A DNA stretch of 34,212 bases from a virus. A program made the translations under genes and the position numbers. Positions 1 through 34,212 of this stretch are shown here, piece by piece. Every line of letters starts with the position of its first letter. Positions within the stretch are counted from its first letter, which is position 1. The stretch is taken from IMG/VR virus record IMGVR_UViG_3300013286_000032, positions 1 to 34,212 of that record; one strand, 5' to 3'. The notes beneath the pieces were generated by a model, which did not search any database, had not been told where the DNA came from, and saw nothing but the letters and a program-made list of their open reading frames with translations.

Positions 1-62
1 CCAAGGTTAGTGACACCAACTGGAAAGCCTTGGCTCGTAGTACTTGTATGAAGAATAGCTAA
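1..62 (+). CDS. C-terminal end of an upstream gene (partial)
   Basis: Reading from base 3, an open frame runs in from the window edge and ends with TAA at 60-62, one base before the ATG of the next gene. The visible residues end in ARSTCMKNS. The tight junction with the following ATG matches the rest of the window and is the main reason to think it is real. Only about 19 residues are visible, so no function can be given. Confidence 0.4.
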   Translation, partial: KVSDTNWKALARSTCMKNS

Positions 63-63
63 T

Positions 64-279
64 ATGATTAACGATCTTAAACTCAAAGCCGGCATTCAAG
101 ATAACCCAGACCAAGAAGGGTTAGACTTGTTTGCTGAGCTAATAGTTAAAGAATGCGCCGACCTAGCTTATAGCTATAACATATACGGCAAGGGCAGAGC
201 CTGGAATCTAATTATTAAAGAACACTTTGGCCTGCCAACTGTTGACACAGATTTACCACCGTATCTTAGAAATTTATAG
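64..279 (+). CDS. small hypothetical phage protein, 71 aa
   Basis: A short acidic protein. Its central stretch, FAELIVKECADLA, resembles a segment common in small T4-like phage proteins of unknown role, where a KECADLA-type helix is followed by a GK...HFG segment; here the second part reads IIKEHFGLP. No catalytic motif or membrane segment is visible. The ATG lies one base after the stop of the preceding gene, which suggests translational coupling, and a terminator follows at 345-376, so this is probably the last gene of its transcript. The family resemblance is from memory and the function is unknown. Confidence 0.7.
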   Translation: MINDLKLKAGIQDNPDQEGLDLFAELIVKECADLAYSYNIYGKGRAWNLIIKEHFGLPTVDTDLPPYLRNL

Positions 280-344
280 TACTCAGATATCCAAACTAAG
301 TACTCACAGTAGCTCCTGGGTCGGTCAAACCGATCCACTTTACA

Positions 345-376
345 GTAGGTACCCGTAAAACGGTACCTACTTTTTT
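345..376 (+). terminator. Rho-independent terminator after the 64-279 gene
   Basis: A perfect 9-bp inverted repeat (GTAGGTACC / GGTACCTAC) encloses an 8-nt loop and is followed directly by six T. The T tract runs into the -35 box of the next promoter (375-380). A weaker hairpin (TCGGT-CAA-ACCGA) lies just upstream at 321-333. Confidence 0.9.
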
Positions 377-403
377 GACTTTGTTTATAAAATACTGTAC
401 AAT
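375..403 (+). promoter_or_regulatory. sigma70-type promoter, leaderless type, for the 410 operon
   Basis: -35 TTGACT at 375-380, a 17-bp spacer, and -10 TACAAT at 398-403. The ATG at 410 comes exactly 6 nt after the -10, so the expected transcription start is at or within a base of the A of the ATG. No Shine-Dalgarno sequence fits between. The -35 shares two bases with the T tract of the preceding terminator. Confidence 0.85.
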
Positions 404-409
404 GTATAA

Positions 410-1195
410 ATGTCTAATAAAATTCTAATTGGTGGATGTAGTGTTTCGGCTGGATTTGGGCTAGACTGTGAACGACTGGATCCACGCATGTGGCTTAACC
501 AAATTTTGCGTAATGTATATCCAGACCCTGACATTAACAATATTAGTGTAACAGGCTTAGACAATCATGAAGTTTTTGTATCAACCGCTGATCAGTTGCT
601 CACTAACAAATATGATTTAACTGTAGTACTCTGGCAAAATATTCCCCGGGTTAACTTTCACTTTGGATTAGAAACTTATCAAACCAGAGCCGGTATTATT
701 GCAACCGGTCGTTGTAGCGATATTAACCTGGTAGGTGGACAACGAGTATTGGGCAAAAACCTTGACCGTGCTCGCGAATACATGTTAAAATTTTATAATT
801 ATCACTGGGATATTAAACACTTGGTCACTTATGTCAATGTGCTCAAACGTCTTGCTGAACCTGGACAAATTGTGTTTGTAAACTATGCTCAACCGTGGCA
901 TATTTGCCGCTACTTTGATACAAAAGCATGGACCGTACCATCAGAATTAGATCCGTTTACCCAGGAGTTATTAGAAGTGGCCTTGCGTGATGACGCAGAA
1001 ATAAAGACGCTATATAATATGTGTCATGAACAGTATCATGCGGCAGGTGGAATACAAGAAAATAGTTGGTTAAATTTGTACACACCGTTAGCTCAAATTC
1101 AAATTGATACACTCCTAAATGATCCTCATCCTGGCTATTTAAGTCAAGATGTGTTTGCAAAATACCTAACACCAATACTTCAAAAAAAGTTGTAA
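410..1195 (+). CDS. SGNH/GDSL-hydrolase-like protein, 261 aa
   Basis: Resembles the SGNH hydrolase superfamily (esterases, lipases, deacetylases). The N-terminus has a beta-strand leading into GGCSVSAG, matching the GDS nucleophile block with Ser11. Near the C-terminus NDPHPGY matches the D-x-x-H block, but with Asn at the Asp position. Oxyanion-hole blocks II and III are not clear. No signal peptide is seen, so it probably acts in the cytoplasm. It is the first gene of a transcript read from a leaderless sigma70 promoter and overlaps uvsW by one base (TAATG). A second SGNH-like gene follows uvsW. The substrate is unknown; a role in modifying host or phage acyl or acetyl groups is only inference. 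Confidence 0.65.
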   Translation: MSNKILIGGCSVSAGFGLDCERLDPRMWLNQILRNVYPDPDINNISVTGLDNHEVFVSTADQLLTNKYDLTVVLWQNIPRVNFHFGLETYQTRAGIIATGRCSDINLVGGQRVLGKNLDRAREYMLKFYNYHWDIKHLVTYVNVLKRLAEPGQIVFVNYAQPWHICRYFDTKAWTVPSELDPFTQELLEVALRDDAEIKTLYNMCHEQYHAAGGIQENSWLNLYTPLAQIQIDTLLNDPHPGYLSQDVFAKYLTPILQKKL

Positions 1196-2664
1196 TGCCT
1201 ACAGCCACAATCATAATTCGAGATGAAGTAAACATCAAGCTAGAGGGGCTTGAACTTGATGTACGAAAGAAATTAGTTAACACATTCAAGTACGAGATTC
1301 CGGGCGCCCGCTATCAACCAGCAGTTAGGCTTGGTCGATGGGATGGTAAAGTGGCCTACTTCCAACTCGGCGGCAGCACATATACTAACTTGCTACCGGA
1401 AATTATTCCAATATTAGAAAATTTTAATTACGATATTGAACTAGATGATCAGCGCGACTATAGAACTACGTTTGAATTTGATCAAGTCAAGGAAGACTCG
1501 TTTGCCGGCAAAGTATGGCCCAAGGCCCACCCCTTAGAAGGCCAACCCATCATGCTACGTGACTATCAAGTTAAAATTGTCAACGAGTTTCTGGCCAATC
1601 CACAATGCCTACAAGAAGTGGCCACAGGCGCAGGTAAAACCATCATGACCGCGGCACTAAGTCATAGTGTGGAGCAGTATGGTCGTAGTATTGTTATTGT
1701 ACCGAACAAATCATTGGTAACACAAACAGAAAAAGACTATATCAATATGGAATTGGATGTGGGCGTGTTTTTTGGCGATCGAAAAGAGTTTGGCAAAACA
1801 CATACCATCTGTACTTGGCAAAGTTTAAATGTCCTTTTAAAGAATTCAAAGTCAGCCGATATTGAAGTTAGCATAACCGACTTTTTAGAAGATGTTGTAT
1901 GTGTGATTGTTGATGAAGTTCATATGGCCAAAGCAGATGCATTAAAAACATTACTAACCGGCGTCATGGCCAGGATTCCAATTCGTTGGGGCCTAACTGG
2001 CACAGTACCTAAAGAAGCATATGAATTTCAAGCCTTGAAGTGCAGTATTGGCCCAGTAATCAGTCAACTCAGTGCCAGCGAACTACAGGAGCGCGGTGTA
2101 TTGGCGCAATGCCATGTGAACATTGTGCAATTGGTAGACCATGTGGAGTATACGGATTATCAAAGTGAATTAAAATACTTGTTAGAAGAACGAGGCAGAT
2201 TAGATACCATGGCCGAACTGATAAAGCAGGTTAATCTTACAGGCAACACCTTGGTACTAGTAGATCGTATTGCCGCCGGGCAAGGCCTACTAGAACGCCT
2301 GGGAGATCGTGCTGTGTTTGTTTCGGGTTCAACCAAAGGAAAAGTCAGACAAGATGAATATGATGAGATCGCTATTTCAGACGATAAGATTATCGTTGCA
2401 ACTTACGGCATTGCCGCTGTCGGAATCAATATTCCTCGCATCTTTAATCTGGTACTTATTGAGCCTGGTAAGTCGTTTGTTAGAGTTATACAAAGTATAG
2501 GGCGCGGTATTCGTAAAGCCAAAGACAAAGATCATGTACAAATTTGGGACGTCACAAGCACCTGCAAGTTTGCCAAACGACATTTAACCAAACGCAAACA
2601 ATTTTACAAAGAAGCCAATTATCCATTTACCCAAGAAAAATTAGAATGGATGAAGATCAAATGA
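1195..2664 (+). CDS. uvsW: UvsW-like superfamily 2 DNA/RNA helicase, 489 aa
   Basis: T4 UvsW unwinds branched DNA and R-loops, supports branch migration and replication-fork rescue, and ends early origin-dependent replication. The sequence has a UvsW-type N-terminal domain (RLGRWDGKVAYF near residue 45), Walker A ATGAGKT at 143-149, a DEVH box at 240-243, motif III GLTGT near 266 and motif VI QSIGRGIRK near 433. The length is close to T4 UvsW (about 500 aa). It starts in a TAATG overlap with the SGNH-like gene, and its stop overlaps the next start (ATGA), so the three genes look co-transcribed. The order SGNH-uvsW-SGNH is unusual. Identification is confident. Confidence 0.95.
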   Translation: MPTATIIIRDEVNIKLEGLELDVRKKLVNTFKYEIPGARYQPAVRLGRWDGKVAYFQLGGSTYTNLLPEIIPILENFNYDIELDDQRDYRTTFEFDQVKEDSFAGKVWPKAHPLEGQPIMLRDYQVKIVNEFLANPQCLQEVATGAGKTIMTAALSHSVEQYGRSIVIVPNKSLVTQTEKDYINMELDVGVFFGDRKEFGKTHTICTWQSLNVLLKNSKSADIEVSITDFLEDVVCVIVDEVHMAKADALKTLLTGVMARIPIRWGLTGTVPKEAYEFQALKCSIGPVISQLSASELQERGVLAQCHVNIVQLVDHVEYTDYQSELKYLLEERGRLDTMAELIKQVNLTGNTLVLVDRIAAGQGLLERLGDRAVFVSGSTKGKVRQDEYDEIAISDDKIIVATYGIAAVGINIPRIFNLVLIEPGKSFVRVIQSIGRGIRKAKDKDHVQIWDVTSTCKFAKRHLTKRKQFYKEANYPFTQEKLEWMKIK

Positions 2665-3236
2665 CACGTATTTTGATTGCTGGAGATAGCTTTAGCAGTC
2701 CGGCACTAGCAGGCGACCACGGCTGGCCAAAAATCCTAGCAGAAAAATATGCAACCACCAATGTATCGCAGCCGGGCATTGGTGAATATAAAATCCTACA
2801 GAATTTAAAAACGCAAAAATTACACACGTTTGATCTAGTAATCGTATCACACACTAGTCCTTATCGTGTACACACAGAGATAAATCCACTATATCCTGCA
2901 GGACATGTTTACCATACATCAGACATACTATTTGCTGATGCTGAAAGCAAACACAGTTGCATGGCTGACTACTTTCGGTATGTGTTTGATCCGGAATACT
3001 ATCGCTTTGTGCATACCGCTTGTTGCCGTGAAATTGATCACTTGACCAACAGCATTCCCACCATCCATATAACACATTTTGACTGGGCAGATTTATATCC
3101 GTTTGAGTCCTTGATAAACTTTCATAGTTTTTGGACAGCTAACCGCGGCAACGAAGTACACTATAATGAGCACGGCAATCAACATGTTTTGGATATATTG
3201 ACAAAAGAAATTGAAGAAAAAACAAATAATCGTTGA
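2661..3236 (+). CDS. SGNH/GDSL-hydrolase-like protein, 191 aa
   Basis: A second SGNH-superfamily candidate. It begins ILIAGDSFSS, a clear block I with the nucleophile Ser in GDS. SQPGIGEY fits block II (Gly), SHTSPYR occupies the block III position, and NEVHYNEHGNQHVL matches block V with its conserved H and downstream G. As in the gene at 410, the Asp of D-x-x-H is Asn. The ATG at 2661 overlaps the uvsW stop (ATGA); in-frame codons upstream would intrude on uvsW, so this start is preferred. No signal peptide or membrane segment is visible. The stop codon TGA lies inside the -35 box of the next promoter. Substrate unknown. Confidence 0.7.
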   Translation: MTRILIAGDSFSSPALAGDHGWPKILAEKYATTNVSQPGIGEYKILQNLKTQKLHTFDLVIVSHTSPYRVHTEINPLYPAGHVYHTSDILFADAESKHSCMADYFRYVFDPEYYRFVHTACCREIDHLTNSIPTIHITHFDWADLYPFESLINFHSFWTANRGNEVHYNEHGNQHVLDILTKEIEEKTNNR

Positions 3237-3261
3237 TTACTAAAATGCTATATGCTATAAT
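3233..3261 (+). promoter_or_regulatory. sigma70-type promoter, leaderless type, for the 3268 operon
   Basis: -35 TTGATT at 3233-3238, a 17-bp spacer, and extended -10 TGCTATAAT with the hexamer at 3256-3261. The ATG at 3268 is exactly 6 nt downstream, predicting a leaderless transcript. The -35 contains the TGA stop of the preceding gene. Confidence 0.9.
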
Positions 3262-3267
3262 AATACT

Positions 3268-3768
3268 ATGCGAATATTAACCTTAGACAATGCACCATTT
3301 GATTTAGATCATTTACCCGAAGAAGTAGATGACATGCGATTTGCCATACTAGATAATAGTAATCCGCAAGATCCAGACTATCACTACATACCCTTAATCT
3401 TTTTAGAAAGTTTTAATGCTCCAGCCTTGGTGCTACGCATTGGTGATTATAAAATTCGCATGCCTGTGGATTGGCAAATTTTAATTGGTGAACCCGACCT
3501 GGGAGATCTAGAAGTGTTACCACTGACCAGTATCAATGATCGCGGCTTCAAGGCATTTCAATTCAATCCATTAACCAGTTTTAGACCCAGTTTTCTTGAC
3601 ATTGAAATTGTTGATGTCTATCAGGAAGTGGCCTGGTATGCTCCTAAACTTAAAAACGGGCAGATGCTGTGTGTGCCCCTGGGCTCTGAAGCCAAGCCAG
3701 ACTGCGTGTATTTTGTCAAGGACATTAGCCGCAACTGTGAAGTGATTGATTATAACAAGGCATGGTAA
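3268..3768 (+). CDS. conserved-looking hypothetical phage protein, 166 aa
   Basis: Unrecognised. The protein is soluble and acidic, with no signal peptide, membrane segment or cysteine cluster. The middle (IGDYKIRMPVDWQILIGEP) and the later VAWYAPKLKNGQMLCVPL look like compact beta-rich segments rather than disorder. It is the first gene of a leaderless transcript that continues through a gp62-like protein, a zinc-finger protein and a DnaE-palm-like protein, so a replication-related or regulatory role is possible from context alone. Its stop overlaps the next ATG by one base. Confidence 0.75.
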   Translation: MRILTLDNAPFDLDHLPEEVDDMRFAILDNSNPQDPDYHYIPLIFLESFNAPALVLRIGDYKIRMPVDWQILIGEPDLGDLEVLPLTSINDRGFKAFQFNPLTSFRPSFLDIEIVDVYQEVAWYAPKLKNGQMLCVPLGSEAKPDCVYFVKDISRNCEVIDYNKAW

Positions 3769-4214
3769 TGGATAAACTTAGTATTGGTAATGAAATGGCG
3801 CAGTTTGATCGCAAGAACCGCGACTTTTACCATGACCTTACTAATGAAGAAAAGAAAAAGTTCAGCAACTTTCTCATGATTCGATATGGAAGTAGTGTAC
3901 AAGGCAGTCGCGATTTACAAGAGTTTTACCTTATTAGCACCAATGAACGACTTAACAAACACTTCTTTAATATTAACCGGCATCCTAAGTTACAGTGGTT
4001 ATGCGCCACGACAGTTAGTCCCGGTATGGGTACAGTTAGACATAATTGGATTGCACCCAAGAAAAAAGAACCCGGAGCCAACAGTATTAAAAAACAGTTG
4101 GCAGAATTATATCCTAACATGAAATCTGATGAGATCGATGTTATGGCAGTAATTAACACTAAAAAAGAACTAGATGCATACTTAAAACTATCAGGACAGG
4201 AGATTAAAAAATGA
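3768..4214 (+). CDS. gp62-like clamp-loader small subunit (tentative), 148 aa
   Basis: T4 gp62 is the small subunit of the gp44/62 clamp loader, which places the gp45 sliding clamp on DNA. The resemblance is in overall pattern: an N-terminal helical part, a central segment with LNKHFFNI followed by HPKLQWL, a basic stretch with HNWIAPKKK, then IKKQLAELYP and a helical C-terminus. This matches the layout of short gp62 proteins as I remember them, and is not a residue-level proof. No gp44 or gp45 gene lies in the window. I chose the ATG at 3768 (TAATG overlap with the preceding stop) over an in-frame ATG two codons upstream. The final ATGA overlaps the next gene. Confidence 0.5.
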   Translation: MDKLSIGNEMAQFDRKNRDFYHDLTNEEKKKFSNFLMIRYGSSVQGSRDLQEFYLISTNERLNKHFFNINRHPKLQWLCATTVSPGMGTVRHNWIAPKKKEPGANSIKKQLAELYPNMKSDEIDVMAVINTKKELDAYLKLSGQEIKK

Positions 4215-4441
4215 TTTGGGCTTTATTTAAAAAAGAAACTACAGAACGGGTACAGCCGCCAATGCCTAACCCAAGATTCAAACACGATGGAAAGTTATTT
4301 CGATACGCACCTCAGTCCGATATAACAGCCTACGAAGTGGCACTGATCTTGCCAACCGCAGTTCAGTCGTCCACCCCAATAAATTTATATGGCTATTTTG
4401 AAGAAAATAATCTGTTAAGGCACTTCCAGAAAGAAGAATGA
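4211..4441 (+). CDS. small hypothetical protein, 76 aa
   Basis: Unrecognised. It begins with an aromatic and basic stretch (MIWALFKKETT), followed by a proline-rich segment, and has no cysteine or clear membrane helix. The start overlaps the gp62-like stop (ATGA) and its own stop overlaps the next ATG in the same way, so it is embedded in the operon and probably translated by coupling. Support for coding comes from this fit rather than from family recognition. Confidence 0.65.
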   Translation: MIWALFKKETTERVQPPMPNPRFKHDGKLFRYAPQSDITAYEVALILPTAVQSSTPINLYGYFEENNLLRHFQKEE

Positions 4442-5112
4442 GTTATACCTGTCAGTATTGCCGGAAGGACTTTATAAAAGAGTCTAGCTTGGCTGTGCAT
4501 TCGTGTGAGCCAAGACGTCGCCGCATGGAAAAAGACGAAGCAGGAGTTAGATTAGGATTTCAAAGTTATATCAAGTTCTATGAACTTACACAAGGATCAG
4601 CCCGGCTCAAAACCTTTGATGATTTTGCTGATAGTCCTTACTACCGGGCCTTTGTTAAATTTGGCCGACATTGTGTTGCTATTCGCGCCATCAACCCGGC
4701 CCGCTTTGTTGAATGGGTTCTAAAACAAAACAAGAAATTAGATTACTGGTGCAAGGACACTGTGTATACTGAATATCTCATGGATTACCTGCGTGTAGAA
4801 AATGTCAATGATGCCTTGGCTCGTGCCATGGAGTTTGGTATAGACTGGGCAGAAAACTCAGGACATCCAGCCGAGGATTGCCTACGGTATGGTAACAGTA
4901 ATGCCATGGCATACGCTGTTAGTGTAGGTCGTATCAGCCCCTGGATTATATACAATTGCGAGTCGGGCCAGAAGTTTTTAAGTGAATTAGATCCTACCCA
5001 AATTGCCATGGTGTGGCCCTACATAGACGCAGACTTTTGGCAACGCAAGTTTAAAGATTATCCAGCAGATCAAGAGTATGCCAAAGATATTTTAACCCGG
5101 GCAGGGTGGTAA
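4438..5112 (+). CDS. C2H2 zinc-finger protein, 224 aa
   Basis: The N-terminus holds one zinc finger: C5-x2-C8, then a helix (ESSLAVH) with a His and a Cys further on, a C2H2/C2HC-like arrangement that suggests nucleic-acid or protein binding. The remaining 190 residues are helical and rich in aromatic residues (FVKFGRHCVAIRAINPARF; WPYIDADFW) and end in AGW. The ordered look of the sequence suggests a conserved phage family, but I cannot name it. It lies between the gp62-like and DnaE-palm-like genes with stop/start overlaps on both sides, so a part in replication or its control is plausible. Confidence 0.75.
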   Translation: MSYTCQYCRKDFIKESSLAVHSCEPRRRRMEKDEAGVRLGFQSYIKFYELTQGSARLKTFDDFADSPYYRAFVKFGRHCVAIRAINPARFVEWVLKQNKKLDYWCKDTVYTEYLMDYLRVENVNDALARAMEFGIDWAENSGHPAEDCLRYGNSNAMAYAVSVGRISPWIIYNCESGQKFLSELDPTQIAMVWPYIDADFWQRKFKDYPADQEYAKDILTRAGW

Positions 5113-5681
5113 TGAGCGCAGATATTGATATCGACTTAGCAGACCGCGAACAAGTGTTAAAACTCATTCGAGCTACCTCTGCACGACAACTGCATCAAGG
5201 ACAGGTGCGTCGGCATAACTCTGGTGTATATGTAACTGACATTCCGTATGATCCTGTTAATGAGTGTGCGGCCCTGGATTATGAACAAGCAGAAGAACAT
5301 GGATACTTCAAGATAGATTTGCTTAATATGTCAGTGTATCAATTGATAAAAAGTCCCGAACACTATGCAGAGTTGTTGGCCATTACTCCGCCGTGGGAAC
5401 GATTATGGACTGATCTAGAATGGGCAAAACAATTGGTGCATATAGGCAATTATACAGAATTATTAAGGTCAATGAAACCGGATAGTATACCTAGAATGGC
5501 CGCATTTATCAGTATCATTCGGCCCGGAAAAGCACATTTACAAAATTGCTCTTGGGAGGAAGTGTTTAAGTTAGTTTGGGATGGCGATGATAGTCGTGGA
5601 TTTGTATTTAGACACAGTCATGCAATCAGCTATGCCGCATTAGTTTCACTGCACATGAACCTACTCAACTCGTCGAACTAA
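5112..5681 (+). CDS. mini protein resembling the palm of C-family DNA polymerase (DnaE-like), 189 aa
   Basis: Short segments match conserved DnaE/PolC blocks in the correct order. Residues 4-8 (DIDID, followed by ADREQVLKLI) resemble the PDxDIDF palm motif and its following helix. HNSGVYV at 35-41 resembles the HAGGVVI block. FKIDLLN at 66-72 resembles the KFDFLGL block with the third palm Asp (D69). KPDSIPRMAAFISIIRPG to 139 resembles the block ending in RPGP. FRHSHAISYA at 166-175 resembles the NKSHSAAYA block. The full family is about 1,100 aa; PHP, most of the fingers, beta-binding and OB domains are absent. Both the DxD and third Asp positions seem kept, so catalysis is not excluded. It could be a regulator or decoy derived from a polymerase. 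The ATG at 5112 overlaps the preceding stop; GTG at 5106 is an alternative. It converges with the minus-strand gene by 21 bases. Confidence 0.65.
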   Translation: MSADIDIDLADREQVLKLIRATSARQLHQGQVRRHNSGVYVTDIPYDPVNECAALDYEQAEEHGYFKIDLLNMSVYQLIKSPEHYAELLAITPPWERLWTDLEWAKQLVHIGNYTELLRSMKPDSIPRMAAFISIIRPGKAHLQNCSWEEVFKLVWDGDDSRGFVFRHSHAISYAALVSLHMNLLNSSN

Positions 5682-6038
5682 AGTAATACTTTTTCTTTTG
5701 GATTTTTTACGACTCATTTCGCTTAGGCTGCAGATGGGTCCGTGTAACACTTCAAGATCTTTGTTGACAAAAGTACGCAGGTAAACTTTAAAAGGATCCC
5801 ATTCAGTTTTAAGGAATATGTTAATTGGTATACTACGATTGCTTTCCCACCACCAAATATTGGCTAATTCTAAAAATTTGCGTTTGCTATCTAAATCTTG
5901 TATGCTGCCAAAATCATATATAGTTGTAATAATATCATCTTGGTTTTGTATAATACCCACATATTCTGTAGTGGCGTAGACACACAGCGTTATAAACGGG
6001 TATTTTTCAGCTAGTTTAGCAAAGATGTCGTTAGTCAT
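5661..6038 (-). CDS. conserved-looking hypothetical phage protein, 125 aa
   Basis: This is the only gene on the minus strand. It begins MTNDIFAKLAEKYPF and contains a hydrophobic strand region, a WWWES motif and IPINIFLKTEW, and ends in a very basic tail (SRKKSKRKSITLVRRVE). The pattern resembles a hypothetical protein common in T4-like marine phages, in my memory, with no known function. I chose the ATG at 6036-6038; a TTG 24 nt upstream is in frame but lies across the promoter. A perfect TATAAATA late motif sits 12-19 bases upstream on the minus strand. Its 3' end overlaps the DnaE-palm-like gene tail to tail. Confidence 0.8.
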   Translation of the reverse strand: MTNDIFAKLAEKYPFITLCVYATTEYVGIIQNQDDIITTIYDFGSIQDLDSKRKFLELANIWWWESNRSIPINIFLKTEWDPFKVYLRTFVNKDLEVLHGPICSLSEMSRKKSKRKSITLVRRVE

Positions 6039-6049
6039 AATGTCCAGGA

Positions 6050-6057
6050 TATTTATA
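6050..6057 (-). promoter_or_regulatory. T4-type late promoter (minus strand)
   Basis: Perfect TATAAATA on the minus strand. If the motif occupies -13 to -6 as in T4, transcription would start near 6044, about 6 nt before the ATG at 6038. No Shine-Dalgarno sequence fits. It is divergent from the late motif at 6084-6091. Confidence 0.6.
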
Positions 6058-6083
6058 ACCAAAAGACCTCGAACGGTTTAATC

Positions 6084-6091
6084 GATAAATA
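6084..6091 (+). promoter_or_regulatory. T4-type late promoter for the 6096 gene
   Basis: GATAAATA, seven of eight bases of the T4 late consensus. The ATG at 6096 is only 4 nt downstream, so the expected start site nearly coincides with the start codon. Confidence 0.55.
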
Positions 6092-6095
6092 CAAC

Positions 6096-7247
6096 ATGTA
6101 CTCAACCCAAGCCTACATTTATCAACAGATCACACGAGTATTACTGATAGATACTGGTGCCGGTGAAACTTTCACTTATAGGTATGATCCCGTGTACGCA
6201 AAAAAATTGACAATTAATAAAGGGGTTGATAATGTGCTCTTATTTGAGTTTATCAACCAAGAAGAAAAACCAGTTAATATTACTGGAAGCTCATTTGTAT
6301 TCAGAGCCATCGATCAACAAGGAACCAAACTCTTGGTTGATGAACCTCTGGTAATCTTAAACGGCCCAACAGGCCGTGCCAAAGTAACACTTTCAGCCAA
6401 AGAACTGTTGGAAATTCAAGCACAACCAGCCAGCTACAGCATTACTCGCACCAGCGGTAACCTAACAGAAGCAGTATTCACCAATGCACAATCCGGTGCC
6501 CGTGCTCCTGTGGACATTGTTAATTCGGTATTGCCAACATTTGTGCCCAGTTCAGAATTAACTATTCCTACCTTGGAATTATCAAACCAATTGCAATATG
6601 ATGGCACTTCTTACGGGCAATATCCAGGCGGAGCATTTTGGCAAGGCAATCCCAATGGCGGCAGCTATTGGAATTCGTACAACAACACTGAATATTTTTC
6701 AAGTTTTATTGCACCTCGCGGTCCAGTGACCACAGTACAAATGGATCTTATTCAATACACAGGTACCATTAAGGCTCAGTGGGCAGAAAATTATCAAAGC
6801 CTTTGGTATAACATAACAGAATCAACCACGTATCTTAACCAGACCAAAACAATCCATATGAACATCATTGGATGGTATCCAATATTGCGTTTGTGTTTTA
6901 ATAACAGTGTGTTTGCCACACCCAACCAACCTGGCTATCCAGCAATTGCTGTGGCCTACTGTGTTGATGGACAAGTTACCAATATCGAAGTACTCAATGG
7001 TGGGTCTGGTTACTTGGCACCTCCAAGAATTGACATTGTTGGCGATGGCGCAGGCGCTGCGGCCGAAGCAACCATAAGTGACACAGGACAAGTGGTGGGT
7101 ATCACAGTGACCAATCCTGGTTCTGGCTACTGGCCATTACCAAGTACACCAAATCCTGGAGCCAGTCCAAGTCCAGTTCCGGCAAGTCAACAAGGTGCTA
7201 TTGTGGTAATCAGCACCGGATTTGTTGTAAACTTAATGTATCGGTAG
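6096..7247 (+). CDS. BppU-like virion/tail protein with GGSGY repeats, 383 aa
   Basis: Probably a structural tail or baseplate protein. Residues about 30-125 (AKKLTINKGVDNVLLFEF ... VTLSAKELLEIQ) resemble the N-terminal beta-sandwich of BppU-type baseplate proteins. The middle (about 180-215) is rich in Gly, Tyr and Asn, as in fibres. The C-terminal part has two copies, 39 residues apart, of GQVxxIxVxNxGSGY, a beta-repeat common in marine-phage structural proteins. It has a late motif immediately upstream and no Shine-Dalgarno sequence. It stands alone between the early operon and the primase gene. Structural assignment is fairly sure; the exact position in the virion is not. Confidence 0.75.
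   Translation: MYSTQAYIYQQITRVLLIDTGAGETFTYRYDPVYAKKLTINKGVDNVLLFEFINQEEKPVNITGSSFVFRAIDQQGTKLLVDEPLVILNGPTGRAKVTLSAKELLEIQAQPASYSITRTSGNLTEAVFTNAQSGARAPVDIVNSVLPTFVPSSELTIPTLELSNQLQYDGTSYGQYPGGAFWQGNPNGGSYWNSYNNTEYFSSFIAPRGPVTTVQMDLIQYTGTIKAQWAENYQSLWYNITESTTYLNQTKTIHMNIIGWYPILRLCFNNSVFATPNQPGYPAIAVAYCVDGQVTNIEVLNGGSGYLAPPRIDIVGDGAGAAAEATISDTGQVVGITVTNPGSGYWPLPSTPNPGASPSPVPASQQGAIVVISTGFVVNLMYR
6969..7131 (+). repeat. two 117-nt-period coding repeats (GQV...GSGY)
   Basis: Two related segments start at 6969 and 7086 within the structural gene. Each encodes a GQV-x2-I-x-V-x-N-x-GSGY unit. They are diverged at DNA level, so this is a protein-domain repeat and not a recent duplication. Confidence 0.6.
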
Positions 7248-7258
7248 GCCAAACCTAG

Positions 7259-7287
7259 TTGATTTTTAGTAATAATTCTGCTATAAT
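7259..7287 (+). promoter_or_regulatory. sigma70-type promoter, leaderless type, for primase
   Basis: -35 TTGATT at 7259-7264, a 17-bp spacer, and extended -10 TGCTATAAT with the hexamer at 7282-7287. The ATG at 7294 follows exactly 6 nt later. No Shine-Dalgarno sequence is present. Confidence 0.9.
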
Positions 7288-7293
7288 AGTAGC

Positions 7294-8286
7294 ATGATTG
7301 ATGTGGTTTCCTTTTTACCGGCCAAGCGAAAACAAACATCCAGTGGGTGGATAAGTTTCAATGCACCTTGTTGTATTCATCGTGGCGAAAATGCAGACCG
7401 TAGACAACGCGGTGGAATTAAATTAACTCCTGAGGGTGGATGGAATTTTCATTGTTTTAATTGTGGTACCACGGCTAGTTTTGTACTGGGTCGTACATTA
7501 ACATTCAAAGCTCGCAAATTATTGACCTGGTTAGGAGTAGACTCACAGGTCATTGAGCAAATTAATCTTGAAAGTATGCGGCATAAAAGCATACATGGTT
7601 TATTAGAAGATCGAGAACAAGTAGTTAAAAAAACAGAAGTAGAATTTGAAGAACGAGATTTACCAGCCGGACTTGAATTGGTCGCCGAACAACACGTCGC
7701 CTTAAAAGAATACCTTGTCGCAAGAGCAGTAGCATTGGATTATCCTTACATGACTAACCCTGCAAATTCTCGTCCTGGAATACTTGTTCCGTTTACATAC
7801 AAAGGCATGATGGTAGGAAGTGCCATTCGCTTTTTAGATAATCGTACACCTCGGTATATCAATGATATACAACCTGGATATGTATTTGGCACTGACCTAC
7901 AACAGTCAGCCTGGCAGTATGCCATTGTGGTCGAAGGTGTGTTTGATGCCCTAAGTATCAATGGCCTGGCAGTCTTGCATAATGATATCAACCCACAACA
8001 GGTAGAATTAATTAAAAGTCTAGGACGACAAGTAATAGTAGTACCGGATCAAGACGTTGCTGGTATGAAATTAGTAGATCGTGCCTTGGAATTGGGCTGG
8101 GCTGTCAGCATGCCCGAGTGGCCTGCAGGAGTCAAGGATGTCAATGACGCGGTAATTTACATGGGCAGAGTAGGATGTTTGCTAACTATACTACAAGCCC
8201 GAGAAACCAGTAGAATTAAAATTGAACTAAGGAAAAAACAACTTGTTCGTCAACTAAAAAATGTGCAGGTACAGAATATTAAATGA
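7294..8286 (+). CDS. DNA primase, gp61-like, 330 aa
   Basis: Makes RNA primers for the lagging strand together with the gp41-type helicase encoded just downstream. The N-terminus has a CHC2-type zinc site (C26/C27, H29, then C54-x2-C57). A TOPRIM domain follows, with the acidic motif VVEGVFDA (E214, D218) and VPDQDVAG (D252, D254) coordinating Mg. The length matches T4 gp61 (about 340 aa). It is read from a strong leaderless sigma70 promoter, consistent with early expression. Its stop codon overlaps a GATAAATA late motif that belongs to the following homing endonuclease gene. Confidence 0.92.
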   Translation: MIDVVSFLPAKRKQTSSGWISFNAPCCIHRGENADRRQRGGIKLTPEGGWNFHCFNCGTTASFVLGRTLTFKARKLLTWLGVDSQVIEQINLESMRHKSIHGLLEDREQVVKKTEVEFEERDLPAGLELVAEQHVALKEYLVARAVALDYPYMTNPANSRPGILVPFTYKGMMVGSAIRFLDNRTPRYINDIQPGYVFGTDLQQSAWQYAIVVEGVFDALSINGLAVLHNDINPQQVELIKSLGRQVIVVPDQDVAGMKLVDRALELGWAVSMPEWPAGVKDVNDAVIYMGRVGCLLTILQARETSRIKIELRKKQLVRQLKNVQVQNIK

Positions 8287-8292
8287 TAAATA
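8285..8292 (+). promoter_or_regulatory. T4-type late promoter for the homing endonuclease
   Basis: GATAAATA overlaps the primase stop codon. The predicted start near 8298 gives a short leader containing the Shine-Dalgarno sequence AAAGGA (8304-8309) before the ATG at 8315. In T4, the intron endonuclease I-TevI is also expressed from a late promoter. Confidence 0.5.
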
Positions 8293-8314
8293 AGTTTATA
8301 TCTAAAGGATCATT

Positions 8315-9025
8315 ATGTCTGTTTATGCATCAACACAGGTTGCACCGTATGTTTATATCTGCACTCACAAAACCACAGGAAAATTCTACATTGGCTACAG
8401 AGAAAGAAATGTATCGATGAATATTACATCTGATTTAGATTTTCCAATGTATCGTACATCATCAAAAGCAGTTAACAAAAAATTTAAAGAGTTTAATTGG
8501 ACTATTATTGCTGAATTTAAAACCGGTGTTGATGCCTATGATTTTGAACAACAACTAATTTACGAAAACTGGGATAATCCGTTGTTAATGAATGAATCCT
8601 GTCATTACGGTAAATCAAGATTTCGATCTGATCTCAAGGGTATTAAAAAATCTGAAAAACATAAAGAAAAATTAAAACAGGCAAGAAGATTACGGGCCCC
8701 TCATAGTGAAGAGACTAAACAAAAAATCTCAGATGGAAACAAAGGTAAAGTGGTACCAGAAATTTCTCGATTGCGTATTGCTTCTGCAAAAATTGGAAGC
8801 AATAATCCAAACTTTGGTAAATCGCCGTCTGCAACTACTACAAAAAAACGAAAATTATCATTAAAGAAATATTATCAAGAATTAAAAGAAAAAAATATAC
8901 CTCATCCATCCACCGGATTTAATCAAATTCGTGTGACTTGTACTTGTTGTAAAAAAACAATAGCAGTAAATATTTTTTCAAGATTTCACGGCAACAAATG
9001 TAAAGGAAATAAGAATGGCAACTGA
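8315..9025 (+). CDS. GIY-YIG homing endonuclease with NUMOD-type DNA-binding region, 236 aa
   Basis: A free-standing selfish endonuclease of the Seg/I-TevI kind. The GIY-YIG nuclease is at residues 12-30 (YVYIC ... FYIGY, then Arg30). The middle, about 125-170 (HSEETKQKISDGNKG ... NNPNFGKS), has the SxE/K and NxxFGK signatures of NUMOD3-type DNA-binding motifs. The C-terminus has a likely zinc site (CTCC ... H-x3-C). The gene is visibly richer in A/T and in AAA/AAT codons than its neighbours, as expected for a mobile gene. It lies between intact primase and helicase genes, overlapping the helicase start by 11 bases, so it is an intergenic insertion and not an intron. Confidence 0.9.
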   Translation: MSVYASTQVAPYVYICTHKTTGKFYIGYRERNVSMNITSDLDFPMYRTSSKAVNKKFKEFNWTIIAEFKTGVDAYDFEQQLIYENWDNPLLMNESCHYGKSRFRSDLKGIKKSEKHKEKLKQARRLRAPHSEETKQKISDGNKGKVVPEISRLRIASAKIGSNNPNFGKSPSATTTKKRKLSLKKYYQELKEKNIPHPSTGFNQIRVTCTCCKKTIAVNIFSRFHGNKCKGNKNGN

Positions 9026-10418
9026 ATACGGCATTGAAATACAAAAATTGTTTTTAGAGATGTGCTTACAGGATGCAGTATCGTATACAAGAATTGCAAA
9101 TATATACAATCCTGAAAACTTTGATCGAAGTCTAAGATCAGCCGCCGAGTTTATTGCCAAGCACAGCGACGACTACAAAACATTGCCGACTCGCGAACAA
9201 ATTTCTGCGGCAACTGGAGTCAAACTTGCGGATATTCCGGACCTGAATGAAGGCCACACTGAGTGGTTCATGGGTGAGTTTGAAGCATTTACTCGTAGAC
9301 AAGAATTAGAACGAGCAATTTTAAAGTCGGCAGACCTGTTGGAAAAAGGCGAATACGATCCTGTGGAGAAATTGATCAAGGATGCAGTTCAAATCAGTCT
9401 AACCAAGGACATGGGCACAGACTACTTTGAAGATCCTCGTGCTCGTATTAACCGATACTTTAATAGTGGTGGACAAGTAAGCACTGGCTGGCCCACCATG
9501 GATCGAATCTTGTATGGCGGCATGAGCCGTGGAGAACTTAATATTTTTGCAGGCGGTTCTGGATCGGGCAAGAGTTTGGTCATGATGAACATAGCCCTAA
9601 GTTGGTTGCAGGCCGGACTCAGTGGTGTGTATGTTAGTTTAGAACTTAGTGAAGAACTATGTTCACTAAGAACCGATGCAATGTTGTCGGGCATGAGTAC
9701 CAAAGATATTCGCAAAGACATTGACACAGCAGAACTTAAAGTCAAGCTGGTGAGCAAGAAAGCTGGACAATATCGTGTCAAGGCATTGCCAGCACAAAGC
9801 ACAGTGAATGATATTCGTAGCTATATTAAAGAAGTACAGGTTCAAACAGGAATTAAAGTGGACTTTATGATGGTAGACTATCTGGATTTATTAATGCCAG
9901 TGTCAGCCAAGGTAAGCCCAAATGATCTGTTTGTCAAGGACAAGTATGTTTCTGAAGAACTACGTAACTTGGCCAAAGAACTCAATGTATTATTTGTAAC
10001 AGCAAGTCAGTTAAATCGTAGTGCGGTAGAAGAAATTGAATTTGACCACAGTCATATTTCGGGCGGTATCAGTAAAATTAACACAGCGGACAATGTGTTT
10101 GGCATCTTTACAAGTCGTGCCATGCGTGAGCGTGGCAAGTATCAAATTCAGTGCATGAAGTCACGGTCAAGTACAGGTGTTGGTATGAAAATTGACCTAG
10201 ATTACAACATTGAAACCATGCGCATTACAGATCCAGGCGAGGAAGAAAATACTAATTTTAGCAAACCTAAGAATATCTACGAATCAATCAAGGCACAAAG
10301 TAAAGTTAATCAATCGGTAGAATCCGTTGATCAAGACAGCGGCGAAAATAGCAAAATCACTGCCGATGTACAAAGTGCAAAACTAAAACAATTGCTAGGG
10401 CAGATTAAATCCAATTAA
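9015..10418 (+). CDS. replicative DNA helicase, gp41/DnaB-like, 467 aa
   Basis: A hexameric 5'-3' helicase that unwinds the fork and activates the primase. The N-terminal helical domain (about 1-150) is followed by a RecA-type ATPase: Walker A GGSGSGKS at 180-187, Walker B in FMMVDYLDLL near 285-292, QLN sensor (ASQLNRSA), and a late segment GKYQIQCMKSRSS matching the DnaB family arginine-finger region. The length matches T4 gp41 (475 aa). The start ATG has the Shine-Dalgarno sequence AAAGGAA at 9001-9007 and lies inside the 3' end of the endonuclease gene. The C-terminal 60 residues are polar and probably flexible. Confidence 0.93.
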   Translation: MATEYGIEIQKLFLEMCLQDAVSYTRIANIYNPENFDRSLRSAAEFIAKHSDDYKTLPTREQISAATGVKLADIPDLNEGHTEWFMGEFEAFTRRQELERAILKSADLLEKGEYDPVEKLIKDAVQISLTKDMGTDYFEDPRARINRYFNSGGQVSTGWPTMDRILYGGMSRGELNIFAGGSGSGKSLVMMNIALSWLQAGLSGVYVSLELSEELCSLRTDAMLSGMSTKDIRKDIDTAELKVKLVSKKAGQYRVKALPAQSTVNDIRSYIKEVQVQTGIKVDFMMVDYLDLLMPVSAKVSPNDLFVKDKYVSEELRNLAKELNVLFVTASQLNRSAVEEIEFDHSHISGGISKINTADNVFGIFTSRAMRERGKYQIQCMKSRSSTGVGMKIDLDYNIETMRITDPGEEENTNFSKPKNIYESIKAQSKVNQSVESVDQDSGENSKITADVQSAKLKQLLGQIKSN

Positions 10419-10432
10419 GATACCTAAAAACT

Positions 10433-10440
10433 AATAAATA
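10433..10440 (+). promoter_or_regulatory. T4-type late promoter for the 10462-13470 cluster
   Basis: AATAAATA, with an expected start near 10446 and the first ATG at 10462. It fits late expression of the three coupled genes that follow. Confidence 0.45.
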
Positions 10441-10461
10441 ATAAAAAGGTTCTGGCCCAAA

Positions 10462-10710
10462 ATGCAAAAGAAAACCCGTAGTTTATTAGAAGAATTAGAT
10501 GCAATGTATATCGAGCGTGATAGTCGTCATGTGATCGAAAACCGTGCTTCTAACATTATCGCTAGTGCTATACGCTTGCTAGAACAAATTGACGAAAGCT
10601 ATACTCCTGAACAGGCTGATAATCTAACCCGTAAATTGATCAATGCTATTAAACTGCGCGACCCAGGCAAGTTCACTCGCTCAGTAAGGAAAACTGATGC
10701 AAATTCATGA
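10462..10710 (+). CDS. small hypothetical helical protein, 82 aa
   Basis: A charged, helical protein (MQKKTRSLLEELDAMY; a second helix IIASAIRLLEQIDE), with no cysteine or membrane segment. It heads a late cluster of three overlapping genes: its 3' end overlaps the next gene by 14 bases, a sign of coupling. Similar short proteins sit beside virion genes in marine T4-like phages in my memory, but no function is known. It could be a chaperone or scaffold-like partner of the next two proteins. Confidence 0.75.
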   Translation: MQKKTRSLLEELDAMYIERDSRHVIENRASNIIASAIRLLEQIDESYTPEQADNLTRKLINAIKLRDPGKFTRSVRKTDANS

Positions 10711-11596
10711 GTTAACACAGCGCCGTCATGTTGATGAAGGCGTAATGGATACTGCCAAAGCGGCCGCTTCTAAAGTGGGCAGCGCACTCAAAACTGGTGC
10801 TCAAACAGCTGGTAATATTGCCGGCAAAGTTGGCGCTGGGATTCAGGGTGCCAGGGCTGAGATTCAAGATGCAGGTGTTGCTAGACAAGCAACCGAATTA
10901 TCCAAGCGTGGATATGATTCTTGGTCCGCATACGCTAGACAACTAACTGCCCAATACGGCCAAGATCCTAAATTTAAAGACATTTACAAACAACAACTAC
11001 TGGCATTTGTACAGAAAAATTTATTAGGCGGAGCATACTTGCCTAACCTTACTAACAAAGATCAAATTTTAAAATCGGTAGATGACTTGGTCGCTGTAAG
11101 ATTTCCAGCAGGACTTAGCCCGGCAACCAATACACCTACACCAGCAGCTGATGCAAAGCCTCCTGTTATGCTAGGCGGAAAAAAATTAGATCCTAAAAAT
11201 CCCAACGATGCAAAAGTATTAGCTCAAATAAAAGCACAAGGTAAACTAAAAGAAACACGGTTACATGAAGCCGTGGACGTCAACAAAGAAAAACAACTAT
11301 TTCAAAAACTAGTCAAAGATTCTTTATTGGCCAGTGCCACAGTGGCCACCGGACAAACTACAGCAAATAACACTCCAGGCGGTGCTACTACCACTGCTAA
11401 CAAACAAGTACAAGATCCTGTATCAATGGTGCCAGATGTCCAGCAGGTCGAAAAAGTTAAGGCCAATGTAGACGAGCGTACCCTGGCTGCTGTAGGACAA
11501 GTGCTTAGACAAAATTATCAACTGGATCTGTCAATTCGCTCCACCGGCGACGATGCTGTGGATGCTTTATTATTGGCCATGGGATTTAAAATCTAA
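10697..11596 (+). CDS. probable virion-associated protein, 299 aa
   Basis: Unrecognised by family. The N-terminus (MQIHELTQRRHVDEG) carries an I-x-E tripeptide at residues 3-5, shared in form with the starts of the genes at 11596, 15410 and 16291. This resembles the L/I-x-E sites of the T4 prohead protease and the N-terminal capsid-targeting sequences. An Ala/Gly-rich amphipathic stretch follows (KAAASKVGSALKTGAQTAGNIAGKVG). The middle is helical, then low-complexity Pro/Ala/Thr. LKETRLHEA near residue 190 offers further L-x-E sites. The gene overlaps the next by one base. A role as an internal head or core protein is inference. Confidence 0.7.
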   Translation: MQIHELTQRRHVDEGVMDTAKAAASKVGSALKTGAQTAGNIAGKVGAGIQGARAEIQDAGVARQATELSKRGYDSWSAYARQLTAQYGQDPKFKDIYKQQLLAFVQKNLLGGAYLPNLTNKDQILKSVDDLVAVRFPAGLSPATNTPTPAADAKPPVMLGGKKLDPKNPNDAKVLAQIKAQGKLKETRLHEAVDVNKEKQLFQKLVKDSLLASATVATGQTTANNTPGGATTTANKQVQDPVSMVPDVQQVEKVKANVDERTLAAVGQVLRQNYQLDLSIRSTGDDAVDALLLAMGFKI

Positions 11597-13470
11597 TGCA
11601 ACTCAAAGAAGGCGGTAATGTATTCAAAGGCCCCGATGGCGAAGCCTTGACCCAACGCATCAATCAAATAGATGTTAAACCAACCTTGGCTTGGCTAGAA
11701 CAAATGTTGCCAGGACTTGATGTACAAGGTAATACCCTAGGATCAACTGGTATTAAACCCACCAGCGGTGACCTGGATGTTGCGGTAGATAGCAGTCAAC
11801 TGACCAAATTGCAATTAGTCACACGCTTACAACAGTGGGCGCAGAGTCATGGATTAAAACCTGAAGACTATGTAAAACAAACCGGTGCTGGAGTACATTT
11901 TAAAACGCCCATTGCTGGCACTCCAGCCAAGGGTTATGTGCAAACTGACTTTATGTTCCTTAAAAATATTCCTTGGTCAAAGTTTGTGCTTGGTGCCATG
12001 CCTGTAGATAGCCAATACAAAGGTCGCGAGCGTAATGTCCTAATGAACTCCTTGGCCAAGGTCATGGGTTACAAGTTGAATCAAATTGCCGGTATTGCCG
12101 ATCGCAATAGCAATGAAATTATCACGGATGATCCAGATCAAGTGGCCAAAATGTTATTGAATCCCCGTGCCACACGCGAGGACCTGGCCAGTGTAGAAAC
12201 GATTTTATCTGCATTAGAAAAAGATCCCAAGCGTGAAGAAAAATTAGCCGACTTCCGCAATCACATGGAACGAGAAGGCTTGCCATTCATGGAAAGCGAA
12301 TCAGCGCCATTATACCAAGAGGTGTCAGATGTAAATTTCCTGGCTCGACTGCGTGACCGTATTGTCAATCAAGGCATGCAGGTCATTGTAGAAGCTGCCA
12401 GTCCAAGAATTGAGCACCTGGAAGACCTAGTGTTTGAAAAAGGATCACGCGGTATTCAAGAAGCCATTGCCATAATTGAACACGCGGCAGAAAACACAGC
12501 CAAAACAACCACAGTCAAATGGGATGGCAAACCAGCCATTATATTTGGCCGTAACGAATCAGGCGAGTTTGTGCTGACTGATAAATCAGGATTTACCGCC
12601 AAAGGCTATCAGGGCCGTGCTACCAGCGTGGCACAGCTGGCCAACATTATGAACCAGCGTGGTAGTGGTCGTGGCGAACTAATTGCCATTTACGCCAAGC
12701 TATTTCCGTTGCTACGTGCGGCTACACCAGAAAACTTTAAAGGGTATGTACAAGGTGATTTGCTGTACACACAGGCACCACAAGAAATAAGTGGCAATTA
12801 TGAATTTAAGCCAAATGTTGTAGAATATCGTATTCCCATTGACAGCAAGCTAGGACAGCTGATCACCGGCACCGAAGTAGGAGTGGCCATTCATACTCGT
12901 TATAAAACTGCCGACAGTGATGCTGAGGCCATTGGCAATTTAAAACTAAATGCTGTGCCCGGATTACTGCTTATAGAACCCAGTGTTAAAGACATTCAAA
13001 ACGTCAAACCCGAGAGTCAACAGGTCAAGCAATTAAAACAACTGGTGCGAGCCAAGGGCCCGGCCATAGATGGCCTGTTTAATCCAGCAGAACTACGGGC
13101 AGCAGGTATTACAGATTTACCACAATTGTGCAAGCGATATATCAACAGTCGTATTGACACCAACTACGAAAATCTACTACCAGACTTTGGTGCTTGGTTG
13201 CAAAACAACACCACACCCCGCAAGTTTAACAACATTGTAGAATATCTACAAAGTCCTAGAAGTAACATGGACGGAATAGCTTCTGCTTTTACAGCATTTT
13301 TAGGCCTGCACGATTTAAAAATGGACATGCTTAAACAGCTAGATCTACAGCAGCCTGGACAAGAAGGTTGGGTACTTGCTACACCAGCCGGTCGTGCCAA
13401 ACTGGTAAACCGTTTTGGATTTAGTGCCGCCAATCGCGCCCAAAACAACCCAGAACTGGCAAATTCTTAA
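11596..13470 (+). CDS. Pol-beta-type nucleotidyltransferase fused to ligase-like nucleotidyltransferase, 624 aa
   Basis: Two catalytic domains. The first (about 25-240) has the nucleotidyltransferase signature LGSTG at 48-52, DLD at 59-61 and a third Asp in QTDFMF (D118), so the metal-binding triad appears complete. The second (about 265-540) resembles the covalent nucleotidyltransferase superfamily of DNA/RNA ligases and capping enzymes: KWDG at 308-311 as motif I, with later strands (EFVLTDKSG; KGYVQGDLLY; GVAIHTRYK) in plausible motif III-IV positions. It may process or seal nucleic-acid ends, or modify a protein; the substrate is unknown. It begins MQLKE with an L-x-E that could be a prohead-protease site, suggesting packaging and injection. 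The start is in a TAATG overlap. Domain calls come from motifs only. Confidence 0.7.
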   Translation: MQLKEGGNVFKGPDGEALTQRINQIDVKPTLAWLEQMLPGLDVQGNTLGSTGIKPTSGDLDVAVDSSQLTKLQLVTRLQQWAQSHGLKPEDYVKQTGAGVHFKTPIAGTPAKGYVQTDFMFLKNIPWSKFVLGAMPVDSQYKGRERNVLMNSLAKVMGYKLNQIAGIADRNSNEIITDDPDQVAKMLLNPRATREDLASVETILSALEKDPKREEKLADFRNHMEREGLPFMESESAPLYQEVSDVNFLARLRDRIVNQGMQVIVEAASPRIEHLEDLVFEKGSRGIQEAIAIIEHAAENTAKTTTVKWDGKPAIIFGRNESGEFVLTDKSGFTAKGYQGRATSVAQLANIMNQRGSGRGELIAIYAKLFPLLRAATPENFKGYVQGDLLYTQAPQEISGNYEFKPNVVEYRIPIDSKLGQLITGTEVGVAIHTRYKTADSDAEAIGNLKLNAVPGLLLIEPSVKDIQNVKPESQQVKQLKQLVRAKGPAIDGLFNPAELRAAGITDLPQLCKRYINSRIDTNYENLLPDFGAWLQNNTTPRKFNNIVEYLQSPRSNMDGIASAFTAFLGLHDLKMDMLKQLDLQQPGQEGWVLATPAGRAKLVNRFGFSAANRAQNNPELANS

Positions 13471-13498
13471 ACCCAACTCTGCCATTTTACATCAATCG

Positions 13499-13506
13499 GC
13501 TAAATA
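13499..13506 (+). promoter_or_regulatory. T4-type late promoter for the 13548 gene
   Basis: GCTAAATA, identical to the motif before the tailspike gene (18463-18470). The predicted start is near 13512, giving a leader with the Shine-Dalgarno sequence AGGAG at 13534-13538. Confidence 0.5.
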
Positions 13507-13547
13507 ATAGCAGGACCTCTGAGTCCACATATTAGGAGATTTAAATC

Positions 13548-13976
13548 ATGGCGTATATTACAGTAGTTTCGGGCGGAGCCCAACCAGTATTTGCAACAGA
13601 CGTATTAAACGGTAACCCTGCTCAATCAGCTAACTTAGCTGCTGGCGGTCCTGTTAACTTTCAAGGTCCTAAATTAGACTTTTTCTCTTTGACAGCTAAC
13701 ACTAGTTTAGGTACTGCTGGTGCCGGTAATGCAAACGGTTACGTTTCTAACGTAATCCAAGGTTTGCAACAAATCGGTACAGTTGCTATGTATCAAGTTA
13801 GTCCAACAAGCCCAGCAGTATTGAGCGTTGGTATCTACCCAGCAGGCGCTGGTAACTTGGCAACTTATGTTACATTGGCTCAAACAGCTAATGCAACAGG
13901 CGGTTTGAACATTGGTATCCCAACAGCAAACATTTCAAACGTAGCAACTTTTGTAACAATTCCTAACGTAGCTTAA
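13548..13976 (+). CDS. probable abundant virion protein (decoration or tail type), 142 aa
   Basis: A small beta-rich protein, dominated by Ala, Gly, Thr, Asn and Val, with no cysteine and almost no charged residues. The composition and the recurring VxxAxxT/NVATFV strands fit a capsid decoration or tail structural protein. Codon use differs from its neighbours, favouring GGT, GCT, AAC and GTA, as expected for very high expression. It has its own late promoter, a well-spaced Shine-Dalgarno sequence and its own terminator, forming a one-gene late unit. The exact virion location is unknown; a Soc/Hoc-like decoration role is a guess. Confidence 0.75.
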   Translation: MAYITVVSGGAQPVFATDVLNGNPAQSANLAAGGPVNFQGPKLDFFSLTANTSLGTAGAGNANGYVSNVIQGLQQIGTVAMYQVSPTSPAVLSVGIYPAGAGNLATYVTLAQTANATGGLNIGIPTANISNVATFVTIPNVA

Positions 13977-14000
13977 TAGTTACTTTAGAATTAAAAAACT

Positions 14001-14027
14001 AACCCTGGATTTATTCCAGGGTTTTTT
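14001..14027 (+). terminator. Rho-independent terminator after the 13548 gene
   Basis: A perfect 9-bp stem (AACCCTGGA / TCCAGGGTT) with a 5-nt loop, followed by a run of T. Confidence 0.92.
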
Positions 14028-14034
14028 ATTGGCG

Positions 14035-14042
14035 GTTAAATA
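14035..14042 (+). promoter_or_regulatory. T4-type late promoter for the 14051 cluster
   Basis: GTTAAATA directly after the terminator. The expected start is near 14048, only 3 nt before the ATG at 14051, so the message may be nearly leaderless. Confidence 0.4.
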
Positions 14043-14050
14043 TGCACATA

Positions 14051-14278
14051 ATGAAATTTATATATGAGAGCCCTGACGGTGGTAAAACAGTTTACAAACG
14101 AGAACCAGGCTCCCCAGATCGTCTAGTAATCAAAGACGATACCGAGCAAGCCCGCGAAGATACCAATCGCTGGATAATGTGGCGAGATATATTACGTGCG
14201 GCTAAAACAAATGCAGAACTTACAGAAGCCCTGGATCGTGCTCGGGTGCTTTACGAGTTAACTCGCCGTGAAGTATAA
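14051..14278 (+). CDS. small hypothetical protein, 75 aa
   Basis: It begins MKFIYESPDGGKTVYKRE, a pattern typical of small conserved proteins in marine T4-like phages in my memory, and then becomes helical (RWIMWRDILRAAKTNAELTEALDRARVLYE). The function is unknown. I chose the ATG at 14051 because the ATG at 14042 overlaps the late-promoter motif; the longer form would add three residues. It overlaps the following GTG-started gene by 11 bases. Confidence 0.7.
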   Translation: MKFIYESPDGGKTVYKREPGSPDRLVIKDDTEQAREDTNRWIMWRDILRAAKTNAELTEALDRARVLYELTRREV

Positions 14279-14687
14279 ATGCAGCACTCGCTTTGATATC
14301 ACAACCACAGGTGTTACTGGACATTTTAAGTCGTCACGAGTGCCATTTACAGATCGTGCTGGCAACAAAATAACAGACATTGATTCTTGGAATCGTGCTA
14401 GAAATCAACAGCGCAATTGGGAAACACTGACACAATTGATTAGTTTGAGAACACAAATTTCAGACTTAACAGAACCAGCATACCAAGCAGATCTATGGAC
14501 ATTTGAGTTTGACACCGAAGCGGATGTGTTTCACAACGGAACTGATCCTGTAGGGGTGTTAAAGTCAGATTCTCAAGGCGTGCCAATGGTACGAAATTTA
14601 GATAATGCCCCGGATATTGATTCAATCATACTTACAGATGGCCCAAAGCAGAATGTTTGGTTTGAGCCCATTACAATAAATATATGA
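14268..14687 (+). CDS. hypothetical conserved-looking phage protein, 139 aa (GTG start)
   Basis: It begins with GTG inside the end of the preceding gene: the reading MKYKCSTRFDITTTGVTGHF starts a well-ordered protein, whereas no ATG lies nearby in frame. It contains SWNRARNQQRNWETLTQLISLR, a segment that looks strongly conserved, and an acidic C-terminal half. There is no membrane segment or catalytic motif. In the late cluster, it is probably a virion or assembly protein, but this is context only. Confidence 0.75.
   Translation: MKYKCSTRFDITTTGVTGHFKSSRVPFTDRAGNKITDIDSWNRARNQQRNWETLTQLISLRTQISDLTEPAYQADLWTFEFDTEADVFHNGTDPVGVLKSDSQGVPMVRNLDNAPDIDSIILTDGPKQNVWFEPITINI
14675..14682 (+). promoter_or_regulatory. 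candidate T4-type late promoter for the 14702 gene
   Basis: AATAAATA at the very end of the preceding gene, with an expected start near 14688, 14 nt before the ATG at 14702. Confidence 0.35.
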
Positions 14688-14701
14688 TACTGGAAACCGC
14701 T

Positions 14702-14965
14702 ATGAGTTATGACGCTACAGAGATAGAAAAGAAAAGTTTAGAAGCACATGTAGAACTGTGCGCCGAACGCTATAATGCACTAGAATTACGCCTAGATGAC
14801 CTAGATAATAAAATTGAAGAAAATAATCGCATGATTCGTGAAATTCGCGACATGGTTGTCAAGATAACTGAAAAACGCAATGATCAAATTATCACCTGGG
14901 GAATTGGTATTATTGGTGGATTAATTGCCACCATTGGGTTCCTGACACACTATATACTTAAATGA
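14702..14965 (+). CDS. coiled-coil plus C-terminal membrane-anchor protein, 87 aa
   Basis: The first 60 residues form a charged coiled coil (EIEKKSLEAHVELCAERYNALELRL region, heptad-like). This is followed by RNDQIITWG and a single hydrophobic helix (IGIIGGLIATIGFLTHYI) at the C-terminus. The layout resembles XhlA/hemolysin-like and phage holin-accessory proteins, so a role at the inner membrane, perhaps in lysis, is possible. An in-frame ATG at 14684 would add six residues; I prefer 14702 because the late motif overlaps the earlier codon region. It overlaps the next gene by ATGA. Confidence 0.65.
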   Translation: MSYDATEIEKKSLEAHVELCAERYNALELRLDDLDNKIEENNRMIREIRDMVVKITEKRNDQIITWGIGIIGGLIATIGFLTHYILK

Positions 14966-15459
14966 AACAAGACCAAGAATTTGAACGGATGTTCCGACAG
15001 GAATTCCAAGATGTTGCCGCCAATCTTATTTGGCAAAATGAAGCAGGCGAATATGAAGTTTTTACAAAATACCGTATAATTTCAGAGCGTCCTGGATACC
15101 GTGTATTTTGTTCGGCCACAGAAGTGGGAATATTCAACAGTACTCGTACTGCACTGAGTTGGTGTATAGCTGACAAATATCAAAAATATAACCTAGCTAG
15201 AGAGTTGCTGGAAGTAGATAATAAATTGGGTAGTTTAACCGCAGACATTGCTGTTAGAGCCGCAATAGCGGATCGCAGCACACGGATAGAATTCCGCGAC
15301 GAGGTTGGTACCAAATTGGAAACCAAGATTATTCGCAAAAAACAACTAGAGAATCAACTGGCCAATTGTGTAAGTTGGGCTAAATATTGTCAACAACGAG
15401 GATTTAATAATGAAACTGCAAGAACTGGCCGTAATCAGTCCAACAAAGCAAGCCGCTAA
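14962..15459 (+). CDS. hypothetical phage protein, 165 aa
   Basis: Unrecognised. The N-terminal half looks globular (LIWQNEAGEYEVFTKYRII ... GYRVFCSATEVGIFNSTRTALSWCIADKY), and the second half is a long helix rich in Leu, Asp and Lys (LARELLEVDNKLGSLTADIAVRAAI), probably a coiled coil. Its end overlaps the following gene by 50 bases. It sits in the late cluster next to other head- or virion-type genes. No catalytic motif is evident. Confidence 0.75.
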   Translation: MKQDQEFERMFRQEFQDVAANLIWQNEAGEYEVFTKYRIISERPGYRVFCSATEVGIFNSTRTALSWCIADKYQKYNLARELLEVDNKLGSLTADIAVRAAIADRSTRIEFRDEVGTKLETKIIRKKQLENQLANCVSWAKYCQQRGFNNETARTGRNQSNKASR

Positions 15460-16291
15460 GGTTTTCGAAAGTTATTTTGGTAACAGTGTTCCTTTTGAAC
15501 AACTGACCCGTCGACAAGCCAATCACATGCTTGGTCGTGTTCGCGAGTTAATTCGTGAGCATCGCCGCCAACCAGCATTCCACCGCAGCGAACAGAATCC
15601 TGCCTACTTAAAACTAGTTGTTATGGAACAAGGGTTAGCCAGCAAGTTAAGTGAAGAAATGCCAGCAACTGCCGGTGCTGTTCCTACTGCCGGCGGGGTT
15701 GCTGCGCCTGCTGTTAATCCAGCCAACATGGCTGTACAATTGGCCACTAAGAAAAAACAAATTCAAGACGCTATCAAGGCCAAACAAACAGAAATTCAAC
15801 AACTGCAAAAACAATTGTCCAACCCAATGGCCATGGGCGAAACTCGTCAAAGTCAGCGTCGTCGTTTACGTGAATCAGAAGTACAACAAGCTCAAGTGGT
15901 CTTGGCCTCGCAAGACATGGTTGATCAAGTACAAAAGATGATTGAACAAGTAACAGCAATGCAGTTCAAAGACTTGCCAGCCCTGGTTGACCAAGTTAAG
16001 AATCAAATTGGTGCCGATCAAGCCATGCAGTTTAATCAAGACGCAACAGGCGCATTAAGTGGCCTGACACAAAATTTACAAGGTAGTAAAACTCAGTTGG
16101 AAGCAGCTCTTGGCGTGGTCACTGGCCAAGCCGCAGTTGTTCCAGGCGAAGATCTTGGTGCACCTGCTCCAGAATTAAGCGCAGCTGAATTGCCAGCTGA
16201 ATTACCAGCACCAGGCGAAGAAGAAATTGATGTTGACCTCGAAGAGCCTGCGGGCGGCGGTGCGGCAGATCTAGGTCGCAGTCGTAGATAA
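15410..16291 (+). CDS. probable head core/internal structural protein, 293 aa
   Basis: It begins MKLQELAVISPTKQ, with an L-x-E at residues 3-5 like three other late proteins here. The region MLGRVRELIREHRR ... NPAYLKLVVMEQGL is helical and looks conserved. A long coiled coil follows (KKKQIQDAIKAKQTEIQQL; QDMVDQVQKMIEQV), then a disordered acidic Ala/Pro/Glu tail. RRLRESEV near residue 150 gives another L-x-E site. The composition fits an internal scaffold or core protein processed by a prohead protease, but no family is recognised. A Shine-Dalgarno-like GAGGA lies just upstream at 15399-15403, and the stop overlaps the next ATG. Confidence 0.65.
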   Translation: MKLQELAVISPTKQAAKVFESYFGNSVPFEQLTRRQANHMLGRVRELIREHRRQPAFHRSEQNPAYLKLVVMEQGLASKLSEEMPATAGAVPTAGGVAAPAVNPANMAVQLATKKKQIQDAIKAKQTEIQQLQKQLSNPMAMGETRQSQRRRLRESEVQQAQVVLASQDMVDQVQKMIEQVTAMQFKDLPALVDQVKNQIGADQAMQFNQDATGALSGLTQNLQGSKTQLEAALGVVTGQAAVVPGEDLGAPAPELSAAELPAELPAPGEEEIDVDLEEPAGGGAADLGRSRR

Positions 16292-16626
16292 TGAGACTTG
16301 TTGAGTTTGCCACACCAGACTCACAGAAACTTTTGGCATTAACAAAGTTTCTGTCAGGCCGTGCCGACGATACAACAGCCAAAAAAGAAATCAGCCAAGC
16401 TGCGTTCATTGACCTGGCCAAAAGCCTTGGGGTGAGTATTAATCCAGAAAGTCTAGGCGATTTAATCAGTCAAGAACCACTTTCCAATGTGCTAGAACCC
16501 ATGGAACCAAATTCGGGAGTTGTTCGTTTCAAGGGCAATACCGAAGCCGAGACCGGCATGTCAGTAGACCAGGCTCGTGCAGTAGTAGATAGTAATGCCA
16601 AAGCGGCCATGAACCGCAGACAATAA
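16291..16626 (+). CDS. hypothetical late protein, 111 aa
   Basis: It begins MRLVEFATPDSQKLLALTKFL, again with L-x-E at residues 3-5. The protein is mixed helical and polar, and ends in a helix rich in Ala and Asn with two Arg (VDSNAKAAMNRRQ). No catalytic motif or membrane segment is seen. A TAATG overlap joins it to the preceding coiled-coil gene, so the two products probably act together. Function unknown. Confidence 0.75.
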   Translation: MRLVEFATPDSQKLLALTKFLSGRADDTTAKKEISQAAFIDLAKSLGVSINPESLGDLISQEPLSNVLEPMEPNSGVVRFKGNTEAETGMSVDQARAVVDSNAKAAMNRRQ

Positions 16627-16638
16627 AAGGAGCATGTC

Positions 16639-16755
16639 ATGTTAGAAACTTTATTTTGGTTAGTAATAGGTGCATTTATAGGTTGGAATTTTCCACAACC
16701 CGATTTCAGCAAAGCTATTCAAGCCAAAGTGCTTGACTTTTTTAAGAAAAAATAG
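16639..16755 (+). CDS. small membrane protein, 38 aa
   Basis: Shine-Dalgarno AAGGAG at 16627-16632 precedes the ATG. The product has one N-terminal hydrophobic helix (LFWLVIGAFIGWNF), then PQPDF and a basic amphipathic tail ending FFKKK. Similar GAFIGWNFPQP-type micro-proteins occur in T4-like marine phages in my memory, with no known role. It may anchor or shape the inner membrane. Its 3' end contains the -35 box of the promoter that drives the downstream iscU-iscA transcript. Confidence 0.7.
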   Translation: MLETLFWLVIGAFIGWNFPQPDFSKAIQAKVLDFFKKK

Positions 16756-16761
16756 TAAAAT
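16733..16761 (+). promoter_or_regulatory. sigma70-type promoter, leadered type, for the iscU-iscA transcript
   Basis: -35 TTGACT at 16733-16738, a 17-bp spacer, and -10 TAAAAT at 16756-16761. The expected start is near 16768. The Shine-Dalgarno GGAGG at 16777-16781 precedes the ATG at 16786. This is the nearest clear promoter upstream of iscU. Confidence 0.8.
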
Positions 16762-16785
16762 AATACTCTACTAGTTGGAGGTCGC

Positions 16786-16887
16786 ATGAAATTTAATTTT
16801 AATACTGTGGTTGCAACATTATTTGTATTGTTGGTGGCAGCCGCAGTGTATTTTAATTTTATAGCATCAACACACATCAGGATGTAA
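16786..16887 (+). CDS. single-pass membrane micro-protein, 33 aa
   Basis: Starts 4 bases after a strong GGAGG and is the first gene after the promoter at 16733-16761. The product is almost entirely one hydrophobic helix (TVVATLFVLLVAAAVYFNFI) with a short polar tail. There is no cleavage motif, so it probably stays in the membrane. The next ATG follows its stop without any gap. It is the first product of the transcript that carries iscU and iscA, so a role linked to iron or Fe-S handling is possible but unproven. Confidence 0.65.
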   Translation: MKFNFNTVVATLFVLLVAAAVYFNFIASTHIRM

Positions 16888-17028
16888 ATGGCCGCGGGTG
16901 CGCCAATTTTACTTGGACAAAGAAATAACATACAATTTATTAAAGGTAGTGAAAATCGAAGTAAATGGCACACTTTTCAGCCATTTGATGTTGTAAAGTA
17001 TATTACAGGAGACACATATGGCCTATAG
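16888..17028 (+). CDS. hypothetical micro-protein, 46 aa
   Basis: The ATG directly follows the stop of the membrane micro-protein (TAAATG), and the frame overlaps the iscU start by 11 bases. The product (MAAGAPILLGQRNNIQF ...) has no cysteine and no membrane helix. It may be translated by coupling with the upstream gene. Coding status rests on position and on the absence of any other explanation for the 130 bases before iscU. It could also be an untranslated leader of iscU. Confidence 0.4.
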   Translation: MAAGAPILLGQRNNIQFIKGSENRSKWHTFQPFDVVKYITGDTYGL

Positions 17029-17395
17029 CGATGCGGTTCTTGATCATTATAATAATCCTAGGAATGTTGGAAGATTAGATGTAGAAGATAAGGATGTTGG
17101 CACGGGCTTAGTAGGGGCCCCTAGCTGCGGAGATGTTCTTAAGTTGCAAATCAAAGTCGAAGATGGGATTATCACCGATGCAAAATTTAAGACATACGGT
17201 TGCGGCTCGGCGATTGCTAGCTCAAGTCTCGTTACCGAGTGGGTCAAAGGCAAAACGCTTGAGCAAGCAGGATCGATTAAGAACTCTGCGATTGCGGAGG
17301 AACTTGCTCTGCCACCTGTCAAGATCCACTGCTCAATACTTGCTGAAGATGCGATTAAAGCGGCCATAGCTGACTATAAACAAAAACAACAGTAA
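17018..17395 (+). CDS. iscU: Fe-S cluster assembly scaffold IscU, 125 aa
   Basis: IscU is the scaffold on which the cysteine desulfurase IscS and an iron/electron source build [2Fe-2S] clusters, later handed to target proteins with the help of HscA/HscB. The protein is full length and nearly co-linear with E. coli IscU. All functional residues are present: Cys37, Asp39, Cys62, His104, Cys105, and the HscA-recognition motif LPPVK at 98-102. One residue is missing near position 49 compared with E. coli. A strong Shine-Dalgarno AGGAG lies at 17007-17011. No iscS, hscBA or fdx is in the window, so it probably works with host partners. Six of fifteen Ala codons are GCG, unusual for this phage, which hints at recent acquisition from a proteobacterial host. 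Confidence 0.96.
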   Translation: MAYSDAVLDHYNNPRNVGRLDVEDKDVGTGLVGAPSCGDVLKLQIKVEDGIITDAKFKTYGCGSAIASSSLVTEWVKGKTLEQAGSIKNSAIAEELALPPVKIHCSILAEDAIKAAIADYKQKQQ

Positions 17396-17397
17396 TA

Positions 17398-17718
17398 ATG
17401 ATCTCAGTTACGCCCAGGGCCGCAAGTAAAATTGTTAGTAATCTAGACCGCAGAGGTTCTGGCATAGGTATTCGCCTAGGCACAAGAACTACCGGGTGTA
17501 GTGGACTTGCCTATGTGTTAGAGTACGTGGATGCCACAGACGAGCACGATACCGTAATCAACTCCGATGGTTTTAAAATTGTGGTAGATCCCAAAAGCCT
17601 AGTTATCTTGGACAACTTACTGATAGACTACGTTCGCCAAGGACTCAACGAGGGATTTGAGTTTACTAATCCAGCCGAAAAAGACCGTTGCGGTTGCGGC
17701 GAAAGTTTTAGAATATAG
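17398..17718 (+). CDS. iscA: A-type Fe-S carrier IscA, 106 aa
   Basis: IscA-family proteins accept Fe-S clusters from the scaffold and deliver them to apo-proteins. The three cluster ligands are present: Cys34 in RTTGCSGLAY, and Cys98 and Cys100 in the C-terminal RCGCGESF. The sequence is closer to IscA than to ErpA or SufA (RLGTRTTGCSGLAYVLEYVD; LNEGFEFTNP). It begins 2 bases after the iscU stop, keeping the iscU-iscA order of bacterial isc operons. Its codons look more like the surrounding phage genes than those of iscU do, with no GCG for Ala. A-type carriers are known in some phages; the adjacent iscU is the more unusual partner. Confidence 0.95.
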   Translation: MISVTPRAASKIVSNLDRRGSGIGIRLGTRTTGCSGLAYVLEYVDATDEHDTVINSDGFKIVVDPKSLVILDNLLIDYVRQGLNEGFEFTNPAEKDRCGCGESFRI

Positions 17719-17723
17719 TCAAC

Positions 17724-17752
17724 TTGACAAACATCCAACTGTTTGTTATAAT
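17724..17752 (+). promoter_or_regulatory. sigma70-type promoter, leaderless type, for the nuclease gene
   Basis: -35 TTGACA (perfect) at 17724-17729, a 17-bp spacer, and extended -10 TGTTATAAT with the hexamer at 17747-17752. The ATG at 17759 follows exactly 6 nt later, and no Shine-Dalgarno sequence is present. Confidence 0.92.
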
Positions 17753-17758
17753 TACTTG

Positions 17759-18475
17759 ATGTACAATCCTAAATTTCAATATACCAAACTTGCTCGCGAA
17801 GAAGTGGCCGGGCGTCGCCTGTATGCCACACCAGATGGCAGCCGTGTTCCTAGTGTAACTACTATTCTTGATCGAACCAAGTCTGAAGAAAAAAAACAAA
17901 TACTGGAAAATTGGCGCCGGCGGGTAGGGCATGCCAATGCACAAGCAATCACTACAGAAGCAGCCAATCGTGGCACCCGAATGCATACCTACCTAGAAGG
18001 TTATGTTAAAGAGGGAGAGCTCAAAGATCGCGGATCAAATCCATTTTCGTGGCCTAGTCACGCCATGGCTGAAGTTGTTATCAATCAAGGCCTGTCTAAT
18101 GTTGACGAATTTTGGGGAGTAGAAGTTCCCCTGTACTTTCCAGAAGTTTATGCTGGAACCACAGACTGTGTGGGCATACATCAGGGCCAAGAAAGTATTC
18201 TTGACTTTAAGCAAACAAACAAGCCCAAGCGCCGCGACTGGATTGAGGATTATTTTTTACAATTAGCGGCCTATGCAGAAGCACACGATAAAATTCATGG
18301 AACTGCCATTAACAAAGGTGTTATTTTAATGGCAGTTAAACCTGATCTCAATGAGCAACAAGAAATTATTAAACCCCCAGAATACCAGGAATTCGTCGTA
18401 GAAGGCGATGAATTTCGGCATTGGAAACAAGAATGGTGGAAAAGGGTAGAGGCGTACTATCTGCTAAATAGTTGA
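17759..18475 (+). CDS. PD-(D/E)XK exonuclease, RecB/MGME1-like, 238 aa
   Basis: A DNA nuclease of the RecB-type PD-(D/E)XK family. The motifs are in order: RGTRMH (H76), the upstream Glu of GVEVPL (E122), GTTD (D136), DFK (D149, K151) and Q-L-x-A-Y (Q168). It has a single Cys, so it is not of the Fe-S Cas4/AddB type. It probably acts in processing or recycling DNA ends. I start at 17759 because a consensus promoter places the transcript start at this ATG; longer frames would run back through iscA. The stop is close to a late motif for the tailspike. Confidence 0.88.
   Translation: MYNPKFQYTKLAREEVAGRRLYATPDGSRVPSVTTILDRTKSEEKKQILENWRRRVGHANAQAITTEAANRGTRMHTYLEGYVKEGELKDRGSNPFSWPSHAMAEVVINQGLSNVDEFWGVEVPLYFPEVYAGTTDCVGIHQGQESILDFKQTNKPKRRDWIEDYFLQLAAYAEAHDKIHGTAINKGVILMAVKPDLNEQQEIIKPPEYQEFVVEGDEFRHWKQEWWKRVEAYYLLNS
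18463..18470 (+). promoter_or_regulatory. T4-type late promoter for the tailspike gene
   Basis: GCTAAATA, located at the 3' end of the nuclease gene. The predicted start is near 18476, giving a leader with AAGGA at 18484-18488 before the TTG start. Confidence 0.5.
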
Positions 18476-18496
18476 TATTATCCAAGGACAACTAAA

Positions 18497-20101
18497 TTGG
18501 CAATCGTTCAAATCAGTCAAATTACTAACCGCAAAGGGTTAGAAGAAAATTTACCACAATTAGCCGGTGCAGAGTTTGGCTGGTCAATCGACACCCGTCA
18601 ACTATACATCGGCAACGGCACACTAGAAGAGGGTGCTCCGGTAATTGGCAACACTGAAATTTTAACAGAATTTTCAGACATACTGGTAATTCCTACCACC
18701 TACACCTACAAAGGGCAAGCAGCTGGATATACTGTACAAACAGGACCCACTGCTGGCGATCCAGTAACATCAAGTTTACAAGCATGGCTTGATCAATTTG
18801 CCACTGTTAAAGATTTTGGTGCAGTGGGCGATGGCACAACCGATGATACCGATGCTATTAATCGTGCCTTGTATCAGTTGTTTTGCCGTGAGGTCAACCC
18901 ACAAATCCGCCGTAGTTTATTTTTCCCAGCTGGTGTTTATCGTGTTACAGCATCAATCAATATTCCACCATACGCCACCTTATGGGGCGAAGGACTTGAT
19001 AACAGTGTTATTCAATTAGATAACAGTGTCGATGACAGCACATTAAATGCCTATGTTGCCCGTAGTGCAGATAGCCTACAACAAATTGGTGTTAATATTG
19101 GCAACAACGGTGCCACAACTCCTCAATATGTTACCATAACCAACATGGGATTTATCAATGCAGACCCTACAACAGATGTATTTTTAGTTGAAGATGCTGT
19201 TAATTTTAATTTCCAGAATGTTAGTTTTAGTGGGCCATTGACACAGAGCGGTCTCGCTACAGAAGGTGCTTTTACACACGGCGTGGCCTTTGCCAGTACT
19301 GCCAGTTTAGTATGTGATCAGATTGTGTTTAATGGTTGCAGATTTTCTGGCACCACGTACGGAGCAGCCACTGACCAACAGGTCAAGGGTGTTACTTTTA
19401 CCAATTCAAAATTTGATATCTTGTATCGAGGTATTAACCTAGGAACCAACACAGTTGTCAACGGCGGACCAACTGGCGTTCGCATTACAAATAATTTATT
19501 TGACAATATCTATGCCGAAGGTGTGGTGTTTGGTGATGTTAGTTTGAATGCCACTGGTTATAATATTTTTTATAATGTAGGTAATCATTTTTTAGGCACC
19601 ACTAGTCCATATACCGCAGTTATTGATATCCAAAGTTCAAACAATCTCAGTGTTGGTGACATGTTTGAGCGAGCTGACGCTTATGCAGGATCAGCCAACC
19701 CAGGCACAGCATATCCCAGGATAACCTTGAATAACACCCAGAGTATTGCAACTACCAACGGGGTAGAAACTGCTCAAGGTACCTATGCACGTGAATCTGG
19801 TAAGATATTTACTCTTTACGATGATGACTCTGGTACTATATTCACAGTCAACGCTGGTGTCATCAGCGCATTCAACCTAGATTATACCATAGTTCGCGGT
19901 ACTGGTTTTCGCACAGGCACAGTACTAGTGGCCACCGACGGTGGTGGTACAATTAGTTCAAGTGACGACTATAACGAAAATTCAGATCTAGGTGTTGCGA
20001 TCACAATTGTTCAAGCAAGCAACACGGTCAGTGTCAATTATACAACCACAAGCACAGGCGACAATGCTTCGTACAGTGTTTCTCTTACCCGCCTAGTTTA
20101 A
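18497..20101 (+). CDS. pectate-lyase-fold tailspike/tail fibre protein, 534 aa (TTG start)
   Basis: The N-terminal 60 residues (ISQITNRKGLEENLPQLAGAEFGW) resemble the virion-attachment domain of marine-phage fibre proteins. From about residue 100, TVKDFGAVGDGTTDDTDAIN is the classic start of a pectate-lyase-3 right-handed beta-helix, followed by many parallel-beta rungs (VTFTNSKFDILYRGINLG; VRITNNLFDNIY). The C-terminus is a Thr/Ser-rich beta domain. It probably binds and may cleave host surface polysaccharide; no catalytic residues can be assigned. It starts with TTG, preceded by AAGGA, and has no suitable ATG. The stop overlaps the next ATG. Confidence 0.85.
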   Translation: MAIVQISQITNRKGLEENLPQLAGAEFGWSIDTRQLYIGNGTLEEGAPVIGNTEILTEFSDILVIPTTYTYKGQAAGYTVQTGPTAGDPVTSSLQAWLDQFATVKDFGAVGDGTTDDTDAINRALYQLFCREVNPQIRRSLFFPAGVYRVTASINIPPYATLWGEGLDNSVIQLDNSVDDSTLNAYVARSADSLQQIGVNIGNNGATTPQYVTITNMGFINADPTTDVFLVEDAVNFNFQNVSFSGPLTQSGLATEGAFTHGVAFASTASLVCDQIVFNGCRFSGTTYGAATDQQVKGVTFTNSKFDILYRGINLGTNTVVNGGPTGVRITNNLFDNIYAEGVVFGDVSLNATGYNIFYNVGNHFLGTTSPYTAVIDIQSSNNLSVGDMFERADAYAGSANPGTAYPRITLNNTQSIATTNGVETAQGTYARESGKIFTLYDDDSGTIFTVNAGVISAFNLDYTIVRGTGFRTGTVLVATDGGGTISSSDDYNENSDLGVAITIVQASNTVSVNYTTTSTGDNASYSVSLTRLV

Positions 20102-20514
20102 TGTGGCCAAAAACTTTTGCAGCCAGGCTAGAATCCTGGACTGCACTACGAACTCAGGTTCAATCTCAAGATTTAGAAACTGCGCTTGCCGCCGTTAATC
20201 AATGGTGGTTCAATTCTCCATGGAAAGCCTACCATTTGCACTGGGACGATCAGACTCAGTGGCCAGATCCCTGGCAACTTTTGAGTGATGACATCTATTG
20301 TGATGTTGCAAAAGCCCTGGGAATCCTGTATACTATAAGTTTACTAGACCGTGCGGACATGGCAGATGCAACCTTGGTTCTAACCGAAGATCATCGTAAT
20401 TTAGTCCTGGTCAACAAAACAAAATATATACTTAATTGGAACTCCAGTAGTGTCGTAAATACCAATCAAGCAGTAAAAATTCGCCGGCAGTTTGAGCAAC
20501 ATCAAATAAAATAA
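20101..20514 (+). CDS. hypothetical protein following the tailspike, 137 aa
   Basis: Trp-rich soluble protein (WWFNSPWKAYHLHWDD; WPDPWQLLSDD). The block SDDIYCDVAKALGILYTI, later EDHRNLVLVN and KYILNW, faintly resembles the Cys-His-Asp layout of bacterial transglutaminase-like cysteine proteases, but the order and residues are too loose to claim this. It overlaps the tailspike stop (TAATG), so it may be a chaperone or cap for the spike. Function unknown. Confidence 0.75.
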   Translation: MWPKTFAARLESWTALRTQVQSQDLETALAAVNQWWFNSPWKAYHLHWDDQTQWPDPWQLLSDDIYCDVAKALGILYTISLLDRADMADATLVLTEDHRNLVLVNKTKYILNWNSSSVVNTNQAVKIRRQFEQHQIK

Positions 20515-20548
20515 GTAATACACAATTTAAAAAGAACGAGAGTCAAGA

Positions 20549-22870
20549 ATGCAGATTACAGTTGTAAAAAGAAGCGGTCAGCGAGAGCCATTGCATATTG
20601 AAAAGTGGCAAGCCCAGGTTGCCAAAGTCTGTAAAGGTATTGCTGATGTTAGTCAGTCCATGGTTGAGATCAAGGCCCAGTTGCATTTTTATGATGGTAT
20701 TACCACACAAGAGATTGATGGCATTACATTACGAGCCATCGTAGACCTTATTGATATAGAATCAAATCCCGACGTTGGCCATACCAATTATCAATTTGTT
20801 GCCGGTAAACAACGGTTATCAATGTTGAGAAAAGATGTCTATGGCACCTACGAACCTCCGCACTTGTACAGTATTGTAAAGCGTAATGTAGCCACCGGAT
20901 TGTATACTCCAGAACTGTTACAGTGGTATTCAGAAGAAGACTGGAACCGAATGAATGACATGCTGGATCATGAAAAAGATGAACAGTATAGCTATGCTGC
21001 AATTGAGCAGCTGATTGAAAAATATCTTGTGCGCAACAGAGCCACAAAGGAAATTTATGAAACTCCTCAGGTCAGATACATGGTGGCGGCAGCCACGGTG
21101 TTTCATCGGGAAGAACCTAACTCAAGTCGCATGCGTTACATCAAAGAGTATTATAACTGTGCCAGTGATGGCCTGTTCACTCTGGCTACTCCTGTTCTTG
21201 CTGGGCTCGGAACTCCTACCAAACAATTTTCAAGTTGTGTGCTTATTCGGGCCGATGATAACCTTGATAGTATATTTGCTAGTGGTGAAATGATGGCCAA
21301 GTATGCGGCCAAGCGAGCCGGCATTGGACTTGAAGTTGGCCGACTACGACCCTTGGGTGCTCCCATTCGCGGCGGCGAAGTAATGCACACCGGTATGGTG
21401 CCATTTCTTAAAAAATGGTTTGGTGATTTAAGAAGTTGTAGTCAAGGAGGTATTCGCAATGCAAGTGCTACTGTATTTTATCCTATTTGGCATTATCAGT
21501 TCGATGACCTTATTGTGCTTAAGAATAATCAAGGAACTGAAGAGACAAGAGTCCGCTTTATGGATTATGGAGTAGTGCTCAATGCCTTCTTTTGGCGAAG
21601 ATTCAAAAACAAAGAAAACATTACCTTCTTCGATCCCAACGAGGTGCCTGAACTGTATGAAGCTTTCTACAAAGACACTGCTCTGTTTGAAGAGTTGTAT
21701 GTTAAATTTGAAAAAAGAAAAGATCTAAGAACCAAAACCATGGCCGCCGAAGATGTGTTCAAAGGTGGCATACTCAAAGAGAGGACCGACACAGGTCGTA
21801 TCTATCTTGTGTACATTGACAATGTAATGAAGCAAGGACCGTTTGACCCAGAAGTTCACACAATCTATCAAAGTAACCTTTGTTGTGAAATTTTACTTCC
21901 TACCAAGAGTTTTGACCGCCTGGACGATCCCGAGGGCAGAATTGCGTTGTGTACTCTTGGCAGCATAAATTGGGGCGCTTTCCGTAACCCCGAAGACATG
22001 CGCCGTGCTTGCCGTATCCTACAACGCAGTCTATGTAATGTACTTGATTACCAGGACTTTTTGAGCATTCAAAGTAAACTCAGCAATGATGAAATCAGTC
22101 CTCTAGGTATTGGCATTACTAATCTTGCCTACTGGCATGCTAAACGTAGTTTACAATATGGTGAAAAAGATTCTCTCGCTGAGGTTAAAACCTGGATGGA
22201 ACATCAGGCTTTTTATCTAACAGAAGCCACGGTAGAGTTAGCCAAAGAGCGTGGCGCCTGTGTAGACTCGGCCAAGACTCGTTATGGCAAGGGCAAATTT
22301 CCTTGGGAACTTCGCGCCAAGGCAGTTAATGAACTAACAAATTTTGCTCCTGAATTAGATTGGGAAACTCTGCGTACTAATATGAAACAGTACGGAGTGC
22401 GTAATGCTACCTTGATGGCTGTGGCTCCAGTTGAATCAAGTTCGGTAGTGATCAATTCTACCAATGGTATTGAAATGCCAATGAGCCTGATCACAGTTAA
22501 AGAATCAAAGGCAGGTAGTTTAATTCAAGTGGCTCCGGAATACAACAAGTTAAAATCAAAATATCAGTTGATGTGGGAACAGAAAGATTGTGAAGGATAC
22601 ATTAAAACAGCGGCAGTTATTGCGGCCTATGTTGATCAAAGTATCAGTACAAACACTTTTTACAATCCGGCGCACTTTGCAGATCGTAAAGTGCCAACTA
22701 CATTAATTGCTCGAAACTTAATGTTAGCACATCGTTGGGGATTAAAGACATTCTACTACAGTTTAATTAACAAGACTGGAAGCAAAGGACAAGATGAACC
22801 AGTACCAGCACCATTGTTCACAGTGATAGATTTTGATGAAGAAGAAGATTGCGAAGCATGCAAATTATAA
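20549..22870 (+). CDS. nrdA: class I ribonucleotide reductase, large (alpha) subunit, 773 aa
   Basis: Reduces ribonucleoside diphosphates to deoxy forms for phage DNA synthesis. The N-terminal ATP-cone (about 1-95, starting ITVVKRSGQREPL) suggests overall allosteric control. The catalytic core has FSSCVLI (first redox Cys), SNLCCEI and LCTLGSINWG (active-site and second redox Cys), and the loop region ASGEMMAKYAAKRAGIGLE. The C-terminus ends CEACKL, the Cys pair that passes electrons from glutaredoxin. The length matches E. coli NrdA (761 aa). nrdB and a glutaredoxin gene follow directly. A weak promoter-like pair (TTGAGC, 18 bp, TAATAC) ends at 20521. Confidence 0.96.
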   Translation: MQITVVKRSGQREPLHIEKWQAQVAKVCKGIADVSQSMVEIKAQLHFYDGITTQEIDGITLRAIVDLIDIESNPDVGHTNYQFVAGKQRLSMLRKDVYGTYEPPHLYSIVKRNVATGLYTPELLQWYSEEDWNRMNDMLDHEKDEQYSYAAIEQLIEKYLVRNRATKEIYETPQVRYMVAAATVFHREEPNSSRMRYIKEYYNCASDGLFTLATPVLAGLGTPTKQFSSCVLIRADDNLDSIFASGEMMAKYAAKRAGIGLEVGRLRPLGAPIRGGEVMHTGMVPFLKKWFGDLRSCSQGGIRNASATVFYPIWHYQFDDLIVLKNNQGTEETRVRFMDYGVVLNAFFWRRFKNKENITFFDPNEVPELYEAFYKDTALFEELYVKFEKRKDLRTKTMAAEDVFKGGILKERTDTGRIYLVYIDNVMKQGPFDPEVHTIYQSNLCCEILLPTKSFDRLDDPEGRIALCTLGSINWGAFRNPEDMRRACRILQRSLCNVLDYQDFLSIQSKLSNDEISPLGIGITNLAYWHAKRSLQYGEKDSLAEVKTWMEHQAFYLTEATVELAKERGACVDSAKTRYGKGKFPWELRAKAVNELTNFAPELDWETLRTNMKQYGVRNATLMAVAPVESSSVVINSTNGIEMPMSLITVKESKAGSLIQVAPEYNKLKSKYQLMWEQKDCEGYIKTAAVIAAYVDQSISTNTFYNPAHFADRKVPTTLIARNLMLAHRWGLKTFYYSLINKTGSKGQDEPVPAPLFTVIDFDEEEDCEACKL

Positions 22871-22887
22871 AGTAAAGAAAGAAAAAC

Positions 22888-23988
22888 ATGAGTCAATCAC
22901 AATACAATTTAAAAACAAAAACAGATTACTTACATCGCAAGATGTTCTTGGACCCAGCTGGACCAGTTACTATCCAACGCTTTGAAGAAGTCAAGTACAA
23001 CAAACTCACAAAGTTTGAACAAGAAGCTCGTGGATTCTTTTGGGTCCCAGAGGAAATCTCGTTGACCAAAGATGCCAACGATTTTAAAGAAGCCACAGAC
23101 ACAGTGCGTCATATCTTTACCAGTAACCTGCTGCGTCAAACAGCCCTGGATAGTTTACAAGGTCGTGGTCCTAGTCAAATCTTTACTCCAGTGTGTAGTA
23201 TTCCGGAATTAGAAGCATTAATGTATGCCTGGACATTCTTTGAAACAAATATTCATAGTCGTAGTTACAGTCATATTATTCGTAATATCTATAACGTGCC
23301 CAAGGATGAGTTTAACAAGATTCATGACATTCAAGAGATTGTTAGCATGGCCTCAAGCATTGGCTTGTATTACGATCGCCTGCACATGATCAACTGTCGT
23401 AAAGAGCTGTTGGAAAAGTTTGATGAGCAACTACACATCAATGCTATCTGGTTGGCACTTAACGCAAGTTATGGCCTAGAAGCATTCCGCTTCATGGTTA
23501 GCTTTGCCACAAGTTTAGCCATGGTTGAAAATCGTATCTTTATCGGTAATGGTAATATCATTGGCCTGATTCTTCAAGATGAAATCCTACACAAGGATTG
23601 GACCGCATGGTTAATCAATCAAGTGGTCAAAGAAGATCCACGGTTTGCCCGTGCCAAGGTCGAATGCGAAGCAGAAGTATATCAAATGTACCTGGATGTT
23701 ATCAGAGAAGAAAAACAATGGGCTGATTATTTGTTTAAATTTGGCCCAGTGATTGGTCTTAACGCTAATATTCTCAAAGACTTTGTTGATTATACAGCAG
23801 TTGGAGCACTCAAGGAAATTGGTATCAAATATCAAACTCCTGCGCCCAAGACCACACCCATTCCTTGGTTTAACAAGCATGTTAACACAAGTAACAAACA
23901 AACTGCACTCCAGGAGTCCGAATCAACTAACTATGTTATAGGAGTAATGTCAGATAATTTAGATTACACTGCATTGCCATCATTATAA
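22888..23988 (+). CDS. nrdB: class I ribonucleotide reductase, small (beta) subunit, 366 aa
   Basis: Holds the di-iron/tyrosyl-radical cofactor. Family landmarks are present: TALDSLQGR with the first Asp ligand, HSRSYSHI with the His ligand and the radical Tyr, LEAFRFMVSF and DEILH with the later Glu and His ligands. One point is odd: helix B reads E-T-N-I-H, so Glu and His are separated by three residues in place of the usual E-x-x-H, leaving Thr at the usual ligand position. The C-terminus (NLDYTALPSL) is the tail that binds NrdA. It begins 17 bases after nrdA, with a weak purine-rich ribosome site. Confidence 0.95.
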   Translation: MSQSQYNLKTKTDYLHRKMFLDPAGPVTIQRFEEVKYNKLTKFEQEARGFFWVPEEISLTKDANDFKEATDTVRHIFTSNLLRQTALDSLQGRGPSQIFTPVCSIPELEALMYAWTFFETNIHSRSYSHIIRNIYNVPKDEFNKIHDIQEIVSMASSIGLYYDRLHMINCRKELLEKFDEQLHINAIWLALNASYGLEAFRFMVSFATSLAMVENRIFIGNGNIIGLILQDEILHKDWTAWLINQVVKEDPRFARAKVECEAEVYQMYLDVIREEKQWADYLFKFGPVIGLNANILKDFVDYTAVGALKEIGIKYQTPAPKTTPIPWFNKHVNTSNKQTALQESESTNYVIGVMSDNLDYTALPSL

Positions 23989-24001
23989 TAAAGGAATAAA
24001 A

Positions 24002-24226
24002 ATGACAAAAGCTCTTGTGTGGTCAAAAGATAACTGTCCGTTTTGTGTGCAGGCAAAAAACTTGCTAAAGTTAAAAAACATTGAATTTGAAGAACGCAAC
24101 ATCAATGGCGACTGGACTCGCGAACAACTACTGGAAGCTGTGCCCACGGCAAGAACTTTACCCCAGATCTTTCTAGACGATAATTATATAGGCGGGTTCA
24201 CAGAACTACGACGACATTTATCCTAG
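24002..24226 (+). CDS. glutaredoxin, 74 aa
   Basis: A dithiol glutaredoxin that would supply electrons to the ribonucleotide reductase, like T4 NrdC. The active site CPFC is at residues 12-15, the cis-Pro is in ARTLPQIF, and GGFTEL is the glutathione-binding loop. It starts 13 bases after nrdB with AAGGAA upstream, so the order nrdA-nrdB-glutaredoxin forms one functional unit. The length is typical for the family (about 80 aa). It could also assist Fe-S transfer, but monothiol CGFS glutaredoxins usually do that and this is not one. Confidence 0.93.
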   Translation: MTKALVWSKDNCPFCVQAKNLLKLKNIEFEERNINGDWTREQLLEAVPTARTLPQIFLDDNYIGGFTELRRHLS

Positions 24227-24232
24227 GAACGC

Positions 24233-24835
24233 ATGGAACATATTTGGACAGTAGACTGGTTTACACATAACACCACAAATTTTGCAGACATTAAAAAAAG
24301 ACTTGGACGAGTTGAATCCATTTTAGAAATTGGATCGTTTGAAGGCCGGGCCACTTGTTGGATACTGGAAAATATGTTAACCGATACCGGTACCATTACC
24401 TGTATTGATCCATTTTCAGGAATAGATGACCCGGAGAAGGATCTAGACAATCTTAAAGATACTGTACTGGAAGCTAGATTTAATCACAATGTTAATCTTT
24501 CAAAAAAACCCACGCAAACAGTTAATGTAGTTCCGCATACTTCCTATCAAGCATTGGCCATGCTAATTGGCACCGGCGCACAATATGATTTTATCTATGT
24601 CGACGGTAATCATACCGGAGAAGCTGCCATGACCGATGCCTGCATGAGCTGGGGTCTGCTTAAACCAGGCGGAATCATGTTATTTGATGATTATTTTTGG
24701 GATCATGCGCCTGATCATTTGGATCGTCCTAAAGCGGCCATTGATGCCTTTATGAATACCTTTATTCGGAGATTTACAGTAACCGGAGTAGGTTACCAAG
24801 TTGCTGTACAAAAACACCCATTGGAGACTGCATGA
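24233..24835 (+). CDS. class I SAM-dependent methyltransferase, 200 aa
   Basis: A Rossmann-fold methyltransferase of the Methyltransf_24 kind. Motif I is LEIGSFEGRA (residues 31-40), followed by TCIDPFSG as the acidic end of strand 2, FIYVDGNH as motif IV and LLKPGGIMLFDDYFW as the later strand. The target is unknown: sugar or small-molecule O-methylation is usual for the family, and there is no DNA-methylase motif (DPPY/NPPY). It starts shortly after the glutaredoxin gene with AGGAA upstream, and its stop overlaps the next start (ATGA). Confidence 0.85.
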   Translation: MEHIWTVDWFTHNTTNFADIKKRLGRVESILEIGSFEGRATCWILENMLTDTGTITCIDPFSGIDDPEKDLDNLKDTVLEARFNHNVNLSKKPTQTVNVVPHTSYQALAMLIGTGAQYDFIYVDGNHTGEAAMTDACMSWGLLKPGGIMLFDDYFWDHAPDHLDRPKAAIDAFMNTFIRRFTVTGVGYQVAVQKHPLETA

Positions 24836-25134
24836 AAATAGAATTAAACAAAGTTTACACCTTCAAACTTGTCAACGCCGACGAGATTGTTGCTAAAGTT
24901 GTAGAAGACAACACCAGTACTATCGTTGTAACTCAACCATTAAGTGCTATACCCAGCGAAAAGGGTATTCAATTGATCTTTACGGTATTTACTGGAGATC
25001 CCAAGGAAAATATCACTATAAATAAATCATCGATAGTGATGATTTGCCAAACTCGCGAAGAGGTAGCAGACCACTATACTGAAGCAACTACTGGTATTAA
25101 ACCAGTAAGAAATAGCAAAATTTTAATGGGGTAA
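24832..25134 (+). CDS. Sm-like (SH3-type) small protein, 100 aa
   Basis: The pattern VYTFKLVNADEIVAKVVEDNTSTIVVTQPLSAI matches the strand-bend-strand start of Lsm/Sm-like domains, as in many T4-like phage small proteins. KENITINKSSIVMICQTREEVADHY completes the fold with a C-terminal helix. It may bind RNA or act as a structural adaptor; binding residues cannot be assigned. It is coupled to the methyltransferase gene by overlap. A perfect TATAAATA inside its 3' half probably drives the downstream baseplate genes. Confidence 0.7.
   Translation: MKIELNKVYTFKLVNADEIVAKVVEDNTSTIVVTQPLSAIPSEKGIQLIFTVFTGDPKENITINKSSIVMICQTREEVADHYTEATTGIKPVRNSKILMG
25017..25024 (+). promoter_or_regulatory. T4-type late promoter for the PAAR/baseplate genes
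   Basis: A perfect TATAAATA inside the Sm-like gene. The expected start is near 25030, about 108 bases before the GTG of the PAAR gene. Confidence 0.5.
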
Positions 25135-25137
25135 TTT

Positions 25138-25425
25138 GTGCCAGGATTTGTACAACGGTTAGGTGATCCAAACTCAGGTGGCGGCCTTATACAAGACGGC
25201 GATCCCAGTGTGTTGGTCAATGGCCGACCTATTGCCACATTTGGATCAGCGGTAACTCCTCATCCACCTTGTACTAAAGTGCCCATCCATTGTCACGCAT
25301 ACACACAAGCAGACCAATTTACAGTGTTGGTCAATGGAAAACCAGTTACAACATTTGCATCCATAGACACATGCGGACATACTCGTGGCATGGGCAGTAC
25401 CGATGTAATCATCGGAGGATTATAA
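25138..25425 (+). CDS. PAAR-motif tail spike tip protein, 95 aa (GTG start)
   Basis: PAAR proteins cap the tip of the contractile-tail spike (T4 gp5.4) and help pierce the cell envelope. Two repeats of the form VLVNGRPIATFGS and VLVNGKPVTTFAS are separated by a His/Cys-rich loop (HPPC, HCHAY) and followed by TCGH, giving the metal site at the tip. The length (95 aa) is typical. It starts with GTG; no ATG is available. It lies directly upstream of two structural genes, consistent with a baseplate module. Confidence 0.9.
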   Translation: MPGFVQRLGDPNSGGGLIQDGDPSVLVNGRPIATFGSAVTPHPPCTKVPIHCHAYTQADQFTVLVNGKPVTTFASIDTCGHTRGMGSTDVIIGGL

Positions 25426-25427
25426 TC

Positions 25428-26450
25428 ATGGCCGCTGTTCTGGGTTCATATGTAAGTACGCTAACTCCCTTACAACTCACAGCCGGTCAGGCACTGTTAC
25501 AAAATCAAGGCCTCAGAGTAAATCCTATTGTACCGGCTGTGATTACTTTTTATGTCGGCCAGCCCTTGATCAGCACATACTTGACCATGTTTACTGCGGC
25601 CAAGGCCGGAACAGGTGGTCTGTCTAACGCCACAATAAATGTATTGGGGAATATTGCATCAACCACCTGTGCCGCACTAGCCGATGGCGTACCACAACTG
25701 TTTTTAGATTTGGGTGTATTTTCCAATGTTGCCTATCCGCCAGGATTAACCGGAATTGTTGGAACCAAGGCCAATATATATTTAGGCAGTCCAACCGGAA
25801 CATCAAACAATTGGAATACCAGTAGATTTGTACAAATATTTTCTGCATCAGAATCTTTTAAAAATCTAGCCAATCAATTTATTTTAAGTGCCTGTCAGGC
25901 CAACGATTACCTGTGCGATACTTTTACCAACGCCGATAACAGCATCACTGGAGATATTACTCAAGTAAGTCTTGATACTGTGGCATTTGGTAAAGACTTG
26001 GCCAATCTTGGTTATCTTTGGGACATGACTAATCTAGATAATCTTGGAAGCCCACTAGCCCTGGCACAACGACTTGTCAATGTTGTTGGTAATGTTCCAA
26101 TTATATCCTTGACATTTCTTGCTGCCGGAGTACCAGAAAGTGCAGTGGTCAACCTAGATAATCCAAGGATATCAGTTACAGATGCTGCGCAACGAGCCAT
26201 GTACACCGCCATGACGCAGATAACTGGAAACGACCTTACTCAGATACTGAAAATATTAGGAGTGACCACAGTAGGAATAACCACCATGGCCGATTTACTA
26301 AATCCTTATAAACTATTTCCAAATAGTTTTCAAACACTAACCGTGCCCACAGCCAAGGGCTCTCGACCAATTTACACCAATAGCCAAGGTGATGTTAACA
26401 CCACATTGATTCAGTTGTTGCCCCCTTATATTTTAAGTTCAACTGTATGA
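25428..26450 (+). CDS. probable baseplate/tail structural protein, 340 aa
   Basis: No named family is recognised. The sequence (GSYVSTLTPLQLTAGQAL; TISLTFLAAG-like strands) is Ala/Thr/Leu/Asn-rich with short helices and no catalytic motif. It follows the PAAR tip gene by two bases and has GGAGG upstream. I chose the ATG at 25428; the frame is open further upstream, but that would run through the PAAR gene. The next gene overlaps by ATGA and has a similar composition, so the two are probably partners in the baseplate or tail tip. Confidence 0.75.
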   Translation: MAAVLGSYVSTLTPLQLTAGQALLQNQGLRVNPIVPAVITFYVGQPLISTYLTMFTAAKAGTGGLSNATINVLGNIASTTCAALADGVPQLFLDLGVFSNVAYPPGLTGIVGTKANIYLGSPTGTSNNWNTSRFVQIFSASESFKNLANQFILSACQANDYLCDTFTNADNSITGDITQVSLDTVAFGKDLANLGYLWDMTNLDNLGSPLALAQRLVNVVGNVPIISLTFLAAGVPESAVVNLDNPRISVTDAAQRAMYTAMTQITGNDLTQILKILGVTTVGITTMADLLNPYKLFPNSFQTLTVPTAKGSRPIYTNSQGDVNTTLIQLLPPYILSSTV

Positions 26451-27622
26451 TAGCCTACGATAGACTCAGTCAAATTATTCCCAGTGACATGGCTCTGGCC
26501 AACAAGGCCTTGCAAGTATCCCTTCAACAAATTTCTGGCATTACCAATTTAAGTTTACCAACCTTGGCCAACACAGTTGGACAGATGCAAACAATAGCAT
26601 CCAGCCTTCCGTTGATCAATCAACAAAAGACCCCAATTGGATACGATACCAGAGCATATTATCTTAATGTGCTAGGAGCATCTGGCACCGGTGAATGCCA
26701 CACTTATTTGACCATTGACTTTTTAGGAACTGCGGTTGGCTACAACATTGGCACGCCTTTAAATAATACCACACATGTTCTTGAGACCATGAACACCACA
26801 TATCTGCAGAGTTGTTATCAAACCATGTTGAATTGTCTCAACGGCGACTATACTGTTGAAATTCCTCCAGAGCCTCCTCCAGATCCGCCTGTAGGTCCAT
26901 CCACTTGGGAAGTTACTATTCCAGGAGGACTTCCGGGTGCTGGCACCTACGGACCATATGCAACTGCAGCCTTGGCAGTAAATGCAGCATTTACCGCAGG
27001 ACTTATTCCAGCCACACAAGCGGCCTTGGCCGCAGTGGTTGCCGCCTATCCTAGCCAATGTGCAATCATGAATTCAAATTTTGCTCAGATTTGTCAACAG
27101 ATGAATCAAGAACAAGACGCCCAGACCAGAGCAGGCCTAGAATGGTATAACTATTATGCCAATCTGCAGGCAAATACTCAGTCGTCAACCATGGGATTTA
27201 TTTTTGGTTTACCGGCATACGGTCAGGATACCATCGAAGGTGGTGCCGCACAATTTATTCAGAACATAGCCGATTACACTGCCATCACTGGTACCATCAC
27301 AATAAATCAACCTGTGGTAACAAATATACCGGCATTCCTGGGGGTAGACGCTGGCAAGATAATCAGTGGAGCCAACATACCCACCGGAACTACTGTTTCT
27401 AGTTATAGCACCGGCGCCGGAACATTGACCATGAGCCAAAATGCAAATGCCACAGTTCAACTGGCAAATTTGGTAGTGGGCAACGCTGGTGGCCAAGCCA
27501 TTATAGGAGTAATGATACAAGGACGCAATCAAACCGCATTGAACAATGCTGGAATTTTAACCAATAATAATATACCATTGAATTATCCGATACCCCCGGC
27601 CCAGGCAAATTTAATTATATAA
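26447..27622 (+). CDS. probable baseplate/tail structural protein, 391 aa
   Basis: Helical N-terminal half (ALANKALQVSLQQISGITNL), then a proline hinge (EIPPEPPPDPPVGP), a Gly/Ala-rich segment, and a C-terminal beta part (GTITINQPVVTNIPAFLG; ISGANIPTGTTVSSYSTGAGTLTMSQNA) that resembles short immunoglobulin-like or fibre repeats. It contains no enzyme motif. It overlaps the preceding structural gene (ATGA) and ends the PAAR-led group. The late motif for the next gene lies just after its stop. Confidence 0.75.
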   Translation: MIAYDRLSQIIPSDMALANKALQVSLQQISGITNLSLPTLANTVGQMQTIASSLPLINQQKTPIGYDTRAYYLNVLGASGTGECHTYLTIDFLGTAVGYNIGTPLNNTTHVLETMNTTYLQSCYQTMLNCLNGDYTVEIPPEPPPDPPVGPSTWEVTIPGGLPGAGTYGPYATAALAVNAAFTAGLIPATQAALAAVVAAYPSQCAIMNSNFAQICQQMNQEQDAQTRAGLEWYNYYANLQANTQSSTMGFIFGLPAYGQDTIEGGAAQFIQNIADYTAITGTITINQPVVTNIPAFLGVDAGKIISGANIPTGTTVSSYSTGAGTLTMSQNANATVQLANLVVGNAGGQAIIGVMIQGRNQTALNNAGILTNNNIPLNYPIPPAQANLII

Positions 27623-27634
27623 TCAGTTTTGCCA

Positions 27635-27642
27635 AATAAATA
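27635..27642 (+). promoter_or_regulatory. T4-type late promoter for the exported-peptide gene
   Basis: AATAAATA, with an expected start near 27648. The 67-base leader contains a small hairpin (ATGTC / GACAT at 27676-27692) and AAAGGAA at 27702-27708. Confidence 0.4.
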
Positions 27643-27714
27643 GACAATCACCCATGCAAGGCGTTATAGTATTACATGTCTGAAAATGACATCTTTTAAT
27701 TAAAGGAAATAAAA

Positions 27715-27900
27715 ATGAAATTAGTATTCGCACTCGTAGCAACTTTATTCGCAGTAAGTACTTTTGCCGCTGACGCTCCTAAAGCTGATGCTAAAAAAGA
27801 AGCCGCTAAACCAGCAGCCGCTACAGCTAAACCTGAAGCCAAAAAAGCCGAAGCTGCGAAACCAGCTGTTCCTGCCAAGAAAGACGAAGCCAAGAAGTAA
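27715..27900 (+). CDS. exported Lys/Ala/Pro-rich peptide, 61 aa
   Basis: A typical Sec signal peptide (MKLVFALVATLFAVSTFA) with likely cleavage after residue 18 or 19 leaves about 42 residues made almost entirely of Ala, Lys, Pro and Glu (DAPKADAKKEAAK ...). Such peptides are common in betaproteobacterial genomes, but their role is unclear. The mature part is highly charged and probably disordered, and may bind envelope polymers or nucleic acid in the periplasm. It has its own late motif and terminator, so it is a one-gene unit between baseplate and accessory genes. Confidence 0.75.
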   Translation: MKLVFALVATLFAVSTFAADAPKADAKKEAAKPAAATAKPEAKKAEAAKPAVPAKKDEAKK

Positions 27901-27930
27901 TATCTTCTGTTGCGTAAAAACAACATAGAA

Positions 27931-27956
27931 AAGCCTCCTATTTGGGGGCTTTTTTG
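27931..27956 (+). terminator. Rho-independent terminator after the exported-peptide gene
   Basis: An 8-bp stem (AAGCCTCC / GGGGGCTT, with one G-T pair) and a short T-rich loop, followed by a T run. Confidence 0.88.
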
Positions 27957-27966
27957 TGGCCGTACC

Positions 27967-28001
27967 AAACGGTTGACCAGAAATAGCCGATTTGCTATAA
28001 T
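27967..28001 (+). promoter_or_regulatory. sigma70-type promoter, leadered type, copy 1 of a duplicated cassette
   Basis: -35 TTGACC at 27973-27978, a 17-bp spacer, and extended -10 TGCTATAAT with the hexamer at 27996-28001. The first 18 bases and last 11 bases of this 35-base stretch are identical to 28515-28549. The leader carries AGGAG at 28021-28025. Confidence 0.92.
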
Positions 28002-28030
28002 AGCTGTATAGTGAATAAAGAGGAGCAGAT

Positions 28031-28291
28031 ATGTTTAACACTTTAGTAGACCAATTAGTTAAAGTTACCCTCACCAACGAACCTGTGAAAACAGAATTTT
28101 ATAATGGTACCTTGTTTGTTAGGACTATTACGGAACAGCAGGCTCGTAGTGTGTTTCATGCATTGAGTCGGACCTTGGGCCTGGGCAAAGTGCAGGTAAG
28201 CCCAATTGGTGACACCGGTGAATATGCTTTTGATTTTGTTGCCAATAAACAACAAGAAGAACTTAGCCCATTTGCAACGGTGAACTCATAA
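28031..28291 (+). CDS. small hypothetical protein, 86 aa
   Basis: Unrecognised. It has a mixed alpha/beta pattern (LVKVTLTNEPVKTEFYNGTLFVRTITEQQARSVF) with no cysteine or membrane segment. The layout of a strand pair followed by a helix could be an RRM- or Sm-like fold, but this is a guess. It is first in a short operon from a strong early-type promoter and overlaps the next gene by one base. Probably a host-takeover or accessory protein. Confidence 0.75.
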   Translation: MFNTLVDQLVKVTLTNEPVKTEFYNGTLFVRTITEQQARSVFHALSRTLGLGKVQVSPIGDTGEYAFDFVANKQQEELSPFATVNS

Positions 28292-28515
28292 TGGTTAATT
28301 GGGTATTAGTATTTGCTTTGGCCAGTGCCCCGGGCGATTATAAAGTTCATACTGGATATAACCAGCAAGAAAATTGCCAAAAAGCCGAAGCTCGCTACAC
28401 GCAAATCTTCAAGGAATCTGGGTCAAAATTACAGGCAGAGTGTAGATCCCGGGCAGAAATCCAGCTCAAGCGGCCCACTAGCATAGTATATTCCAAGCAT
28501 ACTATAGACAACTAA
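28291..28515 (+). CDS. small hypothetical protein with hydrophobic N-terminus, 74 aa
   Basis: It begins with a short hydrophobic stretch (VNWVLVFALASA) that could be a weak signal or anchor, followed by a charged region with two Cys (ENCQKAE; AECRSR) that might form a disulfide if exported. The gene overlaps the preceding stop (TAATG) and ends just before the second copy of the promoter cassette. Function unknown. Confidence 0.7.
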   Translation: MVNWVLVFALASAPGDYKVHTGYNQQENCQKAEARYTQIFKESGSKLQAECRSRAEIQLKRPTSIVYSKHTIDN

Positions 28516-28549
28516 AACGGTTGACCAGAAATGGGTATTTTGCTATAAT
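28515..28549 (+). promoter_or_regulatory. sigma70-type promoter, leadered type, copy 2 of a duplicated cassette
   Basis: -35 TTGACC at 28521-28526, a 17-bp spacer, and extended -10 TGCTATAAT with the hexamer at 28544-28549. Outside a 6-base variable block it is identical to the copy at 27967-28001. AGGAG lies at 28571-28575. Confidence 0.92.
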
Positions 28550-28580
28550 ATATGTATAAACTTAAAAAGTAGGAGCTGAA

Positions 28581-28913
28581 ATGAAATTACATATTGTTAC
28601 CCAAGTAGAAGAAAACTACGGTGCCCATGATTGGGATGGTACGGGTTCATGCCCTCAGTATTGGAAAATGAAGGGCGGCAACGATTACATGTTTAATCTT
28701 GGCCCTGCTGGACGTAGCGAAGAAGCCGTTGATGAATTGGCCGAGCTCTTCCGCAAACAAATTGAAGAAAGCAATGAAGGCTATCGCGAATACATCATTG
28801 GCTACGGTCAAGTGGCAGACGATTTCCTTACAGACTTTGAACGCAGTCAACTTGAGTATGATGGCAGTATTGCTTATCCTGCTCGTCAACTCCAACTTGA
28901 AGAGGTGGCATAA
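28581..28913 (+). CDS. hypothetical phage protein, 110 aa
   Basis: Acidic soluble protein; its start (MKLHIVTQVEENYGAHDWDGTG) and the segment CPQYWKMKGGNDYMF look like a known T4-like hypothetical family without assigned role. It has a central helix (EAVDELAELFRKQIEES) and one Cys. It heads an operon that runs through DNA ligase to 30955, from the second copy of the duplicated promoter. It overlaps the next gene by one base. Confidence 0.8.
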   Translation: MKLHIVTQVEENYGAHDWDGTGSCPQYWKMKGGNDYMFNLGPAGRSEEAVDELAELFRKQIEESNEGYREYIIGYGQVADDFLTDFERSQLEYDGSIAYPARQLQLEEVA

Positions 28914-29056
28914 TGGGCTTTTACAAAGACATTGATACTGATATCCGATACATGGTTCGTGCGAGTTATACGGTCACTAACATTTATATCTACTACAAGG
29001 ACTATGTTACCCTTGAAGATGTTACAAGAATTTACGAAGAGGAAACAGTGCAATGA
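28913..29056 (+). CDS. hypothetical micro-protein, 47 aa
   Basis: It lies exactly between two genes with overlaps at both ends: TAATG at the start and ATGA at the end. The product (MGFYKDIDTDIRYMVRAS ...) is rich in Tyr, Asp and Val and ends in an acidic tail, with no cysteine and no membrane helix. The seamless fit in the operon is the evidence for coding. Function unknown. Confidence 0.65.
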   Translation: MGFYKDIDTDIRYMVRASYTVTNIYIYYKDYVTLEDVTRIYEEETVQ

Positions 29057-29274
29057 CCACTCATAAGTGTAACGTATGCTCATGTGATTACACCGACGAA
29101 GAGTCTGGAGTAGAAGGACACTTTGGCATGTTGCCCGTGGCCTTTTGTCCAACTTGTTTTAGTTCAATGTGTGACATGGTGCAACAATTTATGGGCGACG
29201 AATGGCCAGAAGAAAACCAAGACATTGATCTTGATAATGGGCTGAGTGCAATTAACGAACAGGATAAAATATAA
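29053..29274 (+). CDS. small zinc-ribbon-like protein, 73 aa
   Basis: It has a CNVC-S-C cluster at residues 6-11 and a C-x2-C pair (FCPTC) at about 32-35 with a His in between, which together form a likely zinc ribbon or knuckle. The C-terminal 30 residues are strongly acidic. It may bind protein or nucleic acid, as with small phage regulators, but no name can be given. It is coupled to the genes on both sides. Confidence 0.75.
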   Translation: MTTHKCNVCSCDYTDEESGVEGHFGMLPVAFCPTCFSSMCDMVQQFMGDEWPEENQDIDLDNGLSAINEQDKI

Positions 29275-29552
29275 TGGATCACAAAAAAGATATTGACTGG
29301 GACGCATTTATGCGCAAGTGTATGAACGAAGCACCAACACCAGATGATGGACGTTATATTGTGCCCAAGACCAAAAAAGAAATAGTGATTGATTCAATCC
29401 GCATGACCATGCGTAAAGAAGATATCATGACCTTTGTGTCGGGGCTACATGACTTACAATTAGACATGATTGAAACAGTGGTCATTCGCAAAGAGCGTGA
29501 AGGCTTTCCAGAAGCAACCGCAGTGATTAATCATATTATGGAGTTAAAATAA
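29274..29552 (+). CDS. small hypothetical protein, 92 aa
   Basis: Charged helical protein (KKDIDWDAFMRKCMNEAP; VSGLHDLQLDMIETVVIRKERE), without membrane segment or zinc site. It overlaps both neighbours by one base and directly precedes the DNA ligase gene, so it is co-expressed with it. Function unknown. Confidence 0.75.
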   Translation: MDHKKDIDWDAFMRKCMNEAPTPDDGRYIVPKTKKEIVIDSIRMTMRKEDIMTFVSGLHDLQLDMIETVVIRKEREGFPEATAVINHIMELK

Positions 29553-30955
29553 TGGGCATGGTACGAGTAAATACTATGACGATAGATTATACCGCACCAC
29601 AATTCAAAGGAATCAAACTGGCCGCAGACTGGATACGAGATTTAGAAAGTAGCGACAGCCGTTTACACAAAGAATCAGTGATTGAAAAAGCCTTAATGGC
29701 AGCCAAATTAGGAAGTTCAAATGCTCGGTGTTTTTTGTTCAACTGCTACCAGGCCTACAACCCCTATTATGTGTTTGGTGTAAAGAAAGTTCCTGAGACC
29801 CAGGGCTTAGAAGATAAAGAAAATCCTTGGCCAAAGTTTTGGGCCATGCTGGAAGCATTACGCACTCGTAGTTTAACTGGACACAATGCCAAGACCGCTA
29901 TTGAGTTTATGTCAGAGCAGTTTGACTCAGTAGAGTGGAACAACTTATGCCGTCGTGCCATTATCAAAGACCTACGCTGTGGTATTACTGAAAGAACCCT
30001 GAACAAGGTACTTGGTAATACAGAATGGCGGATTCCTGTATTCGAATGTCAGTTGGCCACAGACTCAAACAAACATGTGGCCAAGATGACCGGTGTCAAA
30101 CGCCTAGAGCAAAAGTTAGATGGAGTGCGGGTGTTGGCTGTAGTAACCAGAACCAGCACTAATTTATACAGTCGTAACGGCAAACCGTTTGAAAACTTTC
30201 CGCATATTGTAGATTCGATTGACAAGATTAGAAATAAGTTTGCCAAATTCTTTACCAATAACCCCAATGGTTTTGTATTAGATGGTGAAATCATTGGCGA
30301 GAGTTTTCAAGCCTTGATGAAACAGGCCCAACGCAAAAGTGATGTCAAAACCGAAGGCATGGTGTATAGTGTATTTGATATTGTTCCTCTGGCAGACTTT
30401 GAGCGTGGATATTGGAATGCTCAACAACATAAACGCTTGGCCATACTAGAACAATATCGTGCTGTGTTTGACGAACTTACTGATTGTGTTCGTATCATGG
30501 ATGGCATTGAAGTTGACCTAAGCACAGCCGAAGGGCATGATGTACTACGTCGCTATGCGCATGATGCAGTGGCCGCGGGGTTTGAAGGTATTATGATTAA
30601 GGATATTGACGCACCATACGAGTGTCGTCGCAGTACATTTTGGATGAAATGGAAACCAACAATTACAGTAGACTTAAATATTGTTGGATTTGAAGAAGGC
30701 ACCGGTCGCAATCTTGGGCGCTTGGGTGCTATAATATGTGAAGGAGTGGATGATGATAGAAGTATACACGTTAATGTTGGTAGCGGCTTGTCTGATAGCG
30801 ATCGTGATGAGTATTGGAGCACAAGGAATCAATTACTTGGTAGCGTGGTTGAAGTCCAAGCGGACGCAGTGACCCAAAATCAAGACGGCACCTACAGTCT
30901 TAGATTTCCAAGATTTGTTCGATTCCGTGGCTTTGAACCCGGTGAGAAATTATGA
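29552..30955 (+). CDS. ATP-dependent DNA ligase, gp30-like, 467 aa
   Basis: Joins Okazaki fragments and nicks. An N-terminal helical DNA-binding region (about 1-170) is followed by the adenylation domain: KLDG with the nucleophile Lys188, LYSRNGKPF as motif Ia, VLDGEIIG as motif III, GFEGIMIKD as motif IV and FWMKWKP as motif V. A C-terminal OB-fold domain follows. The length is close to T4 gp30 (487 aa). Three in-frame ATGs lie within the first nine codons; I use the one overlapping the preceding stop. The operon context with small early genes suggests early expression. Confidence 0.94.
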   Translation: MGMVRVNTMTIDYTAPQFKGIKLAADWIRDLESSDSRLHKESVIEKALMAAKLGSSNARCFLFNCYQAYNPYYVFGVKKVPETQGLEDKENPWPKFWAMLEALRTRSLTGHNAKTAIEFMSEQFDSVEWNNLCRRAIIKDLRCGITERTLNKVLGNTEWRIPVFECQLATDSNKHVAKMTGVKRLEQKLDGVRVLAVVTRTSTNLYSRNGKPFENFPHIVDSIDKIRNKFAKFFTNNPNGFVLDGEIIGESFQALMKQAQRKSDVKTEGMVYSVFDIVPLADFERGYWNAQQHKRLAILEQYRAVFDELTDCVRIMDGIEVDLSTAEGHDVLRRYAHDAVAAGFEGIMIKDIDAPYECRRSTFWMKWKPTITVDLNIVGFEEGTGRNLGRLGAIICEGVDDDRSIHVNVGSGLSDSDRDEYWSTRNQLLGSVVEVQADAVTQNQDGTYSLRFPRFVRFRGFEPGEKL

Positions 30956-30965
30956 AGGAAATAAA

Positions 30966-31133
30966 ATGGCTGTAAAATCATGGTACTTGACTGTGGTAGA
31001 GTCAGCAACACATAAAAAGGTACTAGACAAAATGTTTTTTACTGCCCCAGAAATGAACAAGTTTATCAAGGCCAACCAACTACTTGAACAGTATAAAAAG
31101 CCTGAATATTACATAGTTAAGGAAAACTACTAA
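30966..31133 (+). CDS. hypothetical micro-protein, 55 aa
   Basis: It has AAGGAA at 30955-30960 and an ATG at 30966; upstream in-frame codons would overlap the ligase by too much. The product is basic with aromatic residues (KSWYLTVVESATHKKVLDK) and appears to have strands and one helix. It overlaps the next gene by one base. Function unknown. Confidence 0.7.
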   Translation: MAVKSWYLTVVESATHKKVLDKMFFTAPEMNKFIKANQLLEQYKKPEYYIVKENY

Positions 31134-31381
31134 TGAAAGTAACCCGCAGAAAATTTAATATCTTTGAACGGATGGAATTAGAAATTGCAAAAAATCTAGA
31201 TAAAGGGCCAGTGGAAACATTTATCCTTACTCCGGCGGAGTTTGATGAGTTCCGAAAGGATGCAAAAAATCGACCAGGCATGAGTTTTAAGAAAATTGAA
31301 AATCGTCCTGGAGATATTGTCGGCGGAGATTGGTCGTATCGTGGCGCACTAGTATTAATAAGTGGCAAAATAAAAAGTTGA
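31133..31381 (+). CDS. small hypothetical protein, 82 aa
   Basis: Basic soluble protein with a helical start (KFNIFERMELEIAKNLDKG), then TPAEFDEFRKDAKN and a small beta part (GDWSYRGALVLIS). Unrecognised. Its stop codon TGA lies inside the -35 box (TTGATT) of the next promoter. It is the last gene of the ligase operon. Confidence 0.75.
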   Translation: MKVTRRKFNIFERMELEIAKNLDKGPVETFILTPAEFDEFRKDAKNRPGMSFKKIENRPGDIVGGDWSYRGALVLISGKIKS

Positions 31382-31406
31382 TTTTATATAGTATCTAGTG
31401 TATAAT
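31378..31406 (+). promoter_or_regulatory. sigma70-type promoter, leadered type, for the 31430 operon
   Basis: -35 TTGATT at 31378-31383, a 17-bp spacer, and a perfect -10 TATAAT at 31401-31406. The expected start is near 31413. A perfect AGGAGG at 31419-31424 precedes the ATG at 31430. Confidence 0.92.
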
Positions 31407-31429
31407 TAATGTATTATTAGGAGGTGTAC

Positions 31430-31543
31430 ATGGCATGGCTCACTGAACATTGGTTTATAGAAGCGATCCTAATTATAACCAGCGGACTATTAATAGCGGC
31501 CATTATATCATGGCTGTACAGTCACATTAACGAGGACAAATAA
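31430..31543 (+). CDS. single-pass membrane micro-protein, 37 aa
   Basis: Preceded by a perfect AGGAGG and by a consensus promoter. The product is one hydrophobic helix (WFIEAILIITSGLLIAAIISWLY) with a short polar, acidic tail (SHINEDK), probably an inner-membrane protein. The strong expression signals suggest it matters early in infection, for example in altering the host membrane, but no family is recognised. The next gene follows its stop after one base. Confidence 0.75.
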   Translation: MAWLTEHWFIEAILIITSGLLIAAIISWLYSHINEDK

Positions 31544-31544
31544 A

Positions 31545-31754
31545 ATGGTAAAGAAACAAGTAAGCAAGCTCAGCGATAAGTTAGAAAAGGTAAACGAAAA
31601 CTACACCATCAACATGTATGACAATGGTTTCATGATTGAGGTCAGTGGTCGAGATTCGGATGACGAATATAAAACTGCCAAGATCATGGTTCCCACTGTT
31701 GAACAATTGATTGAATTGGTCAAAGAAGCTGCCGAAATGGAACGAGATTCCTAG
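31545..31754 (+). CDS. small hypothetical protein, 69 aa
   Basis: Charged protein with an N-terminal helix (KKQVSKLSDKLEKVNE), a short beta part (YTINMYDNGFMIEVSGRD) and a C-terminal helix (VEQLIELVKEAAEMERD). This helix-strand-strand-helix layout is common in small T4-like phage proteins of unknown role. It ends two bases before the CDGSH-like gene. Confidence 0.75.
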   Translation: MVKKQVSKLSDKLEKVNENYTINMYDNGFMIEVSGRDSDDEYKTAKIMVPTVEQLIELVKEAAEMERDS

Positions 31755-31755
31755 C

Positions 31756-31974
31756 ATGATGGCCAAGCCAGGCGAAGTTGGATTGTGCGGGTGTGGTCGC
31801 AGTCCCACTGGTAAATGCATAGGCTGGCATGCTCTTAGTGAAGACATGTATCGGCACCACCAAATGCTATGGCTTGAGGAGGAAGAGCGCAAAGATAATG
31901 AGCTTGCAGAATATCAAAAACAAGCACAAGAGCTTTGGTCTGACAGTTGCACAGCCCCAAGGACTAAAAAATGA
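31756..31974 (+). CDS. small Cys/His protein with CDGSH-like metal motif, 72 aa
   Basis: Residues 11-25 read C-G-C-G-R-S-P-T-G-K-C-I-G-W-H, giving C-x-C-x7-C-x3-H. CDGSH-type [2Fe-2S] proteins use C-x-C-x8-C-x3-H (three Cys and one His), so this is one residue shorter and has G-W-H in place of G-S-H. It could bind a [2Fe-2S] cluster or zinc. The remainder is a charged helix (EEEERKDNELAEYQKQAQEL). I start at 31756; a second ATG at 31759 is equally possible, and earlier in-frame codons would overlap the preceding gene. The stop overlaps the next ATG. The metal is inferred from spacing only. Confidence 0.7.
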   Translation: MMAKPGEVGLCGCGRSPTGKCIGWHALSEDMYRHHQMLWLEEEERKDNELAEYQKQAQELWSDSCTAPRTKK

Positions 31975-32195
31975 CATCTATTAATTTATTAACCCAGGGT
32001 ATTGACAGTTTATGGTACTGGACCTATAGTATTATTGTAGGATGGGGTGCTAGTTTTACCATTATCGTGGCCATTATAATATTATTGGCCATACGGGTAT
32101 TGCACTGTGAACAACGACTGCGACAAATAGAATCTCGCGTGGTCACTGCCGAAAGAGAAGTTAACCTCGCATTAACTCAATTAGAATCCAAATAA
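31971..32195 (+). CDS. membrane-anchored coiled-coil protein, 74 aa
   Basis: One strong hydrophobic helix (about residues 20-42, IIVGWGASFTIIVAIIILLAI), followed by a coiled coil with heptad-like spacing (EQRLRQIESRVVTAEREVNLALTQLES). No signal-cleavage site is visible, so it is probably an inner-membrane protein with a cytoplasmic or periplasmic coiled coil. It could be a spanin-, holin- or scaffold-like component; none of these can be shown. It overlaps the CDGSH-like gene (ATGA). Confidence 0.75.
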   Translation: MTSINLLTQGIDSLWYWTYSIIVGWGASFTIIVAIIILLAIRVLHCEQRLRQIESRVVTAEREVNLALTQLESK

Positions 32196-32198
32196 ATA
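32191..32198 (+). promoter_or_regulatory. T4-type late promoter for the 32206 gene
   Basis: AATAAATA overlapping the end of the preceding gene. The expected start near 32204 lies two bases before the ATG at 32206, so the message is nearly leaderless. Confidence 0.5.
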
Positions 32199-32205
32199 CT
32201 AGTCT

Positions 32206-33798
32206 ATGATGTTTGGATACATGACCCTTGCCACTGCGCTGATACTTAGTTTATCGGCTGCAGTTTATTCTATATTAGGCTTAACTGCTATATTTGCCGC
32301 GGCCTTTTGGCCCATTGTGGTGCTCGGCGGCAGTTTAGAAATTGGTAAAATTGTCACAGTGCTGTGGTTACACAAATACTGGCAACAGGCTGAGATACAA
32401 TATAAATTATATCTATCTTCGGCCGTGGTTGTATTAATGATCCTGACCTCAATGGGAGTGTTTGGATTTTTAAGCAAGGCGCACTTGGATCAAGCCGTAC
32501 CATCTGGAGATGTACAGGCGCAGGTACAAATATTTGATGACAAAATTAAAACACAAAAAGATAACATTGAAGCGGCAAGAAAAGCCTTGTCTCAGATGGA
32601 TGCCGCAGTGGATCAAACTATGTCACGCAGTTCAAGCGAACAAGGAGCAGATAAAGCTGCGAACCTCCGGCGTAGTCAAGGTCGAGAACGAACAGCCTTG
32701 CAAAATGATATCTCTCGAGCACAAAAAGAAATCACCGGACTCCAAGAACAGCGAGCTCCTGCTGCTAGTGCCGCCCGCAAGGTAGATGCAGAAGTAGGGC
32801 CAATTAAGTATATTGCCGCACTGATATACGGCGACAATCCCGAAGCCAATGTGCTAGAAAAAGCAGTACGCTGGGTTATTATTCTTATTGTCGTTGTGTT
32901 TGATCCCCTGGCACTCACCCTATTACTGGCCGCTACCAAGGCCTTTGAGTGGGAACACAGTATCGATTTGTTTAATCTTAAAAAGAAAGAACCCGAGTAC
33001 GAATATGAAGAGGATGATGGCCCGTTAACCGATGACCAAATAGATCAAATTAACAAGGCTGTACAAGCGGATAAAAAAGATCAGCATACTCATATACCCC
33101 TAGAAGATTATTACCGTACCGACCATGATGATTTGGTTACCAAACATACTGCACTGTCTGAAGATCCAATGATTCAGTCTAACAAAGTTAATGTTGATCC
33201 AAGCTCGCCAGGCTGGATGTTTACAGAATCAACATCGGCCAAATGGCCGTTTCCAAACACTCCAGAAGAAATTGAATCAGACAATATTCCTGTGTTAGAA
33301 AATGAAGAAGCCTGGGCAAGTCGAGTCATTGATGAGACCGAAGACGAAGAAGATATTAGTCCCTTGGAAAAAGAAGCTCAACGAGCATGGAAAGACGCAA
33401 ATCCAGACGAAACAATTAAACATCAACGACTGTTACACAAAGTTGGGCACATAGAACAATTGCCTTGGCGCCATCCTGACTATTATCCAGAATTGCAATT
33501 GCAAGCGGACAATGCACCAACTGGCCCCGTGGGCGAAGTCAAGGGATTTGGATCACAATTTCCTGATCGTGCCGCCAAGGGTGATATGTTTTTACGAGTA
33601 GATCGATTGCCCAGTGCCCTGTACAAGTATAATGGTGCCAACTGGATTGAAGTTGACAAAGATCTAAGTGATAATTATGCCTATGATGATGCCTATATTG
33701 ATCATCTTATTGCTAAAATTGATTCTGGAGAGTATGATCCTGAACTACTGAGTGATGCCGAACGAGATCATATAGAACAGCGTTTAAAAAAGGTATAA
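32206..33798 (+). CDS. multi-pass membrane protein with coiled-coil and C-terminal repeat-like domain, 530 aa
   Basis: Three hydrophobic segments lie in the first 90 residues (about 6-30, 32-52 and 68-90). A long coiled coil follows (about 105-195; [35 protein letters not shown]), then another hydrophobic segment (about 222-245, [21 protein letters not shown]). The remainder is acidic and soluble, ending in [29 protein letters not shown], a small beta domain like those in marine-phage structural proteins. The fold pattern recalls DUF4407-type membrane proteins. It may sit in the host membrane. A late motif precedes it; clpX follows two bases after its stop. Confidence 0.75.
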
Positions 33799-33799
33799 C

Positions 33800-34212
33800 A
33801 TGTCCGATACACTAAGCCATTGTAGTTTTTGTACCAAACACAAAGACCAAGTTGGCAAATTGATTGTTAGTCATACCGTTGCTATTTGTAATGAGTGTAT
33901 AGAACTTTGCAATAATCTTCTTAAAGATACCAAACGCTTGGCAAAGAAAAATAGCAAGGAAAAAGACGCACCAGATCCAAGAACAATCCGAGATTACTTA
34001 GATCAATATGTAGTGGGGCAGGACACAGCCAAGATAGTCCTGGCAGTCGGCATTGCCAATCATTACAAGCGTATCAATAACCCAGATGTCACACAGGAAA
34101 TAGCCAAGGGCAATATCTTAATGATTGGACCCACCGGTACCGGTAAAACCTTGATGGCTCGTAGTGTTGCCAAATATCTTGACGTGCCATTCGTGGTAGC
34201 CGATGCAACCAC
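33800..34212 (+). CDS. clpX: ClpX-like AAA+ unfoldase, N-terminal part (cut by window end)
   Basis: ClpX unfolds substrate proteins and feeds them to ClpP. The visible 137 residues include the full N-terminal zinc-binding domain (CSFC at 8-11 and CNEC at 30-33), a linker, the box starting [14 protein letters not shown] typical of ClpX, and the Walker A GPTGTGKT near 114-121. Motif Walker B, sensor and pore loops lie beyond the window. It begins two bases after the preceding stop. Phages often encode ClpP-like proteins, but a ClpX with an intact zinc domain suggests recruitment of host ClpP or adaptors. No phage clpP is visible here. Confidence 0.93.

Follow-up and report, generated by a model that had tools for sequence, protein, structure and literature searches.

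A minimal DNA polymerase III alpha in two pieces: the C-terminal half from a T4-like giant phage

Introduction

A 189-amino-acid (aa) protein of a T4-like giant phage is the C-terminal half (C-half) of a split minimal DNA polymerase III (Pol III) alpha, the N-terminal half (N-half) of which is encoded in related phages by a separate gene roughly 100,000 bases away. The C-half gene is found at positions 5112..5681 on the plus strand of IMG/VR record IMGVR_UViG_3300013286_000032, a stretch of 34,212 nucleotides (the window), and its product carries the DxD palm strand, the third Asp, and reduced fingers with an O-helix-like motif. The gene is genuine and belongs to a family of split Pol III alpha proteins, being neither a remnant nor a one-off. 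Most likely, the two halves assemble non-covalently into an accessory DNA-synthesizing enzyme of the phage replisome.

For the group 2.2 jumbo phages, a split minimal Pol III alpha has been described in outline by Iyer et al. in 2021 (PMC7824862), who arrived independently at the two-protein reading. According to their main text, these T4-like jumbo phages, including Atu_ph07, encode two short proteins from distant genes, namely an N-terminal NTP-binding one and a C-terminal Mg- and template-binding one; the other Pol III domains are absent, and a B-family polymerase is present (PMC7824862). The window protein is a further member of this group. Because the main text gives no matching accessions, we infer the family identity from the description, and in a comparison at that level there is no known difference: like the C-terminal unit of Iyer et al., the window C-half is a separate short protein with Mg-binding Asp residues and a template-binding part. 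To their outline we add where exactly the chain is split, which residues are invariant (the steric gate among them), that the thumb is lost, and how the two structures tile, as well as counts of co-occurrence, the lack of fusions, and the gene context. No biochemical evidence for the split enzyme was found in the literature searched. An earlier trace of the system is CBB_328, a 172-aa truncated "Pol III alpha" of a Rak2-like phage noticed in 2017 (PMC5259590). It belongs to the N-half family and is thus the opposite half to the window protein; the C-half of phage CBB, gp287, went unrecognized in that paper.

The C-half gene and its family

The C-half reading frame opens with an ATG at 5112, which overlaps the stop codon of the preceding gene (TAATG), and closes with a stop codon at 5679-5681; an alternative GTG start is possible at 5106. 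With the single sequence as query, the protein falls into its own PHROG family, phrog_11778, annotated "DNA polymerase" (E 8.9e-54), and matches positions 577-609 of the DnaE-type profile phrog_405 (E 1.7e-4). Single-sequence searches of Pfam, NCBIfam, and the PDB gave nothing or marginal matches, the only Pfam domain being DNA_pol3_finger, below threshold. Aligned with hhalign, the C-half profile is collinear with Escherichia coli DnaE (E 0.0033, probability 9.8%), the low probability being due to the fact that DnaE was entered as a single sequence.

Relatives of the C-half are found in at least 595 IMG/VR stretches and in 63 records of the phage collection, nearly throughout those of jumbo phages. 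Queried with the window protein, the GTDB bacterial genomes yielded no relative. The initial annotation had suggested that similar proteins may exist in other marine T4-like phages. They do occur in other T4-like phages, but not specifically in marine ones: the carriers infect enterobacteria, pseudomonads, xanthomonads, rhizobia, and Vibrio, or come from environmental metagenomes. Both the length of the protein and the split point are constant across relatives, and purifying selection on the gene is strong (dN about 0.12-0.22, with dS at 2-3.2 or saturated).

Fold and active-site residues

An AlphaFold2 model of the C-half, built from 26 sequences with rows taken from IMG/VR loci, reached a pLDDT of 90.6 and a pTM of 0.80. 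The best 10 Foldseek matches in the PDB are all Pol III alpha. In VIA-align, 13 C-family polymerase entries score Z 6.5-9.9 over residues 1-189, led by Taq alpha (3e0d, Z 9.9), and the next unrelated entry scores 3.1. Residues 1-189 superpose on residues 399-780 of E. coli Pol III alpha (Z 8.8, 184 aligned), and the model matches the DnaE palm and fingers from end to end. The DnaE-like palm initially proposed for this protein is thus borne out by a fold that matches C-family polymerases only (Z 6.5-9.9 vs 3.1), and the profile and fold searches, which could have spoken against it, both returned DnaE/PolC and nothing else.

The five DnaE-like blocks noted at the outset are all present, and their order (DIDID, HNSG, KID, IRPGK, FRHSHAISYA) is collinear with E. 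coli DnaE. All lie on the plus strand. The opening block, D4-I-D6-I-D8 (5121..5135), contains the two metal-binding Asp residues (E. coli D401 and D403) and the equivalent of D405. It is followed by H35-N-S-G38 (5214..5225), which corresponds to H511-A-G-G, and by K67-I-D69 (5310..5318), in which K67 equals K553 and D69 is the third catalytic Asp (D555). The fingers motif I136-R-P-G-K140 (5517..5531) is the counterpart of FRPGP 638-642, with R137 and P138 equivalent to R639 and P640; the Lys at position 140 replaces the second Pro of the E. coli motif and is specific to the phage proteins. Finally, the O-helix motif F166..H170..Y174 (5607..5633) places H170 on H760 and Y174 on Y764. In Pol III alpha, the steric gate has been proposed to be H760 (PMC8485763).

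Conservation of these positions is complete or nearly so. Among 117 distinct relatives, D4, D6, D8, H35, G38, P45, K67, D69, W95, I136, R137, P138, K140, and H170 are invariant (117/117 each), and Y174 is kept in 115. The DxD and third Asp positions (D4, D6, and D69) are therefore retained throughout, just as was suspected. In terms of the C-family core, the C-half contains the DxD and third Asp in a pol-beta-like palm and the fingers with a steric-gate His, and the GRGS motif is absent from it and found in the partner protein.

Several parts of DnaE are missing from the C-half. D4 and H35 are 31 residues apart, compared with 110 in E. coli, and R137 and H170 are separated by 33 residues, compared with 121. 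Together with the domain limits of E. coli alpha, which we take to be about 433-510 for the thumb and about 560-911 for the fingers, these spacings imply that the thumb has been lost along with much of the fingers. The protein stops past the O-helix, where E. coli has residue 780, and lacks the (HhH)2 region, clamp-binding motif, OB fold, and C-terminal domain. A PHP match was sought in both the C-half and the N-half and found in neither. The absence of PHP, much of the fingers, and the clamp-binding regions from a protein covering E. coli alpha 399-780 is thereby confirmed. At the other end, the C-half palm opens directly at the DxD strand, with the preceding, GRGS-bearing part of the palm located in a separate gene.

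The partner protein and the split point

A Pfam DNA_pol3_alpha search of related genomes yielded a second short reading frame of ~170 aa, the N-half, which belongs to phrog_11127. Its C-terminal consensus reads ...WGVGRGSSVASYVL..GxHxxDSxxYxLxxxEFL(R/N), and it carries the GRGS nucleotide-binding motif, with G136, G138, R139, G140, and S141 present in 86/86 sequences. The N-half model (pLDDT 84.1) has a match list consisting of C-family enzymes throughout, with PolC 9qrn on top (Z 11.9), and at a Z of about 10 its residues 71-170 superpose on residues 278-393 of E. coli alpha. The hhalign comparison of its profile with E. coli DnaE gave an E of 1.5e-5 and a probability of 79%. On the phrog_405 profile the two halves match successive positions, since the N-half covers 361-429, ahead of the C-half match. 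Residues 1-65 of the N-half (e.g., in L124:3001-3510), or up to the first 60-70, show no match to DnaE, and this N-terminal third could be a candidate partner-binding part.

The halves thus tile the DnaE palm, with the N-half on 278-393 and the C-half on 399-780, and only five residues fall between them. The chain has therefore been cut in the loop directly before the catalytic DxD. More precisely, the N-half ends in EFL or EFF plus R, N, or K (one residue more in CBB) at FERFLN of DnaE, and the C-half starts with (S)xDIDID at PDFDVD. This position is identical in 23 paired genomes. No reading frame fusing the two halves was found in 243 loci, E. coli DnaE alone carrying both, and the termini bear no signs of an intein. 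Given that the C-half holds only half of an active site and that a different phage protein provides the nucleotide-binding, GRGS-containing half of the palm, the suggestion that the 189-aa protein is by itself a minimal nucleotidyltransferase is unlikely.

Gene neighborhood and co-occurrence

The C-half gene is part of a block that is kept in phages ranging from the Rak2-like ones to Phosso and PA5oct and runs in the order UvsW helicase, small conserved genes, phrog_11058, C-half, convergent 133-aa gene, virion protein gene, primase, and DnaB-like helicase. In the window, the block begins with the UvsW-type helicase gene (1195..2664, plus strand), followed on the same strand by genes for a 166-aa protein (phrog_11279, 3268..3768) and a 150-aa protein (phrog_11758, 3762..4214); the latter presumably resembles the T4 clamp-loader small subunit gp62. 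Immediately upstream of the C-half lies the gene for a 224-aa phrog_11058 protein (4438..5112, plus strand), whose stop codon is the one overlapped by the C-half start. This protein has a weak N-terminal C2H2 zinc-finger match, its gene is found in relatives either directly upstream of the C-half or one to a few small genes away, and it is a candidate third partner of the split polymerase. On the opposite side, the conserved convergent gene (phrog_11637, 133 aa, 5661..6062, minus strand) overlaps the C-half 3' end by ~20 bases, an overlap kept in 6/6 relatives compared. Further downstream, the genes for a gp61-like DNA primase (7294..8286) and a gp41-like DnaB-type replicative helicase (9015..10418), both on the plus strand, are likewise conserved.

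Two other genes of this region deserve mention. The primase and helicase genes, which are adjacent in relatives, are separated in the window by a free-standing homing endonuclease gene (phrog_314, E 3e-17; 8315-9025, plus strand). Positions 11596-13470 (plus strand) encode a protein of 624 aa that matches Pfam DUF6267 (E 1e-36).

The N-half gene is located a few genes away from the clamp loader gene. With the C-half in the UvsW-to-primase-helicase block, both are thus replication-region genes, and they lie far apart: the distance is about 14-224 kb across the genomes examined and ~100-108 kb in the close-relative contigs G004, G007, and G008. All 12 isolate jumbo-phage genomes with the C-half that were examined also contain the N-half, as do four of the six IMG/VR contigs (G003, G004, G007, and G008), the two without it (G001 and G005) being possibly fragments. 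The window, itself a fragment of 34 kb, does not contain the N-half. In the phage collection, the N-half is also listed for 59 of the 60 listed C-half records, with a 109-kb record as the exception, and in the reverse direction 10 of 12 long contigs carrying the N-half have the C-half. As the genomes are related, these counts are not independent. Pairwise distances of the two halves correlate in a mirror-tree analysis (rho 0.75, 0/2000 permutations), a correlation that is expected from vertical descent alone and is no proof of contact.

A B-family polymerase was found in 12/12 of the isolates with both halves and in 15 of 18 relatives overall, the three without it being contigs of 149 kb or less; it was not seen among the scanned reading frames of the window. 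The contrast drawn earlier between the DnaE-like protein and a B-family enzyme in the same kind of phage holds. A DnaQ-type proofreading exonuclease was considered as an obligate companion and dropped, as an RNase_T match occurs in only 9/18 records and the window gene directly before the UvsW-type helicase gene (410-1195) has no match. One 337-kb phage record (IMGVR_UViG_3300023174_005338) encodes, in addition to the split pair and a B-family polymerase, an unsplit DnaE-like reading frame of 568 aa (L088:520-2223, minus strand; phrog_405, E 8.6e-60) that begins at the palm and has no PHP.

Relation to cellular C-family polymerases

With the bacterial DnaE enzymes of E. coli, Taq, and M. tuberculosis, the phage family shares the palm fold, DxD, third Asp, K553, RPG, and the O-helix with H760, and the GRGS of DnaE is found in the N-half partner. 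In contrast to these enzymes, the phage one comes in two pieces and does without PHP, thumb, central fingers insertion, (HhH)2, clamp motif, OB fold, and C-terminal domain. PolC is matched as well: the full-length C-half aligns with residues 970-1294 of the Geobacillus kaustophilus enzyme (3f2b, Z 9.7) and the N-half with residues 823-964 of 9qrn. PolC has a reduced thumb (PMC3919608), a trait common to it and the phage family, but unlike the phage pair it consists of one chain, in which PHP, exonuclease, and OB domains are also present.

Proposed mechanism and alternative explanations

We consider it probable that the pair is a split but active nucleotidyltransferase. In the mechanism that we propose, the N-half (~170 aa) would supply the first part of the palm, whose GRGS would bind the phosphates of the incoming nucleotide, and the C-half would supply the Asp triad for metal binding, the conserved Lys and Arg residues, and, on a reduced fingers helix, the dNTP-favoring steric-gate His. 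Associating without covalent joining (neither intein nor fusion), they would rebuild one DnaE-like active site of roughly 360 aa, devoid of the PHP, thumb, clamp-binding, OB, and tau-binding parts, in which the C-half would hold the metals and close over the base pair and the N-half would hold the dNTP phosphates. Physical association, catalysis, and dNTP use are what we infer here; the halves could also associate and yet be inactive, and a point against the proposal is that a DnaQ-type proofreading exonuclease does not always accompany them.

The pair would act beside the B-family replicase, in the replisome formed by the products of the neighboring primase, helicase, and clamp-loader genes, and its most plausible task would be short DNA synthesis, for example primer extension or gap filling. 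Taken individually, each of these two roles is possible but rather doubtful, and to the same degree. Lacking a thumb and clamp contact, the enzyme would be confined to short distributive synthesis or would depend on help from other phage proteins; with the thumb gone, it would hold DNA only weakly in the absence of assistance from another protein. Somewhat less likely still is a more ambitious version, in which the pair would be the smallest known active C-family polymerase, working without thumb or clamp contact in a hand-off from primase to B-family replicase and gaining processivity through neighbors such as the zinc-finger-like upstream protein. DnaE serves PolC in this manner in Bacillus.

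Two alternatives accept the pair as real and differ on what it does, and we regard both as improbable to a similar extent. The reconstituted pair might be a nucleotide transferase rather than a templated polymerase, either a terminal transferase or an enzyme adding nucleotides to a protein or small molecule. This would suit a protein that has lost the thumb and most DNA-holding parts and kept its metal- and nucleotide-binding residues invariant; however, the steric-gate His and the fingers motif, which contact the incoming dNTP in DnaE, are invariant too, and both genes are located among replisome genes. Conversely, both proteins might be catalytically silent structural or regulatory replisome subunits derived from DnaE, as the extreme size reduction and the presence of a B-family replicase in the same genomes could suggest. 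A scaffold would be expected to lose some catalytic residues, whereas these are invariant over 117 + 86 diverse sequences.

This conservation in both halves argues against decoys as well as silent scaffolds. The initial annotation had also considered a decoy of host polymerase III or a regulator, for which we found no positive evidence and which complete catalytic conservation fits poorly. That the C-half mimics host Pol III alpha and inhibits host replication is, in our estimation, very improbable: it does resemble part of host DnaE, but it lacks the PHP and the clamp-, tau-, and OB-binding parts bound by host partners, its conserved residues form the active site rather than a surface, its gene is in the replication block and not in an early host-takeover block, and a matching N-half co-occurs with it. 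Least credible of all, to the point of being negligible, is the idea of a captured dnaE of which a decaying fragment is left, or of a chance resemblance. The small size and the weak Pfam and PDB sequence scores might point that way, yet they are set against hundreds of relatives of uniform length and split point, strong purifying selection, and a fold Z far above background. Chance resemblance and a pseudogene are refuted by the relatives, fold match, residue conservation, and purifying selection taken together.

Future perspective

Now that it is explicit where the chain is split, which protein is the partner, and which residues should be mutated, the 2021 prediction of a split Pol III alpha is open to a direct test using two small proteins. 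If the active split enzyme that we favor is confirmed, a replicative-type polymerase core of about 360 residues would be functional with no thumb and as the product of two genes lying 14-224 kb apart in the genomes examined, and the minimal C-family core would be defined. The replisome of T4-like jumbo phages would then combine two unrelated polymerases, and such a division of labor is otherwise known from some bacteria and eukaryotes.

Follow-up and report, generated by a model that had tools for sequence, protein, structure and literature searches.

A phage gene pair for an iron–sulfur scaffold and an A-type carrier is widespread and often lies near genes for DNA building blocks

Introduction

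Why would a phage carry its own genes for an iron–sulfur (Fe-S) cluster scaffold and carrier, and which proteins would they serve? The question is raised by an IMG/VR virus record of 34,212 bases, analysed here over its full length (the window), in which iscU is followed directly by the gene of an A-type carrier. Phage Fe-S assembly genes are already known. The relevant section of Nishimura et al. 2017 (PMC5332604) describes 16 marine viral genomes with such genes, several of them called T4-like, with a carrier in 14 and IscU in 6, so at least four must hold both. There, the proteins served by these genes were proposed to be Fe-S proteins of both phage and host, with radical-SAM enzymes and Cas4 as possible clients. 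These genomes are like the window in having IscU and A-type carrier genes, but, unlike what we report here, adjacency of the two genes, a split between ErpA and IscA types, and a linkage to ribonucleotide reductase (RNR) are not mentioned in that section. The HMO-2011-type phages are described as carrying iscU and erpA (PMC9038755), and they thus resemble the window in having scaffold and insertion-protein genes, although they are a different phage group by name and the passage does not state that iscU and erpA occur in one genome. OM43 phages carry sufA (PMC10580990). The pair found in the window is widespread, and it often lies near genes for DNA building blocks. Because IscS and chaperones are missing at the locus, the pair lends itself to asking what share of the ISC pathway can come from outside, and the gene orders make RNR cofactor assembly one directly testable answer to the question of which clients are served.

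Results and Discussion

The window contains an intact iscU gene (17018–17395, plus strand, 125 amino acids), with AGGAGA at 17007–17012 on its 5′ side, and, on the same strand and 2 bases after the iscU stop, an intact gene for an IscA-like A-type carrier (17398–17718, plus strand, 106 amino acids). The earlier note on this DNA had described two complete, adjacent genes in the bacterial iscU–iscA order with a 2-base gap, the IscU ligands and LPPVK motif, and the three Cys of the carrier. All of these were found, the IscU residues at the positions given there, so that the observation of the gene pair is confirmed, while its interpretation is partly supported. The IscU protein scores 174.4 bits against Pfam NifU_N (cut-off 22) and passes the NCBIfam equivalog model for IscU, TIGR01999, with 220.3 bits (cut-off 192.4). 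Cys-37, Asp-39, Cys-62, His-104, and Cys-105, which we take to be the cluster ligands, are present, as is LPPVK at 98–102, presumably the motif recognised by HscA. The protein is predicted from its sequence to bind a cluster and to work with IscS and HscA. It also matches PHROG 8429 (NifU-like Fe-S assembly protein) with 144.1 bits, and its relatives of solved structure are IscU/NifU-like chains, including human-type ISCU. A 46-residue ORF overlapping the iscU start was discarded; its sole match in 83 sequences was the window's own stretch.

The second protein scores 66.1 bits against Pfam Fe-S_biosyn (PF01521, cut-off 26.3) and 101.6 bits against the NCBIfam subfamily TIGR00049 (cut-off 58.8), and it has Cys-34, Cys-98, and Cys-100. 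It matches PHROG 17776, which has no function name, with 124.7 bits, and its relatives of solved structure are SufA and YfhF, the latter presumably E. coli IscA under an earlier name. Among the subtype models, IscA (TIGR02011) scores highest at 141.8 bits, with SufA at 102.8 and ErpA at 61.4, but the cut-off for TIGR02011 is 150.6. Thus, the earlier naming of this gene as iscA stands as regards the A-type family and the best subtype, but strict ‘IscA’ is narrowly missed, and ‘A-type carrier, IscA-like’ is the safe name.

Phage genes are found all along the window. They include a UvsW-like helicase, a primase, a DnaB-type helicase, an exonuclease, a tail-spike-like protein, NrdA, NrdB, a glutaredoxin, a PAAR protein, and a DNA ligase, together with the first part of a ClpX-like gene; the names UvsW and ClpX are our own assumption. 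A small phage gene at 16291–16626 (plus strand) precedes the pair in close relatives. The gene of a PD-(D/E)XK exonuclease (17759–18475, plus strand) is a frequent 3′ neighbour; it was assigned by synteny and by a match to the PHROG 298 exonuclease obtained with the longer ORF 17657–18475. A NUMOD3/GIY-YIG-like homing endonuclease gene is present at 8315–9025, with the primase and DnaB genes on either side. A small Cys-rich ORF at 31711–31974 holds CGCGRSPTGKCIGWH, which we take to be a CDGSH-type Fe-S motif minus one residue; it was rejected as an Fe-S client, with no match in Pfam or NCBIfam. By DnaB, Pseudomonas phages of 285–288 kb come closest among annotated phages, at 50% identity, and the top annotated exonuclease match is a 60-kb record (49.6%), followed by phages of 337–367 kb (about 44%). 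A host assignment by way of annotated phages was rejected, since the nearest DnaB, NrdA, and exonuclease are each less than 60% identical.

A scan of IMG/VR for IscU gave at least 600 pattern matches, of which at least 593 were confirmed; the 80 best loci were retained for analysis. The exonuclease gene of the window occurs together with IscU in 37 of these best 80 of at least 593 loci, and many of the 80 also share small genes upstream, among them the one at 16291–16626, and NrdA/NrdB downstream. Some of the phage loci, upstream sets, and alignment rows used in this work are one contig fetched twice, or near copies. The earlier note had proposed an IscU search and a tree with host IscU, and in a tree with bacterial IscU (210 of 212 rows, at least 110 residues, with long rows trimmed to the last 128) the phage copies cluster, the phage labels needing 9 changes vs 63.8 in shuffles. 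In the tree of all carriers (193 of 199 rows, 95–115 residues), where the bacterial carriers come solely from the fetched isc loci, the phage labels need 3 changes vs 57.1 in shuffles. With the ErpA-type loci taken out (168 of the 193 rows), they need 1 change vs 53.7, and a branch with support of 98 separates the phage proteins from the bacterial ones. A deep reading of the IscU tree was rejected because it has too few columns, with 11 of 191 inner branches starred; the poor branch support is due to the shortness of the protein.

Annotated phage records with an IscU match number 17, and two of them were inspected. One of them, C48C1, a complete genome of a phage listed under Kyanoviridae, has an IscU match and no carrier match. 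The other (L083, CAKLQF020000009.1), labelled Acinetobacter phage MD-2021a, contains a complete isc operon among chromosome-type genes. This ‘phage’ entry counts in favour of the rival view that the pair stems from host-chromosome contamination or from misassembly. For the pair studied here, however, the identical gene order, flanked by phage genes left and right, recurs in many separate contigs, and the phage copies cluster in both trees. We therefore give contamination or misassembly practically no chance, and the pair is phage DNA.

The phage pair has the iscU–iscA order and the motifs in common with the bacterial isc operon (iscR-iscS-iscU-iscA-hscB-hscA-fdx). Unlike that operon, none of the best 80 of at least 593 phage loci gave iscR, iscS, hscB, or fdx with baits taken from it. 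The hscA bait matched only an Hsp70 gene in two of these loci (L002 and L003), and HscA was rejected there, the Hsp70 gene typed in L002 being DnaK (NF001413, 983.3 bits). As a control, the baits were applied to 80 bacterial IscU loci, where iscS was found in 75 and hscA in 69. These absences are local ones: flanks extended to at most 10 kb, many of the best 80 phage loci span 4–10 kb, and the window is a fragment. Thus, a complete ISC system, with iscS, hscB, hscA, and fdx beside iscU, occurs in none of the best 80 of at least 593 loci, and what had been noticed in the window, a pair without iscS, hscBA, or fdx, holds for these relatives as well. The L002 viral contig carries a full-length DnaK gene at 10181–12115, about 6 kb past iscU and the carrier gene.

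With no sulfur donor, ferredoxin, or chaperones alongside the pair, host IscS and HscBA are likely relied upon. We suggest, with a probability of about two in three, that the cassette plugs into host IscS and HscBA and sustains Fe-S supply in infection, this supply possibly serving dNTP synthesis. The basis of the plug-in reading is the genes themselves, their intact motifs, the phage context, purifying selection, co-occurrence of the two genes, and the linkage to RNR genes described below. Each biochemical step and the client proteins we infer. Loading of the phage IscU would fall to host IscS, with ferredoxin; release of the cluster, to host HscA and HscB acting at LPPVK; and its delivery to apo-proteins needed in infection, to the phage carrier. 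The most likely benefit would be that Fe-S supply is upheld once host expression has been shut down, when clusters would be demanded instead by nucleotide and DNA synthesis under phage direction and, in relatives, by radical-SAM enzymes that the phages encode.

The pair is real and looks functional. The ligand positions are kept in 126–129 of 129 phage IscU rows, LPPVK in all 129, and the three Cys in 123 of 123 phage carrier rows. In a sample of 107 non-redundant loci out of 119 phage loci, the median pairwise dN/dS is 0.10 for phage IscU (307 pairs) and 0.32 for the phage carrier (547 pairs), or 0.26 (357 pairs) without the ErpA-type loci. Thus, the phage genome holds a host-like gene under purifying selection, which makes it an auxiliary metabolic gene. 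Among the fetched bacterial loci, the closest IscU shares 83% identity with the window IscU and the closest carrier 63% with the window carrier, a comparison in which the choice of loci by IscU favours IscU. An IscU so close to the host type is what would be expected of a competitor for host partners, and the scaffold and carrier might instead sequester clusters or compete for IscS/HscA so as to alter IscR signalling or host respiration. However, the cluster ligands, which a mere decoy would not need, are kept, and we consider such host manipulation very unlikely.

The correlation between IscU and carrier distances is 0.18–0.20 over all phage loci, vs 0.634 in bacteria. Without the ErpA-type loci, r is 0.345 in phages, and 0 of 999 permutations gave a value as high; the reading that phage IscU and carrier distances are almost uncorrelated was rejected, since it is partly an artefact of mixing IscA- and ErpA-type carriers. 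The phage correlation is below the bacterial one, which suggests that the two genes have often been exchanged separately and counts against the plug-in reading. On one view, the conserved partners in the host constrain IscU, and the carrier is the part that adapts or is exchanged. Carrier exchange is visible in one lineage (L025), which pairs IscU with ErpA.

How regularly do the two genes occur together? Exonuclease loci were counted where at least 2.5 kb was available upstream (63 of 75 newly fetched; 5 more of the 80 exonuclease loci found were already in the locus set). IscU is present in 45 of these 63, in 44 of them with a carrier, and 18 have neither. Where longer records lacked IscU next to the exonuclease, ten were searched over their whole length, and IscU was found elsewhere in 5 and was absent in 5; these records are fragments, one is cut by the contig end, and two (L205 and L209) look like near copies. 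In a set of 43 hand-chosen long records of about 30 kb or more, IscU is present in 38, and an A-type carrier accompanies it in 36 of the 38; the two IscU-positive records that lack a carrier count against the plug-in reading. Two of the five IscU-negative records hold a carrier only. Thus, the pair travels together yet can separate. One record of 36.8 kb (L020) was left out of this set; its 12-kb locus has no nrd gene.

Two types of carrier, IscA-like and ErpA-like, accompany phage IscU, and 12 of 155 loci hold both, with types set by best bait and some loci being near copies. The family model was used for L025 only, where ErpA scores 145.7 bits (cut-off 117). Relatives of the window also carry extra genes in the gap between iscU and the carrier gene or 3′ of iscA. 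Among 20 such ORFs scanned, seven gave no match and one encodes another carrier; the matches include radical-SAM enzymes, acetyltransferases, P-loop kinase-like proteins, a deaminase, an HNH endonuclease, and a flavin monooxygenase-like protein. The view that a scaffold and carrier pair is much less usual in phages than a carrier was overstated, as such pairs are in print and at least 593 IscU matches were confirmed in IMG/VR.

Are radical-SAM enzymes the clients? Radical-SAM matches occur in 30 of the 43 long records, 24 of them over the family cut-off, with up to 15 per record. They are present in 27 of 38 IscU-positive and in 3 of 5 IscU-negative records, and none was found in the other 11 IscU-positive records, among them the 152-kb G001, or in the other two IscU-negative ones. 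Radical-SAM-type genes lie between iscU and iscA in L031 (2979–4676), L032 (10933–13590), and L171, and directly 3′ of iscA in L165 (4369–5994). The scores of L165 and L171 are slightly below the Pfam cut-off, and some of the genes of L031, L032, and L165 carry a B12-binding domain.

The frequency of these genes, their location within or right after the pair in four loci, and the proposal of phage Fe-S clients in the section of PMC5332604 cited above all agree with the idea that the pair exists to mature phage-encoded radical-SAM enzymes. However, radical-SAM genes lie within 1.6 kb of iscU in 6 of 27 records where 3.2 are expected (p 0.09), and proximity was rejected as proof of a client relationship because it shows no excess over chance. 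The IscU-positive records without any radical-SAM gene also argue against this idea. The window fragment itself contains neither a radical-SAM gene nor Fer2, so that no client is identified there, which counts against the plug-in reading as well. We regard service to radical-SAM enzymes as the reason for the pair as quite unlikely.

Downstream of the pair, the window contains nrdA, for the large subunit of a class I RNR (20549–22870, plus strand; PF02867, 358.4 bits), nrdB, for a class Ia-like small subunit (22888–23988, plus strand; PF00268, 132.1 bits), and a gene for a dithiol glutaredoxin with CPFC (24002–24226, plus strand; PF00462, 55.2 bits). Alignment of the window NrdB to 7ai8 shows that the Tyr and metal-ligand positions of E. 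coli class Ia NrdB are kept; the roles of these residues are assumed by us. The window order, iscU-iscA-exo-..-nrdA-nrdB-grx, is one of about five arrangements of the cassette relative to nrdA/nrdB seen in the best 80 of at least 593 loci. The others include nrdA-iscU-carrier-nrdB, nrdA-nrdB-iscU-carrier, nrdA-nrdB-grx-iscU-iscA, and nrdA-carrier-iscU-iscA-nrdB. In L025 (8195–12345), nrdA-iscU-erpA-nrdB is a single gene run, in which iscU begins at 10001, one base after the end of the nrdA ORF at 10000, and erpA and then nrdB follow. The distance between the nrdA and iscU matches is the same in L019, L059, and L066.

RNR was found in 17 of the 23 records obtained with the IscU query, and in 15 of these 17 it lies within 7 kb of iscU, where 3.9 would be expected at random positions; the records are related, not independent. 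Among those longer than 100 kb, RNR lies within 7 kb of iscU in 6 of 6 (0.42 expected). With one record per arrangement, a choice made post hoc, RNR lies within 2 kb in 3 of 6 (0.37 expected). Radical-SAM genes, which are other cargo of such records, have no comparable tie, with 4 of 48 within 7 kb where 5.8 are expected (11 records). A literature search of partial coverage turned up no description of the RNR linkage, and we do not claim that it is unpublished.

The gene orders, the closeness that radical-SAM genes lack, and the class Ia-like character of the window NrdB suggest that the pair might mainly help in assembly and repair of the diferric-tyrosyl cofactor in the class I RNR of the phage. 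It would do so by maturing host ferredoxin, or by delivering iron–sulfur units, and dNTP supply would thereby be sustained in replication. Also in its favour, in E. coli the ferredoxin YfaE reportedly maintains this cofactor (Wu et al. 2007). No phage Fer2 ferredoxin was found in the 43 phage records, while 12 of 14 control genomes were positive, so host ferredoxin would be needed. This absence weakens the RNR reading, as do the two RNR-bearing records in which RNR is 19 and 30 kb away from iscU and the lack of any nrd gene within 7 kb in 8 of 25 loci that extend at least 7 kb to either side. Furthermore, RNR was not seen in 6 of the 23 IscU-query records (fragments of 40–100 kb), which counts against the plug-in reading too, and the linkage may merely mirror a shared nucleotide-metabolism module. 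The dependence among records and the selection of one per arrangement with the data already seen also bear against it. Mainly serving RNR is therefore a possible purpose of the pair, if on balance an unlikely one. As a more general proposal, which we put forward tentatively and think rather unlikely, a minimal host-pluggable Fe-S line (IscU with an IscA-type carrier, an ErpA-type carrier, or both) would be an accessory of class I RNR, and separate lineages would have put the cassette beside or inside nrdA-nrdB because building and repair of the radical cofactor limits dNTP supply.

How might the cassette be expressed? The earlier note gave the pair its own promoter, and for the window this is not borne out: the region 5′ of iscU has a sigma-70 score of 9 of 12, near the 8.4 of shuffled sequence, and the sole 12/12 site follows iscA. 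Of 115 distinct upstream regions, 12 have a score of at least 11 within 120 bases of iscU, vs a mean of 0.1 in resamples; all 12 belong to relatives. The cassette may thus be driven by host-type promoters in some relatives. The 12/12 sigma-70-type promoter-like site of the window (17724–17752, plus strand) lies between iscA and the exonuclease gene, with TG ahead of the second hexamer. A score of at least 11 within 60 bases 5′ of the exonuclease gene occurs in 8 of 87 loci, the window included. The second hexamer of the window site ends 6 bases ahead of the exonuclease ATG at 17759, which would mean a leaderless message or a later start.
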